Assembly (NCBI RefSeq): GCF_002834235.1
Contig: NZ_NNBY01000030.1
Span: 62,001-126,000, forward strand
DNA length: 64,000 bases
Reading direction: 5' to 3'
From: Ruminococcus bromii
GTDB taxonomy: Bacteria > Bacillota > Clostridia > Oscillospirales > Acutalibacteraceae
Below are positions 1 through 64,000 of the stretch, piece after piece. Under the pieces are notes generated by a model. That model saw only the letters and a program-made list of their open reading frames with translations, made no database searches and was not told the origin of the DNA. Each line of letters starts with the position of its first letter. The stretch's first letter is position 1. Position numbers and translations under genes: made by a program.

Positions 1-1713
1 CTGAACCATCTTTTCGGTACGGGTATCAATTGAACTTGTAGCCTCATCAAGGATAAGTGCGGGCGGATCTGCAACAGCGGCTCTTGCAATCGCAAGCATC
101 TGGCGCTGTCCCTGACTGAGATTGCCGCCGTCACCTTTGAGCAGGGTGTTGTAGCCGTCAGGAAGTTTTCTGATAAAGCTGTCTGCATTGGCAAGCTTTG
201 CCGCTGCGATAACCTCTTCGTCTGTTGCGTCAAGTCTGCCGTAACGGATATTTTCCATTACGGTATCCGTGAACAGGTGTGTATCCTGTAAAACTATACC
301 GAGTGAACGGCGAAGATCGCCTTTTTTGATTTTGTTGATATTGATTCCGTCATAACGGATTTTACCGTCCTGAATATCATAGAATCGGTTAATAAGGTTT
401 GTGATTGTTGTTTTACCTGCACCTGTTGAACCGACAAACGCAATCTTCTGACCGGGTTCTGCGTACAAATCAATATTGTGAAGAACGATTTTATCATCTG
501 TATAACCGAAGTCAACATCGTCCATAACAAGCGCACCCTTGAGTTCACGATACTCTGTTTTGCCTGTTGTGCTGTGAGTATGTTTCCAAGCCCACATACC
601 TGTTTTTTCCTCAGTTTCAACAAGCCTGTTGCCCTCTTTGCGTACATTAACAAGTGTTACATATCCGTCATCAACCTCAGGCTCTTCGTCAAGAAGTTTA
701 AAGATACGGTCTGCACCTGCAAGCGCCATAACAATTGAGTTAAACTGCTGGCTGACCTGATTGATAGGCTGGGTAAAGCTCTTGTTAAATGTGAGGAAGC
801 TTACGAGTTTACCGATTGTAAATCCGAGGAAGTTGTTGAGAGCAAAGATACAACCTACGATTGCACAAAGTACATAGCTGATGTTACCGATTTGTGCGTT
901 AATCGGCATAAGGATATTTGCAAACTTGTTTGCGTTGTATGAACTGTTGAAAAGCCTGTCATTAAGCTCATTGAATTCTTCAATGCTCTTTTTTTCATGG
1001 TTAAATACTTTTACAACCTTCTGACCGTTCATCATTTCCTCAATGTAACCGTTAGTCGCACCGAGGTCTGCCTGCTGTTTTGCAAAAAACCTTCCGCTTC
1101 GTGACGCAAGCTGTTTTGTTACAAAAAGCATTACACCAACCATTATAAGTGTAAGAATTGTAAGAGGAATACTGAGTGTAAACATACTGACAAGAACGGC
1201 TATGATTGTAATTCCGCTGTTGAAAAGCTGAGGAATACTCTGGCTGATCATCTGACGGAGGGTGTCAATATCGTTTGTGTAAACACTCATGATATCGCCG
1301 TGAGGGTGTGTGTCAAAGTATTTTATCGGAAGGCTTTCCATATGTTCAAATATCTGACAACGCAAATCACGCATTGTACCCTGTGTTACATAAACCATAA
1401 TTTTGGCGTAGATAAACGCCGACGCCGCACCGATTGCATAGAAAATTGCAACTCTTAAAATTGCTCCGAGCATCGGTCCGAAGTCACGGCTTCCGCTCTG
1501 AATCATCGGAGTGATGTAATCGTCAATAAGATTCTGAATAAACAATGAACCCTGAACATTTGCAAGTACGCTGATGAGGATGCAGACGAAAACAATAATC
1601 ATCTGAAATTTATATTTTTTGAAGATAATACCGAATAGTCTTTTAAGAACCTGACCTGAATTTTCGACCTTTTGTGCAGGTCCTCGGTTTCTTCTTCCCA
1701 TTGGTCCCGGCAT
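1..1713 (-). CDS. ABC exporter half-transporter, canonical subunit (partial, C-terminus beyond left edge)
   Basis: Fused permease-ATPase subunit of a type IV (B-type) ABC exporter; about 571 residues are visible and the C-terminal H-loop region lies outside the window. The N-terminus (MPGPMGRRNRG) is followed by a six-helix membrane domain, then an ATPase domain with Walker A GSTGAGKTT, signature LSQGQ and Walker B ALILDEATS, where the catalytic Glu is present. The ATG lies 2 bp after the stop of the upstream ABC gene, so the two are translated from one mRNA. Its partner has a degenerate ATPase site, so I infer an obligate heterodimer of the LmrCD/BmrCD kind. The substrate is unknown; drug or lipid export is usual for the family. 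Confidence 0.93.
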   Translation of the reverse strand, partial: MPGPMGRRNRGPAQKVENSGQVLKRLFGIIFKKYKFQMIIVFVCILISVLANVQGSLFIQNLIDDYITPMIQSGSRDFGPMLGAILRVAIFYAIGAASAFIYAKIMVYVTQGTMRDLRCQIFEHMESLPIKYFDTHPHGDIMSVYTNDIDTLRQMISQSIPQLFNSGITIIAVLVSMFTLSIPLTILTLIMVGVMLFVTKQLASRSGRFFAKQQADLGATNGYIEEMMNGQKVVKVFNHEKKSIEEFNELNDRLFNSSYNANKFANILMPINAQIGNISYVLCAIVGCIFALNNFLGFTIGKLVSFLTFNKSFTQPINQVSQQFNSIVMALAGADRIFKLLDEEPEVDDGYVTLVNVRKEGNRLVETEEKTGMWAWKHTHSTTGKTEYRELKGALVMDDVDFGYTDDKIVLHNIDLYAEPGQKIAFVGSTGAGKTTITNLINRFYDIQDGKIRYDGININKIKKGDLRRSLGIVLQDTHLFTDTVMENIRYGRLDATDEEVIAAAKLANADSFIRKLPDGYNTLLKGDGGNLSQGQRQMLAIARAAVADPPALILDEATSSIDTRTEKMVQ

Positions 1714-1715
1714 AA

Positions 1716-3464
1716 TTACAGCTCTCCTTTCGCATCAAAATCACCGTTGCCGCTTGTCTGGGCAACATAAATTTCATTGTAAATCGGACTGTTTTTGATA
1801 AGTTCTTCGTGAGTACCCACTGCGCTTATCTCACCGTCATCCATTACAATAATCTTGTCTGCGTGTGAAACGCTTGATACACGCTGTGAAATAATCAGCT
1901 TTGTAGTATCGGGGATATTCTCGCTGAATGCCTTGCGGATACTTGCGTCTGTTGCGGTATCAACTGCACTTGTCGAATCATCAAGAATAAGAATTTTCGG
2001 ATTTTTCAGCAAAGCTCTTGCAATGCAAAGACGCTGTTTTTGACCGCCCGAAACATTAGTACCGCCCTGTTCGATTTTTGTGTTGTACTTATCGGGGAAG
2101 CTTTCGATAAACGCATCTGCACACGCCAGCTTGCAGGCATTGACGCATTCTTCCTCTGTAGCATTTTCGTTGCCCCATCTGAGGTTGTCAAGGATTGTAC
2201 CGCTGAAAAGAACATTCGACTGGAGCACAACCGAAACCTTGTCACGCAGAGTTTCGATATCATAGTCACGAACATCTTTTCCACCGACCTTAACAGAACC
2301 TTCGGTTACATCATAAAGTCTTGCAATAAGGTTTACAAGGCTTGTTTTTGAAGAACCCGTACCGCCGATAATACCGATTGTTTCGCCTGATTTGATTTTT
2401 AGGTTGATATCGTTGAGAATCGGTTTTTCGGCTTTTGTGTTGTATGAGAATGAAACATTGTCAAACTCAATGCTTCCGTCCTTAACCTCGTAAACAGGGT
2501 TTTCGGGATTTGCAAGCGTTGATTTTTCATTAAGCACACCTGCAACACGCTTGCCGCTTGCAAGGCTCATTGTGAGCATTACAAACACCATTGCCACCAT
2601 AAGAAGATTCATAAGAATGTTCATACAATATGTGAGCATACTTGTAAGTTCACCTGTTGTAAGCTCACTGCTTACGATCATATTTGCGCCAAACCAGCTT
2701 ACAAGGATGATTGATGCGTATGAAGTAACCATCATAATCGGTGATACTGTTACCATGGCATTTTCAGCCTTAACAAAGAGTCTGTAAACATTGTCGGCTG
2801 CCTTGCGGAACTTGCCAACTTCGTGTTTTTCACGAACGAAAGCCTTTACAACTCTGATTGAAGTTACATTTTCCTGAACGCTTGCGTTGAGTTCATCGTA
2901 CTTTTCAAAAACCTGACTGAAATACTTGTATGTTGCCTTCATAATAAAGGCAAGAACAACAGAAAGTAAAATTGTTGCAATGAGATAAATACAGGCAAGC
3001 CTTGCATTGATGATGAATGTCATTGCCATTGCACAGATGAGCGATACAGGCGCTCTGAAACACATTCTTAAAAGCATCTGATATGCATTTTGAAGATTTG
3101 TTACATCCGTTGTCATACGGGTAACAAGTCCTGCGGTTGAGTAACGGTCAATGTTGGCAAACGAGAATGACTGGATATTTGCAAACATTGAGCGTCTGAG
3201 GTTTCTTGCAAAGCCTGCCGAAGCTTTTGCACCGTAGATACCGCCCATCATACCTGCAAACAAGCCCGTGAGTGCAAGTGCGCCCATATAACCGCCCGTT
3301 ATGAGTATGTGCTGCATATCGCCCTTGTTGATACCGTCGTCAATCATTGATGACATAAGAAACGGAATAATTGTTTCAACAATTACTTCGAGTATCATAA
3401 AGAACGGTGTAAGAACAGACTCTTTGACGAAACCTTTGATATTTTTTGCCAAAGTTTTTATCAT
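1716..3464 (-). CDS. ABC exporter half-transporter, degenerate-site subunit
   Basis: 582-residue permease-ATPase fusion: membrane domain to about residue 310, ATPase domain after it. Walker A (about 367-374) reads GGTGSSKT, with Ser in place of the last Gly; the signature is VSGGQKQ (about 471); Walker B ends ILILDD, giving Asp496 where the catalytic Glu normally sits; and the switch His is replaced by Gln in IISQRVS (about 527). These substitutions are typical of the non-catalytic half of heterodimeric exporters. It sits 17 bp after a MarR-type gene and 2 bp before the partner subunit. An AAGGAG ribosome-binding site precedes the ATG. Export of a toxic compound under MarR control is inferred. 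Confidence 0.94.
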   Translation of the reverse strand: MIKTLAKNIKGFVKESVLTPFFMILEVIVETIIPFLMSSMIDDGINKGDMQHILITGGYMGALALTGLFAGMMGGIYGAKASAGFARNLRRSMFANIQSFSFANIDRYSTAGLVTRMTTDVTNLQNAYQMLLRMCFRAPVSLICAMAMTFIINARLACIYLIATILLSVVLAFIMKATYKYFSQVFEKYDELNASVQENVTSIRVVKAFVREKHEVGKFRKAADNVYRLFVKAENAMVTVSPIMMVTSYASIILVSWFGANMIVSSELTTGELTSMLTYCMNILMNLLMVAMVFVMLTMSLASGKRVAGVLNEKSTLANPENPVYEVKDGSIEFDNVSFSYNTKAEKPILNDINLKIKSGETIGIIGGTGSSKTSLVNLIARLYDVTEGSVKVGGKDVRDYDIETLRDKVSVVLQSNVLFSGTILDNLRWGNENATEEECVNACKLACADAFIESFPDKYNTKIEQGGTNVSGGQKQRLCIARALLKNPKILILDDSTSAVDTATDASIRKAFSENIPDTTKLIISQRVSSVSHADKIIVMDDGEISAVGTHEELIKNSPIYNEIYVAQTSGNGDFDAKGEL

Positions 3465-3481
3465 ACTTATCTCCTTCCGTT

Positions 3482-3964
3482 TTAATTTGCATTTTCAAGT
3501 CCGCTGAGAATTTTATTTATAAGAAAAAGAAATTGTATCTTTTCTTCTTTTGTCAGCAGACTGTCAAGCAAAGTTTCGTTTTTAGTTATCATATTTTCGA
3601 TTTTGTAATGAAGTTCAATACCTGTTTCGGTCAAAACAAGTTTTTTGAGCCTTGCGTCACTTTCAACGCTCTCCCTCGTTATGTAATTTTTCTTTTCCAT
3701 AAGTTTAAGAATACTTGTAACGGTTGAACGGGCAATTGAAAATGCGTTTTCAATATCTTTTTGATAAACATCTTCATCACGATGATCATAGAGATATGCA
3801 ATAATCCAGCCGTGCATAAGAGTCAGCTTATCCACACCCTTATCCTTGGCGGAATAGATTAACTTTCTCTGCAAAACCTGATTAAGCACCTTGATTTCGT
3901 GACCGATTGAATCATTAAAGCGTTTGTTGCACTTACAGCTTTTTACGCTTTCGTCATCACACAT
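3482..3964 (-). CDS. MarR-family transcriptional regulator
   Basis: 160-residue winged-helix protein. I place the start at MCDDESVK because GGAGGT lies 6 bp upstream of that ATG; a longer frame would begin inside the operator region. The central helix-turn-helix and wing cover roughly residues 60-110 (TLMHGWIIAYLYDH then IARSTVTSILKLMEKKNYI), with the conserved wing DARLKKLVLTETG. A short Cys-containing N-terminus (CDDESVKSCKC) is unusual and could bind metal or sense redox, which is speculative. It is the first gene of an operon with the two ABC exporter subunits, so it probably represses its own promoter and the exporter until a ligand binds. Confidence 0.9.
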   Translation of the reverse strand: MCDDESVKSCKCNKRFNDSIGHEIKVLNQVLQRKLIYSAKDKGVDKLTLMHGWIIAYLYDHRDEDVYQKDIENAFSIARSTVTSILKLMEKKNYITRESVESDARLKKLVLTETGIELHYKIENMITKNETLLDSLLTKEEKIQFLFLINKILSGLENAN

Positions 3965-3999
3965 TATTTCACCTCCGAAATCACACTTACGAGATATTG

Positions 4000-4037
4000 T
4001 TCTATATAGAATAGTTCGATACAAAACAATTTGTATC
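4000..4037. promoter_or_regulatory. Two palindromes, probable MarR operators
   Basis: A perfect 12-bp palindrome TTCTATATAGAA (4000-4011) is followed by an inverted repeat with 8-bp arms, GATACAAA and TTTGTATC (4018-4025 and 4030-4037, 4-bp spacer). Both lie just downstream of the -10 box, across the expected transcription start and early leader of the MarR-ABC operon, where repressor binding would block transcription. Confidence 0.6.
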
Positions 4038-4041
4038 AGTA

Positions 4042-4069
4042 ATTATAGCACCTTCATTTTGAATGTCAA
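4042..4069 (-). promoter_or_regulatory. Promoter of the MarR-ABC operon
   Basis: On the minus strand, TTGACA (4064-4069) and TATAAT (4042-4047) are both perfect sigma-A hexamers, separated by 16 bp. The predicted start falls at the adjacent palindromes. Confidence 0.8.
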
Positions 4070-4121
4070 GAGAAATTACAAATAATTATTCAAAGTTTCA
4101 CATTGCTGTCACAAATCAAAA

Positions 4122-4147
4122 GCGACAGCTAAAATTACAGCTGTCGC
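4122..4147 (-). terminator. Terminator of the small dockerin gene
   Basis: Nine-base arms GCGACAGCT and AGCTGTCGC flank an 8-nt loop, and the minus strand continues with TTTTGATTT. It lies about 40 bp after the stop of the dockerin-protein gene. Confidence 0.7.
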
Positions 4148-4187
4148 AGTTAAAATCATATTCACTTTGCACAAATTATGACAATTG

Positions 4188-4913
4188 TCACTTTTTTAGA
4201 ATTTCTGTCGCATCACGGATATCGGGGGTTTTATCACCGTTAATATCACAAACAAAAAGAGCATACTGATTTTCGTCATAATCGTCAAAGGTCAGGTCTT
4301 TGATAAGATACTTCTGAATAAGCTCAGCGTCCTTTTCATCTGTTTTTCCGTCAATGTTGAGGTCTTTCATATTTTTGGGAACGCAACCGCCGTCAAGTAC
4401 AAAATCAATACCGCTGTCGTTCATGAGTTCATCGGCTCTGTTTTTGTCAACATCAACAATGTAAAGTCCCAATGTGTCAAAGCATTGATAAACATACTTT
4501 GCATCCTTTAAAATCTCGGCTTTCTTTTCTTTTGCCCTGTCATTTGTTATGCCTGCACCTTGAAGATGTGAATCAAGCTTTGCAATCATCTCCATTGCGT
4601 AATCGTTATCCGTCATTGCACGCTCGAGATCAACACCGTTTGTCATATAGAACCAACCGAGCGAACCCATAACATATAGATTATTCACATCAAGTCCGCA
4701 GTAAACGGCAATTTTCCCGTCCTTGTACTGACCTTTTTTCATCGACATTTTGGAATAGCCCTTGATTATACTGTAGCCGAGCTTCATTCCGTCCTCGCTG
4801 ATATAGCCAAGATCAAATGCCGCTGCACTTGTGCATGAAAAGCACGCTCCGCCGATGAGCATTGCAAATACGAGCAATATTGAAATCACCTTTTTAGAAA
4901 ATTTTCTTTTCAC
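4188..4913 (-). CDS. Small secreted protein with C-terminal type I dockerin
   Basis: 241-residue protein. I use the GTG start (MKRKFSKK) because GGAGG sits 8 bp upstream; longer frames start inside that ribosome-binding site. Residues 1 to about 32 are a signal peptide ending near SAAAFD. The middle (about 150 residues) matches no domain I know. The C-terminus holds the two Ca-binding loops of a dockerin, DLNIDGKTDEKD and DINGDKTPDIRD, with Asp/Asn at positions 1, 3, 5, 9 and 12 of each loop. Such modules bind cohesins on scaffoldins, so the protein is probably exported and docked in a cellulosome- or amylosome-like complex. No catalytic motif is visible, so its job there is unknown. Confidence 0.85.
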   Translation of the reverse strand: MKRKFSKKVISILLVFAMLIGGACFSCTSAAAFDLGYISEDGMKLGYSIIKGYSKMSMKKGQYKDGKIAVYCGLDVNNLYVMGSLGWFYMTNGVDLERAMTDNDYAMEMIAKLDSHLQGAGITNDRAKEKKAEILKDAKYVYQCFDTLGLYIVDVDKNRADELMNDSGIDFVLDGGCVPKNMKDLNIDGKTDEKDAELIQKYLIKDLTFDDYDENQYALFVCDINGDKTPDIRDATEILKK

Positions 4914-4964
4914 AAAAAACACCTCCATTGGTAGTATCACCGAACGGAAGTGTTTTATTTTGAT

Positions 4965-5930
4965 TTATTTACTTTTATTTGACTTATTATTTTTTCTTTC
5001 TTTTCTTATTTGATTAAGCTCTGAACCTTTGGTTTTTACCTTTCTTTTAAATTTTGCAACGGTAAACGCTTTTATCCTGTCATGATAGACATAATTGATT
5101 TCCGCACAAACCATAAGACAAACCATAAGAAAGTAAAACCAGATCATAATAACGGCAATTCTTGTAAGACCTCCGTACACGGAAAATCCGTTGAAATCCG
5201 ACACATAAACCGAAATACCGAACGAAAGCACATACCACGAAACCGTGCAGAGAAACGCACCGGGCAACTGTGACTTAAAGCCGTATTCCTTATGCTCGCT
5301 GCGTGAGATGTTCGGAAAGTTCCTGTAAATCAGTGCAAACAATACCGTGAGAAACATAAAGATAAGTATATATCTTAGATGATAGATTATTCCGATTATG
5401 TCAGGCAATGATTTTAGATGCGGTGAAAGAAAATCGTTAATTGTTGAACCGAGGACAATAAGTACAAGTGACGCAAGCAAAATTACAAACAGCGCAATTG
5501 TGTAGAACATTGCTCTTATTCTTAAAAAGAACCAGTTTCTGTTTTCGTAAGCGTCATAAATTCTGTTAAGACCGTTTGTGATTGCATGGATTCCCTGTGC
5601 CGCCGACCACAGAGTGACTACAAGCGTTACAAGAGAAATTCCCACAGCACTTTCATAGGCAGAGGTCAGAAAGTATGTTAAGTCATCGGCAATTTTTGAC
5701 GAAAACACACTGCTGAGTCCGTGATAAACAAAATCAATCGGAATGTGCAGGTTTTGCAAAAGTGACACAAAGAACATTGAGAGCGGCACAGACGATAATA
5801 TGATGAAGAATGCCGACTGTCCGGCAATTGCAAAAATATTATCGTGAACGCATTTGCTTGTTATCGGTTCAAATCTGCCTGTTATTCTTTTGTAAAGTTT
5901 TATCGCCTTGTCAACGAATTTTATCCTCAA
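4965..5930 (-). CDS. YihY/BrkB family inner-membrane protein
   Basis: 321-residue polytopic protein with about six to seven hydrophobic segments and a basic C-terminal tail (KFKRKVKTKGSELNQ onward). The N-terminal FAIAGQSAFFIILSSVPL and the central ALIYRNFPN and GAFLCTVSWYVLSF segments fit the YihY/UPF0761 family, once misnamed ribonuclease BN. It starts with TTG, 7 bp after GGGGAGG. The gene is 30 bp downstream of an SDR gene and 51 bp upstream of the dockerin gene, so all may share an mRNA. The molecular function of the family is not settled. Confidence 0.88.
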   Translation of the reverse strand: MRIKFVDKAIKLYKRITGRFEPITSKCVHDNIFAIAGQSAFFIILSSVPLSMFFVSLLQNLHIPIDFVYHGLSSVFSSKIADDLTYFLTSAYESAVGISLVTLVVTLWSAAQGIHAITNGLNRIYDAYENRNWFFLRIRAMFYTIALFVILLASLVLIVLGSTINDFLSPHLKSLPDIIGIIYHLRYILIFMFLTVLFALIYRNFPNISRSEHKEYGFKSQLPGAFLCTVSWYVLSFGISVYVSDFNGFSVYGGLTRIAVIMIWFYFLMVCLMVCAEINYVYHDRIKAFTVAKFKRKVKTKGSELNQIRKERKNNKSNKSK

Positions 5931-5960
5931 TGTGTCACCTCCCCTATTTCTATATGATAA

Positions 5961-6728
5961 TTATTTTATACCGTTTTTCTTCATCTGCACATTATAAGAA
6001 ATTCTTGTGAGAAGTTTTTCGGGTGCAAAATGTCTGAAAAACGACACCGCTTTCATTTCAAAGCCGGGTGTGATAATCATTTTGCCCTTCATGGTCATGT
6101 CAACGGCATACCTTGCGACAAACTTCGGGTCAAGTCCTCTTATGCAGAATTTTACATCCGCAACATTATTGAAGTTGGTTTTTACGGGACCCGGGCAAAG
6201 TACCGAAACCTTGACATTTTTATTATCCCTACGCATTTCCTCATGAATCGCCTGAGTAAGGCGGACAACATAATTCTTTGATGCATAGTAGCTTGCAAAT
6301 GTCGGTCCTGCAAGAAATCCTGCGGCAGAACCTACATTGAGAATATATCCGCTGTTTCTCTCCGCCATATCTTTAAGAAAAAGCTTTGTGAGAATGTGAA
6401 CCGTTGAAACATTGGTGTGAATGAGTTCAAGCTCTCTTTCAAGCGGAACATCCAAAAATTTTCCGTAAGCACCGAATCCGGCGTTGTTGACAAGAAAATC
6501 AATCTGTTCATTTTCATTCTTAATATGCTCATACAAATCCATGCTGTCACTTTCTCGTGAAAAATCAAGCGTAATTACCCTGACATTCACATTTGAAAGT
6601 TCCTCTTTCAGCTTGTTAAGCTTATCTGTTGAGCGTGATACAAGAATAAGGTCATAACCGAGTTCTGCAAGATATCTGGCGATTTCTTTTCCTATGCCCG
6701 AACTTGCGCCTGTAATCAAAGCCTTCAT
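5961..6728 (-). CDS. Short-chain dehydrogenase/reductase
   Basis: 255-residue classical SDR. The NAD(P)-binding TGASSGIG motif is at residues 7-14, NNAG near 87, and the catalytic Ser and YYASK pair near 141-157, followed by the CPGPVKT segment. The family reduces or oxidises small carbonyl or alcohol substrates; the specific substrate cannot be read from the sequence. Its ATG overlaps the stop of the upstream methyltransferase gene by one base (TAATG), so translation of the two is probably coupled. Confidence 0.92.
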   Translation of the reverse strand: MKALITGASSGIGKEIARYLAELGYDLILVSRSTDKLNKLKEELSNVNVRVITLDFSRESDSMDLYEHIKNENEQIDFLVNNAGFGAYGKFLDVPLERELELIHTNVSTVHILTKLFLKDMAERNSGYILNVGSAAGFLAGPTFASYYASKNYVVRLTQAIHEEMRRDNKNVKVSVLCPGPVKTNFNNVADVKFCIRGLDPKFVARYAVDMTMKGKMIITPGFEMKAVSFFRHFAPEKLLTRISYNVQMKKNGIK

Positions 6729-7372
6729 TAGTTTTCATCATCCTTCGGTTTTTGTGCTGTAGCACAAAGCCATGTTGTACCTTCCTTAGTGTATGTGTTT
6801 ATGTTTTCAAAGCCTGCCGATTCAAGTACGGATCTGATTTCCTGCGGAGTTACCGACTTGATATTCAGCATATTTTCAACCTTTTCCCACTTGAACGGAT
6901 CATCGTCTGTTCTGAGCATTTCAAAAAGCAGCATAACCGTTCCGCTCTGTTTGAGAACACGGAAAACTTCTTTTACATCATTTTCCTTATCAGGCCAGAA
7001 GTAGTAGGTTTCAACTGCCGTGATATTATCGAATGTATTGTCATCAAAAGGCATATCGGATACGGATGCCTGAAGAATTTTCGTTTTGTTGCAGAGTATA
7101 TTTTTTGAATTGAGTTTTTCGGAGGATTTTACCGAGAGTTCGGAATAGTCGATTCCGAAAACCTTGCCGTTGGCAACAATTGAGCAAAGTCGGTCAACGG
7201 TTTTTCCGCCGCCGCAGCCTATGTCAAGTACAGTTGCGGTGCGTTCAATATTCATATGTTCAAGTCCCCATGAGGTAAGGCTTGAATGTCCTTTATTCAT
7301 AGCCTTAATCATCATTTTGCCCCAAAAGCCGTTTGGCTTTTTAGCATTCTCCACCAACTTGCGGTATTTCAT
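6728..7372 (-). CDS. Class I SAM-dependent methyltransferase
   Basis: 214-residue Rossmann-fold methyltransferase. The SAM-binding motif I is VLDIGCGGGKTVDRL, followed by VFGIDYSELSV (acidic loop) and FDNITAVETYYFWPD (motif IV region), as in the UbiE/COQ5-like Methyltransf_11 group. I start at MKYRKLVENAKK: GGAGTGA is 5 bp upstream, and the longer frame begins with the GTG inside that site. It lies 50 bp after the Pr6Pr-like membrane gene and is coupled to the SDR. The substrate is unknown. Confidence 0.9.
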   Translation of the reverse strand: MKYRKLVENAKKPNGFWGKMMIKAMNKGHSSLTSWGLEHMNIERTATVLDIGCGGGKTVDRLCSIVANGKVFGIDYSELSVKSSEKLNSKNILCNKTKILQASVSDMPFDDNTFDNITAVETYYFWPDKENDVKEVFRVLKQSGTVMLLFEMLRTDDDPFKWEKVENMLNIKSVTPQEIRSVLESAGFENINTYTKEGTTWLCATAQKPKDDEN

Positions 7373-7422
7373 AAAAATCACTCCAATCTGAAATTTTCAT
7401 CTGTTTACTGTCTTATTATCTA

Positions 7423-8073
7423 TTATTTTCTTTTTCTTCCTGTTGAATTAAGTTTTTGAAGTAAGAGGGCAAGGAAAAACGCACCGCCTACTATAACGAT
7501 GAACCAAACAAATGACATATACAACGGTTGATTCATCACACGCAAAAACGGGTACGGACCGTCAACTGCACCGACTATATTAAGTATAATAAGCAGAATC
7601 GCATATATTAATGTAGGGATTGTAGCCGTGAAAGCTGATTTTGTGTTAAGGTAAGGTTCTTTTTCAAAAAGCACAAACGATAAAATTGTAAGAATCGGAC
7701 ACAAAGTATGTAAAAAGGTGAAGTCTTTGTTAAAAAGCATATAGAGCCAACCGTTTATGCCCTCTCCACGCATCGGAGAAAGTACAGCAAGAACTACGAC
7801 AAATGTTACCGAAAGCAGAGCCGCCGCCATATATTTGAACATTTGAACCGAGTGCGGAATTTCTTTTCCGCTTTTGAGATATCGCACCTGAAAGCCTGCC
7901 ATAACAGCACAGGCAACAAGTGCAAACAGGTTGCTGTCCTCAGTGTAATATACAAGCGGATAGCAGCCTATTTTGAAAAACACGATAATTATTGCGGCAA
8001 TCTCACAAGCGATAATCGCAAGATTAAATGCCAAAGCTGTTTTTGTTCGTTTTATTTTAAGTGTATTTTGCAT
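7423..8073 (-). CDS. Pr6Pr-like six-helix membrane protein
   Basis: 216-residue protein with six predicted transmembrane segments and a basic C-terminus (STGRKRK). The conserved YYTEDSNLFALVACAVMA, HTLCPILTILSFVLFE and DGPYPFLRV segments agree with the Pr6Pr/FAR-17a/AIG1-like bacterial membrane family. The family has no firm biochemical role in bacteria. It is the most upstream gene of the minus-strand run ending at the dockerin gene, and a remnant of an rlmD tail lies 27 bp upstream. Confidence 0.78.
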   Translation of the reverse strand: MQNTLKIKRTKTALAFNLAIIACEIAAIIIVFFKIGCYPLVYYTEDSNLFALVACAVMAGFQVRYLKSGKEIPHSVQMFKYMAAALLSVTFVVVLAVLSPMRGEGINGWLYMLFNKDFTFLHTLCPILTILSFVLFEKEPYLNTKSAFTATIPTLIYAILLIILNIVGAVDGPYPFLRVMNQPLYMSFVWFIVIVGGAFFLALLLQKLNSTGRKRK

Positions 8074-8100
8074 TTTAAATTCCTTTTCTATATTATTTTG

Positions 8101-8253
8101 TTAATTTCTTTCAATCAATGCCACGCTCTCTACATGGCTCATCTGAATACAATGAATTTCTTGGCTGATTTTTGGTTCAAGGGAATACATCCACAGCCTT
8201 TTTCGTGGTTCTGCCGTTTGTGGGGATATGTCCGTGAAACTGAAGTTTTCGCA
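8101..8253 (-). pseudogene. Displaced 3' tail of an rlmD-like gene
   Basis: An open frame without its own start ends in SHVESVALIERN and a stop. This matches the C-terminus of the intact RlmD in this window (TSHVESVALLTKVQE), and 18 nt are identical at DNA level. Only the last dozen codons look homologous; the rest of the frame probably comes from the inserted element. It is best read as the original rlmD 3' end, displaced by an insertion. Confidence 0.6.
8120..8137 (-). repeat. 18-bp direct repeat, candidate attachment site (copy 1)
   Basis: This 18-mer (gccacgctctctacatgg on the plus strand) recurs exactly at 10491-10508 inside the 3' end of rlmD, in the same orientation. The two copies enclose three accessory genes. 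Confidence 0.65.
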
Positions 8254-8257
8254 TTAT

Positions 8258-8737
8258 CTATTTCAATGTAAATAATGCTTTTTCATAATCCTTAACATAA
8301 TACTTGATATTAGTTTTTCCTTTTTGCACTACAGTATGTCCCTCAGTTTCAAGCATTTTCTTTTGTGCCTCAATTCCTCCGGGATACTTTGCATTTAATT
8401 CTCCATTTGCTTTTAATGTTCTCCAATAAGGGGTTTTATCCTCTGTGCGCTGATAACTCGCCCATGCAACTATTGAAACAAAAATTCCGGCTGTAATAGG
8501 CTCTGTAAAATCGGCACTGCTTAACTCTGCAAAGTATTCTCGTATTTTTCCGACAGTAATCACTTTACCATACGGAATTTTTTTCATTACTTTGTCATAG
8601 TCGATTGGCGGTGCAAAATACATTTTATCTCCACCATATTTTTTAATACTCTTTTCATCTGTGATTATTTGAAATTTAGGCATATCCTTGCTATCCATAA
8701 GCATAGCATTAAAATCCTTTTTATCTTCATTTGCCAT
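8258..8737 (-). CDS. MGMT-family alkyltransferase-like protein
   Basis: 159-residue protein with the DNA-binding domain of O6-alkylguanine-DNA alkyltransferases: IPYGKVITVGKIREYF (about residues 54-69) and a helix-turn-helix region. Where active enzymes carry the PCHRV active-site Cys, this protein has PYWRTLKANGEL, so it cannot transfer an alkyl group and resembles alkyltransferase-like (ATL) proteins that bind lesions for other repair. Start: GGAGGTGATACATT precedes the ATG. The gene is inside the segment bounded by the rlmD-tail repeats, next to a RhuM-like gene. ATL function is inferred from the missing Cys. Confidence 0.75.
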   Translation of the reverse strand: MANEDKKDFNAMLMDSKDMPKFQIITDEKSIKKYGGDKMYFAPPIDYDKVMKKIPYGKVITVGKIREYFAELSSADFTEPITAGIFVSIVAWASYQRTEDKTPYWRTLKANGELNAKYPGGIEAQKKMLETEGHTVVQKGKTNIKYYVKDYEKALFTLK

Positions 8738-8829
8738 AATGTATCACCTCCAAGCCAATCATATCTCAATAAACAGACTCATGCAATGAGACGCTTTTAT
8801 AATTTCTCGCAAAACATTAAAATTTCCAT

Positions 8830-9867
8830 TTACTCTTCTTTCATCTTTTCTTCCAGTTCAAGTAAATATCTGTCATAGTCAGACATAAACAATCTGTCCT
8901 GAATGATGCGATATTTCTCAAATTCCGTTTCTGCGTGAAGTTTTGCCTGCTCTGCACTTATCTTTCCTGCTCCTGTGAGAATTTCAGTACCGTTAAATTC
9001 GAGGAAACCGTCAAGTCTTTTCGCCCAATCCTCCATACTCATAGGAATATGACGTTCGGCCTGCAACTCTGCATAATCGAGATACAGCGATACAATACGT
9101 TCCAAAAAAGACAATTCTTTTTCAGTAAGATAGTTTTTTGCTACAGATACATCGCTTTTCACTATTTTACCATCAGGAGCATTCTCCCAAGAGGTTAGCC
9201 CCATATGTTCCTTTTCCGCATCCGCTCGTTCAAAAATCAGTTCCGCAGCAGTATGTCTGTGCGTGGCATAGTGCATTTTGTTCTGCACAGTTTTGAAAAA
9301 GAGTCTTGTGGTTTTTGCATCTTTATCATAGTCGAAAGCTGTTGCATAAAGGTCTGTAACCTTTTGGTAGAATTTTCGCTCAGACAGGCGAATTTCACGA
9401 ATGTACTCTAACTGACGGTCAAAATATTCATCTGTGAACATCGTGCCCTTCTTCAGACGTTCTACATCCATTGTCCAGCCCTGAATGGTATAATCTTTTA
9501 CAATTTGACCTGCCCATTTACGGAATCGAACTGCTCGTTCATTATTAACTTTAAATCCAACTGCAATAATTGCCTGAAGATTATAATGTTTTGTTTGATA
9601 ATTCTTCCCGTCGTCGGCAGTTGTTAAGTATTTCTTAATAACTGAATCCTCGACTAATTCGCCGTCTTCAAAGATTTTTTTCAGATGTTGATTGATTGCA
9701 GGCACAGAAACATCATACAGCGTTGCCATCATTTTCTGTGTGAGCCATATATTTTCGTCCTCATAACGCATTTCAAAGCTATCTGCCTGATTTCCCACAG
9801 AAGCAACATATGTGAGATATTCCGCAGCACTTGAGCGAATACTTATTTCATTTTTCTTCTTTGCCAT
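8830..9867 (-). CDS. RhuM-family protein (COG3943)
   Basis: 345-residue protein of the virulence-associated RhuM family, common on genomic islands and sometimes adjacent to restriction systems. The start at MAKKKNEISIRS is chosen for AGGTG 6 bp upstream. The N-terminus has the family signature WLTQKMMATLYDVSVPAI and a DNA-binding-like helix pair; the middle has YNLQAIIAVGFKVNNERA followed by FRKWA; the C-terminus is helical. The biochemical role of the family is unknown. Its place between rlmD-tail repeats, together with a GNAT and an alkyltransferase-like gene, supports a mobile origin. Confidence 0.88.
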   Translation of the reverse strand: MAKKKNEISIRSSAAEYLTYVASVGNQADSFEMRYEDENIWLTQKMMATLYDVSVPAINQHLKKIFEDGELVEDSVIKKYLTTADDGKNYQTKHYNLQAIIAVGFKVNNERAVRFRKWAGQIVKDYTIQGWTMDVERLKKGTMFTDEYFDRQLEYIREIRLSERKFYQKVTDLYATAFDYDKDAKTTRLFFKTVQNKMHYATHRHTAAELIFERADAEKEHMGLTSWENAPDGKIVKSDVSVAKNYLTEKELSFLERIVSLYLDYAELQAERHIPMSMEDWAKRLDGFLEFNGTEILTGAGKISAEQAKLHAETEFEKYRIIQDRLFMSDYDRYLLELEEKMKEE

Positions 9868-10023
9868 TTTGTACACCTTTATCAAAAAGCATCACCATCG
9901 GTGTCACTTTTTCTTTTTAAATAAGTCAATTCAATATCGTACCCCAAACCCCAAACATATTTCATTTTATTTGTTGCACTATTCAATAATCATAATAAAT
10001 ATGTTACTTTTGACTTTCATTAA

Positions 10024-10461
10024 TTACAGAACCTTCATCATATACCTTGGTTCATATTCTATATATCCGTGTTTCGGATAAAAAACATAAGATTCAAACC
10101 ACTGCTCTTTTGGTGTCCCCAAATGTACTTTTGAAACAGCAATACCGTTTTCACGCATCCATAACTCTGCCGTATTAAGTAACTTTGAGCCGATTCCCTT
10201 TCGTTTTAATGACGGTTTTATATAAAACCTATGTAAAAATGCCTGATCTGTATCAGTAATTCTTGAACATCCAATACATCCGACTACCCTGTCATTTTCA
10301 TCTATTGCAAGCCAAAACATATCATTGCAATCAAGATAGTTTGCCTTAATATCAAGAAGGTCAGGATTTATAGTAGGTTTTCTACCCAAAGCATCTTTTG
10401 CCTGTAAAACCGTAAAAATCATATCATCACGATAGATTTCTTCAAATTTAATAATTTTCAC
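10024..10461 (-). CDS. GNAT-family N-acetyltransferase
   Basis: 145-residue GCN5-related acetyltransferase. The acetyl-CoA-binding motif A is RKGIGSKLLNTAELWM (about residues 87-102), preceded by the strand LHRFYIKPSLK, with a C-terminal FYPKHGYIEYEPRYMM strand pair. It starts with GTG, 6 bp after AGGAG. The acceptor substrate is unknown. It begins 4 bp after the rlmD stop and, by the repeat evidence, belongs to the inserted segment rather than to the rlmD operon. Confidence 0.88.
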   Translation of the reverse strand: MKIIKFEEIYRDDMIFTVLQAKDALGRKPTINPDLLDIKANYLDCNDMFWLAIDENDRVVGCIGCSRITDTDQAFLHRFYIKPSLKRKGIGSKLLNTAELWMRENGIAVSKVHLGTPKEQWFESYVFYPKHGYIEYEPRYMMKVL

Positions 10462-10465
10462 ACTT

Positions 10466-11836
10466 TTACTCCTGTACTTTAGTCAACAGAGCCACGCTCT
10501 CTACATGGGAGGTTCCGGAGAACATATCGCAGGGGGTGATTTCTTTGGGGGTGTAGCCGTTTTCTGTGAAGAATTTTAAATCTCTTGCGAGGGTTGCGGG
10601 GTCACAGGATACATAGACTACACGGCTCGGCGACATTCTTGAAATTGTCTTTACAAGCTCTTCGCCGCAGCCTTTTCTCGGTGGATCAAGGATTACGCAG
10701 TCGGGTTTTAAACCCTCTTTTTCAAGCTGAAATGCGGCATCTGAGGCATCTCCGCAGATGAATCGTGCATTTTCAATGCCGTTTGCTTTTGCATTTTCAT
10801 TTGCATCTTTCACGGCATCTTTAACAATCTCCGCACCGATAAGCTGTTTACAGGAATCAGCCATTGTAAGACCTATTGTACCCGTTCCGCAGTATAAATC
10901 AAGCAGAATTTCGTCAGATTTAAGATTTGCATATTCTTTGGCTTTGCCGTAAAGCTTTTCAGCCTGTTTTCTGTTGATCTGCCAGAACGAAAACGGTGAA
11001 ATTTTAAACTGCAATCCGCAAAGTGTGTCGGTAATATGGTCACTTCCGTAGATTGTTCTGTTTTTTCTGCCGAGAACAACATTGGTTTTTTCTCTGTTAG
11101 AATTAATAATCACACTTTTTAACTGCGGAAGTTCGGATTTGAGCATTTTCACGAGTAAATCTTCCTGTTTAAGACCGTTTGCGTTGACAACATAGCACAC
11201 CATAAGCTCGCCCGAAACCTCGCCGATTCTGATATAAATGTGGCGAAGTCTGCCCTTGCCTGTTGTTTCATCATAAATTTCCGTGTTAGTTTTTGCGATA
11301 AAATCTTTTGTAATTTCAATTACCCTTGCAAAAATTTCGGGCTGTAAAATACAGTCGGTACAATTGATTATGCGGTGGCTGTGGAATGAGTAAAAGCCCG
11401 TCACAACATTTCCGTCACGGTCAAGACCGACAGGATACTGCGCCTTGTTGCGGTATCTTGTGATATTATCCGACGAAATAATCGGCTTGAAAACAACATT
11501 ATCAAGACCGCCAATGCGTGTTACGGCATCCTCAACTCTCTGCTGTTTTATTTTGCATTCTTCTTCATAAGAAATATGTCGCCATGTGCAACCGCCGCAC
11601 TTCATAAAGTTTTCGCAGTCGGGAGTAATTCTCGCCTTGGACGGAACGAGAATTTCTTCGATTTTGCCGAAAGCGTAGGTTTTCTTAACCTTTAATATAC
11701 GCACCTTGAGTTCGTCACCGATTGCAGAACCCTGTACAAAAACGGCAATGCCGTCATCTGTTCTTCCGACTCCGCTGCCCTCGGCAGTTGCCGAAGTTAT
11801 TGTAAGGTTTACAATATCGTTCTTTTTTAAAGTCAT
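10466..11836 (-). CDS. rlmD: 23S rRNA (uracil-5-)-methyltransferase RlmD/RumA type
   Basis: 456-residue SAM-dependent enzyme that forms m5U in 23S rRNA (U1939 in E. coli; some Firmicute homologues also modify U747). Residues 1-62 form a TRAM domain. Cys74, Cys80 and Cys83 (CENFMKCGGC) with Cys162 or a neighbour supply the [4Fe-4S] ligands. The methyltransferase core carries LYCGTGTIGLTMA, ILDPPRKGC, and the nucleophile in VYVSCDPATLARDL. The last codons (SHVESVALLTKVQE) contain one copy of the 18-bp repeat, so the present 3' end may have been supplied by an integrated element. It has its own promoter. Confidence 0.95.
   Translation of the reverse strand: MTLKKNDIVNLTITSATAEGSGVGRTDDGIAVFVQGSAIGDELKVRILKVKKTYAFGKIEEILVPSKARITPDCENFMKCGGCTWRHISYEEECKIKQQRVEDAVTRIGGLDNVVFKPIISSDNITRYRNKAQYPVGLDRDGNVVTGFYSFHSHRIINCTDCILQPEIFARVIEITKDFIAKTNTEIYDETTGKGRLRHIYIRIGEVSGELMVCYVVNANGLKQEDLLVKMLKSELPQLKSVIINSNREKTNVVLGRKNRTIYGSDHITDTLCGLQFKISPFSFWQINRKQAEKLYGKAKEYANLKSDEILLDLYCGTGTIGLTMADSCKQLIGAEIVKDAVKDANENAKANGIENARFICGDASDAAFQLEKEGLKPDCVILDPPRKGCGEELVKTISRMSPSRVVYVSCDPATLARDLKFFTENGYTPKEITPCDMFSGTSHVESVALLTKVQE
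10491..10508 (-). repeat. 18-bp direct repeat, candidate attachment site (copy 2)
   Basis: Exact second copy of the 18-mer at 8120-8137, here within the last codons of rlmD. Distance between copies is about 2.4 kb. Confidence 0.65.
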
Positions 11837-11889
11837 TTTATCACTCTGCCATTTTATGTGTATTTTTAGTTATAATCCTATTCCCTTTT

Positions 11890-11918
11890 ATTTTAGCATT
11901 TACTCTACAATTTGGCAA
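11890..11918 (-). promoter_or_regulatory. Promoter of rlmD
   Basis: Minus-strand TTGCCA (11913-11918) and TAAAAT (11890-11895) are spaced by 17 bp, about 55 bp upstream of the rlmD start. The rest of the 300-bp divergent gap to murC is AT-rich; a TATAAT at 12000-12005 may serve murC, but no good -35 box pairs with it. Confidence 0.65.
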
Positions 11919-12136
11919 CAATTAAAACACAGTATCCGTACAATACACAAAAATTGCACAAATATCAAATTAGGTATTTATTTTTTTGTCCATTCGTCTT
12001 ATAATATGAGTATTGCAGTTCTGTCACGGCATTGCTCTTTGAATGCAAATCAACTTGTGTTCCGACTTAAATACAGGCAAAGCGGAATGATTTTTCTGAC
12101 AGACAAATATACTTATCAGGAATGGAGTGGACTATT

Positions 12137-13522
12137 GTGAATTACGACAGTCTTATGGATAACATAAAAAGAATACATTTTATCGGTATAGGCGGCAGCG
12201 GAATGTGTCCGCTGGCTGAGATTCTTCACCACGAGGGTTACGAACTTTCGGGTTCGGATATGAACGAGGGTGAAACTCTTGACAGAATTAAGGGTTACGG
12301 CATTCCCGTATTTATGGGACACGCCGCAGAAAATATCAAGGGCGCAGAGCTTGTTGTTTACTCAGCGGCTATTAAGGAAACTAACCCCGAAAGACAGGCA
12401 GCAAAGGAACTCGGTATTCCGTGCATTGAAAGAAGCGTAATGCTCGGTATTGTTACAAGAAGATACAGAAGAAGTATTGCGGTTTCGGGTACACACGGCA
12501 AAACAACTACAACAGCTATGCTTTCACAGGTGCTTATCGGCAGCGGTTTTGATCCGTCAGCTATTATCGGCGGAAAACTTCCGTTCATCGGCGGTAACAG
12601 CTATGTCGGTCACAGCGATGTAATCGTTTGTGAGGCTTGTGAGTATGTTGACACATTCTTACAGCTCAATCCGTTTATTTCGATTATTCTTAATATTGAC
12701 GCAGATCATCTCGACTACTTCAAGAATCTTGACAACATTAAGAAGTCATTCAACAAATTTGCTCATCAGACAACAGGCTTGCTTGTTATCAACGGTGACG
12801 ACGAAAACACTCTTGATGCCGTAAAGGATGTTGAGATTGAGAAAATCACCTACGGTTTTGGCGAAAACTGCGATTACAGAGCTGAAAACATCAGCGCAGA
12901 CAAGGGTGTTCACGAGCAGTTTGACCTTTACTTCAAGGGGGATAAGCTCACACAGATTAAGCTTATCGTTCCCGGAAAGCACAACATTTATAATGCACTT
13001 GCCGCTGCGGCTACTGCACATTATCTTGGCGCTACTCCGAAGGAAATTTCGGAGAATCTTCACAAGTTCGGCGGTGTTCACAGAAGATTTGAAATTCTCG
13101 GCACACCTGACGGAATTACTGTTGCCGATGACTTTGCTCATCATCCCACAGAACTTACTGCAACACTCAATGCCGCAATGAAAATGGGCTTTAACAAGGT
13201 TTGGGCAATATTCCAGCCGCATACATTTTCAAGAACAGCCATGCTCCTTGACGATTTTGCGGAGGCTCTTAAAATTCCGGATCAGGCAATTATTTCGGCT
13301 ATTCTCCCTGTTCGTGAAACAAACACATATAACATCTATTCTACTGACCTCGGTGCAAAGGTTCCGGGTTCTGTATGTCTTGACACATTTGAAGAAATTA
13401 CCGACTATGTTTGCAAGAATGCAAAAGAGGGCGACCTCATTCTCACAATGGGCGGCGGTAATGTGTATATGTGTGCCAATATGATTTACAAACAGCTTAA
13501 ATATATGGAAGAAAATAAATAA
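12137..13522 (+). CDS. murC: UDP-N-acetylmuramate--L-alanine ligase
   Basis: Adds L-Ala to UDP-MurNAc in cytoplasmic peptidoglycan precursor synthesis. The N-terminus has the Rossmann-like IHFIGIGGSGMCPLA, then the ATP loop GTHGKTTTTAML, the Mur motif DADHLDYF, and GKHNIYNALAAAA and FGGVHRRFE, with the C-terminal DDFAHHPTE and FQPHTFSR. At 461 residues it is the usual MurC length. I use the GTG at 12137 because GGAG lies 9 bp upstream; an in-frame ATG at 12122 overlaps that site and lacks one of its own. A terminator follows directly. Confidence 0.95.
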   Translation: MNYDSLMDNIKRIHFIGIGGSGMCPLAEILHHEGYELSGSDMNEGETLDRIKGYGIPVFMGHAAENIKGAELVVYSAAIKETNPERQAAKELGIPCIERSVMLGIVTRRYRRSIAVSGTHGKTTTTAMLSQVLIGSGFDPSAIIGGKLPFIGGNSYVGHSDVIVCEACEYVDTFLQLNPFISIILNIDADHLDYFKNLDNIKKSFNKFAHQTTGLLVINGDDENTLDAVKDVEIEKITYGFGENCDYRAENISADKGVHEQFDLYFKGDKLTQIKLIVPGKHNIYNALAAAATAHYLGATPKEISENLHKFGGVHRRFEILGTPDGITVADDFAHHPTELTATLNAAMKMGFNKVWAIFQPHTFSRTAMLLDDFAEALKIPDQAIISAILPVRETNTYNIYSTDLGAKVPGSVCLDTFEEITDYVCKNAKEGDLILTMGGGNVYMCANMIYKQLKYMEENK

Positions 13523-13539
13523 GATTTTTAAATAAACAG

Positions 13540-13572
13540 AAGAACCGTGCTTTTATGGCACGGTTCTTTTTT
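13540..13572 (+). terminator. Terminator of murC
   Basis: Eleven-base arms AAGAACCGTGC and GCACGGTTCTT followed by a T-rich tail, 18 bp after the murC stop. Confidence 0.92.
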
Positions 13573-13589
13573 CTTTTATTGAATATTAA

Positions 13590-13634
13590 GTAAAAATGAA
13601 CAAAGCTCCGTGCGGTTACGGAGCTTTGTTCATT
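13590..13634 (-). terminator. Terminator of the HtrA gene
   Basis: A perfect 17-bp hairpin (13595-13611 with 13618-13634, 6-nt loop) is followed on the minus strand by TTTTTAC. It lies about 70 bp downstream of the protease stop, facing the murC terminator. Confidence 0.85.
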
Positions 13635-13705
13635 AAGAGAGAGTTTTTGTCTACAGCTTTGGCTGTATGAATATTTATATAAAAAGCTAAAAAGCTTGTT
13701 GGCTG

Positions 13706-15409
13706 TTATTGACCGAACATATAGTTCCAGATTGAGTCGCTGTCACTGTTATCGGAACTTTTGCTCTGTGATTGTGACGACTTATTCTGTGTTTTTGAAT
13801 TACCTGTTGAAGAACTGCCGCTCGGTGAATATTCTGCAAGAGTGAGCTTGAGATTTGCAGTCTTACCTCTTCTTGTAACGGTAAATGTTACTGTATCTCC
13901 AACCTTTGAATCCTTGAGGGCTGTTTCAATGTCTGATTTTGAAGAAACACTTGTACCGTTTACTGCGGTAATCATATCACCTCTCATAAATCCTGCTTTT
14001 TCTGCATTAGAACCGCTTGTTACCGAAAGAACATAACAGCCTGTGTTGCTGAGTCCGTAGTAGAATGCGGAATCGTCGGATGTGATATCTGTAAGCTCCA
14101 TACCGAGGTCAACCTTGCCCTTTACATAACCGTAGGTTTTGAGATCGTCAATTATATCAAGAACATTGTTAATCGGAATAGCAAACGCAATACCTTCAAC
14201 CTCTGTTGCACTGTCCTTTGCGTTTACAATACCGATAAGCTCACCGTTTGAGTTAAAGAGTCCGCCGCCTGAGTTACCGGGGCTGATCTGAGCGTTGTGC
14301 TGGAGAAGCGTCATACTCTTACCCTCAACCGTTACCTGACGGGCAAGTGCGCTGATAATACCGTCTGTTACTGTACCGCCGAGCTGTCCGAGCGGATTAC
14401 CGATTGCAACAACATAGTCGCCTACTGCAAGATCTGAGCTGTTGCCCATTGTTGCGGCTGAAAGACCTGTTGCATCTACTTTAAGAAGTGCGATATCGTT
14501 GTCCTCATCACTGCCGATTATCTTAGCCTTGTATGAAGTTGCACCGTCACGGAGTGTTACCGTGATATTCTCCGCACCTTCGATTACATGGTAGTTTGTG
14601 ATGATGTAACCGTCCTCGGAAATGATAACACCTGAACCTGCACCCTGCTGAACATACTGCTGAGCAAATCCGCCTGTTACAACGCTTTCGGTAGCAATTT
14701 CAACTACGCTGTCGGCTGTTTTCTTAACAATTTGGGAAGTTGTTCCGCTGAGAGCGGCATTGCTTGTGGTTGATGTGCTGTTTGCGGATGCCTGCTTGAT
14801 GTTTACACTTGAAGATGAGTTGTTGTTAAGTGATGATGCAAGCATACTGCCACCGAATCCTGCACCGCCGCCGAGAATGATTGCAGCTACAAGCATTGCT
14901 GCTACAAAACCCTTTGATGCGGGTTTCTTCGGCTTTTTAGGCTTTTTAACTTTTACTTTCTTAGCCTTTGGTGCGGAATACTGTTGATTTGCATACGGTG
15001 AACCCGACTGTGAGCCGTATGGATTCTGTGACGGATTGCCGTATGAATAGTTGTTAGTCTGCTGTGAAGAATATGGGTTTGAAGAATACTGTGAACCGTA
15101 TGAATCCGATGAGTAGTTCTGTGAAGATGTACCCGATGCTGTGTTTGAAGAATAAGCACTTTCATAACGGTTAGGGTTGTGTGACGCATTCTCGTTGTTA
15201 CCGTTTATATACGAATGGCGGTACTCACCCGAATTTACACTTGATGTTGAATTTGTGTTCCATTCATAAGAGCTTTCTGTATTTTCTGCAGTTGATGCAG
15301 ACTGTGAATCTGATGATGAATGAATATCCTGATAGTTGTTGTCAGCAGTATTATTATCTGACGAATAACCGTCATAACCGTTTTTATTGTTTTCAAAGTT
15401 ATCGTTCAT
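13706..15409 (-). CDS. htrA: HtrA/DegP-like membrane-anchored serine protease
   Basis: 567-residue surface protease for envelope protein quality control. Residues 1-150 are a cytoplasmic low-complexity stretch rich in Ser, Asn, Gln and Tyr with repeated SYGSQ/NPYS units; a Lys-rich patch (about 149-166) precedes one membrane helix (about 167-190). The trypsin-like domain carries His274 (NYHVIEG), Asp305 (DNDIALLK) and Ser380 (PGNSGGGLF), a complete triad. A PDZ domain follows (about 435-525) and a Ser-rich tail. GGAGGT precedes the ATG. The long N-terminal tail is larger than in most homologues. Confidence 0.95.
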   Translation of the reverse strand: MNDNFENNKNGYDGYSSDNNTADNNYQDIHSSSDSQSASTAENTESSYEWNTNSTSSVNSGEYRHSYINGNNENASHNPNRYESAYSSNTASGTSSQNYSSDSYGSQYSSNPYSSQQTNNYSYGNPSQNPYGSQSGSPYANQQYSAPKAKKVKVKKPKKPKKPASKGFVAAMLVAAIILGGGAGFGGSMLASSLNNNSSSSVNIKQASANSTSTTSNAALSGTTSQIVKKTADSVVEIATESVVTGGFAQQYVQQGAGSGVIISEDGYIITNYHVIEGAENITVTLRDGATSYKAKIIGSDEDNDIALLKVDATGLSAATMGNSSDLAVGDYVVAIGNPLGQLGGTVTDGIISALARQVTVEGKSMTLLQHNAQISPGNSGGGLFNSNGELIGIVNAKDSATEVEGIAFAIPINNVLDIIDDLKTYGYVKGKVDLGMELTDITSDDSAFYYGLSNTGCYVLSVTSGSNAEKAGFMRGDMITAVNGTSVSSKSDIETALKDSKVGDTVTFTVTRRGKTANLKLTLAEYSPSGSSSTGNSKTQNKSSQSQSKSSDNSDSDSIWNYMFGQ

Positions 15410-15606
15410 AACTGTACCTCCGATTAAAAGTTATATTTTCAAAAGACTTCATCGAATGTCGGTGTTGTTTTTTGATGTTGTAGATATAATAAAGCCCCAA
15501 AGTGAAAAGTATATGAAATACGGCTGAATTAATGTTGAAAGCAAGAAAATAGTATGTGAAAATTCGGTGTGCGTTGTGAGGAGTACGGCACAATCATCTG
15601 TATTCA

Positions 15607-15638
15607 CAAAAAAAGGGCAGAACAAAACGCTCTGCCCT
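15607..15638 (-). terminator. Terminator of the 160-residue membrane protein gene
   Basis: Eight-base arms AGGGCAGA and TCTGCCCT with a 9-nt loop, then seven or eight T on the minus strand, 34 bp after the stop. Confidence 0.85.
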
Positions 15639-15671
15639 ATATAATGTTTAAGATAATAACAATTTTAAATA

Positions 15672-16154
15672 TCAGTTATCCTTAATCTGATATTTACTAA
15701 ATAATCCGTCAACAATACTTTTCATATTATTGAAGAACCTATTGGTCAGTTGTATGAACACACAAAAGAATATAATCACAAAGCCTACACCTTTAAAACG
15801 AGGATTAAGCGTTCCTGTCAAAATAAGATTACAACCGATAAAGAAGAGAAACGAAAAGATTATGAAAGCAACAACCATCATCGGACTTGGAATCATTCTG
15901 ACAGTTAAATCAGAATATCCACAATCTCCCTCTATCTTACCTGAAAAAATCGGACTCAGGCTATAAATTCCACCGTAATTTTTAGCCGGTACAAATTTCA
16001 TTTTAAAGCCCTTATCCGTAAATTTTACATCATAGGAGTAATCCTCTCTCTTAATGTCAGCACCATACTTAGAATTACTTTTAATTATATCATTTATGTG
16101 TTCTTCGGATAAAGAAAGTTTATAATGAAGTTTATCAAAGAATTTTATAATCAT
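15672..16154 (-). CDS. Unknown protein with two transmembrane segments
   Basis: 160-residue protein with no family I recognise. The start MIIKFFDKLHYKL is chosen because GGAG lies 8 bp upstream; a longer GTG frame has no such site. A polar N-terminal region of about 85 residues precedes two hydrophobic helices near residues 90-115 and 120-140 (MVVAFIIFSFLFFIGCN and GFVIIFFCVFIQL). The predicted topology puts the N-terminal domain on one side with a short loop between helices. It lies 27 bp after the exonuclease gene and is followed by a terminator, so the two form a small operon. Confidence 0.7.
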   Translation of the reverse strand: MIIKFFDKLHYKLSLSEEHINDIIKSNSKYGADIKREDYSYDVKFTDKGFKMKFVPAKNYGGIYSLSPIFSGKIEGDCGYSDLTVRMIPSPMMVVAFIIFSFLFFIGCNLILTGTLNPRFKGVGFVIIFFCVFIQLTNRFFNNMKSIVDGLFSKYQIKDN

Positions 16155-16181
16155 AGAAATAACTCCATATACAAAAGGCAC

Positions 16182-17072
16182 TCAGTTTGCCGAAACGGTG
16201 TTGACCTGTTCTTTTGTTTCGGGCTTCTTTTCAACCTTTTCGTTAAGCTTTTTCTTTACCGAAACTTCGTCAAACTTCTTTTTGAAGGATACTCTGCCGT
16301 TGAACTTCTTTCTGCAATATTTGCATGAAAATTCGGCGGTAAAGCTTTTGTTGTGAAGTCGCCACTTTGAAAGCTGAACAAGCGGTTTTCCGCAATCTTC
16401 ACAATCGAAAAACATAACGCTTTTGTCAACATCGGGACTGTTGATATCTGTAACAAAATGATTTTTGAACAGCAGTCTGTCATAGAATTCGTCACAAACA
16501 GCATCCTTAATGTACGGCTTTAACGGATACTTACCGTAAAAAGCCTTCATACATTCCAATGTTAGGTACACATCGGCAAGAGCCCTGTGCTGATCATCTT
16601 CCGAAAAATCAACACCTGCCATTTCGGCACAGGCACCGAGTCCCAGCTGACAGGATGAATCATGCAAATCAAGACAATCTTCACAATAGCTTTGCAGATT
16701 GCAATAGCGTGAGAGAAACGGAAGTCTGGTTCTGCCCGTGTAGTAGCTGTAGTTTTCGATAAGAGCGTGAAGGTCGGAGTCGCTCCATGTCATAAGCACA
16801 CCGTCACCCAGAAAATCCGAGAACAGGCTGATTGCTTTGATAAAGCTGACGCCCTCGTCCTTCAACTCTTCATTTGTTATTTTAGTAAGCTGTTTTACCT
16901 TACTGCATAGCTTTTTGCCGATTTTCGGAGCAACAAGCATTGTAAAGGTGTCGCATACATTCAGTTCATCATCAAGCTTAACCGCACCGATTTCAATTAT
17001 TTCATTGACAAATTTGTGCAGAACCTTGCTGTATGAACCGTTCCATTCAAGGTCAAGAATTACATAACTCAT
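16182..17072 (-). CDS. DEDDh 3'-5' exonuclease with zinc-ribbon tail
   Basis: 296-residue protein. The N-terminal 180 residues form a DnaQ/RNase T-like exonuclease: ExoI YVILDLEWN (Asp and Glu), ExoII around WSDSDLHAL, and ExoIII QHRALADVYLTLE with the catalytic His and Asp. The region near 230-270 has two CxxC pairs (CEDCGKP and CKYCRKKF), a probable zinc ribbon, and the tail is Lys-rich. Cell roles for such stand-alone exonucleases (RNA trimming, DNA repair) vary, and none can be assigned here. It lies 8 bp after typA on the same strand. Confidence 0.88.
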   Translation of the reverse strand: MSYVILDLEWNGSYSKVLHKFVNEIIEIGAVKLDDELNVCDTFTMLVAPKIGKKLCSKVKQLTKITNEELKDEGVSFIKAISLFSDFLGDGVLMTWSDSDLHALIENYSYYTGRTRLPFLSRYCNLQSYCEDCLDLHDSSCQLGLGACAEMAGVDFSEDDQHRALADVYLTLECMKAFYGKYPLKPYIKDAVCDEFYDRLLFKNHFVTDINSPDVDKSVMFFDCEDCGKPLVQLSKWRLHNKSFTAEFSCKYCRKKFNGRVSFKKKFDEVSVKKKLNEKVEKKPETKEQVNTVSAN

Positions 17073-17080
17073 TATTTTAA

Positions 17081-18901
17081 TTATTTCTTACGGAATGCCT
17101 GTTTCATACGCTGTTCTTTTGAAAGAATACGCTTACGCATACGGATATTTTCGGGAGTAACCTCAACAAGCTCATCATCAGCGATGAATTCAAGGCACTG
17201 TTCAAGCGACATAACAGTCGGAGGTGTAAGCTTGAGGGCATCATCAGAACCCGATGCACGGGTGTTTGTGATGTGCTTTTTCTTGCAGACATTAACTGTG
17301 ATATCCTCAGACTTAGGACTTGCACCTACAATCATACCCTCGTAAACAGGAACACCGGGTCCGATAAAGAGTCTGCCTCTTTCCTGAGCGGCATAAAGAC
17401 CGTAGGTTACAGTTTCGCCTGTTTCAAAAGCGATAAGTGAACCCTGATGGCGGGTTACGATTTCACCTTTGTATGGCTCATAACCGTCAAATACATGGTT
17501 CATAATACCGTTACCGTTTGTATCTGTAAGGAATTCGGGGCGATAACCCATAAGACCTCTTGACGGGATTCTGAATTCAATGTGAGTAACACCGCCTTCA
17601 CGAGTACCCATATTGATAAGCTCACCTTTTCTTGAACCGAGCTTTTCCATTACAGGACCGACATATGTGTCGGGAACTTCGATGATAAGAAACTCCATAG
17701 GCTCATGAAGCTTGCCATCAATCATCTTTGTAATAACCTGCGGACGGGAAACCTGAAATTCATAATTCTGACGGCGCATCGTTTCGATAAGAATTGAAAG
17801 GTGGAGTTCACCTCTGCCCGATACCTTGAATGTATCGGCGCTGTCTGTTTCTTCAACACGAAGTGCAACATTTGTTTCAATTTCCTTGAAAAGTCTGTCA
17901 CGGAGGTTACGAGAGGTTACATACTTACCCTCTCTGCCTGCAAACGGTGAGTTGTTTACGATAAAGTTCATTGAAACCGTAGGCTCGTCAATTTTTACAA
18001 ACGGAAGCGGCTCAACGCAATCGTTTGAACAGATTGTTTCACCGATGTTGATATCCTGAACACCGCTTACGCAAACGATGTCACCAACTGTTGCAGTGTC
18101 ACATTCAACTCTTTTAAGTCCTTCAAACTGATAGAGCTTTGCAATTCTTACATTCTGAGTGGTACCGTCTGTGTGACAGAGAACGGCAGCCTCTCCGTTC
18201 TTTGCAGTACCTCTTTCAACACGGCCTACACCGATTCTGCCGACAAACTTATCAGAGTCAATGTTTGAAATAAGGAGCTGGAGTCCTCCGTTCATATCGC
18301 CCTGAGGAGCAGGGATTTCTTTTACGATTGCGTCAAAGAGGGGTTTCATATCTGTACCGGGTTCATGATAATCCTCTGATGCATAGCCGTCACGGGCAGA
18401 CGCATAAATTACAGGGAATTCAAGCTGATCTTCGTCGGCACCGAGTTCGATAAAGAGGTCGAGAACCTCGTCAACAACCTCCTCGGGTCTTGCACCGGGA
18501 CGGTCAATTTTGTTAAGAACAACAAGCGGCTTTTTGCCGAGGCCGAGTGCCTTTTTAAGAACAAATCTTGTCTGTGGCATACAACCCTCAAATGCGTCAA
18601 CAAGCAATACAACACCGTCAACCATCTGGAGAATACGCTCAACCTCACCGCCGAAATCGGCATGACCGGGGGTGTCAACAATGTTAATTTTGATGCCGTT
18701 GTACATTACGGCTGTCGGCTTTGAAAGGATTGTGATACCTCTTTCACGCTCAAGGTCATTAGAGTCCATTACTCTTTCTTCTACATTTTCATTTGCTCTG
18801 AAAACACCGCTCTGCTTCAAAAGCTGGTCAACCAGAGTAGTTTTGCCGTGGTCAACATGGGCGATAATTGCAATATTTCTTAAATTCTCTCTTACATCCA
18901 T
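17081..18901 (-). CDS. typA: Ribosome-associated GTPase TypA/BipA
   Basis: 606-residue translational GTPase that assists 50S subunit assembly and stress adaptation. The start MDVRENLRNIAI follows an AGGT site; an upstream frame extension (MILAKRGIF) is not supported. G1 is AHVDHGKTT, G2 ERERGITI, G3 DTPGHADFGGEV, and G4 NKIDRP, followed by the EF-G-like beta barrel and the C-terminal domain (RPEFLTDTNGNG, YEPYKGEI). Length and motifs are normal for the family. Confidence 0.97.
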   Translation of the reverse strand: MDVRENLRNIAIIAHVDHGKTTLVDQLLKQSGVFRANENVEERVMDSNDLERERGITILSKPTAVMYNGIKINIVDTPGHADFGGEVERILQMVDGVVLLVDAFEGCMPQTRFVLKKALGLGKKPLVVLNKIDRPGARPEEVVDEVLDLFIELGADEDQLEFPVIYASARDGYASEDYHEPGTDMKPLFDAIVKEIPAPQGDMNGGLQLLISNIDSDKFVGRIGVGRVERGTAKNGEAAVLCHTDGTTQNVRIAKLYQFEGLKRVECDTATVGDIVCVSGVQDINIGETICSNDCVEPLPFVKIDEPTVSMNFIVNNSPFAGREGKYVTSRNLRDRLFKEIETNVALRVEETDSADTFKVSGRGELHLSILIETMRRQNYEFQVSRPQVITKMIDGKLHEPMEFLIIEVPDTYVGPVMEKLGSRKGELINMGTREGGVTHIEFRIPSRGLMGYRPEFLTDTNGNGIMNHVFDGYEPYKGEIVTRHQGSLIAFETGETVTYGLYAAQERGRLFIGPGVPVYEGMIVGASPKSEDITVNVCKKKHITNTRASGSDDALKLTPPTVMSLEQCLEFIADDELVEVTPENIRMRKRILSKEQRMKQAFRKK

Positions 18902-19108
18902 AAAAATACCTCGTTTTGCTAAAATCACTTAAATCTTATTGCATACATCAAGCATTATAACACTATGAAAGCTAAAATTCAATTTATATTTTTCATCACC
19001 TTTTATGCTAATATCCGACACTTTTTGAACATTTTTCCGATAGAAAACCGCAAAAAATATTTTTTAGTGAAAAAATAACGATTTTTGCTCATTTCGTGTG
19101 ATTTTTTC

Positions 19109-19137
19109 TTTACAATATCTCAAGATTGTTATATAAT
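19109..19137 (+). promoter_or_regulatory. Promoter of the acn-icd-rex operon
   Basis: TTTACA (19109-19114) and TATAAT (19132-19137) with 17-bp spacing, about 70 bp before the acn start. The rest of the 305-bp gap to typA is AT-rich, with no reading frame I would call a gene. Confidence 0.75.
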
Positions 19138-19143
19138 TAACAT
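19126..19143. promoter_or_regulatory. Probable Rex operator
   Basis: TTGTTATATAATTAACAT matches the clostridial Rex consensus TTGTTAA-N4-TTAACAA (recalled) at all but two fixed positions and spans the -10 box of the operon that encodes Rex. Binding here would block RNA polymerase. Confidence 0.6.
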
Positions 19144-19207
19144 AGTGTTTTGCATTTTTTCGCAGGACCTGAATTATGATAGGCATTAATTTTTAGGAGG
19201 TAATATT

Positions 19208-21139
19208 ATGGGCTACACGATTGCGCAGAAAATCATCAAGAATCATCTTGTCTGCGGAGAAATGACCGTTGGCAGTGATATCGGTCTTAAAATCGACCAG
19301 ACTCTTACTCAGGATGCAACAGGCACTATGGCTTATATCGAATATGAGGCTATGGGCATTCCGAGAGTAAAAACAGAAAAAAGCGTTGCTTACATTGACC
19401 ACAACACACTTCAGACAGGTTTTGAAAACGCCGATGACCACAGATTTATTCAGTCTGTTTGTAAAAAACACGGTATCTATTTTTCAAGACCCGGCAACGG
19501 CATTTGTCACCAGGTTCACCTTGAAAGATTCGGTAAACCGGGAAAGACTTTAATCGGTTCTGACAGCCATACCCCGACAGGCGGCGGTATCGGTATGCTC
19601 GCAATCGGTGCAGGCGGTCTTGATGTTGCTGTTGCAATGGGCGGCGGCGCATACTATATTACTATGCCGAAAATGGTAAGAGTTAATCTTACGGGCAAAC
19701 TCAGTCCGTGGGTTTCTGCAAAAGATATTATTCTCGCAGTTCTTCGTGTTATGAGCGTTAAGGGCGGCGTTGGCAAGATTGTTGAGTACGGGGGAGAAGG
19801 TGTTGCCACACTTACGGTTCCCGAAAGAGCAACAATCACAAATATGGGTGCAGAGCTTGGTGCTACAACTTCTGTATTCCCGTCTGATGAAACAACAAGA
19901 AAGTTCCTCAAGGCTCAGGGCCGTGAGGAAGATTATACAGAACTCAAAGCTGATGATGACGCTGTTTATGATGAGGTTATCGAAATTAACCTTTCAGAGC
20001 TTGAACCACTTGCAGCCTGTCCGCATTCACCCGACAATGTTAAGCCAATCAAAGAGCTTGAGGGCAAGAAGATTGATCAGGTTTGTATCGGTTCATGTAC
20101 AAACTCAAGCTACCTTGACCTTATGAGAGTTGCTCACATTCTCAAGGGCAAAAAGGTTGCAGACAATGTATCGCTTGCAATTGCTCCGGGTTCAAAGCAG
20201 GTATTTAATATGCTCGCTCTCAACGGCGCACTCGGCGACATGATTGCGGCAGGTGCAAGAATCCTTGAAAGTGCCTGCGGTCCGTGTATCGGTATGGGAC
20301 AGTCACCTAACAGTGGCGGTATTTCTCTTAGAACATTCAACCGTAACTTTGAAGGCAGAAGCGGAACGGCAGACGGTCAGATTTATCTTGTATCTCCCGA
20401 AACTGCAGCAGTTTCAGCAATTAACGGTGTATTCACAGACCCGAGATGTCTTGGTGCGGCTGCTGAGATTGAAATGCCCGAAAAATTCCTCATCAATGAC
20501 AATATGGTTATTGATCCCGCTCCTGTTGAAGAAATGGACAGCGTAGAAATTCTCCGTGGTCCTAACATCAAGAGCTATCCCGAAACTCATCCGCTCACAG
20601 ATTCTATCGAAGCATCGTGTTCACTCAAGGTCGGCGACAACATTACAACCGACCATATTATGCCTGCAGGTGCAAAGATTCTTCCGCTCCGCTCAAATAT
20701 TCCGAAAATTTCAGAGCATTGCTTTACAGTATGCGACAAGGAATTCCCAACCCGTGCAAAGACACTCGGCAAGAGCATTATTGTCGGCGGTGAAAACTAC
20801 GGTCAGGGTTCATCCCGTGAGCATGCGGCTCTCGCTCCCCTTTTCCTCGGTGTTAAGGCTGTACTCGTAAAGAGCTTTGCAAGAATTCACAAGAGCAACC
20901 TTATTAATGCAGGAATTCTTCCGCTTACATTTGTAAACGCAGAAGATTATGATAAAATCAAGCTTGGCGATATGCTTGAGCTTCCGAATGTTAAGGACGA
21001 AATTGCAAACGGCAAGCAGGTTACTGTTGTAAACAAGACAACAGGCGACACAATTGTTGCTGACTGTGAGCTTTCAGACAGAACAAGAAACATTATCATT
21101 GCAGGCGGTCTGCTTGACTACACAAAGGAGAACAGCTGA
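19208..21139 (+). CDS. acn: Aconitate hydratase
   Basis: 643-residue [4Fe-4S] enzyme that isomerises citrate to isocitrate. Cluster ligands are visible as Cys297 (IGSCTNSS), Cys357 and Cys360 ([10 protein letters not shown]); substrate contacts lie in [18 protein letters not shown] and [13 protein letters not shown] (C-terminal swivel domain). The length fits the short, Aquifex-type monomeric aconitases rather than the 890-residue AcnA. AGGAGG precedes the ATG by 8 bp. It is the first gene of an operon with icd and rex and supplies the citrate-to-2-oxoglutarate arm used for glutamate synthesis. Confidence 0.96.
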
Positions 21140-21140
21140 T

Positions 21141-22349
21141 ATGGAAAAAATTAAAATGGTCACACCTCTCGTAGAGATGGACGGTGACGAGATGACAAGA
21201 GTCATCTGGAAACAGATTAAAGACATTCTCATCACACCTTACGTTGACCTCAAAACAGAATATTATGACCTCGGTCTTGAGCACAGAAACGAAACAGACG
21301 ATCAGGTTACAGTTGACAGCGCCAACGCAACAAAGAAATACGGTGTTGCCGTTAAGTGTGCCACAATCACACCCAATGCCGCAAGAATGACAGAGTACAA
21401 CCTCAAGAGTATGTGGAAGTCACCTAACGGTACGATTCGTGCTATCCTTGACGGTACGGTATTCAGAAGCCCGATTCTTGTTAAGGGTATTGTTCCCTAC
21501 ATTCCTACATGGAAAAAGCCAATCTGCATTGCCCGTCACGCATACGGTGATGTTTATAAGAACACAGAGATGAAGGTTGAGGCAGGAAGCAAGGCAGAGC
21601 TTTGCGTTACAAAGCCTGACGGTACCGAGGAAAGAAGCACAATCTTTGACTTTAAGACTGACGGTATTATTCAGGGTATGCACAACATTGACAAGAGTAT
21701 CTCATCATTTGCCCGTTCATGCTTTAACTATGCACTTGATCAGAAGCTTGATGTTTGGTTTGCTACAAAGGATACAATCAGCAAAATTTATGACCACAGA
21801 TTCAAGGACATCTTCAGTGAAATCTTTGAGAATGAGTACAAAGAGAAGTTTGAGAACGCAGGTATTACATATTTCTACACACTTATTGATGACGCTGTTG
21901 CAAGAGTTATCAGAAGTGAAGGCGGTTATATGTGGGCTTGTAAGAACTATGACGGTGATGTTATGAGTGATATGATTGCAACTGCATTCGGTTCGCTCGC
22001 AATGATGACAAGCGTGCTTGTTTCTCCCGACGGCATCTATGAATACGAGGCTGCTCACGGCACAGTTCAGCGCCACTACTACAAGTATCTCAAGGGCGAA
22101 GAAACTTCCACAAACTCTGTTGCAACATTGTTTGCATGGACAGGCGCTCTCCGCAAAAGAGGCGAGCTTGACGGTCTTGACGATCTTATGAAGTTTGCAG
22201 ACAAGCTTGAGGCCGCAACAATCAAGACAATTGAGGACGGCGTTATGACAGGCGATCTCTACGCTATCTCGACACTTGAGAACAAAAAGAAAGTAAACAC
22301 AGAAGAATTTCTCAAGGCTATTGACGAGCGCCTTGCAGCATCTCTCTGA
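21141..22349 (+). CDS. icd: Isocitrate dehydrogenase (NADP-type)
   Basis: 402-residue enzyme that oxidatively decarboxylates isocitrate to 2-oxoglutarate. The start [18 protein letters not shown] has AAGGAG within the last codons of acn; the two genes are 1 bp apart. Substrate-binding TKKYG and [12 protein letters not shown], the metal-binding IDDAVAR and YDGDVMSD, and the nucleotide loop [11 protein letters not shown] agree with the homodimeric, eukaryote-like NADP-dependent subfamily rather than the E. coli type. Cofactor choice is inferred from the subfamily. Confidence 0.95.
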
Positions 22350-22377
22350 TTTTAAAGTTAAAGGAGCATAGTGAGTA

Positions 22378-23010
22378 ATGTCTAAGAATGACAGTATTTC
22401 AATGTCGGTTATCAGGCGTTTGCCAAGATATTACCGCTTTTTATCAGAACTGAATGACCAGAACATTGACAAAATTTCTTCAACTAAGCTTGCACAAATT
22501 ATGAATGTGACCGCCTCACAGGTAAGACAGGATCTTAACTGCTTCGGCGGATTCGGTCAGCAGGGTTACGGTTACAGCGTAAGTCAGCTGAAAGAGGAAA
22601 TCAAGAACATTTTGGGACTTAACAACGATTACAAGGCCATTCTTATCGGTGCCGGTAATCTTGGTAAGGCCGTTGCAATGCATATGAATTTTGAAAAACT
22701 CGGTTTTGAGCTTATCGCTTGTTTTGACAGCAACGAACAAAAAGTCGGTTCAAAGCTCAACGGAATTACAGTTAAAAACGAAAGTGAACTCGACGATTTT
22801 TGTAATAAAAATCATATTGACACAGCGTTTTTGTGCATTCCCCGTGTTTGTGTTGAAAATGTTCTCGATAAGCTATATTCACACGGAATCAAGAATTACT
22901 GGAATTTCAGCCACTATGATATAAATGCTCGTTATAATGATACTATGGTAGAGAATGTTCATCTCAGCGACAGCCTTATGACTCTCTGCTACAGAATGAA
23001 CAACAACTGA
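22378..23010 (+). CDS. rex: Redox-sensing transcriptional repressor Rex
   Basis: 210-residue repressor that leaves DNA when NADH rises. The N-terminal winged helix (about 1-80) includes VIRRLPRYYRFL and VTASQVRQDLNCFGGFG; the Rossmann domain begins at ILIGAGNLGKAV (about 88-99) and continues with ACFDSNEQKVG; the C-terminal VHLSDSLMTLCYRMN is the domain-swapped helix. An AAAGGAG site lies 11 bp upstream. It closes the acn-icd operon, whose promoter carries a probable Rex site, implying autoregulation. Confidence 0.96.
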   Translation: MSKNDSISMSVIRRLPRYYRFLSELNDQNIDKISSTKLAQIMNVTASQVRQDLNCFGGFGQQGYGYSVSQLKEEIKNILGLNNDYKAILIGAGNLGKAVAMHMNFEKLGFELIACFDSNEQKVGSKLNGITVKNESELDDFCNKNHIDTAFLCIPRVCVENVLDKLYSHGIKNYWNFSHYDINARYNDTMVENVHLSDSLMTLCYRMNNN

Positions 23011-23020
23011 TAAACCAATG

Positions 23021-23056
23021 ACTCCCCGACAGTTTTATAAGCTGTCGGGGAGTTTT
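23021..23056 (+). terminator. Terminator of acn-icd-rex
   Basis: Twelve-base arms ACTCCCCGACAG and CTGTCGGGGAGT, 9-nt loop, TTTT tail, directly after rex. Confidence 0.92.
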
Positions 23057-23091
23057 CCGTTACAAAGCAATAATAACCTTTTTTAGCGATT

Positions 23092-23120
23092 AAAAGGGCT
23101 GACCGTTTAAGGTCAGCCCT
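23092..23120 (-). terminator. Terminator of the pullulanase operon
   Basis: Ten-base arms AGGGCTGACC and GGTCAGCCCT; the minus strand continues TTTTAATC. It is 30 bp after the pullulanase stop and may also act on the plus strand (CTCTTTTGC). Confidence 0.8.
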
Positions 23121-23149
23121 CTTTTGCAATTTGTGTTTGTGATTTAAGA

Positions 23150-26100
23150 TTAACCGAGTGTAACCTGCTCAGCGATTGGAGCGTTGGGGTTAGTGTCAGG
23201 GTTATCTGTGTAGAATGTAAGGTATGTACCGCCCATAACAGCAGAGTCATCAATTACAATCCACATTTCATTATCTACAAAGCCCTTGTAGTCAATTGTT
23301 TGGTTAGTAGCGTTATCGGATACAATTACATTGTATGTACCTGCTCCCTTATATGTGAAGCTGTAATCAAACCAACCGTTTTCACCTTCAGTCATAGGAT
23401 CACCCGGCCACTCTGACATAAAGTTGCCTGAGTCTTTGCCCTTGAGGTCTGAACCCCATATCCAGAGATATGGTGTCCATGTATCTGAACCGTTGTGCTT
23501 TACATGAAGTTTGATGTCAAGGCTTGATGCGATGTAGTAGTAGTTCACCTCAGCCTCACCGTAAGGAATTAAGCCCGACTGATTTTCCGGCATTCTGTTC
23601 GGATCAACAGCGTAGCCAACAACCTTGAATGCAGTTGACTCATATGTGCTGCCTGCTCTGCCTGCGAATACGATTGAATCGGTGAGCTTCTGCTGTTTTC
23701 CGTCAGCGTCTGTGTAGTAGTAGTTTACTGTTACTTTACCGGAAGATACAGGAATTCCAACAACATACTTCATTATCATTGTTGAATCTTCAACGTTGAA
23801 AGTACCGTCATAGTTTAGGTCAAGAACTGATTCATCAACTGTAGGAGTTTCAAGCTTTACAATATACTTCTGAAGAAGTGTAGCGTCAATTACATTAACT
23901 TCACCGTCACCGTTGAAGTCAGCGTTCTTGAGTGATTCAGGAATGTAGTCTGTGTAGTAGTATGTAACCTCCTGCATATCGGAAGTATATTTGCCTTCTG
24001 CATTTCCGCCAATACGACTTACGATGTATGTATCGGGAACAACTGCACTCGGAACTGTTACATAACCTGAGCCTACAGGACCCTGAAGGATTACAGAATC
24101 TTCAAGCTTTTCGCCTGTTGCTTCGTAAACATAGTTAACCTTAACCTTACCGTTTGAAGATTTGATGCCTGCTGACTCATAGCCTGCCTTGTCAACAGCT
24201 ACGATAGCCGAACGAGCAGGAACTGTGAATGTTGAGCCTGTCACCTCGCCGAGTGAGTCAAGACCTGCTGTTTCACCGTTAGCGATAACAACCCAATCTG
24301 TTACGGATGTGTCCGAAAGGGTTACATCTGCAGCTGTGGTTGCATTGTTATAAATAACAGCCATCTTGTTCCATTCACCCTCAACATCGTTCTGAATTGT
24401 GAATGAAATCTGATTTGTTGAAGCAGAAACCTTTTTTGTGAATGTGTATTTGTCAGCATATGAATTATCCATAGCTGTGAGAGGCGAGAATGCTGACTTA
24501 ATCTGCATCATACCCTTGTAGTAAGAAACTACATCGGCATAGTCAACAACATTCTGCCATTTAATCATATTAAGGTCAGCTGCCGACTTGTAGCTGTTTG
24601 TGTCACCGTCTTTTGAACGAGCCATTTCTTCACCGGCAAGTGTGAATGAAATACCCTGTGATGTGTAGATAATTGCACTTGCAAGCCTGTTCATCTTAAC
24701 AGCCTCGGAATTTCTCTCTCCGTAGTCTGCCAGACCTGTTGACGCAATAATCTGATCGTAAAGTGTTGCGTTATCGTGACACGCATCATAGGTTACGCAC
24801 TGTGAAGGAGCCTGAGCCTTCCACTTGTATGTACCTGAGCTGTTGGCACGAACACCGTAGCTTACACCCTTTGCGGATGACTTTGAGCCCTGTATAAAAC
24901 CAACATCGCTGATGTCCATTGCACTTCCCTTTATACCGTCACGGATGCCGTCATTGAAGATAGCGATTCTGTCGCTGAGTCTTGACGCATTAGCCTGTGT
25001 TGCAGGATAGAATTTTGTGCCTGAGCAAGTGTTAGTCGGGTGGTAGGAGTCACCGCCTGCCCAGCCTTCACCCCACATTGTGATTCGTGGGTCAATTTGG
25101 TCAAGCGCTTCTCTTGCCATATTCATTGTTTCAACATCCATAAGACCCATAAGGTCAAAACGGAAGCCGTCAACATGGTATTCGTTTACCCAATACTTGA
25201 GTGAATCAATAACATACTGTCTGTACATTGCACGCTCTGTTGCACCTTCGTTGCCGCAACCCGAACCGTTTGAGAATGTACCTGTTGTTTTCATTCTGTA
25301 GTAGTAGTTAGGAACTGTGTACTGGAAGCATGAATCAGTTGAATAAGTATGGTTGTAAACAACATCCATTACAACAGAAATGCCGGCGTCATGGAGAGCC
25401 TTGATCATTTCCTTGCATTCTTTGATTCTTACTTTACCGTCATACGGATTTGAAGAATATGAGCCCTCCGGAACATTGTAGTTCTGTGGATCATAACCCC
25501 AGTTAAACTGAGAATCATCGCCTGCCTCATTTACTGACTGGAAGTCATAGAACGGGTTAAGCTGTACTGTTGTTACACCGAGTTCCTTGAGGTAATCAAT
25601 ACAGGTTGAAACCTTGCCCTCGCCGTTAAGAGTTGTACCGTTTTCTGTGAAAGCAAGGTACTTGCCTCTGTTAGCATCGCTTACGCCCGAGGCCTTGTCA
25701 TAAGAAAAGTCTTTGATATGGAGTTCCCATACTGATGACTTTGTTGATTTGTCAAGAAGAACATGGTTATCGTTTGACCAGCCCTCAGGATCTGTCTCGT
25801 CAAGATCAACAATCATTGAGCGCTTGCCGTTTACGCCTGTTGCCGTTGAGTATACATCCTGTGTTTCATAAGTCTTTGTTGCATCTGAACCGATGTGTGT
25901 TGTGTCTGTTGTTGTGACTGAGTATGTGTAATAATAATCCTTCCATTCGCCGACGAGTGTAATCGTCCAAACACCGTTCCACTCACCGTCAACGAGCATT
26001 TTTTCAAGTGTGTAGCTGGCAACTTTAGATGCACCCTGCTCGTCATCCGAACCTTTTGTAAAGATATTGAGCTTAACACCGGTTGCTGTCGGTGACCAAA

Positions 26101-26329
26101 CCTTGAATGTTGTAGCATCTTTTGTGTAAGTAACACCAAGATCATCGCCGGAATAAGCATACTGAGCGTCAATATCTTCAGCAGCCTTTGTGTAAGAATT
26201 GTCTCTTGCGTAGTCGCTTGAAACTGCCGAACTGTCATCGGCTGTTGCGGCAAAGCTTGATACAACCGCTGTTGAGGCAAGCATGCACGCTGCAAGAACT
26301 GCAGAAACAATTTTCTTCGTAGTTCTCAT
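23150..26329 (-). CDS. Secreted dockerin-bearing type I pullulanase (GH13)
   Basis: 1059-residue extracellular debranching enzyme cutting alpha-1,6 bonds in amylopectin and pullulan. Layout: signal peptide 1-28; CBM48-like domain about 60-170; GH13 barrel about 200-640 with nucleophile Asp392 (DGFRFDLMG), acid/base Glu421 (TMWGEGWAGG) and Asp519 (CHDN); MucBP-like module about 727-793; dockerin 801-860 with loops DFNGDGEVNVID and DLNYDGTFNVED; second MucBP-like module about 865-933; and a CBM26-like starch-binding module about 938-1045. The dockerin is internal, whereas it is usually terminal. It is the second gene after a related membrane-anchored pullulanase. Confidence 0.93.
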   Translation of the reverse strand: MRTTKKIVSAVLAACMLASTAVVSSFAATADDSSAVSSDYARDNSYTKAAEDIDAQYAYSGDDLGVTYTKDATTFKVWSPTATGVKLNIFTKGSDDEQGASKVASYTLEKMLVDGEWNGVWTITLVGEWKDYYYTYSVTTTDTTHIGSDATKTYETQDVYSTATGVNGKRSMIVDLDETDPEGWSNDNHVLLDKSTKSSVWELHIKDFSYDKASGVSDANRGKYLAFTENGTTLNGEGKVSTCIDYLKELGVTTVQLNPFYDFQSVNEAGDDSQFNWGYDPQNYNVPEGSYSSNPYDGKVRIKECKEMIKALHDAGISVVMDVVYNHTYSTDSCFQYTVPNYYYRMKTTGTFSNGSGCGNEGATERAMYRQYVIDSLKYWVNEYHVDGFRFDLMGLMDVETMNMAREALDQIDPRITMWGEGWAGGDSYHPTNTCSGTKFYPATQANASRLSDRIAIFNDGIRDGIKGSAMDISDVGFIQGSKSSAKGVSYGVRANSSGTYKWKAQAPSQCVTYDACHDNATLYDQIIASTGLADYGERNSEAVKMNRLASAIIYTSQGISFTLAGEEMARSKDGDTNSYKSAADLNMIKWQNVVDYADVVSYYKGMMQIKSAFSPLTAMDNSYADKYTFTKKVSASTNQISFTIQNDVEGEWNKMAVIYNNATTAADVTLSDTSVTDWVVIANGETAGLDSLGEVTGSTFTVPARSAIVAVDKAGYESAGIKSSNGKVKVNYVYEATGEKLEDSVILQGPVGSGYVTVPSAVVPDTYIVSRIGGNAEGKYTSDMQEVTYYYTDYIPESLKNADFNGDGEVNVIDATLLQKYIVKLETPTVDESVLDLNYDGTFNVEDSTMIMKYVVGIPVSSGKVTVNYYYTDADGKQQKLTDSIVFAGRAGSTYESTAFKVVGYAVDPNRMPENQSGLIPYGEAEVNYYYIASSLDIKLHVKHNGSDTWTPYLWIWGSDLKGKDSGNFMSEWPGDPMTEGENGWFDYSFTYKGAGTYNVIVSDNATNQTIDYKGFVDNEMWIVIDDSAVMGGTYLTFYTDNPDTNPNAPIAEQVTLG

Positions 26330-26396
26330 AGATAATATTCCTCCTTATTAATTCTTATAATCTATTCCGTTAGCAAACGGAAATAACTACCTTTAA

Positions 26397-29258
26397 TTAA
26401 TCTTCTTCAATGTCAAGCTCTGCCATAATGCGTTTTTTACGCTTGTTTGAAGAATAAATAACCGACGCCGCACATAGAGCAATTATAAGACCGGTGCCGA
26501 CATACACAAACGGAAGCATCTGCTTGAGCGGATCAGGGTTTGACGAGTAACTGAACACTACATTGATTTCACCCGATTTAAATGTTCCGTTTGCCTTTTC
26601 GGGAACGCTCACAAGATCTTTTTCCTCATATGTATTTTGAGAAAGTGAATAAGCCTGTCCTTCAACACCTGTGATTGTCTTTGTATCAAGAATTTTACCC
26701 GAATCGTCCATATAAATGGCATTGACTCTGCAAACAGTCTTATCCTCATCATCAGTTACACGGGTATATTTGTATGTAACGGTCTTGCTTACGGAATCAA
26801 GCTTGCCTGCACCGTTTGTCGGGAGGTCGTCAAGAACAAGCTTGTAATTTTTAATTGACGGAAGGTCGGGAGTATAATATTGCTCGCCCTTTCTGTTTTT
26901 TACAAGAAAAGAATCTTCAATTTCCGTATTATTTGTTTCGTCAACAAACTTTACGGTAACTGTTGACATCTCGCCGTCATATTCTTCAACATAAACCTTT
27001 GCATGACCTACCTGATCCGTGAACACACCTTTGATTTCACCGTCGGTTTTCTTAACATCATAATTAAGAGTTGACGCAAGATTTGTCAAATCATAGCTTG
27101 TGCCGAGCTCGCCTGTGAGCGTCTGTGACTTGATGAGTTTTTCGGTTTTGTTGTCATAATAATCAATGACAACAGCGCCCTCATCATCCATAATTCCCGC
27201 AGAATCATAGCTCTTTGTGTCAACCATAATAACGGCTGAATGAGCCTCAACCTTTACGCTGTTTGTAACATTCTTTATGTTGCGAAGTCCGGCTGTCTTG
27301 TTATCTGCAAGAACAACCCAGTCGCCTTTTGCGGTAACATTCTGTGCAGAATCGGAGCCGTTGAAGATTACGCACATCTGACTCCATTTTCCGCTCTCGG
27401 TGTTATTTATTGTGTAGCCCATAACACCCTTTGGAACATCGGAAAGATATGTAAGGCTGTTGGCTGTTGCAGCAGTAGAATCCGAGAATGCCGCAAAAGC
27501 GTCACGGATTTTATAAAGACCTCTGTAATATTCAATTACATCTGAATAGAGATCGACATTTTCCCAGTCAAGCATATTTTCTTTTCTGCTTGACGCATAG
27601 CTGTTTTCATCACCGTCTTTACTGCGACAAAACTCCTCACCGCCGAGTGAGAACGGAATACCCTGTGAAGTAATAACAATTGCCGCAGAAAGCTTGTTCA
27701 TCGCAACAAGATCTTCATATCTTTTGCGATATTTACCGTCGGCACCGTAAACAGAGCCGACAAGCTTATCGTAAAGACAAAGGTTATCGTGACATGACGC
27801 ATATGTTACGCATTGTGACGGAACATTTGCCCAGCCTGTTGTTGTGTCACTCTGACCTGCTATACCTGTTTTCAGGTTGGCTCTGCGTGAACCTTCCTGA
27901 ACAAAAGCACCGTCCGTACCGCCTGTACTGCCCTTGATTGCATCACGGATTGTATCATCAAACGCACCGATGCGGTCGCTCAACTGCTTGAGATTTTTCT
28001 GACTTGCCAATACTGTGCCTTCGTCACAATTGGTTGCCATATCCCACGCCTCACCGTACATAAGAATCTGACTGCCGCTGCCGTCTGCATAAAGATTGTC
28101 AAGTGCGGTACGAATTGAATTCATAGTTGTTACATCATGAAGTCCCATAAGGTCAAAGCGGAAACCGTCAATGTGATATTCGCTTGCCCAATATGTAACG
28201 GAATCAATCATATACTTTCTGAACATAAGATGTTCGCTTGCTGTATCGTTTGAACAGCCCGAACCGTTTGAGAAAGTTCCGTCATTGTTCATTCTGTAGT
28301 AATAATTCGGAACTGTTCTCTGAAGCCAAGAATCAGAGGTGTAGGTGTGGTTATAGACAACATCCATAATTACACCGATTCCGGCATTATGAAGTGCCTG
28401 AATCATCTGCTTACATTCCTTGATTCTCACTTCACCCTTTTTAGGATTTGTTGAATAAGAACCCTCGGGGCAGTTGTAGTTGACGGGATCGTAGCCCCAG
28501 TTGTACTGGTCCATAATGTTCTTGCTCTCGTCAACAGAACCGAAATCATAGAACGGCATAATCTGCACATACTTAACGCCGAGCTTTTTCAGATAGTCAA
28601 TGCAGGTTGATGACGCACCCTGAACACCGTTGACTGTTGTACCTTCTTCGGTAAAAGCAAGGTACTTGCCACGGTTAGCCTCACTCACGCCGCTTGATTC
28701 GGATGATGAAAAGTCTGCTACAGAAATTTCCCAGACCGACGCATCAGTCTGATTCTGTACAAGCACATGCTTATCATTTTCCCAACCATCGGGATTGGTT
28801 GTGCTTAAATCGACAACCATTGAGCGTTGACCGTTCACACCGCACGCCTTTGCATAGACATCGGCTGTTTCCTTGGTAGTTTTTCCGTGTGTTACCGAGT
28901 AGGTATAATATTTGTTAAGCAGGTCACCATTAATTGTAACGGACCACACGCCCGTTGTTTTGTCAAGCGACATGGCTCTTGACATTATAGAACCTGCATC
29001 TCCCTCATTATCACTGCCGTGTTCAAAAATATTCACACGAACAGACGCCGCATTAGGCGACCATACCTTAAAGGTAGTTGCCTTTTTTGAGTAAGAAGCT
29101 CCCAAATCATTACCTGAATATGCCGACTTATCCAGATTTGCAGCATATGCCTGATAATCTGTTACAGTTTTCTTTTCCGCTGCCGAAACATCAACCGCAC
29201 ACATTCCCGTAATCATCATAGCTGTCATTACTCCTGCCAATAATCTTTTTAGAAACAA
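26397..29258 (-). CDS. Membrane-anchored type I pullulanase with MucBP-like repeats (GH13)
   Basis: 953-residue debranching enzyme: signal peptide 1-27, CBM48-like about 48-140, GH13 barrel about 175-610 with Asp369 (DGFRFDLMG), Glu403 (YGEAWDM) and Asp491 (CHDN), then three MucBP-like modules (about 694-757, 764-833, 842-905), one membrane helix (about 914-935) and a basic tail (NKRKKR). No LPXTG motif is present, so anchoring is by the helix, not by sortase. It starts with TTG, 9 bp after AGGAGG. It is about half identical by eye to the downstream dockerin-bearing enzyme, pointing to duplication with exchange of the C-terminal modules. Confidence 0.92.
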   Translation of the reverse strand: MFLKRLLAGVMTAMMITGMCAVDVSAAEKKTVTDYQAYAANLDKSAYSGNDLGASYSKKATTFKVWSPNAASVRVNIFEHGSDNEGDAGSIMSRAMSLDKTTGVWSVTINGDLLNKYYTYSVTHGKTTKETADVYAKACGVNGQRSMVVDLSTTNPDGWENDKHVLVQNQTDASVWEISVADFSSSESSGVSEANRGKYLAFTEEGTTVNGVQGASSTCIDYLKKLGVKYVQIMPFYDFGSVDESKNIMDQYNWGYDPVNYNCPEGSYSTNPKKGEVRIKECKQMIQALHNAGIGVIMDVVYNHTYTSDSWLQRTVPNYYYRMNNDGTFSNGSGCSNDTASEHLMFRKYMIDSVTYWASEYHIDGFRFDLMGLHDVTTMNSIRTALDNLYADGSGSQILMYGEAWDMATNCDEGTVLASQKNLKQLSDRIGAFDDTIRDAIKGSTGGTDGAFVQEGSRRANLKTGIAGQSDTTTGWANVPSQCVTYASCHDNLCLYDKLVGSVYGADGKYRKRYEDLVAMNKLSAAIVITSQGIPFSLGGEEFCRSKDGDENSYASSRKENMLDWENVDLYSDVIEYYRGLYKIRDAFAAFSDSTAATANSLTYLSDVPKGVMGYTINNTESGKWSQMCVIFNGSDSAQNVTAKGDWVVLADNKTAGLRNIKNVTNSVKVEAHSAVIMVDTKSYDSAGIMDDEGAVVIDYYDNKTEKLIKSQTLTGELGTSYDLTNLASTLNYDVKKTDGEIKGVFTDQVGHAKVYVEEYDGEMSTVTVKFVDETNNTEIEDSFLVKNRKGEQYYTPDLPSIKNYKLVLDDLPTNGAGKLDSVSKTVTYKYTRVTDDEDKTVCRVNAIYMDDSGKILDTKTITGVEGQAYSLSQNTYEEKDLVSVPEKANGTFKSGEINVVFSYSSNPDPLKQMLPFVYVGTGLIIALCAASVIYSSNKRKKRIMAELDIEED

Positions 29259-29612
29259 TCAAAAATGCCTCCTGACTTATTCGGATATGAGCAAAACAAA
29301 GGTTACAATCAGCACTGTTTTACAATAGTCCATACGAATTCCAATGTTAGCATTTCATTAGTTAATTTTATCATATAAGGCAATATATTTTAATTCCGAT
29401 TAAGAATATAGCAATTGATAAAGGCTTTATTGTTGTAGAATTTTCTTTGACAAATATGTGCAGTATGCTGAATTTCTAAAAGTTTATTTTTAAATTTATA
29501 TTAAGCAAAGAAAAATCTGTCAAAAAAATACAATTTGGCAATTAAATTTACATAATAATAAAATTTTGTTCTTAAAAGACAAACACCCCAACCTCGGTCA
29601 GGGTGAAATCTA
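29259..29612. other. AT-rich intergenic region between eno and the pullulanases
   Basis: 354 bp holding the enolase terminator at one end and the presumed upstream region of the pullulanase pair at the other. I see no convincing paired -35/-10 boxes, no CcpA-type cre site and no gene. Confidence 0.5.
29574..29605 (-). terminator. Terminator of eno
   Basis: On the minus strand CACCC TGACC and GGTTGGGGTG pair around a short loop, followed by TTTGTCTTTT, a few bases after the eno stop. Confidence 0.75.
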
Positions 29613-30869
29613 TTATATTCCGTAGGTTGAAGTGTTGACAATTGCGCTCTCAATCCGAAGAAGTCTGTTATATTTTGCAACTCTGTCGGTTCTGCATGGA
29701 GCACCTGTTTTTATCTGTCCCGAATTAACCGCAACGGCAATATCCGCAATGGTTGTGTCCTCCGTTTCGCCGCTCCTGTGTGAAATAATCGTGCGATAAC
29801 CCGCCTTGTGAGCCGTGTCAATTGCATCAAGCGTTTCCGTCAGCGTTCCTATCTGATTAATTTTAATCAAAATTGCGTTGCCTGCTCCGAGTGCTATGCC
29901 TTTTTTAAGTCTTTTTGTGTTTGTAACAAACAAATCATCGCCCACAAGCTGAACTTTGTTGCCGATTTTTGAAGTAATATTCTGCCAACCGTCCCAATCG
30001 TGTTCGGAAAGCGGATCTTCAAGCGAGATAATCGGATAATCAGAACAGAGCTTGTCAAAATAATTAATAAGTTCGTCGCTTGAAAGCGAATCGCCTCTCT
30101 TTGGAAGAATATATTTTCCGTCGGAATACCATTCGGAAGATGCGGCATCGAGCGCAATTTTAATTTCATCGGTAGTATAACCTGTTTTTTCAATTGCCTT
30201 AATTATATACTCAATTGCATCCTCATCACTTTTCAGGCTCGGTGCATAACCGCCCTCATCGCCTACACCTGTCGACATATTATTCTCTTTTAGAATTTTG
30301 CCGAGTGTATGGTAGATTTCGCAGCACTGCATCATTCCCTCGGAAAAACACCTTGCACCGACAGGCATAATCATAAATTCCTGAATGTCGATATTGTTGG
30401 ATGCATGAGCACCGCCGTTGAGAATATTCATCATTGGAACAGGCATTCTGACCGCATATGTTCCGCCGATATAACGAAATAACGGCAGTCTGAGATTCTT
30501 TGCCGCCGCCTTTGCACAGGCAATCGATACGGCAAGAATAGCATTTGCACCGAGCAATTCCTTATTTTCTGTGCCGTCAAGTTCAATCATTTTGCTGTCA
30601 ATTGCACACTGGTCAAAAGGTGAGTCACAACAAAGATTAGGCGAAATTATGCTGTTGATATTTTCAACGGCTCTCTGCACACCTTTGCCGAGATAGCGTT
30701 TTTCACCGTCACGAAGTTCAACCGCCTCAAATTCTCCCGTTGACGCACCCGAAGGGACAGACGCTTTTGCAAAGGTTCCGTCAGAAAGTCCGACCTCCGC
30801 CTCAACCGTAGGATTTCCTCTTGAATCAATTATTTCTCTGCCGATTATCGTATCTATTTTTATTTCCAT
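29613..30869 (-). CDS. eno: Enolase (phosphopyruvate hydratase)
   Basis: 418-residue glycolytic enzyme converting 2-phosphoglycerate to phosphoenolpyruvate. The N-terminal [16 protein letters not shown] and [10 protein letters not shown], catalytic GDEGGYAP, metal ligands in [25 protein letters not shown] and [14 protein letters not shown], and the C-terminal [15 protein letters not shown] are all present. It is about a dozen residues shorter than typical bacterial enolases, at the C-terminus (ends NTSTYGI). It stands alone with its own terminator. Confidence 0.97.
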
Positions 30870-31047
30870 TTATATGCCCTCTCGTATTGAAATTTTATAA
30901 CATAAACCGTTTTCAGATATTTTAAATCTGAGCAACGCTGTGTTTTGTCTGCATTGTTATTTTTCCGTACACGGTTTATTTTATGCAGGAGTAACGCATT
31001 TTTGTCACAGGCATATATTGTTACTATGAAAAGCAAGGAGGACAGAT

Positions 31048-31353
31048 ATGGAAATGGTTCAGTACACCGTTCGTCCCGGCAATACGCTTTTTGGCATTGC
31101 GCAGTTCTTTCAGACAACGGTGAATGACATATTAAAATACAACAACATTCAAACTCCTGACGCTATTTTTGTAGGTCAGGTTCTTACGGTTCCCGCCGGT
31201 AGTGCGGAAACGCAGTATCATGTTGCCCGTCCGGGCGATTCGCTGTGGATAATTGCACAAATGCACGGAACAACCGTTGACAATCTCACACGGCTTAACG
31301 GACTTTCAAATCCGAATGTAATTTATCCGGGGCAGATTATAAAGGTAAGATAA
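31048..31353 (+). CDS. Small protein made of two LysM domains
   Basis: 101 residues that are almost entirely two LysM motifs: YTVRPGNTLFGIAQFFQTTV (about 6-49) and YHVARPGDSLWIIAQMHGTT (about 57-100), each ending in the GQ-L/I-x-V strand (VGQVLTVP and PGQIIKVR). LysM binds N-acetylglucosamine polymers such as peptidoglycan. No signal peptide or membrane helix is seen, so it may act inside the mother cell during sporulation, like coat-associated LysM proteins, or leave by another route; this is inference. AAGGAGG lies 6 bp before the ATG, and a strong terminator follows. Confidence 0.88.
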   Translation: MEMVQYTVRPGNTLFGIAQFFQTTVNDILKYNNIQTPDAIFVGQVLTVPAGSAETQYHVARPGDSLWIIAQMHGTTVDNLTRLNGLSNPNVIYPGQIIKVR

Positions 31354-31358
31354 CAAAG

Positions 31359-31391
31359 GAGGACAGCTTTCCGTTTGGGAAAGCTGTCCTC
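31359..31391. terminator. Terminator shared by the LysM and zincin/rpoD transcripts
   Basis: A 14-bp stem, GAGGACAGCTTTCC with GGAAAGCTGTCCTC, sits between two convergent genes; tails are TTAAAATTT on the plus strand and TTTGTTATC on the minus strand. Confidence 0.8.
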
Positions 31392-31407
31392 TTAAAATTT
31401 CATTTGA

Positions 31408-31779
31408 TTATTTCCTGTGTTTTCTAAGATAATCGTCAATCTGATTTCTGTCAAAAATTCCGAGGTCATCGCAACCTGCAAGATACTCGTTATGATGGCG
31501 AACCTCGTGATGAAGTATTTCAACAAGCTTTTTTCGGTATTCCTCATTATCAAGTGAGCCATAAACCCTGTTGATTGAACCGTAGTAAAACACAATTGCA
31601 TTGCCGAGAGAATTGCGTATGTACTCACCCAAAATGAACAAATCATTGTTAAGTGCTTTTGGATGAACTTTTAACTGCGGAAGAAGTGAAATCCCACCGT
31701 TTAAATCTCTGTATAATTCATAAGGCATGGAATCTGCAATTTCGTCAAGCATTGCGCCGCATTCATCAAAAGTAATCAT
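31408..31779 (-). CDS. Zincin-like metallopeptidase
   Basis: 123-residue protein of the minimal zincin family (PF06262-like). The zinc motif HEVRHH (in ILHHEVRHHNEYLAG, about 89-103) fits HExxH, and the upstream IVFYYGSINRVYGSL strand region matches the family. Such proteins are short cytoplasmic predicted metalloproteases of unknown substrate. It starts 9 bp after the rpoD stop with no clear ribosome-binding site, so translation may be coupled to rpoD. Confidence 0.83.
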   Translation of the reverse strand: MITFDECGAMLDEIADSMPYELYRDLNGGISLLPQLKVHPKALNNDLFILGEYIRNSLGNAIVFYYGSINRVYGSLDNEEYRKKLVEILHHEVRHHNEYLAGCDDLGIFDRNQIDDYLRKHRK

Positions 31780-31788
31780 AAAGTCTGA

Positions 31789-32898
31789 TTAATAGTCAAG
31801 ATAGTCCTTGAGTTTTCTGCTTCTTGAAGGATGACGGAGCTTGCGGAGAGCCTTTGCCTCAATCTGACGGATACGCTCACGGGTTACATTAAACTCCTTG
31901 CCGACTTCCTCAAGGGTTCTGCTTCTGCCGTCCTCAAGACCGAAACGGAGTTTGAGAACCTTGGCTTCACGGGGAGTGAGGGTTGAAAGAACATCCGAAA
32001 GCTGTTCACGGAGCATTGTGTGTGATGCGGCATCGGCAGGTGCTGGAGCATCGTTATCGGGGATAAAGTCACCGAGATGGCTGTCTTCCTCCTCGCCTAT
32101 AGGAGTTTCAAGTGAAACAGGCTCCTGAGCAACACGCATAATTTCACGAACCTTATCAACAGGCATATCAATTTCTGCGGCAATTTCATCGGCAGACGGC
32201 TCATGACCGTTCTGGTGAAGGAGCTGACTCTGAACCTTTTTTACCTTGTTGATAGTTTCAACCATATGAACAGGAATACGGATTGTACGAGCCTGATCGG
32301 CAATTGCACGGGTAATAGCCTGTCTGATCCACCATGTTGCATATGTTGAAAATTTAAAGCCCTTTGTATAGTCAAACTTTTCTACAGCCTTGATAAGGCC
32401 GAGATTGCCTTCCTGAATAAGGTCAAGAAACTGCATACCTCTGCCGAGATAACGCTTTGCAATTGAAACAACAAGACGAAGGTTTGCCTCAGAAAGACGC
32501 TGTTTTGCGGCAACATCACCGTCAGCGATTCTGATTGCGAGGTTGATTTCTTCATCGGAAGAAAGTAGCGGAACCCGTCCGATTTCTTTAAGATATACCT
32601 TTACAGGATCGTCAACCGAAACGCTGCCCGTTTCTGCAATCTGAGCGTGTGAGTCGCTGTCTTTGCCTTCATCAAAGCCGAGGTCGATATCGTCAATTTT
32701 AATATCGCCCGAATCCTCTACGATTTCAATGCCAAGCTGTGCAAGTGAATCATAAAGTTTTTCAAGCTGTTCGGGATCAAAGTCAATTTCACCGATTGCA
32801 TCAAGAATGTCCTGGTTTGTAAGCTGACCTTTCTGCTTACCGAGTTCCATAAGTTCTCTTACGACTGTTTTCTTATCGGGTGTAGCTGCCATACTCAT
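31789..32898 (-). CDS. rpoD: Primary RNA polymerase sigma factor (sigma-A)
   Basis: 369-residue housekeeping sigma factor. Region 1.2 starts near [21 protein letters not shown]; region 2 includes [20 protein letters not shown] and [14 protein letters not shown] (core and -10 recognition); region 3 follows; region 4 has [29 protein letters not shown] (-35 recognition). A short region 1.1-like N-terminus is present, as in other Firmicutes. It follows dnaG by 15 bp, the conserved macromolecular-synthesis pairing; rpsU is absent here. Confidence 0.97.
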
Positions 32899-32913
32899 TT
32901 TCCTTTCCTGCGT

Positions 32914-34680
32914 TTACTGCTTCTTTTTCCTTATTTTATCAAGATATGCCATAAGCTCCTCATTTGAAACATCGGCTAAATCGCCGGAATTGAGCTTTGA
33001 GCTTTCCTCGTTGATAACATTTATGTATTCATTCATTGCCTCAGCGGTTGACGCCCCCGGAATTGCCTGTGACATCAGCTGATAAAGCTTTGAATTTTCA
33101 TCCTGTGTAAAATCTGCCGCCGTATTCGTAAGAGGATCTTCTCCCCTCTCAATGCGAGCGCTGAAATATTCAAAAAACCTCCGCATCAGAGTATTCTGAA
33201 ATTGTTCGGGCTTTACCCTTGCAGAAATCTCCTCATATGCATCGGGATTGTTTAAAAGATAAACCAAAAGAGCTTCTTCGGCACTTGAACTGCGTGGCTT
33301 TTGGAAATGCTCAGGATTGATTTTGTCATTTCTTCGGCTGAGTTCAAGCTGAATTTGACGAGCCTGTTTCTTTTCTTCTGCCCTTTCACCTCTGCGTGAC
33401 ACCCTTGACACCTGCTGTTTGAATGCATTTTTGTCAACTCCGAGTTCGGATGCAACCTTTGAAGAATAGACATCCCGTTCAATCGGACTGCTGATTGTTG
33501 CAATCAGTTTTGCCGCCTCCTCAAGAAAAGCAACCTTGCCCTCCGTCAGCTGAATATTGTGTGCATTTTTTAGCTTTTGCAGTCGGTATTCAACATCGTT
33601 TCCGCATTTGTCAAGCAACGCTTTGAATGCGGCAGGACCGTCATTACCCTTTGATTTGATAAATTCATCGGGGTCCTTACCGCTTGGAATTGTCAGGACC
33701 TTAACATTAAGTCCCGAATTTCTGAGTATAGGAATTGCCCTTGCGGTAGCCTTTTGACCTGCCTCATCGGCATCGTAACAGATAATCAACTCATCGGCAT
33801 ACCGTTTCATCAAAACAGCCTGTTCACCTGTAAGAGCCGTTCCCAGGGTTGCAACGGCATTTGTAAAACCTGCCTGATTCACAGCGATGACATCCATATA
33901 GCCCTCGCAAAGAATCAGAGTTCTCTTGCCCGAATTTTTTGCGTTGTTGAGTGAAAACAGGTTTGCACTCTTTTTAAATACGGGGGTATCGGAGGTATTG
34001 AGATATTTAGGCTTTGCATCGGACATAATTCTTCCGCCGAATGCAATAACATTTCCTCTCAGATCAATAATCGGAAACATAACACGGTCTGTGAATCTGT
34101 CATAGATTCCGTTGCCGTTTCTGTGCCGAACCGCAAGATTTGCGGCAACAAGTTCGCTGTCATTAAAGCCTTTTGATTTGAGATGATTGCATAGTGACGA
34201 CCAGTTATCATCGGCATAACCGAGTCCGAAATGACGGATTGTTCTGTCGGATAAGGCTCTTGAATGAAAATAATCAAGACCTTTTCTGCCCTGTGGAGAA
34301 CACAAAGCGGCATAATAAAACCTTGCCGCCTCACGGTTAGCTTCAAACACTCTGTTTCTAAGACGGCTCATGCTGTCATCATAGCTGTTTTCGGGCATTT
34401 CAAGTCCTGCCCGCTGTGCAAGATACTTCACGGCATCGACATAGTCAAGATTTTCAATTTTCATAATAAAAGAGATGACATCTCCGCCTACTCCGCAGCC
34501 AAAACAATAGAACGAACCGTTTTCGGTATATACATTAAAAGAGGGAGTTTTTTCGCCGTGGAACGGACAAAGACCGACCATATTTCTTCCCCGTCTTTTG
34601 AGATTGACATAACCCGAAACAACATCCGTGATATCGTTTCGCATTTTTAAATCCTGCAAGAAACTTTCAGGGAAAGCCAT
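32914..34680 (-). CDS. dnaG: DNA primase
   Basis: 588-residue enzyme that makes RNA primers at the replication fork. The zinc-binding CHC2 domain shows CPFHGEKTPSF with CFGCGVGGD (about 39-67); the core has FGGRIM and the Toprim motifs LILCEGYMDVIA and CYDADEAGQKA (about 245-320); the C-terminal region would bind the DnaB helicase, which is encoded at 53.4 kb. AGGAGGAG precedes the ATG. It lies just upstream of rpoD. Confidence 0.97.
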   Translation of the reverse strand: MAFPESFLQDLKMRNDITDVVSGYVNLKRRGRNMVGLCPFHGEKTPSFNVYTENGSFYCFGCGVGGDVISFIMKIENLDYVDAVKYLAQRAGLEMPENSYDDSMSRLRNRVFEANREAARFYYAALCSPQGRKGLDYFHSRALSDRTIRHFGLGYADDNWSSLCNHLKSKGFNDSELVAANLAVRHRNGNGIYDRFTDRVMFPIIDLRGNVIAFGGRIMSDAKPKYLNTSDTPVFKKSANLFSLNNAKNSGKRTLILCEGYMDVIAVNQAGFTNAVATLGTALTGEQAVLMKRYADELIICYDADEAGQKATARAIPILRNSGLNVKVLTIPSGKDPDEFIKSKGNDGPAAFKALLDKCGNDVEYRLQKLKNAHNIQLTEGKVAFLEEAAKLIATISSPIERDVYSSKVASELGVDKNAFKQQVSRVSRRGERAEEKKQARQIQLELSRRNDKINPEHFQKPRSSSAEEALLVYLLNNPDAYEEISARVKPEQFQNTLMRRFFEYFSARIERGEDPLTNTAADFTQDENSKLYQLMSQAIPGASTAEAMNEYINVINEESSKLNSGDLADVSNEELMAYLDKIRKKKQ

Positions 34681-34823
34681 AAAACTCCTCCTCTCGCTTA
34701 CCTATTAGCTTTTTACGAAATTTTTTTGAATATTCCTTTAAATATTTGAAATTATTTTGAAAAGTATTTCATTTTTTAGCTTTTGAGGTCGAAAGCATAA
34801 AAAGTTTTGTCATAAAGAAAACT

Positions 34824-35453
34824 TTATAACTCAACGGCATAATATTTTTCCTCATCAAAAACCGCCTGAACCTCACCCGCAGTTGCATCTGCAAGCTTTT
34901 TGTTAAGCTGTGGCAGTAAATCGGGTTTAATATGGAATTTAATCAGCACATCGCCTTCATAGACAGTATCGTCAACAGCACCGCCGTTATCAGTTACAAG
35001 TGCCGAAACCTTGCCGTACCGGTTGTATGTACAACGAGCAGAACAGACAAGACAATTCTGCATCATAACGATTTTTGCGGCATCAAGGGCAATTTTTGCA
35101 CCGTGAGAATATGCTCTCACAAGTCCGCCAGTGCCAAGCAAAACACCGCCGAAGTAGCGGGTAACGACAACACATACATCATAAATTTCATTTTTTACAA
35201 TTACATCAAGGCAAGGCATACCGGCTGTACCCGAGGGTTCACCGTCATCGCTGTAACGCTTTATGTTGCCCTCACGCAGAGAATAGGCATAGACATTGTG
35301 AGTTGCGTTCCAATGTTCACTGCGTTTTTCGTTGATAAAATCAACAGCCTCCTGCTCACAGGTTACAGGCTTGCAATAGCCGATAAAGCGTGAACGCTTT
35401 TCAACAAATTCGTCTTTTGCGTTACTTAAAACGGTTTTGTAATCCTTTGCCAT
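34824..35453 (-). CDS. YigZ/IMPACT family protein
   Basis: 209-residue protein. The N-terminal UPF0029 domain includes KRSRFIGYCKPV, WNATHNVYAY, YSDDGEPSGTAGMP and VVVTRYFGGVLLGTGGLVRAYS, a near-perfect family signature; the C-terminal ferredoxin-like domain follows from about residue 140. Bacterial members are thought to bind nucleic acid or the ribosome, but the role is not established. GAGGT precedes the ATG. Confidence 0.93.
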   Translation of the reverse strand: MAKDYKTVLSNAKDEFVEKRSRFIGYCKPVTCEQEAVDFINEKRSEHWNATHNVYAYSLREGNIKRYSDDGEPSGTAGMPCLDVIVKNEIYDVCVVVTRYFGGVLLGTGGLVRAYSHGAKIALDAAKIVMMQNCLVCSARCTYNRYGKVSALVTDNGGAVDDTVYEGDVLIKFHIKPDLLPQLNKKLADATAGEVQAVFDEEKYYAVEL

Positions 35454-35516
35454 AATAGTACCTCAATTATACAGACACTCTGCACACGATTATGCAAAGT
35501 TTCCGTAAAGTAAACA

Positions 35517-35537
35517 AGGCGGCACAATGTGCCGCCT
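35517..35537 (-). terminator. Terminator of rpmE
   Basis: GC-rich nine-base arms AGGCGGCAC and GTGCCGCCT around a 3-nt loop, then TTGTTTACTTT on the minus strand; 18 bp after the rpmE stop. Confidence 0.8.
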
Positions 35538-35555
35538 AAACAATTACATAATAAA

Positions 35556-35759
35556 TTATTTATCCATACCGAAACGCTTCTTGAATCTGTCAACGCGTCC
35601 GCCGGTATCAACTAATTTCTGCTTTCCTGTAAAGAATGGGTGGCATTTTGAACAAATTTCAACACGGATGTCCTTCTTTGTTGAACCTGTTTCAATAACA
35701 TTACCGCAAGCACAAGTAATTGTTGTTTTCTCATACTTAGGATGGATATTCTCTTTCAT
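35556..35759 (-). CDS. rpmE: 50S ribosomal protein L31 (zinc-binding type)
   Basis: 67-residue ribosomal protein. I start at [14 protein letters not shown], with AGGTG 6 bp upstream; a GTG two codons earlier overlaps that site. The Cys pattern CAC then CSKCHPFF marks the zinc-containing C+ form. [19 protein letters not shown] is the family C-terminal signature. It has its own promoter and terminator. Confidence 0.96.
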
Positions 35760-35797
35760 TGTTTTCACCTACCTGACATTACACAATTAACGGATTA

Positions 35798-35826
35798 ATT
35801 ATACAACATAATATTGCAAAATGCAA
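35798..35826 (-). promoter_or_regulatory. Promoter of rpmE
   Basis: Minus-strand TTGCAT (35821-35826) and TATAAT (35798-35803), 17-bp spacing, about 40 bp upstream of the start. Confidence 0.75.
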
Positions 35827-35848
35827 GCGTTTTTAAAAAATATTTATT

Positions 35849-36643
35849 TTATTTTGGGATTGCCTGTTTTTGAAGGTAGCTTTTGTACTCTTCAAGGCAC
35901 ATTCCGTAGGAACGCATACGCTTTGCGTTTTCAATCCCCACATATCTGTACAGCGAGTCTGACGGATTCATTCGTGTTACTGAGGTTTTGCTTTCGGTAT
36001 ATCTCTGAACAAATCCGTATTCAACGCAGTTTCGCTCAAGAAATGCCTTTGAACCCGAATTTGAAAAATCAAATTCGACAAGCAAGCCCGTCTGTGACTC
36101 CGACTGTCCTCCGTGAGGCGTGGTTTTTAAGACCTCCGCCTCTGCTCTGACAGTTGTATATTTTGATGATTGCAACATCTTTTGAAGTTCGGACTGAAAC
36201 CTTTCTTCCTGTTCACCATAACTCACATATGCAGTCTTGATTTTAAGCTCGGTGCCGTTTTCTTTTGACGCTTTCAAAAGATTCTCAAGCGGATTCAGTG
36301 CGTCCCTGTTCACTCTGAATCCGTTCACGGTTTCAAGATCGGGCACATAATCCTTATCAAGCGGATTTGCGCTGTCAACAACCGTCAGCAGCATTTCGCT
36401 TTCTGCCTGAATCTGTTCGGGAGTTTCGGGATTACTTTTCTGATTACTTTTAAGTATTGAAAAAATTCCGAACGCAATAGCTGCGACAAGAATCACACCG
36501 ATACAAGCTAACGCAATGTACCTTCGGCGAGGATTTGATACGGGAAGAATTCTTCCCGTTCTCTCCTCAATAAGCGCCTGTTTTCGTCTGCGTTTTGATT
36601 CTCTGTAGCTGTTTTTATCAAACGGAGTGAATCCTCCGGACAT
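35849..36643 (-). CDS. VanY/DacB-like D,D-carboxypeptidase fold lacking zinc ligands
   Basis: 264-residue protein: a basic cytoplasmic N-terminus, one membrane helix (about 42-64) and an extracellular domain with the fold pattern of M15B peptidases (VNRDALNPLENLL, LKIKTAYVSYGEQE, YGFVQRYTESKTSVT, LYRYVGIENAKRM). Active enzymes have SxHxxGxAxD and EPWHxRYVG; here these read SESQTGLLVE (Ser183 for His, Glu190 for Asp) and PSDSLYRYVG (no Glu, Trp or His). Both zinc ligands of the first motif and the catalytic Glu and His of the second are lost, so a binding or regulatory role is likelier than catalysis. Start at MSGGFTPF, 6 bp after GGAGGG. It is 27 bp after thrS. Confidence 0.78.
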   Translation of the reverse strand: MSGGFTPFDKNSYRESKRRRKQALIEERTGRILPVSNPRRRYIALACIGVILVAAIAFGIFSILKSNQKSNPETPEQIQAESEMLLTVVDSANPLDKDYVPDLETVNGFRVNRDALNPLENLLKASKENGTELKIKTAYVSYGEQEERFQSELQKMLQSSKYTTVRAEAEVLKTTPHGGQSESQTGLLVEFDFSNSGSKAFLERNCVEYGFVQRYTESKTSVTRMNPSDSLYRYVGIENAKRMRSYGMCLEEYKSYLQKQAIPK

Positions 36644-36670
36644 CAGCATCCCTCCGAAAAAATTTCAGAA

Positions 36671-38617
36671 TTATTTTTCTTTTGTATCTACTTCGTTCTT
36701 AACAAGAGCAACAAATTCGTCAACAGACATATTCGGGATTTCTCCTCTTTTTCTTGAACGAACCGTAACTGTTGATGAATTCATCTCGTTGTCGCCGATT
36801 ACAAGGATATACGGAATTCTTTCAAGTCTTGCAGCCTTAATCTTTGGACCGATGTTTTCATCTCTGCTGTCAACAGTAACTCTCATACCGAGTGAAGTAA
36901 GTCTGTCTGCAATACCCTGTGCATACTCAACATTACCCTCTTTTATCGGAAGAAGTCTGATCTGCTCAGGAGCAAGCCAAAGCGGCATTACACCGGCAAA
37001 TCTCTCAATCATATATGCAAGAGTTCTTTCAAAGCAACCGAGTGAAGTTCTGTGAATAATATACGGAAGCTTCTTCTGACCGTCCTTGTCGATGTAGTAC
37101 ATACCGAATCTTTCGGCAAGGAGCATATCAATCTGGATTGTAACAATTGTATCTTCCTTACCGAATACATTCTTGTACTGAATATCAAGTTTCGGACCGT
37201 AGAATGCGGCCTCGTCAATACCAATCTCATAGTCAACATCAAGGTCATCAAGAATAGTTTTCATAACAGCCTGTGACTCTTCCCACTGTTCCTTTGTACC
37301 CTCATACTTATTATTCTTGTTTTCGGGATCCCACTGTGAGAATCTGAAAGTACAGTTTTCAAGAAGTCCTACCGTGTCAAGGAAATATTTAGCAAGCTCA
37401 AGACAACCCTTGAATTCCTGTTCAAGCTGATCTGGACGGAGAATGTAGTGTCCTTCTGAAATTGTGAACTGACGAACACGGATAAGGCCGTGCATCTCAC
37501 CGCTTGCCTCGTTACGGAAAAGTGTTGATGTTTCCGTAAGACGCATCGGAAGGTCACGATATGAACGCTGTTTGTTAAGATAAACCTGATACTGGAACGG
37601 GCAAGTCATAGGACGAAGTGCGAAGCATTCCTTTTCTTCATCATGCGGATCGCCGAGTACAAACATACCGTCAAGATAATGATCCCAGTGACCTGAAATC
37701 TTATAAAGATCTCTCTTTGCAAGAAGAGGAGTTTTTGTAAGAAGGCAGCCCTTTGACTGCTCAACATCTTCAACCCATCTCTGTAAAAGCTGAACAACTC
37801 TTGCACCCTTTGGAAGAAGAATAGGAAGTCCCTGACCGACATAGTCAACAGTTGTAAAGTATTCAAGTTCACGACCGAGCTTGTTGTGGTCACGAAGCTT
37901 TGCTTCTTCAAGCTTTTTGAGGTGTTCTTCAAGCATTGATGCCTTAGGGAAAGCTACACCGTAAACACGGCAAAGCTGTGCGTTGTTTGCGTCGCCTCTC
38001 CAGTAAGCGCCTGTGCAGGCAGTCAGTTCAATAGCCTTGATCGGTGCAACACTCATGAGGTGAGGACCTGCGCAGAGGTCGATAAACTCACCCTGTTTGT
38101 AGAATGTGATATGCTCGCCCTTGTCGGAATGTTCCTTAACAAGTTCAACCTTGTAAGGCTCGTTCATCTCTTCAAGTTTCTTTTCAGCATCCTCGGGAGA
38201 AAGCTCAACTCTTTCAAGCTCAAGACCTGATTTTACGATTTTCTTCATCTCAGCCTTGATTTTTTCAAGGTCTTCGGGTGAGAAAGGCTTTTCAACATCA
38301 AAATCATAGTAAAAACCGTTGTCAACGGCAGGACCGATTGCACACTTTGCATTCGGATAAAGTCTTTTTACTGCCTGAGCAAGAACATGAGAGGCTGTGT
38401 GCCAGAAAGTTTTCTGACCGTCAACATTATCGAATGTGAGAAGTTCAACCTTACAATCTTTTTCAAGCGGTGTTCTGAGGTCACAAAGGTCGCCGTCAAC
38501 CTTTGCACAGCAAACAGACTTGTACAAGCCTGCACCGATTGATTTTGCAATTTCGGCAGGAGTTGTACCGTTTTCAAATTCCTTGACTGCTCCGCCTTTT
38601 AATTCAACATTAATCAT
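36671..38617 (-). CDS. thrS: Threonyl-tRNA synthetase
   Basis: 648-residue class II synthetase. The start MINVELKGGAV has AAGGAG 8 bp upstream; an upstream frame extension runs into the leader and is rejected. Domains: TGS 1-63; editing domain with HTASHVLAQAVKRL and the Cys/His elements near HLMSVAPIKA; catalytic core with PMRLTETSTLFRNEASG (motif 2) and SLGCFERTLAYMIERF (motif 3); C-terminal anticodon-binding domain from about 535. Expression is governed by a T-box leader that reads uncharged tRNA-Thr. Confidence 0.97.
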   Translation of the reverse strand: MINVELKGGAVKEFENGTTPAEIAKSIGAGLYKSVCCAKVDGDLCDLRTPLEKDCKVELLTFDNVDGQKTFWHTASHVLAQAVKRLYPNAKCAIGPAVDNGFYYDFDVEKPFSPEDLEKIKAEMKKIVKSGLELERVELSPEDAEKKLEEMNEPYKVELVKEHSDKGEHITFYKQGEFIDLCAGPHLMSVAPIKAIELTACTGAYWRGDANNAQLCRVYGVAFPKASMLEEHLKKLEEAKLRDHNKLGRELEYFTTVDYVGQGLPILLPKGARVVQLLQRWVEDVEQSKGCLLTKTPLLAKRDLYKISGHWDHYLDGMFVLGDPHDEEKECFALRPMTCPFQYQVYLNKQRSYRDLPMRLTETSTLFRNEASGEMHGLIRVRQFTISEGHYILRPDQLEQEFKGCLELAKYFLDTVGLLENCTFRFSQWDPENKNNKYEGTKEQWEESQAVMKTILDDLDVDYEIGIDEAAFYGPKLDIQYKNVFGKEDTIVTIQIDMLLAERFGMYYIDKDGQKKLPYIIHRTSLGCFERTLAYMIERFAGVMPLWLAPEQIRLLPIKEGNVEYAQGIADRLTSLGMRVTVDSRDENIGPKIKAARLERIPYILVIGDNEMNSSTVTVRSRKRGEIPNMSVDEFVALVKNEVDTKEK

Positions 38618-38650
38618 AACCATTCTCCTTTTTAATATGTGATGAAAACA

Positions 38651-38684
38651 AAAAATCCCAATATTCCAAAACGGAATATTGGGA
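38651..38684 (-). terminator. Regulated terminator of the thrS leader
   Basis: Twelve-base arms TCCCAATATTCC and GGAATATTGGGA with a 5-nt loop and a T6 tail on the minus strand, 34 bp before the thrS start. Confidence 0.9.
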
Positions 38685-38885
38685 CGAATAAATCGTGGTT
38701 CCACCCAAGTTCGGCTTAAAGCCCTCTTGACGGTTTTAACGCAACCAAACGCCGTGCCATTTCCTGCACAGTCTTAAAGGTGGTAACTTGCAATGCTTTT
38801 TGCGAAATATCACAGCAAATAATTTCGCTCTCTGGAAAAAGCAGGACTGCAAATCATGTCCTCATCAAAAATCAATTTTCTTTTC
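38656..38885 (-). ncRNA. T-box riboswitch controlling thrS
   Basis: The leader carries the T-box sequence GGGTGGAACCACG on the minus strand (38694-38707), an AGAGAGC element in stem I, and ends in a strong terminator (38656-38684). A GTTACCACC stretch near the stem I base contains ACC, a Thr codon and plausible specifier. Uncharged tRNA-Thr would stabilise the antiterminator and let thrS be transcribed. Confidence 0.9.
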
Positions 38886-38891
38886 GTTTGT

Positions 38892-38920
38892 ATAGTACCA
38901 CTTTAAAACCTGAATGTCAA
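38892..38920 (-). promoter_or_regulatory. Promoter of the thrS T-box transcript
   Basis: Minus-strand TTGACA (38915-38920) and TACTAT (38892-38897), spacing 17 bp. Confidence 0.8.
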
Positions 38921-38941
38921 CACCTAATTCGATGTTCTTAA

Positions 38942-40255
38942 TTATTTTTTATCTTCAAGTTCCTTGAGAAGTCTGTCGATTTCGCTCATTCTGTCGTCTG
39001 AAACCTCTGTGTCTTCAACAGGGGCTTTAACAGGAGCTTCTGCCTTTACAGGCTCGGTTTTTTCCTCTGAAACATCAAGACGCTTTGCGTACACGGGTTC
39101 TTCGGGAATTTCAGGCTCTGCAGGAGCTTCTGCAACAGGCTTTGCAGTTTCCTCTTTTAAAGGCTCTGTGGCAATTTTTTCTGCAAGCTGAGTCTGATTT
39201 TCATCGCCGTAGCCGAGAACAAGACCGTCATTTATATTTTCGTTTTTGATTGTTGCATCGTCATATTTTTCCTCATCGTAGCCCATCACAAAATCGGAAA
39301 GTCCCTGTGCAACTGCCTCGTAGCTGTCATCGCTTGCAGGAACATCATCTTCCTTTTTATCGGAAACAACAAGCTCATCGTAACCGCCTGAGCTGATATA
39401 GCTGTTTTCGTATGTATCCTCATCTTCGGGAAGGCTTTCGATAATCTCAACCTCCGCCTTTGTAAGGCAGCCTGCGAACATTTCAACAGAAAACGAAACA
39501 ATATAAATGCCGAGAACAATAAACATAACTCCGTTCACAAGAGCACTGATGCCTGTGTTTTCAACGGATGATGTCAGAACAGCACCGACACCGTATGAAA
39601 GTGAAACAGCGGCAGCGGGCATACCGTAAATAAAGCAGGCCTTAACAGGGTTTCTGCCCTTTACCCTTGAAACAACCATTGAACTTGAGAAAAGGTAAAG
39701 TGTGATGAAAATGTAACAGAAGAGCGGCGTCATATCGCTTGCTGAGATTGAAACCTTTGTTGCGGCGAGAAATTCCGAAACGAGTTCACTGCATCCCCAG
39801 AGTGCAGGGAAAACAAAAAACATCGACACATTTGATACGATTGATTTGCCTGAAAAATGCACCTTGCCGATCATAATCATAGCAATAGCCGCAGGAATTG
39901 AGAACAGAGCCGCAATGATGCTCAAAAGATAATTATCCGTGTTATCCGGAGTTGCGTTAATCAAAGCCAAAAATGACGAACCGACAATCGCAATACCCGA
40001 AATTACTGCAAACGCACCCGAAACAAAATTCTTTTTAACGGGATATACGGGAGCCGTCTTTCTGTCAAAAAGGTTAATTAAAACACAAACCGCAAAAAGC
40101 CCGAGTATGATTTCAATTATGAAATAGTTAATGCCCGACTTGTTCATGCCGAACAACAATCCGTTGCCGTCAACTGCGAACATACTCATAATTTTAAGAC
40201 CTATAGCAGCTATTACAGCCGGAATAAATGGTATAACTGAATATTTGGTTTTCAT
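38942..40255 (-). CDS. Unknown eight-TM protein with long acidic tail
   Basis: 437-residue protein I do not recognise. Start at MKTKYSVIPFIP, with CGGAG 7 bp upstream. Residues 1 to about 260 hold eight predicted membrane helices (for example FIPAVIAAIGLKIMSMF, LLSIIAALFSIPAAIAMIMI, ALVNGVMFIVLGIYIVSF). Residues 265-437 form a polar, acidic and proline-rich tail with EEP/KAEAP-type repeats, ending in a short predicted helix (MSEIDRLLKELEDKK). The layout, a membrane body with a flexible cytoplasmic tail, suggests an anchor for a partner protein, but no function can be assigned. It has its own promoter. Confidence 0.75.
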   Translation of the reverse strand: MKTKYSVIPFIPAVIAAIGLKIMSMFAVDGNGLLFGMNKSGINYFIIEIILGLFAVCVLINLFDRKTAPVYPVKKNFVSGAFAVISGIAIVGSSFLALINATPDNTDNYLLSIIAALFSIPAAIAMIMIGKVHFSGKSIVSNVSMFFVFPALWGCSELVSEFLAATKVSISASDMTPLFCYIFITLYLFSSSMVVSRVKGRNPVKACFIYGMPAAAVSLSYGVGAVLTSSVENTGISALVNGVMFIVLGIYIVSFSVEMFAGCLTKAEVEIIESLPEDEDTYENSYISSGGYDELVVSDKKEDDVPASDDSYEAVAQGLSDFVMGYDEEKYDDATIKNENINDGLVLGYGDENQTQLAEKIATEPLKEETAKPVAEAPAEPEIPEEPVYAKRLDVSEEKTEPVKAEAPVKAPVEDTEVSDDRMSEIDRLLKELEDKK

Positions 40256-40400
40256 AAAAATCTCCGTTTCTGTACCGTAACAAGACAATTTTAAAAACGA
40301 CTTTGTTACACGATTATTGATATGCCGCCGAAAAATCAAACAGCAAGAACAAATACAAAATGAATTGTAAGTAATTATTATTTCGAATCAATCATATATT

Positions 40401-40429
40401 ATTTTAAGCCAACATAACCGTTATGTCAA
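40401..40429 (-). promoter_or_regulatory. Promoter of the eight-TM protein gene
   Basis: Minus-strand TTGACA (40424-40429) and TAAAAT (40401-40406) with 17-bp spacing, about 145 bp upstream of the start. Confidence 0.7.
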
Positions 40430-40495
40430 GAAAAAATAAGTCACAAAATACAATAGTATTATTTATTTTTTTGTGCGAAATAAAGGAGCATGGTA

Positions 40496-41104
40496 ATGAA
40501 GGAAAAATTAATTGCAGTTGTCCTTCTGTTGATTCTCACGGCAAGCCTCCCCATTGCAGTTTCAAAATGTTCTGAACGGTCTTTTGCAAAACCGACAGTT
40601 TCAACATCCGACACCCCCGAAAAGCCAAAAGATTCGGGTGAAATTCTCTGTGCATTGACGGCAGGATTGTATAAGGACAGCTACTCTGCCGAAACACTAA
40701 AGGCGATTGCAATTCTTATGAACACAAATTACAAAGCTAATCCCGATTCTTTCAAGGAAAACGATTTTCTGTATGAAGAAAACGCATCGGGAAGTATAAA
40801 GGATGTTTACGGTGAAATAAAAAAAGCCGCTGATAGTGCAAAAAACAAAACGCTCCGCAAAAACAGCGAAGCGTTGTTTGTTCCCTATTCCGAAACTTCA
40901 AACGGTACTACATACAAAAACGAAAATTACAGGTATATTCACAGCGTTGCATCTCCGTGGGATTGTTACCAAACCGATTTTGACGCAAATGCCGAATGTG
41001 TCGGAGTGAGTCTTTCTGGAATTGATTACCTTTGCAAAAACGGCTGCAGTGCCGAAGAAGCATTGCTGTGGTATCTTCCCGATTTTGAAATTGCTGACGA
41101 TTAA
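40496..41104 (+). CDS. Secreted SpoIID-like domain protein, short and degenerate
   Basis: 202-residue protein with an N-terminal membrane or signal segment (KLIAVVLLLILTASLPIAVS). The rest resembles a cut-down SpoIID/LytB domain: SAETLKAIAILMNTNYKANP corresponds to the LKAQAVAARTY helix, IHSVASPWD to the conserved VxSPWD, and GVSLSGIDYLCKNGCSAEEA to the GHGVGMSQxGA segment. The catalytic-region Glu/His pattern is not clearly kept, so lytic transglycosylase activity is doubtful. Start at the ATG 7 bp after AGGAG. The stop overlaps the stop of the convergent sigma-like gene by 3 bases. Confidence 0.65.
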   Translation: MKEKLIAVVLLLILTASLPIAVSKCSERSFAKPTVSTSDTPEKPKDSGEILCALTAGLYKDSYSAETLKAIAILMNTNYKANPDSFKENDFLYEENASGSIKDVYGEIKKAADSAKNKTLRKNSEALFVPYSETSNGTTYKNENYRYIHSVASPWDCYQTDFDANAECVGVSLSGIDYLCKNGCSAEEALLWYLPDFEIADD

Positions 41105-41400
41105 TTTACATAATAAGACGCAATATGTCTGAGTTTATCCCTTGCCTTCATAATGTGACGGGAAACCGTTGACGAGTTGACTCCCAGCTCTTTTGCAATC
41201 TCCTTTTCCTTTTTGCCGTTGAGATAGTAATCTACAATACAGATTCTCTGTCTTTCGGTAAGCTCGTTTAGAACAGCCATTGAAAGAATTTTCTTCATCT
41301 TATCACGGGAATTTTCATTTGTACTGCCGTGCCAAAATCCCGAATCCGACATTAATCTGTGTTTGTTGTTATCTGTAATATGTATAAATTCTCTTTTCAT
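41101..41400 (-). CDS. Small sigma-70 region 4-like HTH protein
   Basis: 99-residue protein. The C-terminal half is a region 4-type helix-turn-helix: LNELTERQRICIVDYYLNGK followed by EKEIAKELGVNSSTVSRHIM and ARDKLRH. There is no region 2, so it cannot be a complete sigma factor; similar short proteins occur as phage or element regulators. Start at MKREFIHITDN, where CGGAG overlaps the end of the upstream gene; the genes are 4 bp apart. The operon has a promoter overlapped by a long inverted repeat with an SOS-like box. Confidence 0.8.
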   Translation of the reverse strand: MKREFIHITDNNKHRLMSDSGFWHGSTNENSRDKMKKILSMAVLNELTERQRICIVDYYLNGKKEKEIAKELGVNSSTVSRHIMKARDKLRHIASYYVN

Positions 41401-41404
41401 TTTA

Positions 41405-41611
41405 TCATACTCCGTAATATCTATCCATAAGATGATTTGAAATGTGAATGCATTCATTATAATAAATCTTGTATTTTGCAATTTTCAAATCAAGTTCTTT
41501 TTTGTTGATTCCCGATTTGCCTCTTTTTTCTGCTTTGAGTCTGTCGATAACATCCTGAATGCTGTCGGCAGTATTTTTATATTCCATTGACCATTCAAAA
41601 TAATTAACCAT
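41405..41611 (-). CDS. Unknown 68-residue protein upstream of the sigma-like gene
   Basis: A short, charged, helical protein (VNYFEWSMEYKNTADSIQDV onward, ending MDRYYGV) with no domain I recognise. AAAGGA lies 7 bp before the ATG. Its last codons (GGAGTATGA) contain the ribosome-binding site of the sigma-like gene, so translation is coupled. It is the first gene of the putative damage-inducible mini-operon and could be a partner or modulator of the downstream HTH protein; this is inference from position only. Confidence 0.7.
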   Translation of the reverse strand: MVNYFEWSMEYKNTADSIQDVIDRLKAEKRGKSGINKKELDLKIAKYKIYYNECIHISNHLMDRYYGV

Positions 41612-41676
41612 ACCGATATCCTTTCCTTGATTTTATTCATTTAGAAGGTCGGCGGGGCTTTCAACCTTCTAATTCC

Positions 41677-41705
41677 ATTATACAGAACATATCGAACAAA
41701 TTCAA
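41677..41705 (-). promoter_or_regulatory. Promoter of the sigma-like mini-operon
   Basis: Minus-strand TTGAAT (41700-41705) and TATAAT (41677-41682), 17 bp apart. A hairpin (41641-41649 with 41664-41672, arms TTAGAAGGT and ACCTTCTAA) lies at the very 5' end of the predicted transcript. Confidence 0.75.
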
Positions 41706-41722
41706 GAACATTTGTTCGATAT
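41689..41722. promoter_or_regulatory. Inverted repeat with SOS-like (LexA) box
   Basis: Perfect 13-bp arms ATATCGAACAAAT and ATTTGTTCGATAT, 8-bp spacer, cover the -35 box. Inside, GAACATTTGTTC (41706-41717) fits the Gram-positive SOS core GAAC-N4-GTTC; in full, CGAACAAATGTTCT on the minus strand differs from CGAACRNRYGTTYC only at the last base. Confidence 0.6.
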
Positions 41723-41859
41723 TATAAGTGACATACATTCACTGTCCCTTTGTACGGACTATGCTCTGTTTTTTCAAAATTTCTTTGTTTATGACATATA
41801 ATTCGGATAATCAACAAAAAGATTTTGCGTTTTTACCAAAATTTTGGTGTGTAAATCAA

Positions 41860-41888
41860 TTACAAAAGCATAATAAAAAGTGTATAAT
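41860..41888 (+). promoter_or_regulatory. Promoter of the MATE gene
   Basis: TTACAA (41860-41865) and TATAAT (41883-41888) with 17-bp spacing; the predicted start lies about 80 bp before the MATE start codon. Confidence 0.65.
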
Positions 41889-41898
41889 AAGAGTAATC

Positions 41899-41947
41899 GT
41901 GCAGCATTGAATGGCATAAGTCCGGATTTTCAATGCTGCACATTTTT
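41899..41947 (+). terminator. Leader terminator (attenuator) before the MATE gene
   Basis: Thirteen-base arms GTGCAGCATTGAA and TTCAATGCTGCAC (17-nt loop) followed by ATTTTTTGT, placed between the promoter and the GGAGG site of the MATE gene. No gene lies between promoter and hairpin, so it can only act on the MATE transcript itself. Confidence 0.75.
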
Positions 41948-41974
41948 TGTGTTAAAAACATCGGAGGTTATATA

Positions 41975-43372
41975 ATGGAAAAAACGCAAAAAATGAATAA
42001 AATGGGAACTGAAAAAATAAGCAGGCTTTTGCTTACTATGGGTGTTCCGATGATAATTTCAATGGTTGTACAGGCTGTGTACAATATCGTTGACAGCTAC
42101 TTTGTAAGCTGTATGAAAGATCCGAATATACCCGCACTCGGTGATTATGCGGTAAATGCACTCACGCTGGCATTTCCTGTTCAGATGCTTATGGTTGCGG
42201 TCGGAGTCGGTACGGGAGTCGGCATCAACTCGATTTTGTCAAGAAGTCTTGGTGAGGGCAATAAAGAAAAGTGCAGTAAAATTTCGGGCAATTCAATTTT
42301 TCTTGCACTTTGCACCTGTGTTGTATTTGTGCTTTTCGGAATTTTCGGAGTTGACACATACATAGCCTCACAAACAAGCGATCCGATTATCACATCAATG
42401 GCTGTTTCGTATCTGAAAATCTGCACCTACAGTTCACTGGGCGTTAGTATGTACATGATTTTTGAAAAGCTGTTACAGGCAACGGGATATACAATGCAGA
42501 CAACAGTTGCGCAGATTGTCGGTGCGGTTGTGAACATGATACTTGATCCGATTATGATTTTCGGTTGGTGCGGTTGCCCGAAGCTCGGTATTGACGGTGC
42601 GGCTGTCGCAACGGTTATAGGTCAGTTCATTTCATTCTTTATTGACGCATATTTCTATTTCAGATGCAATTCAAAGCATTTCAACACATCATTAAAGTAT
42701 ATGAAACCCGAAGGCAAGATTATCAGGCAGATTTATCAGGTTGGTATCCCCGCTATTATTATGCAGGCGCTTATGTCGATTTTGACATACAGCATTAATG
42801 TTATTTTTGTAAGAGTTTCAACTGATGCGGTTACGGCTTACGGTATTTACTACAAAATTCAGCAGTTTGTATTTTTTGCCGCATTCGGCATGAACAATGC
42901 GATGATTCCGATTATAGCGTTCAACTACGGCAAACAGGATAAAAAGCGAGTAAACGACAGCATTAAATACGGACTTATTTACACGGTATCAATTCTTTGT
43001 GCAGGAATTATAATTCTTCAAATTTTTGCAAAACAGATACTCGGAATATTCTCGCTTACAGAATCTACAACCGACCTTGCAATGCTTGCAATTAGAATTA
43101 TCACACCCGGATTTATATTTGTCGGTGCTAACATTGCGTATCAGGGAATTTTTCAGGCACTCGGCAACGGTGTGCATTCGCTGATACTTTCGCTTGTACG
43201 ACTTATTGTTGTTCCTCTGCCCCTTGCATACATCTTTTCATGCTTTGATTTTGCATCTTCAATAATCTGGATTGCATTCCCGATCGGCGAAGCTGTAGCC
43301 TTTATCGTTGCACTTGTTTTTATGGCAAATATCCGCAGAAAAAAGATTAATCCAATTAAAAATGGTGTTTAA
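41975..43372 (+). CDS. MATE-family multidrug/Na+ (H+) antiporter
   Basis: 465-residue exporter with 12 predicted helices in two similar halves. The N-terminal PMIISMVVQAVYNIVDSYFV and the central VGIPAIIMQALMSILTYSIN are the MATE signature repeats; GTGVGINSILSRSLGEGNKE is also conserved. The family pumps cationic drugs or metabolites out in exchange for cations. The start at MEKTQKMNKMG has CGGAGG 8 bp upstream; a longer frame would begin in the leader hairpin. Upstream lie a promoter and a leader terminator, suggesting regulation by transcription attenuation. Confidence 0.94.
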   Translation: MEKTQKMNKMGTEKISRLLLTMGVPMIISMVVQAVYNIVDSYFVSCMKDPNIPALGDYAVNALTLAFPVQMLMVAVGVGTGVGINSILSRSLGEGNKEKCSKISGNSIFLALCTCVVFVLFGIFGVDTYIASQTSDPIITSMAVSYLKICTYSSLGVSMYMIFEKLLQATGYTMQTTVAQIVGAVVNMILDPIMIFGWCGCPKLGIDGAAVATVIGQFISFFIDAYFYFRCNSKHFNTSLKYMKPEGKIIRQIYQVGIPAIIMQALMSILTYSINVIFVRVSTDAVTAYGIYYKIQQFVFFAAFGMNNAMIPIIAFNYGKQDKKRVNDSIKYGLIYTVSILCAGIIILQIFAKQILGIFSLTESTTDLAMLAIRIITPGFIFVGANIAYQGIFQALGNGVHSLILSLVRLIVVPLPLAYIFSCFDFASSIIWIAFPIGEAVAFIVALVFMANIRRKKINPIKNGV

Positions 43373-43554
43373 CAGTAAAAACAATATTTCTTATTGATTT
43401 ACTTTTTGTTTATTTTGTATAGAGCCAATTATTAAAATCATCGTTTTTGTCGGGTAATTTAAGATTCTAAAAAAATACTGCACAAACATCTTCTTGATTT
43501 TTTGTACAGTTTGTCTTTTCGACTGTATGAATATTAGAATTGCACCCTCTCACC

Positions 43555-43583
43555 TTGAATTTACCCCTAAAAATCGGTATAAT
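43555..43583 (+). promoter_or_regulatory. Promoter of a candidate small RNA
   Basis: TTGAAT (43555-43560) and TATAAT (43578-43583) with 17-bp spacing, in a 435-bp gap without annotated genes. Confidence 0.65.
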
Positions 43584-43589
43584 ATAAGA

Positions 43590-43729
43590 CAATGAACAAA
43601 GATAAAGTTCAAAACTTTAATCTTACCTGTTCATTAAATATTCGGCAAAAATGTTTGCTTCTTTATTGAAACATTCATTTTCATAAAACACACAATCGCG
43701 AAAAGGATCGTCATTTGACGGTCTTTTTT
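43590..43729 (+). ncRNA. Candidate structured small RNA, about 140 nt
   Basis: Between a good promoter and an intrinsic terminator lies a segment that can fold: outer arms ATGAACA and TGTTCAT enclose AAGATAAAGTT and AACTTTAATCTT (one bulge). The only frame in it is a 25-codon ATG frame with no ribosome-binding site. It matches no RNA family I can recognise by eye (not 6S, SRP or tmRNA). Confidence 0.5.
43706..43729 (+). terminator. Terminator of the candidate small RNA
   Basis: GATCGTCA pairs with TGACGGTC (one G-T pair) followed by six T. Confidence 0.8.
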
Positions 43730-43774
43730 GCGTTTGGAAAAAATTCATAATTAAATAATTTCTGCATAAAAATC

Positions 43775-43804
43775 GGAGCCGTGAAAAATCACGACTCCTT
43801 TTTT
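43775..43804. terminator. Bidirectional terminator after the lysis cassette
   Basis: Ten-base arms GGAGCCGTGA and TCACGACTCC with T-rich tails on both strands. On the minus strand it closes the amidase transcript, 10 bp after the stop. Confidence 0.82.
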
Positions 43805-43807
43805 GCT

Positions 43808-44587
43808 TTATCTTATTTTTTCAGTATAATCAAGTGCTATCCATCCGGCACCGCTTTTGAGTTTGCCCCACTTGGCTGCACCTGCACCCGACTTTTCTTC
43901 GACTATCGTGTACGCTCCGCCCTTTGGAACAGCACCGTTCACATCGTAATTTGTACCCGGACCTTTACGGATATTCACGCCGTTTGACGAGGTTATTCTC
44001 ACGATATAACGCCTGAAAGCTTTATCCGAACCCGCTTTTGAACTGTCTGAGCCTGCAGAGTCAGTTTTGTATTTCACATCAAAATAATTGCACATACCCT
44101 TGCAGATTGCCTCTCCGATTGCCACAGTATTCCTGCGTATCCAATCCGAGCCTGTCACGGTGTCGTGAAATTCACACTCAACATATACCGACAAAGCCTT
44201 CGGCACATTGATTTCGTAGAGATCGGTTTTGTAGCTGACTGAATCGTCCTTGCCGGGCGAGATTGCTCCGAGGGCAGACTTTACCGCCTCGGCAGCCTTT
44301 CTGCCGTTTGAGTTCAGGCAAAACACTCTTGTACCGCCCGTATATTTGCCGTTAAACGCATTAGTGTGGATTGGCATATGAATGTCTGCTCCAAACTTAT
44401 CCGACTCGGGACAGCGTGTCTGCATAAGCGTACCCGACTTTGCGACCATAACATCGAATCCGCAACGCCTGAGTGCTTTGGCTGCTGCGGCGGCAATTTT
44501 GTCGCACTGAGCCATTTCATTCGTACCGCCCGTTGCATAGGTGTTGCCGTTTTGGTTTGACGGACTGAGATATATTTTTTTACTCAT
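43808..44587 (-). CDS. Phage-type N-acetylmuramoyl-L-alanine amidase with SH3 domain (endolysin)
   Basis: 259-residue peptidoglycan hydrolase without a signal peptide. Residues 1-175 form an Amidase_3 domain of the subtype starting IYLSPSNQNGN, with the zinc-region His74 (MPIHTNAFNG) and Glu137 (VYVECEFHD). After a Ser-rich linker, residues about 190-258 form a bacterial SH3 domain (ITSSNGVNIRKGPGTNYDV) for wall binding. It overlaps the holin gene by 8 bp, the usual phage arrangement. No capsid, tail or integrase gene is near, so this is a stand-alone lysis module or a prophage remnant. Confidence 0.9.
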   Translation of the reverse strand: MSKKIYLSPSNQNGNTYATGGTNEMAQCDKIAAAAAKALRRCGFDVMVAKSGTLMQTRCPESDKFGADIHMPIHTNAFNGKYTGGTRVFCLNSNGRKAAEAVKSALGAISPGKDDSVSYKTDLYEINVPKALSVYVECEFHDTVTGSDWIRRNTVAIGEAICKGMCNYFDVKYKTDSAGSDSSKAGSDKAFRRYIVRITSSNGVNIRKGPGTNYDVNGAVPKGGAYTIVEEKSGAGAAKWGKLKSGAGWIALDYTEKIR

Positions 44588-44816
44588 TGTCTTTATCTTC
44601 TCCCTCTTTTAAATTCATTACTGCCGATGCACCTGCCGCAACAGCCGCAACAGCAAGACCGATGAGAGCGTTCTTTACAACATCACCGTCGTTAAAATCA
44701 AGACCGCCCAAAGCGAGCGTTACATTGGTGATAACATAACCGAGAGCAGTCTGAATAAATGTTCTGAACGCTCTTTTTAAACACGGCTTTTTTAAGCATA
44801 TTTTTATTTTACTCAT
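44580..44816 (-). CDS. Phage holin-like protein (r1t type)
   Basis: 78-residue membrane protein with a basic N-terminus (KIKICLKKPCLKRAFRTFIQ), two helices (ALGYVITNVTLALGG and NALIGLAVAAVAAGASAVMN) and a charged tail (LKEGEDKDNE). Topology and position between a small coiled-coil protein and an amidase fit a phage holin that releases the endolysin. It begins 4 bp before the upstream gene's stop region with little spacing and overlaps the amidase start by 8 bp. Confidence 0.82.
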   Translation of the reverse strand: MSKIKICLKKPCLKRAFRTFIQTALGYVITNVTLALGGLDFNDGDVVKNALIGLAVAAVAAGASAVMNLKEGEDKDNE

Positions 44817-44820
44817 TATA

Positions 44821-45078
44821 TTATATTTTCCTTTCCTTGTTTTGTTCGTTTTCCAAATCCGCTATTCTGTGTTCCGCTGTTTTGATTTTGTTGTCATTAA
44901 CTGCCTCGTGCTGCTCAATAAGATATACACGCTCAACAAGATTATTATGCTTGTCAACCTTTTTTTCGAGCTGTTCAATGCGATAATTTGATAATCTTGA
45001 CGCTGTAAAAATGCCTGCAAGTGAGCCGGCAAGAGTTCCAGCAAATGAAATCAACGCTATAAGAATTTGGTCTGTCAA
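44821..45078 (-). CDS. XhlA-like small phage lysis-module protein
   Basis: 85-residue protein with one N-terminal helix (LIALISFAGTLAGSLAGIF) and a coiled-coil tail (YRIEQLEKKVDKHNNLVERV), the common pattern of haemolysin XhlA-like proteins beside Firmicute holins. I use the TTG start, 6 bp after GGAGGTG; a GTG inside that site gives the longer frame. It is the first gene of the three-gene lysis cassette. Confidence 0.78.
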   Translation of the reverse strand: MTDQILIALISFAGTLAGSLAGIFTASRLSNYRIEQLEKKVDKHNNLVERVYLIEQHEAVNDNKIKTAEHRIADLENEQNKERKI

Positions 45079-45104
45079 AAAAATCACCTCCCACTTACAG
45101 GCTC

Positions 45105-45152
45105 AAAAAAAGGAGAAATTGCACTAAACAATGCAATTTCTCCGAAATTTTT
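45105..45152. terminator. Bidirectional hairpin before the lysis cassette
   Basis: Twelve-base arms GGAGAAATTGCA and TGCAATTTCTCC (45112-45123, 45132-45143) with seven-T tails on both strands. For the minus-strand lysis genes it lies just upstream of the first ribosome-binding site, so it would stop read-through into the cassette or act as an attenuator. Confidence 0.8.
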
Positions 45153-45174
45153 TTATATTTATTTTTATTATTAC

Positions 45175-45203
45175 TTTACAAAAAGCAATACAAATAGTAC
45201 AAT
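45175..45203 (+). promoter_or_regulatory. Promoter of the lipoprotein gene
   Basis: TTTACA (45175-45180) and TACAAT (45198-45203), 17-bp spacing, about 85 bp upstream of the start. Confidence 0.65.
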
Positions 45204-45288
45204 AGATATCACAATTTAGTAATATTAAATGAATAAAATCAAAAATCTCAAGTAATTTTAAATTGAAATATTTAATAGGAGCATACAA

Positions 45289-46080
45289 ATGAAATACAAA
45301 ATCTTATCAGCAATAATATCCATCGTACTTATGATTTCGCTTGTAGGCTGTCAGCAGAACAATACAATTATTAAGCCTGATATAGAAACAAAAACTGTGA
45401 CGGAAAACAGCGAAGGTGATTATGTCACTTTTTCACTTGATGTCCCAGCAGACTGGAAATTATACGCTCAGAATTATACATCTATTGCTTGTTTTAGTCC
45501 TGATGCAAACGAAACAAATGCCGGCGAAAAAATTTCTCCCTACAAGTTAAGCATAGATAACTATATCATTCCATCACTAATGCCAATAGATGACAAATAT
45601 AAACAAGCTTATAAAGATTTATTTAATGGCAAATATGATGGTGTTAAAGAATTAATTTGCGATAGCATTGAATATATAAATATAGGTAAGGTAATGGACA
45701 GTTTCCCGGATGTTACTTTTGAAACTCCTGAAAGCATTATGGATTACTTTAATATACTTGTTGACGGTACAAGTACACCGGATGTTACAATGCCGGAGTC
45801 ATGGAATGACAAAAAATGGGCAACTGATTTTACTTTCAGTGAATATAACGGTAAGAACGGAAAGATTATTGCGGTAGAATATTCCTATGTAATTATAGAT
45901 AAAACCTATAAAGCTATTAATTGCTACCGTGATGACGACTTTTCCGTATGCGGAGCTTTTGATGATGATGCAGATCTTTCTTCGGGCGATTTAGCACTGT
46001 GGGTTGCTGATAATATGGAAATTACCAAACACTATAAAATTGAAGATAATATGATAAAACAAGAGGGAGTAGATTATTAA
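45289..46080 (+). CDS. Unknown lipoprotein
   Basis: 263-residue protein with a lipoprotein signal: a hydrophobic stretch and lipobox LVGCQQN with Cys21. The mature part is acidic and rich in Asp, Tyr and Asn, with a start like surface lipoproteins of the PsbP/LpqN-like group (VTFSLDVPADWKLYAQN, about 46-62), but I cannot assign it firmly. AGGAG lies 7 bp before the ATG. It sits alone between the lysis cassette and an IS remnant, with AT-rich codon use compared with the housekeeping genes, which suggests acquisition by transfer. Confidence 0.8.
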   Translation: MKYKILSAIISIVLMISLVGCQQNNTIIKPDIETKTVTENSEGDYVTFSLDVPADWKLYAQNYTSIACFSPDANETNAGEKISPYKLSIDNYIIPSLMPIDDKYKQAYKDLFNGKYDGVKELICDSIEYINIGKVMDSFPDVTFETPESIMDYFNILVDGTSTPDVTMPESWNDKKWATDFTFSEYNGKNGKIIAVEYSYVIIDKTYKAINCYRDDDFSVCGAFDDDADLSSGDLALWVADNMEITKHYKIEDNMIKQEGVDY

Positions 46081-46115
46081 ATTTTATGTTTTTAAAATCT
46101 ATATATTGTAATTAC

Positions 46116-46140
46116 AGCCGAAGTATTTTCTACTTCGGCT
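46116..46140 (+). terminator. Hairpin after the lipoprotein gene
   Basis: Ten-base arms AGCCGAAGTA and TACTTCGGCT around a 5-nt loop, 36 bp after the stop. The tail (CCAGTATTTTAT) is a poor U tract. Confidence 0.65.
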
Positions 46141-46194
46141 CCAGTATTTTATGGGGTGCCATTTTACAAGCTCTCGCTAAATTCAAAATAGATA

Positions 46195-46437
46195 TTCGCC
46201 CCCTATAAACTGAGATTTTTATTGGTACGGTTTGCAGTTCAAAAAGAAAAACAGCTCCCCGGCTTAACTGCCCATGCCATCCACCCAATCAGCACCGGCA
46301 AGCTCGAAGTCTTCAACAACAAGATAAAGGTCGCTAAAAGAATCGGCTACGGTTACCGCGATGATGATTTCTTCTTTACCTTGATTCGCTATCTTTCTAT
46401 TCCTTCTGTCCGTTCTCCATCCCACAAAAAATCGTGA
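46195..46437 (+). pseudogene. C-terminal remnant of an ISL3-family transposase
   Basis: The frame encodes only the end of a transposase: HPISTGKLEVFNNKIKVAKR followed by IGYGYRDDDFFFTLIRYLS, the conserved C-terminal segment of DDE transposases of the ISL3 type. About 300 N-terminal residues, including the first two catalytic Asp, are missing, and the frame opens from an upstream stop with no proper start. The stop lies in CCCACAAAAAATCGTGATGAACC, which may be the right terminal repeat; the matching left end is not seen. Confidence 0.75.
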
Positions 46438-46475
46438 TGAACCATTTTTTAAACAATTATTTTTCTCTATAAGAA

Positions 46476-49295
46476 TTATAACAATGGTTTAAGATACTGT
46501 CCAGTAAATGATTTTTCAGCCTTTGCAACCTGTTCGGGAGTGCCTTTGGCAACGATTGTACCGCCGCCGTCACCGCCCTCGGGACCAAGGTCGATAAGAT
46601 AATCGGCTGTCTTGATAAGGTCAAGATTGTGCTCAATTACAACAACCGTGTTTCCGCCGTCAACCAGCAGCTGAAGAACATCAACAAGTCTGTGTACATC
46701 GGCAATGTGCAAGCCCGTTGTCGGCTCGTCAAGAATATAAATTGTCTTGCCCGTACTGCGTTTTGAAAGCTCTGTTGCAAGCTTTACACGCTGAGCCTCA
46801 CCGCCCGAAAGCGTTGTTGCAGGCTGACCGAGCTTTATATAACCAAGACCTACTTCATACAGGGTTTTCAGCTTTCTGTAAATCTTTGGGATATTTGAGA
46901 AGAACTCCATTCCCTCCTCAACAGACATTTCAAGAACATCATTGATTGACTTGCCCTTGTACTTTACTTCGAGGGTTTCACGGTTATATCTCTTGCCCTT
47001 GCAGACCTCACACGGAACATAAACATCTGACAAAAAGTGCATTTCAATCTTGATAATACCGTCACCCTGACAAGCCTCACATCTGCCACCCTTTACATTG
47101 AATGAAAATCTGCTTGGTGTAAAACCACGCATTTTCGCATCTGTTGTAGCGGCATAAAGCATTCTGATGTCCGTAAACACACCTGTGTATGTTGCAGGAT
47201 TTGAACGGGGAGTTCTGCCGATAGGACTTTGGTCAATGGCAATTACCTTGTCAAGATTTTCCATACCCCTGATTTCCTTGTGCTTGCCGGGAATTGTCTT
47301 TGCTCGATTAAGGTCACGGGCAAGGGCTTTGTAGAGAATTTCGTTTACAAGTGAGCTTTTGCCCGAACCCGAAACACCTGTTACGCAAACAAATTCACCG
47401 AGCGGAATTTTAACATTGATATTTTTAAGGTTATTTTCAGCCGCTCCTCTGACTTCAAGGAAAAGTCCGTTGCCTTTTCTGCGCTTTTCGGGAACGGGAA
47501 CTTTGCGTTCGCCCGAAAGATACTTACCTGTGATTGAATTCGGACATTGTTTAATCTTTTCAACATCACCGACACAGACAATTTCACCGCCGTGAATACC
47601 TGCCCCGGGGCCTACATCCACAATGCAATCTGCGGCATACATAGTGTCCTCATCGTGTTCAACAACGATAACAGTATTTCCGAGGTCACGAAGTCGCTTT
47701 AAGGTTGCAAGAAGTTTTTCATTATCACGCTGATGAAGTCCGATACTCGGCTCGTCAAGAATATACAGCACACCCATAAGCGAACTGCCGATTTGCGTTG
47801 CAAGGCGGATTCGCTGACTTTCACCGCCGCTGAGTGTTCCCGAACTTCTTGAAAGAGTAAGGTAGCCGAGTCCTACGCTCTTGAGAAAGTTAAGTCTTTC
47901 ATTAATTTCTTTTATAATTTCAGCACCGATAATCTGCTCTTTTTCCGTAAGCTTGAGCTGACCTACAAAGTCGAGTGCGTCAATAACCGACATTTTGCAG
48001 AAATCGGCAATGTTAAGTCCGCCGACTGTTACTGCAAGGCTTTCGGCTGAAAGTCTGTCACCGTGACAAAGATCACACGGAATTTCTGCCATATACGAAC
48101 GGATTTCATCCTTAATCCAGTTACTGCTTGTGTCATGATAACGGCGTTCAAGGTTGTTGATTATACCCTCAAATTTATGCTGATAAGTACCTCCGCCGTA
48201 AACCGATTTTTTATTGATTGTCAGCTCATCATCACCTGTGCCGTAGAGAATTTTGTCGATAGTTTCTTTCGGGAGATTTTCAAGCGGTTCATCAAGCGAA
48301 AAATTGTACTTTTTCGCTAAAGCCTCCATATACATTGCGGCAATTGTACTGCCTTCCATTGCCCAACCGCTGCCCTTGATACCGCCGTCACGGATACTCT
48401 TTGACATATCGGGAATAATTTTGTTCTCATCAATTTTGAGGAACACGCCGAGTCCCGTACACTTTGGGCACGCACCGAACGGATTGTTGAATGAAAACAT
48501 TCTCGGTGAAAGCTCGTCAATGCTCACACCGTGTTCGGGGCAGGCATATTTCTGTGAAAAAGTCACATCCTCATCGCCGTTGAAGTTCACCGTAACAAGA
48601 CCGCCGCCAAGCTTTGACGCTGTTTCGATGCTGTCTGAAAGTCTTGATGCTATTTCAGGCTTGATTACAAGACGGTCAACAATGATTTCTATATTATGCT
48701 TTTTATTTTTCTCAATCGGAATATTTTCCGACAAATCATAGATGATCCCGTCAACTCTTGCACGGACATAGCCCGATTTTCCGGCACTGTCAAGAACCTT
48801 TGCGTGTTCGCCCTTTCTGCCCCTTACAACGGGAGCCATAACCTGAATTTTCGTACCCGTTTCATAGGTCATAATCTTGTCGACAATCTGGTCAACTGTC
48901 TGCTGACGGATTTCCCTTCCGCAAACCGTACAATGCGGAACACCTATTCTTGCATACAAAAGGCGGAGATAATCGTAAATTTCCGTAACCGTACCGACCG
49001 TTGAACGGGGATTCTTTGAAGTAGTTTTCTGATCGATTGATATTGCAGGCGAAAGTCCCTCTATGCTTTCAACATTAGGCTTGTCCATCTGACCGAGAAA
49101 CATTCTTGCATAGGAAGAAAGGCTTTCAACATATCTTCTCTGTCCCTCGGCATAGATTGTGTCAAACGCAAGCGAGCTTTTGCCCGAACCCGAAAGTCCT
49201 GTAATTACGACAAGTTTGTTACGGGGAATTTCAACATTTACATTTTTGAGGTTATGCTCTTTTGCACCTCTCACAATAATTTTATCCTGTGCCAT
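46476..49295 (-). CDS. uvrA: Excinuclease ABC subunit A
   Basis: 939-residue damage-recognition ATPase of nucleotide excision repair. Two ABC modules show Walker [10 protein letters not shown] (about 31) and GVSGSGKSS (about 640), with signatures [12 protein letters not shown] and [12 protein letters not shown] and Walker B YILDEPS and [11 protein letters not shown]. Zinc sites are visible, for example CEACQGDG and [10 protein letters not shown]. Length is normal. No LexA-type box is seen directly upstream. Confidence 0.98.
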
Positions 49296-49369
49296 TTCAT
49301 CTACCCTTTACTGTGTCAAACATCTGACACAACTTCATACATTCGTTTAAATTTTGATTCATATACACG

Positions 49370-49396
49370 CATAGCCTCTCATTGCGAGAGGCTATG
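49370..49396 (-). terminator. Hairpin after ftsH
   Basis: Eleven-base arms CATAGCCTCTC and GAGAGGCTATG with a 5-nt loop, 12 bp after the ftsH stop. A U tract is missing on the minus strand, so it may be an mRNA-end stabiliser rather than an efficient terminator. Confidence 0.6.
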
Positions 49397-49407
49397 TTTA
49401 TTTGATA

Positions 49408-51423
49408 TTAACCTTCTGTGGACTCGTCAACCTTTGTTTCGGCTGAGGGTTCTTTGTCGGCAGTTTCCTGCTCAACTTCTTCTGGTTCTTTATATGTGCC
49501 GTTCATTACGGCAGTAAAGTCCTCGCTGCCCATCTTCTCATGCTTGATAAGATATTTTGCAATATCGTGGAGCTTATCCATATTATCGCTGAGAATCTTA
49601 GTAGCGTCGCCATATGCCTTGTTGACCATATCAAGAACAAGCTGATCGATTTTAGCTGCGGTAGCCTCGGAATAATCCTGAGTTCTGCTGCCCATATCTC
49701 TGCCGAGGAATACGGAATTGTTGTCTGTGCCGTAGCATACACAACCGAGTTCCTTAGTCATACCGTACTTTGTAACCATTGCACGGGCTGTTTTTGTAGC
49801 CTTTTCAATATCGTTTGACGCACCTGTTGAGATGTCATCCATAATAAGTTCTTCGGCAACTCGACCGCCAAGACTTACAACGATATCCTCATACATACCT
49901 CTGCGTGAGTTATATGACTTGTCCTCACTCGGGAGCGGCATTGTGTAACCGCCTGCCATACCTGTCGGGATAATTGAAATCTCGTGAACAGGATCCTGAG
50001 TTTCGAGCTTATCGAAGAGAATTGCGTGACCTGCCTCATGATAGGCTGTGAGCTTTTTCTCTTTCTCACTCATTACTTTGCTCTTTTTCTCTGCACCGAC
50101 AACAACCTTGACTGTTGCCTCCTTGATTTCGTCCATAGTAATGGCTTTTTTATCTTTTCTTGCGGCAAGAAGTGCGGCCTCATTAAGAAGATTTTCAAGG
50201 TCTGCACCTGTAAATCCGGCTGTTGTTTTAGCAATAGTCTTGAGATTTACATCGGGTGCAAGAGGTTTCTTTCTTGCATGAACCCTGAGGATAGCCTCAC
50301 GGCCGTTTACATCGGGATAGCTTACAACAACCTGACGGTCAAATCTGCCCGGACGCATAAGAGCCGGATCGAGAACATCAGGTCTGTTGGTTGCGGCAAT
50401 AAGGATTACACCCTCGTTAGCACCGAAACCGTCCATTTCAACAAGCAACTGGTTAAGAGTCTGCTCACGCTCATCGTTGCCGCCGCCAAGACCTGCGCCT
50501 CTCTGGCGACCTACGGCGTCAATCTCATCAATAAAGATGATACAAGGCGAGTTTTTCTTTGCCTGATCAAAGAGGTCACGAACACGGGACGCACCGACAC
50601 CGACAAACATCTCAACAAAGTCTGAACCTGAAATTGAGAAGAACGGCACACCTGCCTCACCTGCAACAGCTCTTGCAAGCAATGTTTTACCTGTACCTGG
50701 AGGGCCTACAAGGAGAACGCCCTTTGGTATTCTTGCGCCGAGTTTGTTATACTTTTCAGGAGCCTTGAGGAACTCAACAACCTCTGCAAGCTCTTCCTTT
50801 TCTTCATCGGCACCTGCAACATCATCAAATGTTGTCTTGCGCTTTTCATCGTTTGTATTCTTAATCTTGGCTTTGCCAAAGCTCATTTCCTTGCCGCCAA
50901 GACCTCCGCCGCCCATTTTCTTCATAATGAGCACCCAGGCAACGATGAGAATAATCATAATGATTAGTGTCGGAATCATTTCCATAAGTATGGAATTATC
51001 CGTTGCACGGGTAAGGTTATGCGGAATTTCATCAGTTGACGCCGGATTGTAGTACGGCTTGATGTCATCAAGGAAACGCTGAATGTCGGCAAGCTGTCCT
51101 TTTACAACAATCTTTGATTTTTTGCTGTTTGACTGGGTTTTCTGCTGTTCGGTTGCGGGCTGAGTAGCAGTTGTTGCAGATTGAGAGTCGGAATCGGTTG
51201 ATTTGATAGGACTCATGCCCTCTTTAAGGGTAATTTCAATCTGACCTGAACCGTAGTCAATGTTAAAGCTGTCAACCATATCCTGAACAAAATACTGCTC
51301 AAGCTCCGAGGTTTTCGGTGAAGTTGACTTATTTGTGCTCAGCACAGCCGCTGTTATAATGATTATCAGAATGGGAATTCCGAGATAAAGCAGCAGATTG
51401 CGCACTTTCTTTTTATTGTCCAA
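49408..51423 (-). CDS. ftsH: ATP-dependent zinc metalloprotease FtsH
   Basis: 671-residue membrane protease for quality control. I use the TTG start ([12 protein letters not shown]), 8 bp after GGAG; the longer frame begins at the GTG inside that site. Two membrane helices (about 10-27 and 150-168) flank an extracellular domain with a Ser/Thr/Gln-rich insert. The AAA+ domain has [28 protein letters not shown] and the arginine finger region RPGRFDRQ; the protease domain has [10 protein letters not shown] (HEAGH zinc motif). The tail is Glu-rich. It ends the gdpP-rplI-dnaB-tilS-hpt-ftsH run. Confidence 0.97.
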
Positions 51424-51509
51424 TGCTGTCACTCCTCTGTATAGTATTATTTTTCCGAGGTGGAAATATGTAATGCCACGAAAATTTGCGGCTTATTTTC
51501 GCATTAAAA

Positions 51510-52046
51510 TCACGAATAAACTGACGGCTTTAATACGCCTACATAAGGAAGATTTCTGTACTTTTCGTCATAGTCAAGACCGTAGCCGACGATAAATTCA
51601 TCCGGAATTACCGCACCTGCGTAGTCAATATGGATATCGGCAACCCGTCTGTCCGGCTTGTTGAAAAGTGTACAGAGCTTTACTGATTTTGCCTTCTTGG
51701 CTTTGAGATATTTTGTGATAAAGTCAAGAGTATTGCCTGAGTCGATAATATCCTCAACAATGAGAATATCCTTGCCCTCAACAGACTGGGAAATATCCTT
51801 CTGAATATTAACTCTGCCAGAGCTTACAGTACCGCTGCCGTAGCTTGAAGCAACGATAAAGTCGATTGAAAAATCAAGATTAACCTTTCTCATAAGGTCA
51901 ACCATAAAGGCAACGCTGCCCTTGAGCAGACCGACCATTATAAAATCTTTGTCATTATAATCTTTTTCAATCTGTTTTGCAATAGTGTTCACAATATTTT
52001 CAATATCTTTTTCCGAATACAGAATTTTTTCAATATCCTTATGCAT
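51510..52046 (-). CDS. hpt: Hypoxanthine phosphoribosyltransferase
   Basis: 178-residue purine salvage enzyme making IMP or GMP from hypoxanthine or guanine with PRPP. The PRPP-binding motif is ILIVEDIIDSGNTLDF (about 98-113); the flexible loop ASSYGSGTVSSGRVNI and the C-terminal VIPDEFIVGYGLDYDEKYRN are conserved. GAGGG precedes the ATG. It lies 2 bp after tilS, as in many Firmicutes. Confidence 0.96.
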   Translation of the reverse strand: MHKDIEKILYSEKDIENIVNTIAKQIEKDYNDKDFIMVGLLKGSVAFMVDLMRKVNLDFSIDFIVASSYGSGTVSSGRVNIQKDISQSVEGKDILIVEDIIDSGNTLDFITKYLKAKKAKSVKLCTLFNKPDRRVADIHIDYAGAVIPDEFIVGYGLDYDEKYRNLPYVGVLKPSVYS

Positions 52047-52048
52047 AA

Positions 52049-53377
52049 TTAACCCTCTTTGTCTATATTTATGAGTAATTTTTCGGTTTTTTCGGTGTCA
52101 TCTGCCTTTCCCTGCAATGAAACACCAAGCTTTTCACACCACAAAACGGTGTTGGATACCGCAAGCAGTAACAGCCTGTCCCTCATTTCGGACGGGATTT
52201 TCTGTTCGTTAAAAACCTTGCGGAGCGGTTTTGTGACCATGCGGTCCGGATATGTAAACCTGTCGCCTGCTCTGCGTGTGCGAAAAACAGGATTTTCGCC
52301 AAGCCGCTTTTTGGAAACGAGGTTATTTTGATTTGTTACTTTTTCGGTAATTTCATTTACCGTGTATATTTTTCCGTCATAAGAAAAGGTCATATTATTC
52401 TTTAACGGAATTTCATTAAAATCAGGGGAGTTTTTGGAACATACAAAGCGGAGTATTCCCTGTTTTGAAACGGCTGTGCATTGTTTTGACAGTTCAACGC
52501 TTCCTCCGTTTCTGATTATTTCACACAATAGCAAAATTGTTTTTCTTTCGGGAGAAATGTTGCAATTATTCTTTAACAGAATAAACAACATTTCCTTCAG
52601 AACGGCAGAATCAAGGCTCAACAGCTTTTTGCAGTCGTAGCCAAAATCAGCTTTGCAGTCATGCACGGCTTTTTCGGCACATTTCTTAATGAAATCAGCC
52701 GACTCTCCGGCATTTTCACTCAAGCCTAAAGCCGTCCGTTCAAAAGAAGGATTCAGCTTTTTGAGACACGGAATAATGTTATGCCTAATGTAATTTCGTG
52801 TGTAATCATCGGCAAGATTCGTACTGTCGGTAACATATTCAAGGTTGTTTTCCTCGCAATAGCTTTCAATGTCACCTCTCGAAAGTTCAATCAGCGGTCT
52901 GATTATGTTCCCCCGTTTTGGAGGAATTGCCGACAAGCCTGCCAAAGACGCACCCCTTGCAATGTTGAATATCAGCGTTTCGGCATTGTCGGATGCCGTG
53001 TGAGCGGTTGCAATCTTTGCACAAAGTTTTTGCGAAAGCTCGTCAAAGAAAGCGTAGCGGACATTTCTTCCGCAAAGCTCTTCGCTGATTTTCTGCTGTT
53101 TGGCAAGTGTGGGAACATCAACGCTTTTTATGAAAAGTTCCGTGTTAAATTTCTTACAAAGAATTTTGCAGAAATTTTCATCACGCTTTGCCTCATCACC
53201 ACGGATATTGTGGTTGATATGAGCGGCATAAATCGAAAGATTGTATTTTTCTTTCAGAGAAACAAAAACGCTTAACAAAGCCGTGGAATCAGCTCCGCCC
53301 GAAAGTGCAACGATTACGCTGTCACCTTTTTCAAGCAAGCCGTATTTTTCAACGGTTGCTATAATACGGTTAAGCAT
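52049..53377 (-). CDS. tilS: tRNA(Ile)-lysidine synthase
   Basis: 442-residue enzyme that converts C34 of the CAU anticodon of tRNA-Ile to lysidine, changing Met to Ile reading. The PP-loop is VALSGGADSTALLS (about 22-35), followed by HINHNIRGDEAKRDENFC and TAHTASDNAETLIFNI; the C-terminal domains include RTRRAGDRF and the KVFNEQKIP segment. The start overlaps the dnaB stop by 8 bp, so translation is coupled. Confidence 0.96.
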   Translation of the reverse strand: MLNRIIATVEKYGLLEKGDSVIVALSGGADSTALLSVFVSLKEKYNLSIYAAHINHNIRGDEAKRDENFCKILCKKFNTELFIKSVDVPTLAKQQKISEELCGRNVRYAFFDELSQKLCAKIATAHTASDNAETLIFNIARGASLAGLSAIPPKRGNIIRPLIELSRGDIESYCEENNLEYVTDSTNLADDYTRNYIRHNIIPCLKKLNPSFERTALGLSENAGESADFIKKCAEKAVHDCKADFGYDCKKLLSLDSAVLKEMLFILLKNNCNISPERKTILLLCEIIRNGGSVELSKQCTAVSKQGILRFVCSKNSPDFNEIPLKNNMTFSYDGKIYTVNEITEKVTNQNNLVSKKRLGENPVFRTRRAGDRFTYPDRMVTKPLRKVFNEQKIPSEMRDRLLLLAVSNTVLWCEKLGVSLQGKADDTEKTEKLLINIDKEG

Positions 53378-54743
53378 CTCGGTTGTCCGTTCCCGTAAAG
53401 CGCATAAACTCGCCCTGCCAATGCAGTTTTACAATATTAGTTTCACCGTGACGGTTCTTTGCTACGATACACTCGCCCGAATTCATATCGGCTGTCGGTG
53501 CGGCAGAATCCTCTCCACCCTCTTTGTCATAGTAGCCCTCACGATAAAGAAACAGTACGATATCGGCATCCTGCTCGATAGAACCCGAATCTCTCAGGTC
53601 GGCAATCTGCGGTCTGTGGTCATCACGCTTTTCTGCGGCACGGGAAAGCTGTGACAGGGTGATTACGGGAACATTCATTTCCTTTGCAAGAATTTTCAGA
53701 TTTCGTGTAATTTCCGAAATTTCATTTACACGGCTGTCAATCTTTCTGCTGCTCGACATAAGCTGAAGATAGTCGATTACAACGAGGTCAAGGTTGTGAA
53801 GTCGGCGAAGTCTTGACTTCATCTCAGGAATTGTAATACCCGGAGTATCGTCAAGATAGAGGTCGGTTTTGCTGAGAATATCACTTGCGGGGATAAGTCT
53901 TGACCACTCCTCCTCGGTAAGCTGACCTGTTCTCAGTTTTGTACCGCCTATAAGCGCCTCACTTGAAAGCAGACGGCTTGCAAGCTGTTCCTTTGACATT
54001 TCAAGCGAGAAAAACGCAACGGTCTTTTTAGACTTACACGCAACATTTCGTGCAATATTGAGTGCGAAACTCGTTTTGCCCATACCCGGTCGGGCGGCAA
54101 GAATGATAAGGTCGGAGCGGTTAAGTCCCGTAATCATTCGATCAAGGTCGCCTATGCCCGTTGGGATAGGTTTCATACTGTTGTCGGTTTCGCTGTTGAG
54201 TGCGTCAAGTCGGTCGAAAGTCTGTAAAATTACCGAGTTGATACGCTCAAGACCGTGCTTTTCATTGCCCTGTCTGATGTCAAAAATCTTCTGTTCTGCC
54301 GAATCAATCAGAACCGAGGGATCATCGTTGCCTGCAGTTGCGTCATCAATAATTTCTCGGGACGCCGTAATAAGTCTGCGAACATTGTACTTTTCCGCAA
54401 TAATCTTCGCATACTCCTCGGCATTTGAAATTGACGGACAATTGTTGACAAGATCCATAAGATAGGTTTTTCCCGTTGTCTCGTCAAAAGCTTTATTCTG
54501 TTTTAATTTTTCAAGCAGAGTGACAAAGTCGATGCTAAGGCCGAGTCCGATCATCTCCTGCATCTGTGCAAAAATCAGCTTGTGCAAAGAAACATAGAAA
54601 TAATCGGGGCTTTTCAGAGTATCAACAACCTTGTCAAAGGTGTCGCTTTCAAGAATGATTGCACCTAAAACCGCTTGTTCCGCTTCGGGGCTGTACGGCA
54701 GATGAAGTCCGTCATAACTGCCCGCAAAATTTAAATCAGCCAT
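53370..54743 (-). CDS. dnaB: Replicative DNA helicase DnaB
   Basis: 457-residue hexameric helicase of the replication fork. The N-terminal domain (LPYSPEAEQAVLGAIILES) binds primase; the RecA-like core has Walker A AARPGMGKTSFALNIA (about 216), VAFFSLEMSKEQLASR and LVVIDYLQLMSS (Walker B), and the C-terminal DLRDSGSIEQDADIVLFLYR arginine-finger region. Length is typical and no intein is present. Confidence 0.97.
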   Translation of the reverse strand: MADLNFAGSYDGLHLPYSPEAEQAVLGAIILESDTFDKVVDTLKSPDYFYVSLHKLIFAQMQEMIGLGLSIDFVTLLEKLKQNKAFDETTGKTYLMDLVNNCPSISNAEEYAKIIAEKYNVRRLITASREIIDDATAGNDDPSVLIDSAEQKIFDIRQGNEKHGLERINSVILQTFDRLDALNSETDNSMKPIPTGIGDLDRMITGLNRSDLIILAARPGMGKTSFALNIARNVACKSKKTVAFFSLEMSKEQLASRLLSSEALIGGTKLRTGQLTEEEWSRLIPASDILSKTDLYLDDTPGITIPEMKSRLRRLHNLDLVVIDYLQLMSSSRKIDSRVNEISEITRNLKILAKEMNVPVITLSQLSRAAEKRDDHRPQIADLRDSGSIEQDADIVLFLYREGYYDKEGGEDSAAPTADMNSGECIVAKNRHGETNIVKLHWQGEFMRFTGTDNRDA

Positions 54744-54758
54744 TTTTACTCCTGTTTA

Positions 54759-55205
54759 TTATGCCTCGGATACCTGAACATCAATCTTTGCAGAAACGCC
54801 TGTAAAGAGCTTTACCTCTGCGTGATATGTACCGAATTCCTTAATGTCGCAGTCAAGAACAACCTTGCGCTTGTCAACATCAATGTTGTACTGCTTTTTG
54901 ATTTCCTCGGCAACCTGCTTTGAAGTTACGCTGCCGAAAAGTCTGCCGCCCTGTCCTGCTTTTGCAGTCATCTTGAAGGTTTTGCCCTCAAGAGTCTTTT
55001 TGTCATGTTCTGCCTGAGCCTTTTGGGTTGCAATTTTATAATTTTTTGAATTCTCGGCATTCTTATATTCATTCATAGCCTGAGCGTTTGCCTCTTTTGC
55101 AAGCTTTCTCGGAAGGAGAAAGTTTCTTGCATAGCCGTCAGATGCTTCAACAAGCTCGCCTTTTTTGCCGAGTGATTTTACATCCTGCATTAAAATTACT
55201 TTCAT
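54759..55205 (-). CDS. rplI: 50S ribosomal protein L9
   Basis: 148-residue two-domain ribosomal protein. Start at [18 protein letters not shown]; the longer frame adds two codons from a TTG that has no better site. The N-terminal domain has the [15 protein letters not shown] signature (about 25-39), a long helix links to the C-terminal domain with [16 protein letters not shown] and the [13 protein letters not shown] strand. It lies between gdpP and dnaB. Confidence 0.97.
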
Positions 55206-55221
55206 AACCAATCAACCTTTC

Positions 55222-57177
55222 TTACGAGTTTTCCTCATCATCAAGTGTGTTGTCAATTTCAGACAGCAACTGTTGATAAGCAAGCTCTTTTGTAGTGTTT
55301 TTAAGCTGTGTCGCCGCCATGGTCTGATGACCGCCGCCGCCAAGCTTTTCCATTATAATCTGAACATTAACATTACCGTAGCTTCTTGCTGAAATGTTAA
55401 TTTGACTGTTGTCTTCAAAAAGAACGAAGGATGCGTCAACACCTTTGAGATTGAGCATTTCATCAGCCGCCTGAGCCGACGCAAGCCTTATATCGCCGTC
55501 ACCGCTCGGCGCAATCGAAATTGCACAGCCACGGTAAACATGAGCCTTGCACACAATGTCAACCTTTTCACGGTAGGTTTCGATATTATCGGAAAACATA
55601 CCCTTTACGGTGAGCGTGTTTGCACCCCTTTTTCTCAGATAAGCCGCCGCCTCAAATGTACGCACGCCTGTTTTAACGGCAAAATTCTTTGTGTCAAGTG
55701 TAATGCCTGCAAGCATTGCGTCTGCCTGAACATATGTGAGCGGAGAATCATCAAGACAGCTGATTATTTCACTGCACATTTCACAGGTTGAAGACGCCGA
55801 GGGTTCGTGACAGAACACAAGAGCGTTGTTTATGTAATCAACCGCCTTTCTGTGGTGGTCGATAATGATAACTTTTTTACATTTTTCGTAGAGCTCCGTA
55901 CTTTCAAGAGAACGCTTTAAGTGCGTATCAACTATGATGAGAAGCGACTTCTGAGTAAGTCCCGAAAGAGCGGCCTCCGGAGAAATGAATATATCGGTGT
56001 CGAGTTTTTCATCAGTATAATCAATAAGCTGTTTTGCCATTGAGGTTTCTCGGTTAATGACAACCTTTGAATAACGCTTGAAAGTTTTCTCCATTATGCA
56101 TTGAAGTCCGATTGCCGCACCTACGCAGTCAAGGTCGGAAAACTTGTGTCCCATAATAAAGACCTTGTCGCAGTCGGCAACAACACGGCTGATTGCGTTT
56201 GCAATAACTCTCATACGCACCTTGCTTGCCTTTTCCGCTGCGGCAACCTTTCCGCCGAAGAACTCGTATGTATTGTCTTTTTTAATGACAGCAACCTGAT
56301 CGCCGCCTCTGCCCAGTGCCATTTCAAGGGCTTTCCTTGCGTTGAGCTCACTCTCTTTGATGTTATTATAACCTCGGCAAAGACCTACCGAGATTGACGC
56401 ACTGTGGTTATTTATCGTGATTCCTCGGATAGTTTTAAGAATCGGAAACTTATCGGCTGCCATTTTTTCAACATCGGCATCTCTGAAAATTATCATATAA
56501 CGGTTGTTGCCGATTTTTTTGTAAAGAGCCGAATACTGCTCAGCCCACTTTTGCAGGCAAACTTCAATATCAAGCATTGCCTCGGAAAACGACTCGTCCG
56601 AGTTATCGGAAAAGTCCTCTGCATTATCAAAAACGGCAATCGCAACGCACGGCTTGGAAGCAAGATATTCCCTTGTAATCTGCTTGTAATAGGTGTTTTC
56701 GATAAATTCACAGACAGCGCCCTCGCCTGTAGAACGGCAATAAACCGTGTATTCCCTGCCGTCAATGGCAACATCACAGCCCTCACCCTTTTTCAGGCAG
56801 TCAATTTCTTTTCCCGAAAGGTAGGCTTTGATATTATCGCCCTCTGCACCCTTTCCGCCGCACATAGCCTTGCGGAATCGTGAATTGCACCATACAATGT
56901 CACCCTGTCTGCCTACAACGGCAACAGGGCAACTGAATTTTTCAAGGTAATCTTCGTTAATACCCTTTATACTTCCGACTATATTTTTTACCGTACTTTT
57001 TACATAGCTTGTAAATCGCAATGAAGTTATAAGCACAACGGCTAAGGAAAGAACAGACACACCGAGTTCGATATAGAACACAACAGGCGAATAGTCATAG
57101 CTGACAACAGCCATGGCAAACATTATCACCGAAAAAATTATGAACCACGGTGTAAGCGTCCAATTTCTTTTTCTCAT
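55222..57177 (-). CDS. gdpP: GdpP-type cyclic-di-AMP phosphodiesterase
   Basis: 651-residue membrane enzyme that degrades c-di-AMP, the Firmicute osmotic and wall-stress messenger. Two N-terminal helices (about 10-50), a PAS-like domain (about 75-165), a degenerate GGDEF domain (NNRYMIIFRD and GLCRGYNN; the GGDEF loop is not kept), then DHH (GHKFSDLDCVGAAIGL, IIVDTHLKR, IIIDHHRK) and DHHA1 with GGGGHQTMAATQ near the C-terminus. The Asp and His metal ligands are present, so it should be active. It heads the rplI-dnaB operon. Confidence 0.95.
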   Translation of the reverse strand: MRKRNWTLTPWFIIFSVIMFAMAVVSYDYSPVVFYIELGVSVLSLAVVLITSLRFTSYVKSTVKNIVGSIKGINEDYLEKFSCPVAVVGRQGDIVWCNSRFRKAMCGGKGAEGDNIKAYLSGKEIDCLKKGEGCDVAIDGREYTVYCRSTGEGAVCEFIENTYYKQITREYLASKPCVAIAVFDNAEDFSDNSDESFSEAMLDIEVCLQKWAEQYSALYKKIGNNRYMIIFRDADVEKMAADKFPILKTIRGITINNHSASISVGLCRGYNNIKESELNARKALEMALGRGGDQVAVIKKDNTYEFFGGKVAAAEKASKVRMRVIANAISRVVADCDKVFIMGHKFSDLDCVGAAIGLQCIMEKTFKRYSKVVINRETSMAKQLIDYTDEKLDTDIFISPEAALSGLTQKSLLIIVDTHLKRSLESTELYEKCKKVIIIDHHRKAVDYINNALVFCHEPSASSTCEMCSEIISCLDDSPLTYVQADAMLAGITLDTKNFAVKTGVRTFEAAAYLRKRGANTLTVKGMFSDNIETYREKVDIVCKAHVYRGCAISIAPSGDGDIRLASAQAADEMLNLKGVDASFVLFEDNSQINISARSYGNVNVQIIMEKLGGGGHQTMAATQLKNTTKELAYQQLLSEIDNTLDDEENS

Positions 57178-57229
57178 GTCAAACCTCTGTTAATAACAAA
57201 ATAGCAAAAAATAAATCAGCGAATAAAAC

Positions 57230-59134
57230 TTAAACCTCCTGAAGAATAGGAAGAATCATCGGAGCTCTCCTTGTACGCTGACCGATAAGTTTTGAAACAT
57301 CATCCTTGATTCTGTTCTTAATAATGCCCCATTCGTGAACATTATTCTCTGCACAATCCTCAAGAATTGCAAGAGCGGTCTGCTTGACCTCTTCAAGAAG
57401 TCTTTCGCTCTCACGAACATATACAAATCCTCTTGAAACAATATCGGGACCGCTGATAACATGACCGTCATAAACATCAAGAGAAGCAACAATAATGATA
57501 AGTCCGTCCTGTCCGAGGTGCTTTCTGTCACGAAGAACGATACTTCCGACATCACCAACGCCAAGACCGTCAACGAACACCTTGCCTGCCTGAACAGGCG
57601 GAAGCTCTTTCATATAATCCTCGTTGATTTCAAGAACACTTCCGACATCACCGATATAAATGTTCTTGCGTTCCATACCGAGAAACATTGCAAGGTCGGC
57701 ATGTTTTCTGAGGTGTTTCTGTTCGCCGTGAACAGGGATAAAATACTTTGGCTTTACAAGCTTCTGCATGATTTTGAGTTCCTCCTGACAGGCATGACCT
57801 GAAACATGAACTTCATACATTGACTCATAAATTACCTTACAACCCTTTTTAAGAAGTTCGTCAACAACATTGCCGACTGTTTTCTCATTACCGGGAATCG
57901 GATTGGCTGAAATTATGATGAAATCACCCTCACCAACCATTACCTTGCGGTGGTCTGAATATGCCATTCTTGAAAGTGCGCTCATCGGCTCGCCCTGACT
58001 GCCTGTTGTAACAAGAACAACCTGCTGCGGCATATACTTGTCGAGCATATCAATATCGATAAGAATATTTTCGGGAAGATGAAGATATCCGAGCTTTTGT
58101 GCAACATCCATATAGTTGACCATACTTCTGCCCGAAAAAGCAACCTTTCTTCCGTACTTTTCTGCACAGTCAATAATCTGCTGAACACGGTTTACATTTG
58201 ACGCAAAAGTTGCAATTATAATTCTGTAATTTTCCGCACTCTTGAAAAGATTGTCAAGGCTGTCGGATACAGTTCTTTCCGTAGGGGTGTATCCGGGTCT
58301 TTCGGCATTTGTACTCTCCGAAAGAAGTGCAAGAACACCTTCGTCGCCCACTCTTGCAAAGCTTGAAAGGTCAATCATATCACCCGTGATAGGTGTGCAG
58401 TCAATCTTGAAGTCGCCCGTGTGAACAATAGTACCGCCCGGAGTGTGAATTGCAAAAGCAACAGCATCGGGAATCGAATGGTTTACATGAATGAAGTCAA
58501 TCTTCATACAACCGAGCTTTATTGACTGACCTGCATTTATTACATTAAGCTGAGATTGATTGTAAAGACTATGCTCCTTGAGCTTGTTGCCTACAAGACC
58601 GAGCGTAAGCGGTGTACCGTAAATCGGAACATTCACCTTTGAAAGAAGAAAAGGCAAACCGCCGATATGGTCCTCATGTCCGTGTGTAAGGATAATACCC
58701 TTAACTCTGTCGGCATTCTGTTCAATATATGTGAAATCCGGAATTACAAGGTCAACACCGAGCATATCCCCGTCAGGAAATGCCATGCCGCAGTCGATGA
58801 TGATTATATCGTTTTCACATTCAACAAGGGTGATGTTCTTGCCTATTTCGTTAAGACCGCCGAGAAATGCAATCTTAATTGACGGCTTCTGAGCATTCTT
58901 TTTTGGATAACCCTTTGACTTTGACGGATATTTCTTTTTGCCGTAATTTGACTTTCCGTTCGATTTCGGCTGAAATCCGTCATCATTTTTCTTATAGTAA
59001 GCGTTGTAGGAATTTTTACCCGAACCGCTCTTTTTTGAAGCATTATTTTTAGAGTATTGCTTCACATTCTTTTTGCCTTTTGAGTACCTTGACTGTTTAA
59101 GCATAAAGTTTTCGTTCCTCTTTTCTGTACTCAC
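57230..59134 (-). CDS. rnj: Ribonuclease J
   Basis: 634-residue metallo-beta-lactamase ribonuclease for mRNA decay and 5'-3' exonuclease trimming. I use the GTG start (MSTEKRNENF), 6 bp after GGAGGT. The first 75 residues are a Lys/Ser/Tyr/Asn-rich basic tail (repeats of KKY, KSK, GKS) not found in B. subtilis RNase J1. The catalytic domain starts at FLGGLNEIGKN with the zinc motif LTHGHEDHIGG, then VHTGDFKID, the beta-CASP motif region, and PVHGEQKHLRKHADLA. The C-terminal domain completes it. A leader of about 210 nt precedes the gene. Confidence 0.95.
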   Translation of the reverse strand: MSTEKRNENFMLKQSRYSKGKKNVKQYSKNNASKKSGSGKNSYNAYYKKNDDGFQPKSNGKSNYGKKKYPSKSKGYPKKNAQKPSIKIAFLGGLNEIGKNITLVECENDIIIIDCGMAFPDGDMLGVDLVIPDFTYIEQNADRVKGIILTHGHEDHIGGLPFLLSKVNVPIYGTPLTLGLVGNKLKEHSLYNQSQLNVINAGQSIKLGCMKIDFIHVNHSIPDAVAFAIHTPGGTIVHTGDFKIDCTPITGDMIDLSSFARVGDEGVLALLSESTNAERPGYTPTERTVSDSLDNLFKSAENYRIIIATFASNVNRVQQIIDCAEKYGRKVAFSGRSMVNYMDVAQKLGYLHLPENILIDIDMLDKYMPQQVVLVTTGSQGEPMSALSRMAYSDHRKVMVGEGDFIIISANPIPGNEKTVGNVVDELLKKGCKVIYESMYEVHVSGHACQEELKIMQKLVKPKYFIPVHGEQKHLRKHADLAMFLGMERKNIYIGDVGSVLEINEDYMKELPPVQAGKVFVDGLGVGDVGSIVLRDRKHLGQDGLIIIVASLDVYDGHVISGPDIVSRGFVYVRESERLLEEVKQTALAILEDCAENNVHEWGIIKNRIKDDVSKLIGQRTRRAPMILPILQEV

Positions 59135-59351
59135 AAATCTACCTCCGTTTTCTGAAATATGTACTGAATAAAAGAAAAATAAATATATCAAAGACCTCTG
59201 AGCGCCCGTGAGGTCTTAATTTATTTATAAAATAAATTCTCCGTTCTGATAACGGTGAACATCTGTATTTATAATAATATCCGCAAAATATACGAATTTT
59301 ATTCCCGTAATTATGGCAACACATAGCTACCCTATCATAGTTTTTCATTTT

Positions 59352-59381
59352 ATTTTACCGCATATCCTACTGTAATGTCAA
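59352..59381 (-). promoter_or_regulatory. Promoter of rnj
   Basis: Minus-strand TTGACA (59376-59381) and TAAAAT (59352-59357) with 18-bp spacing; gives a leader of about 210 nt. Confidence 0.7.
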
Positions 59382-59569
59382 GAAATTTTCATAACAAACA
59401 CAAAACCCAAGGCTTGCAATCCGCATAACAAAGGCAATTTTATGCATAAAAATTTGAAATTTCCGTAAAATAAAACCCGTAAGCGATTTTTTAATTGCAA
59501 TATTATGTATAAATTTCAAAATTTGTTCAAACACCTACCAAAGTTATCAGAATTATATCAAATAATGGG

Positions 59570-59598
59570 TTGCAATTGTCGTTTCAGCGTATTATAAT
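59570..59598 (+). promoter_or_regulatory. Promoter of rnhA-nifS-nifU
   Basis: TTGCAA (59570-59575) and TATAAT (59593-59598) with 17-bp spacing, about 60 bp before the rnhA start. Confidence 0.75.
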
Positions 59599-59660
59599 CT
59601 ATAGTGCGGATTTTAATATTTTGAATAATTAGTACACTCTGAATTAAAGGAGAATTATTT

Positions 59661-60098
59661 TTGAAACAAGTTGAAATTTTTACAGACGGTGCTTGCAGCG
59701 GAAATCCCGGTCCCGGCGGTTGGGGTGCTGTTTTAAGATATAACGGTCATGAAAAGGAAATTTCAGGCGGTGAGGCAAACACAACCAACAACCGTATGGA
59801 GCTTTCGGCTGTTATCAATGCACTTGCTCTGCTCAAAGAACCGTGCAAGGTAACGCTTTACAGCGACTCGCAGTATGTTTGCAACGCACTAAAACTCGGT
59901 TGGGCTAAAAAGTGGAAAGCGAACAACTGGATGCGTAATAAAAAAGAAAAGGCTTTGAACCCCGAACTTTGGGACAGGCTTCTTACCCTGTATGATACTC
60001 ACGAGGTTGAAATTGTGTGGGTAAAAGGACACGCAGGTCATCCCGAAAACGAGCGTTGCGACCGACTTGCCGTTGCAGCCGCAAAACAATTTGCATAA
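59661..60098 (+). CDS. rnhA: Ribonuclease HI
   Basis: 145-residue enzyme that cuts the RNA strand of RNA-DNA hybrids. Catalytic residues are visible: Asp in [16 protein letters not shown], Glu in [10 protein letters not shown], Asp in LYSDSQYV and Asp near NERCDRLAV, with the [15 protein letters not shown] loop. It starts with TTG, 8 bp after AAAGGAG. Length matches E. coli RNase HI. It is the first gene before nifS. Confidence 0.97.
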
Positions 60099-60127
60099 CA
60101 ATAAACTTATATAAAGGTGGATATAAA

Positions 60128-61315
60128 ATGAGATATGTTTATGCCGACAACTCGGCTACTACAGCACTTTCGCCGAAGGTGCTTGAAAAAATGATGCCAT
60201 ACCTCACTGAGGTTTACGGAAACCCGTCAAGCATTTATACAATCGGTGCAAAGGCAAAGGCTGCCGTAGAAACTGCAAGAGAAAACATTGCAAAGAATCT
60301 CGGTGCGGCTAACCCGAATGAAATTTACTTTACCTCAGGCGGAAGTGAATCCGACAACTGGGCACTCAAGGGTGTTTGTCACGCTCTCAAGGCAAAGGGC
60401 AAAAAGCACATCATTACTTCAAAGTTTGAACATCACGCTATTCTTCACACATGTGAGGCTCTTGAAAAGGAAGGCTTTGAGGTTACTTATCTTGATGTTT
60501 ACGAAAACGGTATCGTTCATCCCGAGGATGTTGAAAATGCAATTCGTGAGGATACGGCCATAGTTTCGGTTATGTATGCAAACAACGAAATCGGTACAAT
60601 TCAGCCGATTTCAGAAATCGGTGCAATTTGCAGAAAGCACGGTGTTCTTTTCCATACAGACGCAGTTCAGGCGGCAGGTTATGTGAAGATTGATGTTCAG
60701 AAAGAAAACATTGACCTTCTTTCAATGACAGCACACAAGCTCCACGGACCGAAGGGCTGCGGCCTTCTCTACATCAGAAAAGGCGTAAGAATTGAAAACC
60801 TCATCTGCGGCGGTGCTCAGGAGAGGAACAAGCGTGCCGGTACCGAAAATGTTGCAGGCATCGTAGGTCTTGATGCCGCACTTCAGCTTGCAGTTGACGG
60901 TATGGACGAAAGAAACGCAAAGCTTGAAAAGATGCGTGACAGACTTATCGACGGTCTTTTAAAGATTGAGCGTTCAAGAATCAACGGTGACAGAGTTCAC
61001 AGACTCCCCGGCAATGTCAATATGTGCTTTGAGGGCATTGAGGGTGAAAGCCTTCTTTTAAGACTTGACCTCAAGGGTGTTTCGGCATCATCGGGTTCTG
61101 CTTGTACATCGGGCAGTCTTGATCCGAGTCATGTACTTCTTGCAATCGGTCTTCCCCACGAAATTGCTCACGGCAGTATGCGTCTTTCATTCTCTGACGA
61201 CAATACAGAGGAAGATATTGATTATATTCTTGAAATCGTTCCCGAAATTGTTTCGTACCTCAGAAGTATGTCACCTCTTTGGGAAAAGATTAAAAAGCAG
61301 GAAGCTCAGGGTTGA
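60128..61315 (+). CDS. nifS: Cysteine desulfurase (NifS/IscS type)
   Basis: 395-residue PLP enzyme that takes sulfur from cysteine for Fe-S cluster assembly. The N-terminal [19 protein letters not shown], the PLP lysine in [14 protein letters not shown] (about 201), the substrate loop [16 protein letters not shown]-like [15 protein letters not shown], and the catalytic Cys in [15 protein letters not shown] (about 323) mark a NifS/IscS-group member. Start at MRYVYADNS, 8 bp after AGGTGG. nifU follows 69 bp later, which fits a scaffold partner. Confidence 0.95.
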
Positions 61316-61384
61316 TTGACAACCCGTTAAAATTCGTATAGAATTGAATAGATATTCGGCAACAATATATTCAGGAGGATTAAA

Positions 61385-61816
61385 ATGGCTTATTCGGAAA
61401 AAGTAATGGATCATTTCGCTAATCCGAGAAATGTAGGCGAAATTGAAAACGCAGACGGCATCGGCGAGGTCGGTAACTCAAAATGCGGCGATATTATGAA
61501 GATGTACATTAAGGTTGATAACGATATCATCACTGATGTAAAATTTAAAACATTCGGTTGCGGTGCGGCTATTGCAACAAGCAGTATGGCAACAGAGCTT
61601 ATCAAGGGCAAGTCAATCAATGATGCTCTCAAGCTCACAAACAAGGCGGTTATGGAGGCTCTTGACGGACTTCCGCCTGTCAAGGTTCACTGCTCTGTTC
61701 TTGCAGAACAGGCAATCAAGGCAGCCGTTTCGGACTACTACAAAAGAAGAGGCGTTGATCCCGAGCCAATCGTGGGCAATGTTCCCGAATGTGACAGCTG
61801 TGGCTGTGAAGGCTGA
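61385..61816 (+). CDS. nifU: Fe-S cluster assembly scaffold (NifU/IscU type)
   Basis: 143-residue scaffold that receives sulfur from NifS. The three cluster cysteines lie in NSKCGDIM (about 36), FKTFGCGAAIATSSM (about 62) and VKVHCSVLAEQAIKA (about 105). The tail adds a Cys cluster, ECDSCGCEG, not found in E. coli IscU. AGGAGG precedes the ATG. It probably supplies clusters to enzymes such as the aconitase encoded at 19 kb. Confidence 0.95.
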   Translation: MAYSEKVMDHFANPRNVGEIENADGIGEVGNSKCGDIMKMYIKVDNDIITDVKFKTFGCGAAIATSSMATELIKGKSINDALKLTNKAVMEALDGLPPVKVHCSVLAEQAIKAAVSDYYKRRGVDPEPIVGNVPECDSCGCEG

Positions 61817-61837
61817 TTAACTTAAAATCATACATCT

Positions 61838-61866
61838 GCCCGACTGCGTAAAAGTCGGGCATTTTT
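61838..61866 (+). terminator. Terminator of rnhA-nifS-nifU
   Basis: GCCCGACT and AGTCGGGC pair around a 7-nt loop, followed by ATTTTT, 22 bp after the nifU stop. Confidence 0.92.
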
Positions 61867-61901
61867 GTGCCGTTCCCGATTATACCGTGGGATTAGTTGA
61901 A

Positions 61902-61946
61902 CAAAAAAACGATTGAAATCCGAAAGGAAATCAATCGTTTTTTTTA
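61902..61946. terminator. Bidirectional terminator between nifU and the PHP gene
   Basis: AACGATTG and CAATCGTT arms continue, after a short mismatch, into TCC-GAAA-GGA with a GAAA tetraloop; seven or eight T follow on both strands. Confidence 0.85.
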
Positions 61947-61974
61947 TTTGTGTGATTATTATTTTTGCAATATA

Positions 61975-62709
61975 TCAGCCGATTGCGGCATTAAAGATTT
62001 TTTCGCTGTTTTTCATCAATATGTCAACCGCCTGCCGACCGCATTTTTTGGCAATACATTCGATTGCATCGGAATAAAGCTCAGGTGTATTATGATTGAG
62101 TGAATGTGCATCCGTACCGATAATGTCGATAAGTCCCGCACTTACAAGCTTTAACATTCTGCGGCGTTTCATCATCGGAGCTTTCTTTGTGTAATTTGAA
62201 ATATTTGTTTGAATAACAACACCGAGCCGTTTTAAATCTTCAATCACATCAGGATTGTCAACAAGAAAGCTGTAACGCTCAACATGAGGAATTACGGGAA
62301 TAAGTCCCTGTTCGCTCATAAGCCTGTCGAGCATTTCATACGAATTATCCGAAAATGTTGCATTATACGGAAACTCAGTGAGAATATAGTTTGATTTTCC
62401 GTAGTTTATACCTTTGATATTTTCATTGTTGAAAAGATACTTTGTAACATAAACCTCTGTTCCGAGAACGATATTCATACCGTTCGGAATGTGCGGCTTG
62501 AATTTTTCAAACTTTTCCGCCCTCTCGGCAATAAAATCTTCAAGGCTGATTTCATTTGTATAAAAATGAGGTGTAAGACAAACATTCGTTACTCCCTGAT
62601 TTTTAAGACAGGAGAGCAACTCCAGACTGTCCTCAACCGTTTTTGCACCGTCATCTATACCCGGAAGAATATGAGAGTGCATATCGAAAAGCTGCATACC
62701 GTTCACCAA
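61975..62709 (-). CDS. CpsB/CapC-type PHP-domain protein tyrosine phosphatase
   Basis: 244-residue metal-dependent phosphatase of the CpsB/YwqE group, which removes phosphate from tyrosine kinases of capsule and exopolysaccharide synthesis. PHP metal motifs are complete: DMHSHILPGIDDGAK (about 9-23), CLTPHFY, VIPHVERY and GTDAHS. No kinase or capsule gene is adjacent, so the partner must lie elsewhere. The TTG start lies directly after the leuB stop; a GTG one codon on and an ATG at codon 5 are alternatives, so the exact N-terminus is uncertain. Confidence 0.88.
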   Translation of the reverse strand: MVNGMQLFDMHSHILPGIDDGAKTVEDSLELLSCLKNQGVTNVCLTPHFYTNEISLEDFIAERAEKFEKFKPHIPNGMNIVLGTEVYVTKYLFNNENIKGINYGKSNYILTEFPYNATFSDNSYEMLDRLMSEQGLIPVIPHVERYSFLVDNPDVIEDLKRLGVVIQTNISNYTKKAPMMKRRRMLKLVSAGLIDIIGTDAHSLNHNTPELYSDAIECIAKKCGRQAVDILMKNSEKIFNAAIG

Positions 62710-63780
62710 TTAAAGTGCCTCACAAACACGGTCGCCCATTTCATCACAGCCAACCTTTGTGAAACCCTCTTCATAGATATCGGGCGTACGGTAGGTTTCA
62801 AGAACCTTTGCAACAGCTGCCTCAATTGCGTCTGCCGCCTCGCTCTGATCAAGTGAATAACGGAGCATCATTGCAACAGAAAGAATTGTAGCAAGCGGAT
62901 TTGCGATATTCTGACCTGCAATGTCAGGAGCAGAACCGTGGATAGGCTCATAAAGACCGAGCTTGCTGCCCGAAAGGCTTGCAGATGCGAGCATACCGAT
63001 TGAGCCGGCAATCATTGATGCCTCGTCAGAAAGGATATCACCGAAGATATTTGATGTGAGAATAACATCAAACTGACGTGGATTTCTTACAAGCTGCATA
63101 GCGCAGTTGTCAACATACATATGGTTAAGCTCAACCTCGGGATAATCCTCGGCAACTCTCTTAACTGTTTCTCTCCAAAGTCTTGAAGACTCAAGAACAT
63201 TTGCCTTATCAACGCTTGTGAGCTTTTTATTTCTCTTCATGGCAAGGTCAAAAGCAACTCTTGCAATTCTCTCAACCTCACCGATTGTGTACATTTCCGT
63301 ATCCCAAGCCGCAGGCTGACCGTTAACTTCTTTTCTGCCTCTTTCGCCAAAGTAGATACCGCCTGTAAGCTCACGAACAATCATAACATCGAGGTTGCCG
63401 CCGATAATTTCATCCTTGATAGGTGATGCACTCGTGAGCGGTCCGAAAATAACCGACGGACGAAGATTTGCGAAAAGTCCGAGTGCGCCTCTGATACCGA
63501 GAAGTCCTGCCTCGGGACGGTTGTTACCCGGCTGTGAATCCCACTTAGGACCGCCTACCGCACCGAGAAGCACGCTGTCCGATGCCTTACACTTTGCAAC
63601 TGTTTCATCGGGGAGCGGAACGCCTGTTGCATCAATAGCACAACCGCCGAGAAGTGCCTCGTCATATGTAACGCCAAAACCAAATTTTTCAGCGGCACAA
63701 TCAAGAACCTTTACAGCCTGATTTACGATTTCAGGACCGATACCGTCGCCCTTTAAAAGAGTAATTTTATAATCTGCCAT
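62710..63780 (-). CDS. leuB: 3-isopropylmalate dehydrogenase
   Basis: 356-residue NAD-dependent enzyme of leucine synthesis, oxidising 3-isopropylmalate before decarboxylation. The N-terminal [17 protein letters not shown], substrate loop [11 protein letters not shown] (Arg and Leu as in IPMDH rather than ICDH), [10 protein letters not shown], metal-binding VDNCAMQL and [14 protein letters not shown], and the NAD motif [10 protein letters not shown] are present. AAGGAG precedes the ATG. leuC and leuD are not adjacent within the window. Confidence 0.96.
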
Positions 63781-63881
63781 TTTTATATCTCCTTAATCAA
63801 TTGTTTATCAATGGATATTATCCCACAATATACGGCAAAAGATTGTAAACTGTGCTACAATTCTGCCAAAGTTTCAAAAAA

Positions 63882-64000
63882 TCAGTCATTCTCCGACGGA
63901 AGCGGAATTGTCTGAAAAACTTCACAGACTTTATCCCTCTGCCAAAGTACGGGAGTAACTCTGAGTGAATAGCCGAAACCGTTGTCCATTGTCCATTCAA
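63882..64000 (-). CDS. Unknown protein, C-terminal 38 residues only
   Basis: A minus-strand gene enters from the right edge. The frame ending FGYSLRVTPVLWQRD and then IPLPSEND before a TGA reads like a real C-terminus, with codon use like its neighbours. A longer overlapping frame through the same bases reads as low-quality sequence and is rejected. It lies about 100 bp upstream of leuB. No family can be named from so short a piece. Confidence 0.5.
   Translation of the reverse strand, partial: EWTMDNGFGYSLRVTPVLWQRDKVCEVFQTIPLPSEND

Follow-up and report, generated by a model that had tools for sequence, protein, structure and literature searches.

A predicted Rex operator enclosing the -10 box of the acn-icd-rex operon in Ruminococcus bromii

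The window that we analysed, a stretch of 64,000 nucleotides of Ruminococcus bromii DNA, holds a tight plus-strand operon in which acn, icd and rex follow one another in that order. The features on which the argument turns are as follows.

19109..19114, + strand: -35 hexamer TTTACA (promoter scan)
19126..19143, + strand: predicted Rex operator TTGTTATATAATTAACAT (match to the clostridial consensus; conserved against diverged flanks)
19132..19137, + strand: -10 hexamer TATAAT, wholly within the operator (promoter scan)
19195..19200, + strand: ribosome-binding site of acn, AGGAGG
19208..21139, + strand: acn, aconitate hydratase, 643 aa (NCBIfam NF005558; PF00330, PF00694)
21141..22349, + strand: icd, NADP-dependent isocitrate dehydrogenase, 402 aa (NF006156; start codon at 21141)
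22378..23010, + strand: rex, redox-sensing repressor Rex, 210 aa (NF003990; PF06971 and PF02629)
23012..23062, + strand: probable intrinsic terminator, a strong hairpin 3' of rex followed by four T (RNA fold)
23085..23135, + strand: second strong hairpin, between rex and a convergent pullulanase-like gene (RNA fold)

The acn product scores 1005.6 bits against the NCBIfam aconitate hydratase profile NF005558 (cut-off 612) and that of icd 667.8 bits against NF006156 (cut-off 335), the latter scored on 21150-22349, the reference used in the profile scan starting at 21150 and the true ATG lying at 21141. The rex product reaches 286.6 bits against NF003990, the profile of the redox-sensing transcriptional repressor Rex (cut-off 233), and combines an N-terminal DNA-binding domain (PF06971, 74.8 bits, cut-off 27) with a nucleotide-binding domain (PF02629, 54.3 bits, cut-off 22.3). 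Its nearest solved relative is 3wg9 (E 4.9e-62, query residues 1-209 aligned), with which it has the recognition region RQDLN.FGGFGQQGYGY in common, and it is the single Rex of the genome (one match at E <= 0.001). Only 1 bp separates the stop of acn from the ATG of icd, and 28 bp lie between icd and rex, which is preceded by AGGAG. Both hairpins 3' of rex are stable (-28.4 kcal/mol, z -8.95, for the first and -24.4 kcal/mol, z -5.37, for the second), and the terminator scan of the region listed neither. From the gaps and the hairpins, we infer that the three genes are probably co-transcribed. The profile matches and the two short gaps bear out the sequence-only reading where it made rex the third gene of an acn-icd operon. 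It had also held this placement to be unusual, which the comparison does not support: of the 80 named Rex loci most similar to the query, a set that is not a random sample, 38 have the strict acn-icd-rex order, more than have any other arrangement, and the order has been published for Caproicibacterium (PMC9600882). In five other genomes (G010, G024, G028, G030 and G034) neither acn nor rex was found. This co-loss was dropped as evidence; four of the five assemblies are less than 90% complete and, because the genes are neighbours, a single deletion or assembly gap would suffice.

The best promoter match within 18900-23200 consists of TTTACA at 19109, a spacer of 17 and TATAAT ending at 19137 (11 of 12 positions). 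A near-consensus Rex operator overlapping the -10 box had been read from the sequence, and the closer comparison upholds it, the 18-bp palindrome enclosing the entire -10 box and TTGTTATATAATTAACAT differing from the clostridial Rex consensus TTGTTAANNNNTTAACAA by 2 mismatches. Taken on its own, in one genome, this operator is within chance and is weak evidence. With up to 3 mismatches, TTGTTAANNNNTTAACAA occurs 9 times in the window for 9.4 expected, the acn operator being the only 2-mismatch match there. The scan of the whole 2.40-Mb genome cuts both ways: the exact TTGTTATATAATTAACAT has its sole copy before acn, but matches to TTGTTAANNNNTTAACAA with up to 2 mismatches number 33 against 54 for the reversed control, i.e. 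no excess. Such counts are what one would expect if the palindrome had arisen by chance in a strong, AT-rich promoter in which selection acts on the -10 box only. What raises the operator above chance is its conservation in relatives.

To assess this conservation we assembled acn upstreams from loci L009-L068 and L100-L179, requiring an acn match from the first 4 residues, at least 60% identity and at least 150 bp upstream; this gave 75 upstreams, 69 of them unique by their last 120 bp, in which 300 bp were examined. The relatives in all these counts are non-independent samples. A Rex-like site with up to 2 mismatches from TTGTKAANNNNTTMACAA is present in 34 of the 69 unique upstreams; 300 permuted palindromes run on the same set gave a mean of 1.9 and none reached 34, the highest scores (26 and 25) belonging to near-copies of the Rex motif. 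By position, the operator lies on the -10 in 20 upstreams, on the -35 in 11 and elsewhere in 8, and 30 have none. In the -35 class, which is found in sister genera, the right half of the operator is TTGACA and stands 17 bp from a -10-like word. Since the operator may sit on the -10, on the -35 or elsewhere, the palindrome is not merely part of the promoter.

In a quick acn tree (21 of its 65 inner branches open), the two branches that hold every upstream of the -10 class comprise 22 rows, and 20 of these carry the operator. Across the 22 rows, mean identity over the 12 operator positions that lie outside the -10 is 0.90, a value which replaces an earlier 0.92 that was biased because its 21 relatives had been hand-picked after the sites were seen. 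The -10 itself averages 0.97 and is flanked by TTGT (0.95-1.00) and AACA (0.82-1.00); identity falls to 0.38 in the 30 columns downstream, 0.58 in the 11 columns to the left and 0.29 further upstream. In the 21 chosen relatives, the first five bases of the -35 hexamer have 0.90-1.00 identity. The conserved -10 could still be taken as a sign that the promoter alone is under selection, as could several relatives that keep a promoter without the palindrome, but the retention of the flanking half-sites against diverged surroundings, the same type of palindrome on the -35 of other genera and the failure of the permuted motifs to reach the observed count make a chance palindrome very unlikely.

Conservation of the site together with the gene order gives a mixed picture, with an operator in 20 of 22 rows of the clade, a site within 2 mismatches in 34 of 69 upstreams overall and no operator in 30 of 69. 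Absence of the palindrome from relatives that share the operon was the result that the sequence-only reading had said would refute it, and part of the genus shows it: acn, an icd-sized gap and rex are retained in G014, G016 and G025, whose acn upstreams (L055, L057 and L058) have a promoter without operator. Inside or near the clade of the window, the operator is lost in L046 and its right half is degraded in L043 and L059. Of five genomes examined from other families of the order in which rex is linked to acn, only G045 comes within 2 mismatches, and the best site in the other four (G042, G047, G056 and G058) has 4; in G057, with rex elsewhere in the genome, the best acn-upstream site has 5. 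Four genomes that lack a close Rex (G046, G052, G053 and G054) have no acn site either, the best having 5-6 mismatches, but with only one of five Rex-linked genomes of other families having the site this contrast is too weak and was dropped. Rex control of the acn operon would then seem to be widespread and not universal, since 30 of 69 acn upstreams, some of them keeping the operon, are without a good site.

Another possibility is that the palindrome is the operator of another regulator, e.g. a CRP/FNR-like or CcpC-like protein; dyads resembling TTGTGA...TCACAA also serve CRP/FNR proteins. The sites found at other genes bear on this. Among Rex-bearing congeners, the motif, allowing up to 1 mismatch, precedes a NuoE-type, hydrogenase-like gene in 7 of 23 (permuted mean 0.1, maximum 7), adhE in 6 of 24 (0.05, maximum 6) and a class II aldolase gene in 5 of 23 (0.1, maximum 3). 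Each control comprised 200 permuted motifs, at least one of which equalled the observed count for NuoE and for adhE; distances run from where the protein match begins, and the counts cover only genomes in which Rex was detected, G059-G062, outside the Rex search, being left out. Hydrogenase and adhE are classical Rex targets. Two genomes without detected rex (G034 and G030, both assemblies less than 90% complete) keep the aldolase site, which fits a different regulator. Against it stand these hydrogenase-like and adhE sites, the presence of rex in the operon itself and the fit of the motif to the clostridial Rex consensus (PMC9600882, PMC8457756), so that a regulator other than Rex is highly improbable.

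In R. bromii itself, the best site in the 320 bp upstream of adhE has 4 mismatches. Tandem sites occur on the same contig 3' of adhE, before a kinase-like gene. Among the matches listed in the own-genome scans, most lie inside genes or before unrelated genes, and we retained as credible candidates just those at acn and aldolase, because both recur in relatives. Citrate synthase was rejected as a further target: none of 20 loci of the genus has a site with up to 2 mismatches in the 420 bp before the Pfam match (partly coding, shorter at three loci, extra copies in G003 and G009 left out).

The arrangement is already known, and we do not describe a new kind of system. In 2022, an acn-GJQ69_04730-icd-rex operon was reported for Caproicibacterium lactatifermentans, with a Rex site (TTGTGAATGGATTGACAA, at -243) predicted ahead of acn, and Rex sites at TCA-cycle genes were likewise predicted for C. 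amylolyticum (PMC9600882). The R. bromii locus matches it in carrying the genes for aconitase, isocitrate dehydrogenase and Rex, in this order and on the same strand, behind a predicted Rex site (19126-19143). It differs in that no extra gene separates acn from icd and in that its site encloses the -10, whereas the right half of the C. lactatifermentans site contains a -35-like TTGACA; in the latter, Rex is predicted to act on reverse beta-oxidation operons as well (PMC9600882). For Rex_2471 of Clostridium thermocellum, DAP-seq revealed binding upstream of the genes for isocitrate dehydrogenase, aldolase and iron-only hydrogenase and of rex, with the same TTGTTAANNNNTTAACAA motif, checked by EMSA (PMC8457756). 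The target types are shared, but icd and rex are tabulated there as separate targets, unlike the R. bromii operon, and 'aconit' is absent from the main text of that paper (PMC8457756). C. pasteurianum has a Rex of the same family encoded elsewhere, upstream of the bcs operon beside butyryl-CoA synthesis genes, and makes glutamate from oxaloacetate via aconitase and isocitrate dehydrogenase (PMC5027557); rex is also beside butyryl-CoA synthesis genes in C. kluyveri and C. acetobutylicum, as cited in PMC9600882.

A further explanation accepts Rex binding but gives it little physiological weight, other signals setting acn-icd-rex expression and Rex acting mainly on hydrogenase, adhE and glycolysis. 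In Caproicibacterium grown on glucose versus lactate, acn and rex transcripts were nearly flat (acn log2 0.31, rex fold change 1.0) and the thl and ldh operons shifted strongly (PMC9600882). The 30 operator-less acn upstreams point the same way, as does G016, which retains the operon but not its operator and has a perfect site preceding adhE. Against this explanation, which we regard as unlikely, stands the fact that in the window's clade the acn promoter has selectively retained its operator.

Our preferred reading remains that Rex, acting on the palindrome of the acn promoter, represses acn-icd-rex until released by NADH, and we give this whole proposal a probability of about 0.86. The observation as a whole is real and well supported, and Rex very probably switches the operon off. 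By analogy with the Rex family, the protein would bind the 18-bp palindrome around the -10 and so block RNA polymerase; with rex as the last gene of the transcript, it would limit its own synthesis along with that of the aconitase and the NADP-dependent isocitrate dehydrogenase encoded before it. A rise in NADH relative to NAD+ would be expected to make Rex leave the operator, so that the operon is transcribed. The comparison with relatives favours the negative autoregulation predicted earlier. An effect on the supply of 2-oxoglutarate or glutamate, which the sequence-only reading had predicted as well, would be a further, hypothetical consequence. That a repressor released by NADH should control an NADPH-making arm runs against intuition and counts against the proposal; NADH-producing genes as Rex targets were likewise called counter-intuitive for C. 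thermocellum (PMC8457756).

More tentatively, and with real doubt, one may see in acn-icd-rex an old self-limiting module of the order, in which the part of the citrate cycle that makes NADPH is gated by an NADH sensor, coupling both nucleotide pools. Its logic may have outlived the position of the operator, re-installed at the -10, at the -35 or immediately behind the promoter according to lineage, and the isocitrate dehydrogenase in its slot may in some have been replaced by another family. The relatives, sorted by where the operator lies (-10, -35 or downstream), would form a natural series for seeing how its position affects repression by one kind of protein. If the proposal is true, the sensor Rex would itself be under a simple negative loop, and gut anaerobes of the Ruminococcus group would have their supply of citrate-cycle products and of NADPH tied to the NADH/NAD+ ratio.

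The gene cluster lies on one strand of the window, and family scans placed each of its three members above the curated cut-off:

19208-21139, + strand: acn, aconitate hydratase
21141-22349, + strand: icd, NADP-dependent isocitrate dehydrogenase
22378-23010, + strand: rex, redox-sensing repressor Rex

The gaps, 1 bp between acn and icd and 28 bp between icd and rex, leave scant space for an internal promoter, and the one-strand cluster proposed by the sequence-only reading holds. A single Rex was found in the source genome. Two strong hairpins follow rex, neither of them listed by the terminator scan; in the first, the stem is followed by just four T. Convergent with rex (23150-26329, - strand) is a gene for a 1059-aa amylase/pullulanase-like protein with CBM48, MucBP, type I dockerin and starch-binding CBM26 domains; amylases with dockerin are typical of starch-degrading Ruminococcus bromii.

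The top promoter match within 18900-23200 is TTTACA-17 bp-TATAAT at 19109-19137 (11/12 positions), and its whole -10 box is wrapped by TTGTTATATAATTAACAT (19126-19143). This putative operator has 2 mismatches to TTGTTAANNNNTTAACAA, the clostridial Rex consensus as quoted in PMC9600882 and PMC8457756; the near-consensus site claimed for the acn promoter is indeed there. The genome scan proposed along with that claim gave counts no higher than chance: 33 matches with up to 2 mismatches in the whole source genome, versus 54 for the reversed pattern. Within the window, matches with up to 3 mismatches numbered 9 (9.4 expected), and with position 5 relaxed to T or G the genome had 60 versus 31. By single-genome counts the operator does not exceed chance, and for this reason a comparison with relatives was undertaken.

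Among 36 genomes of the genus (G000-G035), 28 carry acn and rex on one contig and strand with an icd-sized gap of about 1.2-1.4 kb; the two genes are split over different contigs in 2, rex is undetected beside a present acn in one (G019), and 5 have neither. Outside the genus, acn adjoins rex in 7 of 23 further genomes of the order, one per family, with a gap that is icd-sized or slightly larger (G042, G043, G045, G047, G058) or with the two genes directly side by side (G044, G056). Among named loci, the 80 nearest the query Rex comprise 38 with strict acn-icd-rex order, 4 with a longer acn-icd gap (the acn match being partial in L133), 4 with icd-rex truncated by a contig end, 4 with acn-rex, 3 with a different 1.2-kb gene between acn and rex, one with icd-rex and no preceding acn, one with the three genes dispersed, 2 with acn nearby on the opposite strand, 20 with other neighbours and 3 that are cut. 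The sequence-only reading had regarded rex in such an operon as unusual, which it is not: the arrangement is common among the order's near relatives and already in print for one, Caproicibacterium lactatifermentans, whose acn-GJQ69_04730-icd-rex has a Rex site predicted ahead of acn (PMC9600882). At the three loci with another 1.2-kb gene, and at L174 among the 20, the gene preceding rex belongs to another isocitrate/isopropylmalate dehydrogenase family than the window's icd, below the curated cut-offs of all 16 listed models, and the enzyme in the icd slot may possibly have been replaced:

L129, 4761-5933: different-family dehydrogenase gene before rex
L152, 4796-5962: the same
L164, 2195-3358: the same
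L174, 4758-5984: the same

At another locus (L161, between 5663 and 6001) acn-icd is inverted and points away from rex; the gap separating them holds a Rex-like site, closer to rex.

The operator itself is enriched in these relatives. Of 69 unique 300-bp regions upstream of acn, 34 match TTGTKAANNNNTTMACAA with at most 2 mismatches and 10 with at most 1; 300 permuted palindromes averaged 1.9 (maximum 26) and 0.16 (maximum 7), respectively, the two top-scoring ones being near-copies of the Rex motif. Sorted by position, with 3 mismatches tolerated if a promoter element lay inside the operator, the site falls at the -10 in 20 regions, at the -35 in 11 and elsewhere in 8, and is absent from 30; in 6 of the 8 it sits right behind a TATAAT (L062, L063, L065, L125, L126, L130). 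A quickly built acn tree accommodates the -10 class with 3 changes, versus 17.7 under shuffling, and the -35 class with 6, versus 10.4, a clustering that near-copies favour. All -10 rows fall on two branches with 22 rows in total, of which L043 and L046 lack the operator and the other 20 carry it. Mean identity across these 22 is 0.90 for the operator without its -10 part (12 columns) and 0.97 for the -10, versus 0.38 in the 30 columns downstream, 0.58 in the 11 to the left and 0.29 further upstream; an earlier alignment of 21 hand-picked rows gave 0.92 for the operator columns. Counting against the regulatory reading, some relatives keep the operon and lack the operator, for example at the acn promoters L055, L057 and L058 (G014, G016, G025), and in L043 and L059 the right half of the operator has decayed. 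In other families, among the five genomes with linked rex that were checked, G045 alone has a site with up to 2 mismatches, the best in the remaining four having 4, versus 5-6 in four genomes without a close Rex and 5 in G057, where rex lies elsewhere. Because this contrast is weak, our confidence that Rex controls acn-icd-rex by repression at the -10-enclosing operator was lowered slightly, from 0.87 to 0.86; such control is very likely.

Sites with up to 1 mismatch also occur, in Rex-bearing genomes of the genus, upstream of a NuoE-type gene (7/23; permuted motifs average 0.1, maximum 7), adhE (6/24; 0.05, maximum 6) and class II fructose-bisphosphate aldolase (5/23; 0.1, maximum 3), single permutations having equalled the first two counts. 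The source genome has the aldolase site, at -126, an adhE without an upstream Rex site and zero matches to the NuoE query; within the genus, no citrate synthase locus (0/20) has an upstream site with up to 2 mismatches. In G002 a NuoF-type gene comes after the NuoE-type one, and we infer the pair to be part of an NADH-linked hydrogenase. Since G016 has a perfect site before adhE and lacks the operator at acn, Rex seems to be active in that genome but not at acn. Other Rex-like palindromes were seen: a pair, TTGTTAAACTTTTAACTA and TTGTGAAATTTTTAACAT, spaced 5 bp, in the source genome (L242, contig G000:C33, 4605-4645) between adhE upstream and a kinase-like gene downstream; five in 235 bp, two of them perfect, in G002 (L243, contig C75, 2239-2472), with no overlapping 80-aa ORF and about 500 bp ahead of a small ORF; and sites kept at the aldolase genes L324 (G034) and L330 (G030), incomplete assemblies in which rex is undetected.

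DAP-seq in Clostridium thermocellum found Rex bound upstream of isocitrate dehydrogenase, aldolase and hydrogenase genes and of rex (PMC8457756); TCA-cycle Rex sites are predicted in Caproicibacterium amylolyticum (PMC9600882). A result against the regulatory reading comes from the latter paper: in Caproicibacterium rex was unchanged and acn little changed between glucose and lactate. We found no published report of a -10-enclosing operator in the genus, in literature searches that covered subscription papers in part. The modest novelty is that the position of the operator on the promoter shifts between lineages.

The regulatory part of the sequence-only reading is probably right. To judge from the Rex family, Rex sitting on the -10 of the acn promoter would block the polymerase and NADH would release it; the freed promoter would then yield aconitase, NADP-isocitrate dehydrogenase and additional Rex, which would close the loop. 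An NADH-released repressor on an oxidative, NADPH-forming arm poses the same puzzle as that stated for glycolysis in PMC8457756. The aconitase-isocitrate dehydrogenase branch yields glutamate in Clostridium pasteurianum extracts according to PMC5027557, in whose examined text an acn-icd-rex operon was not found; the link to glutamate proposed by the sequence-only reading is hence biochemically plausible.
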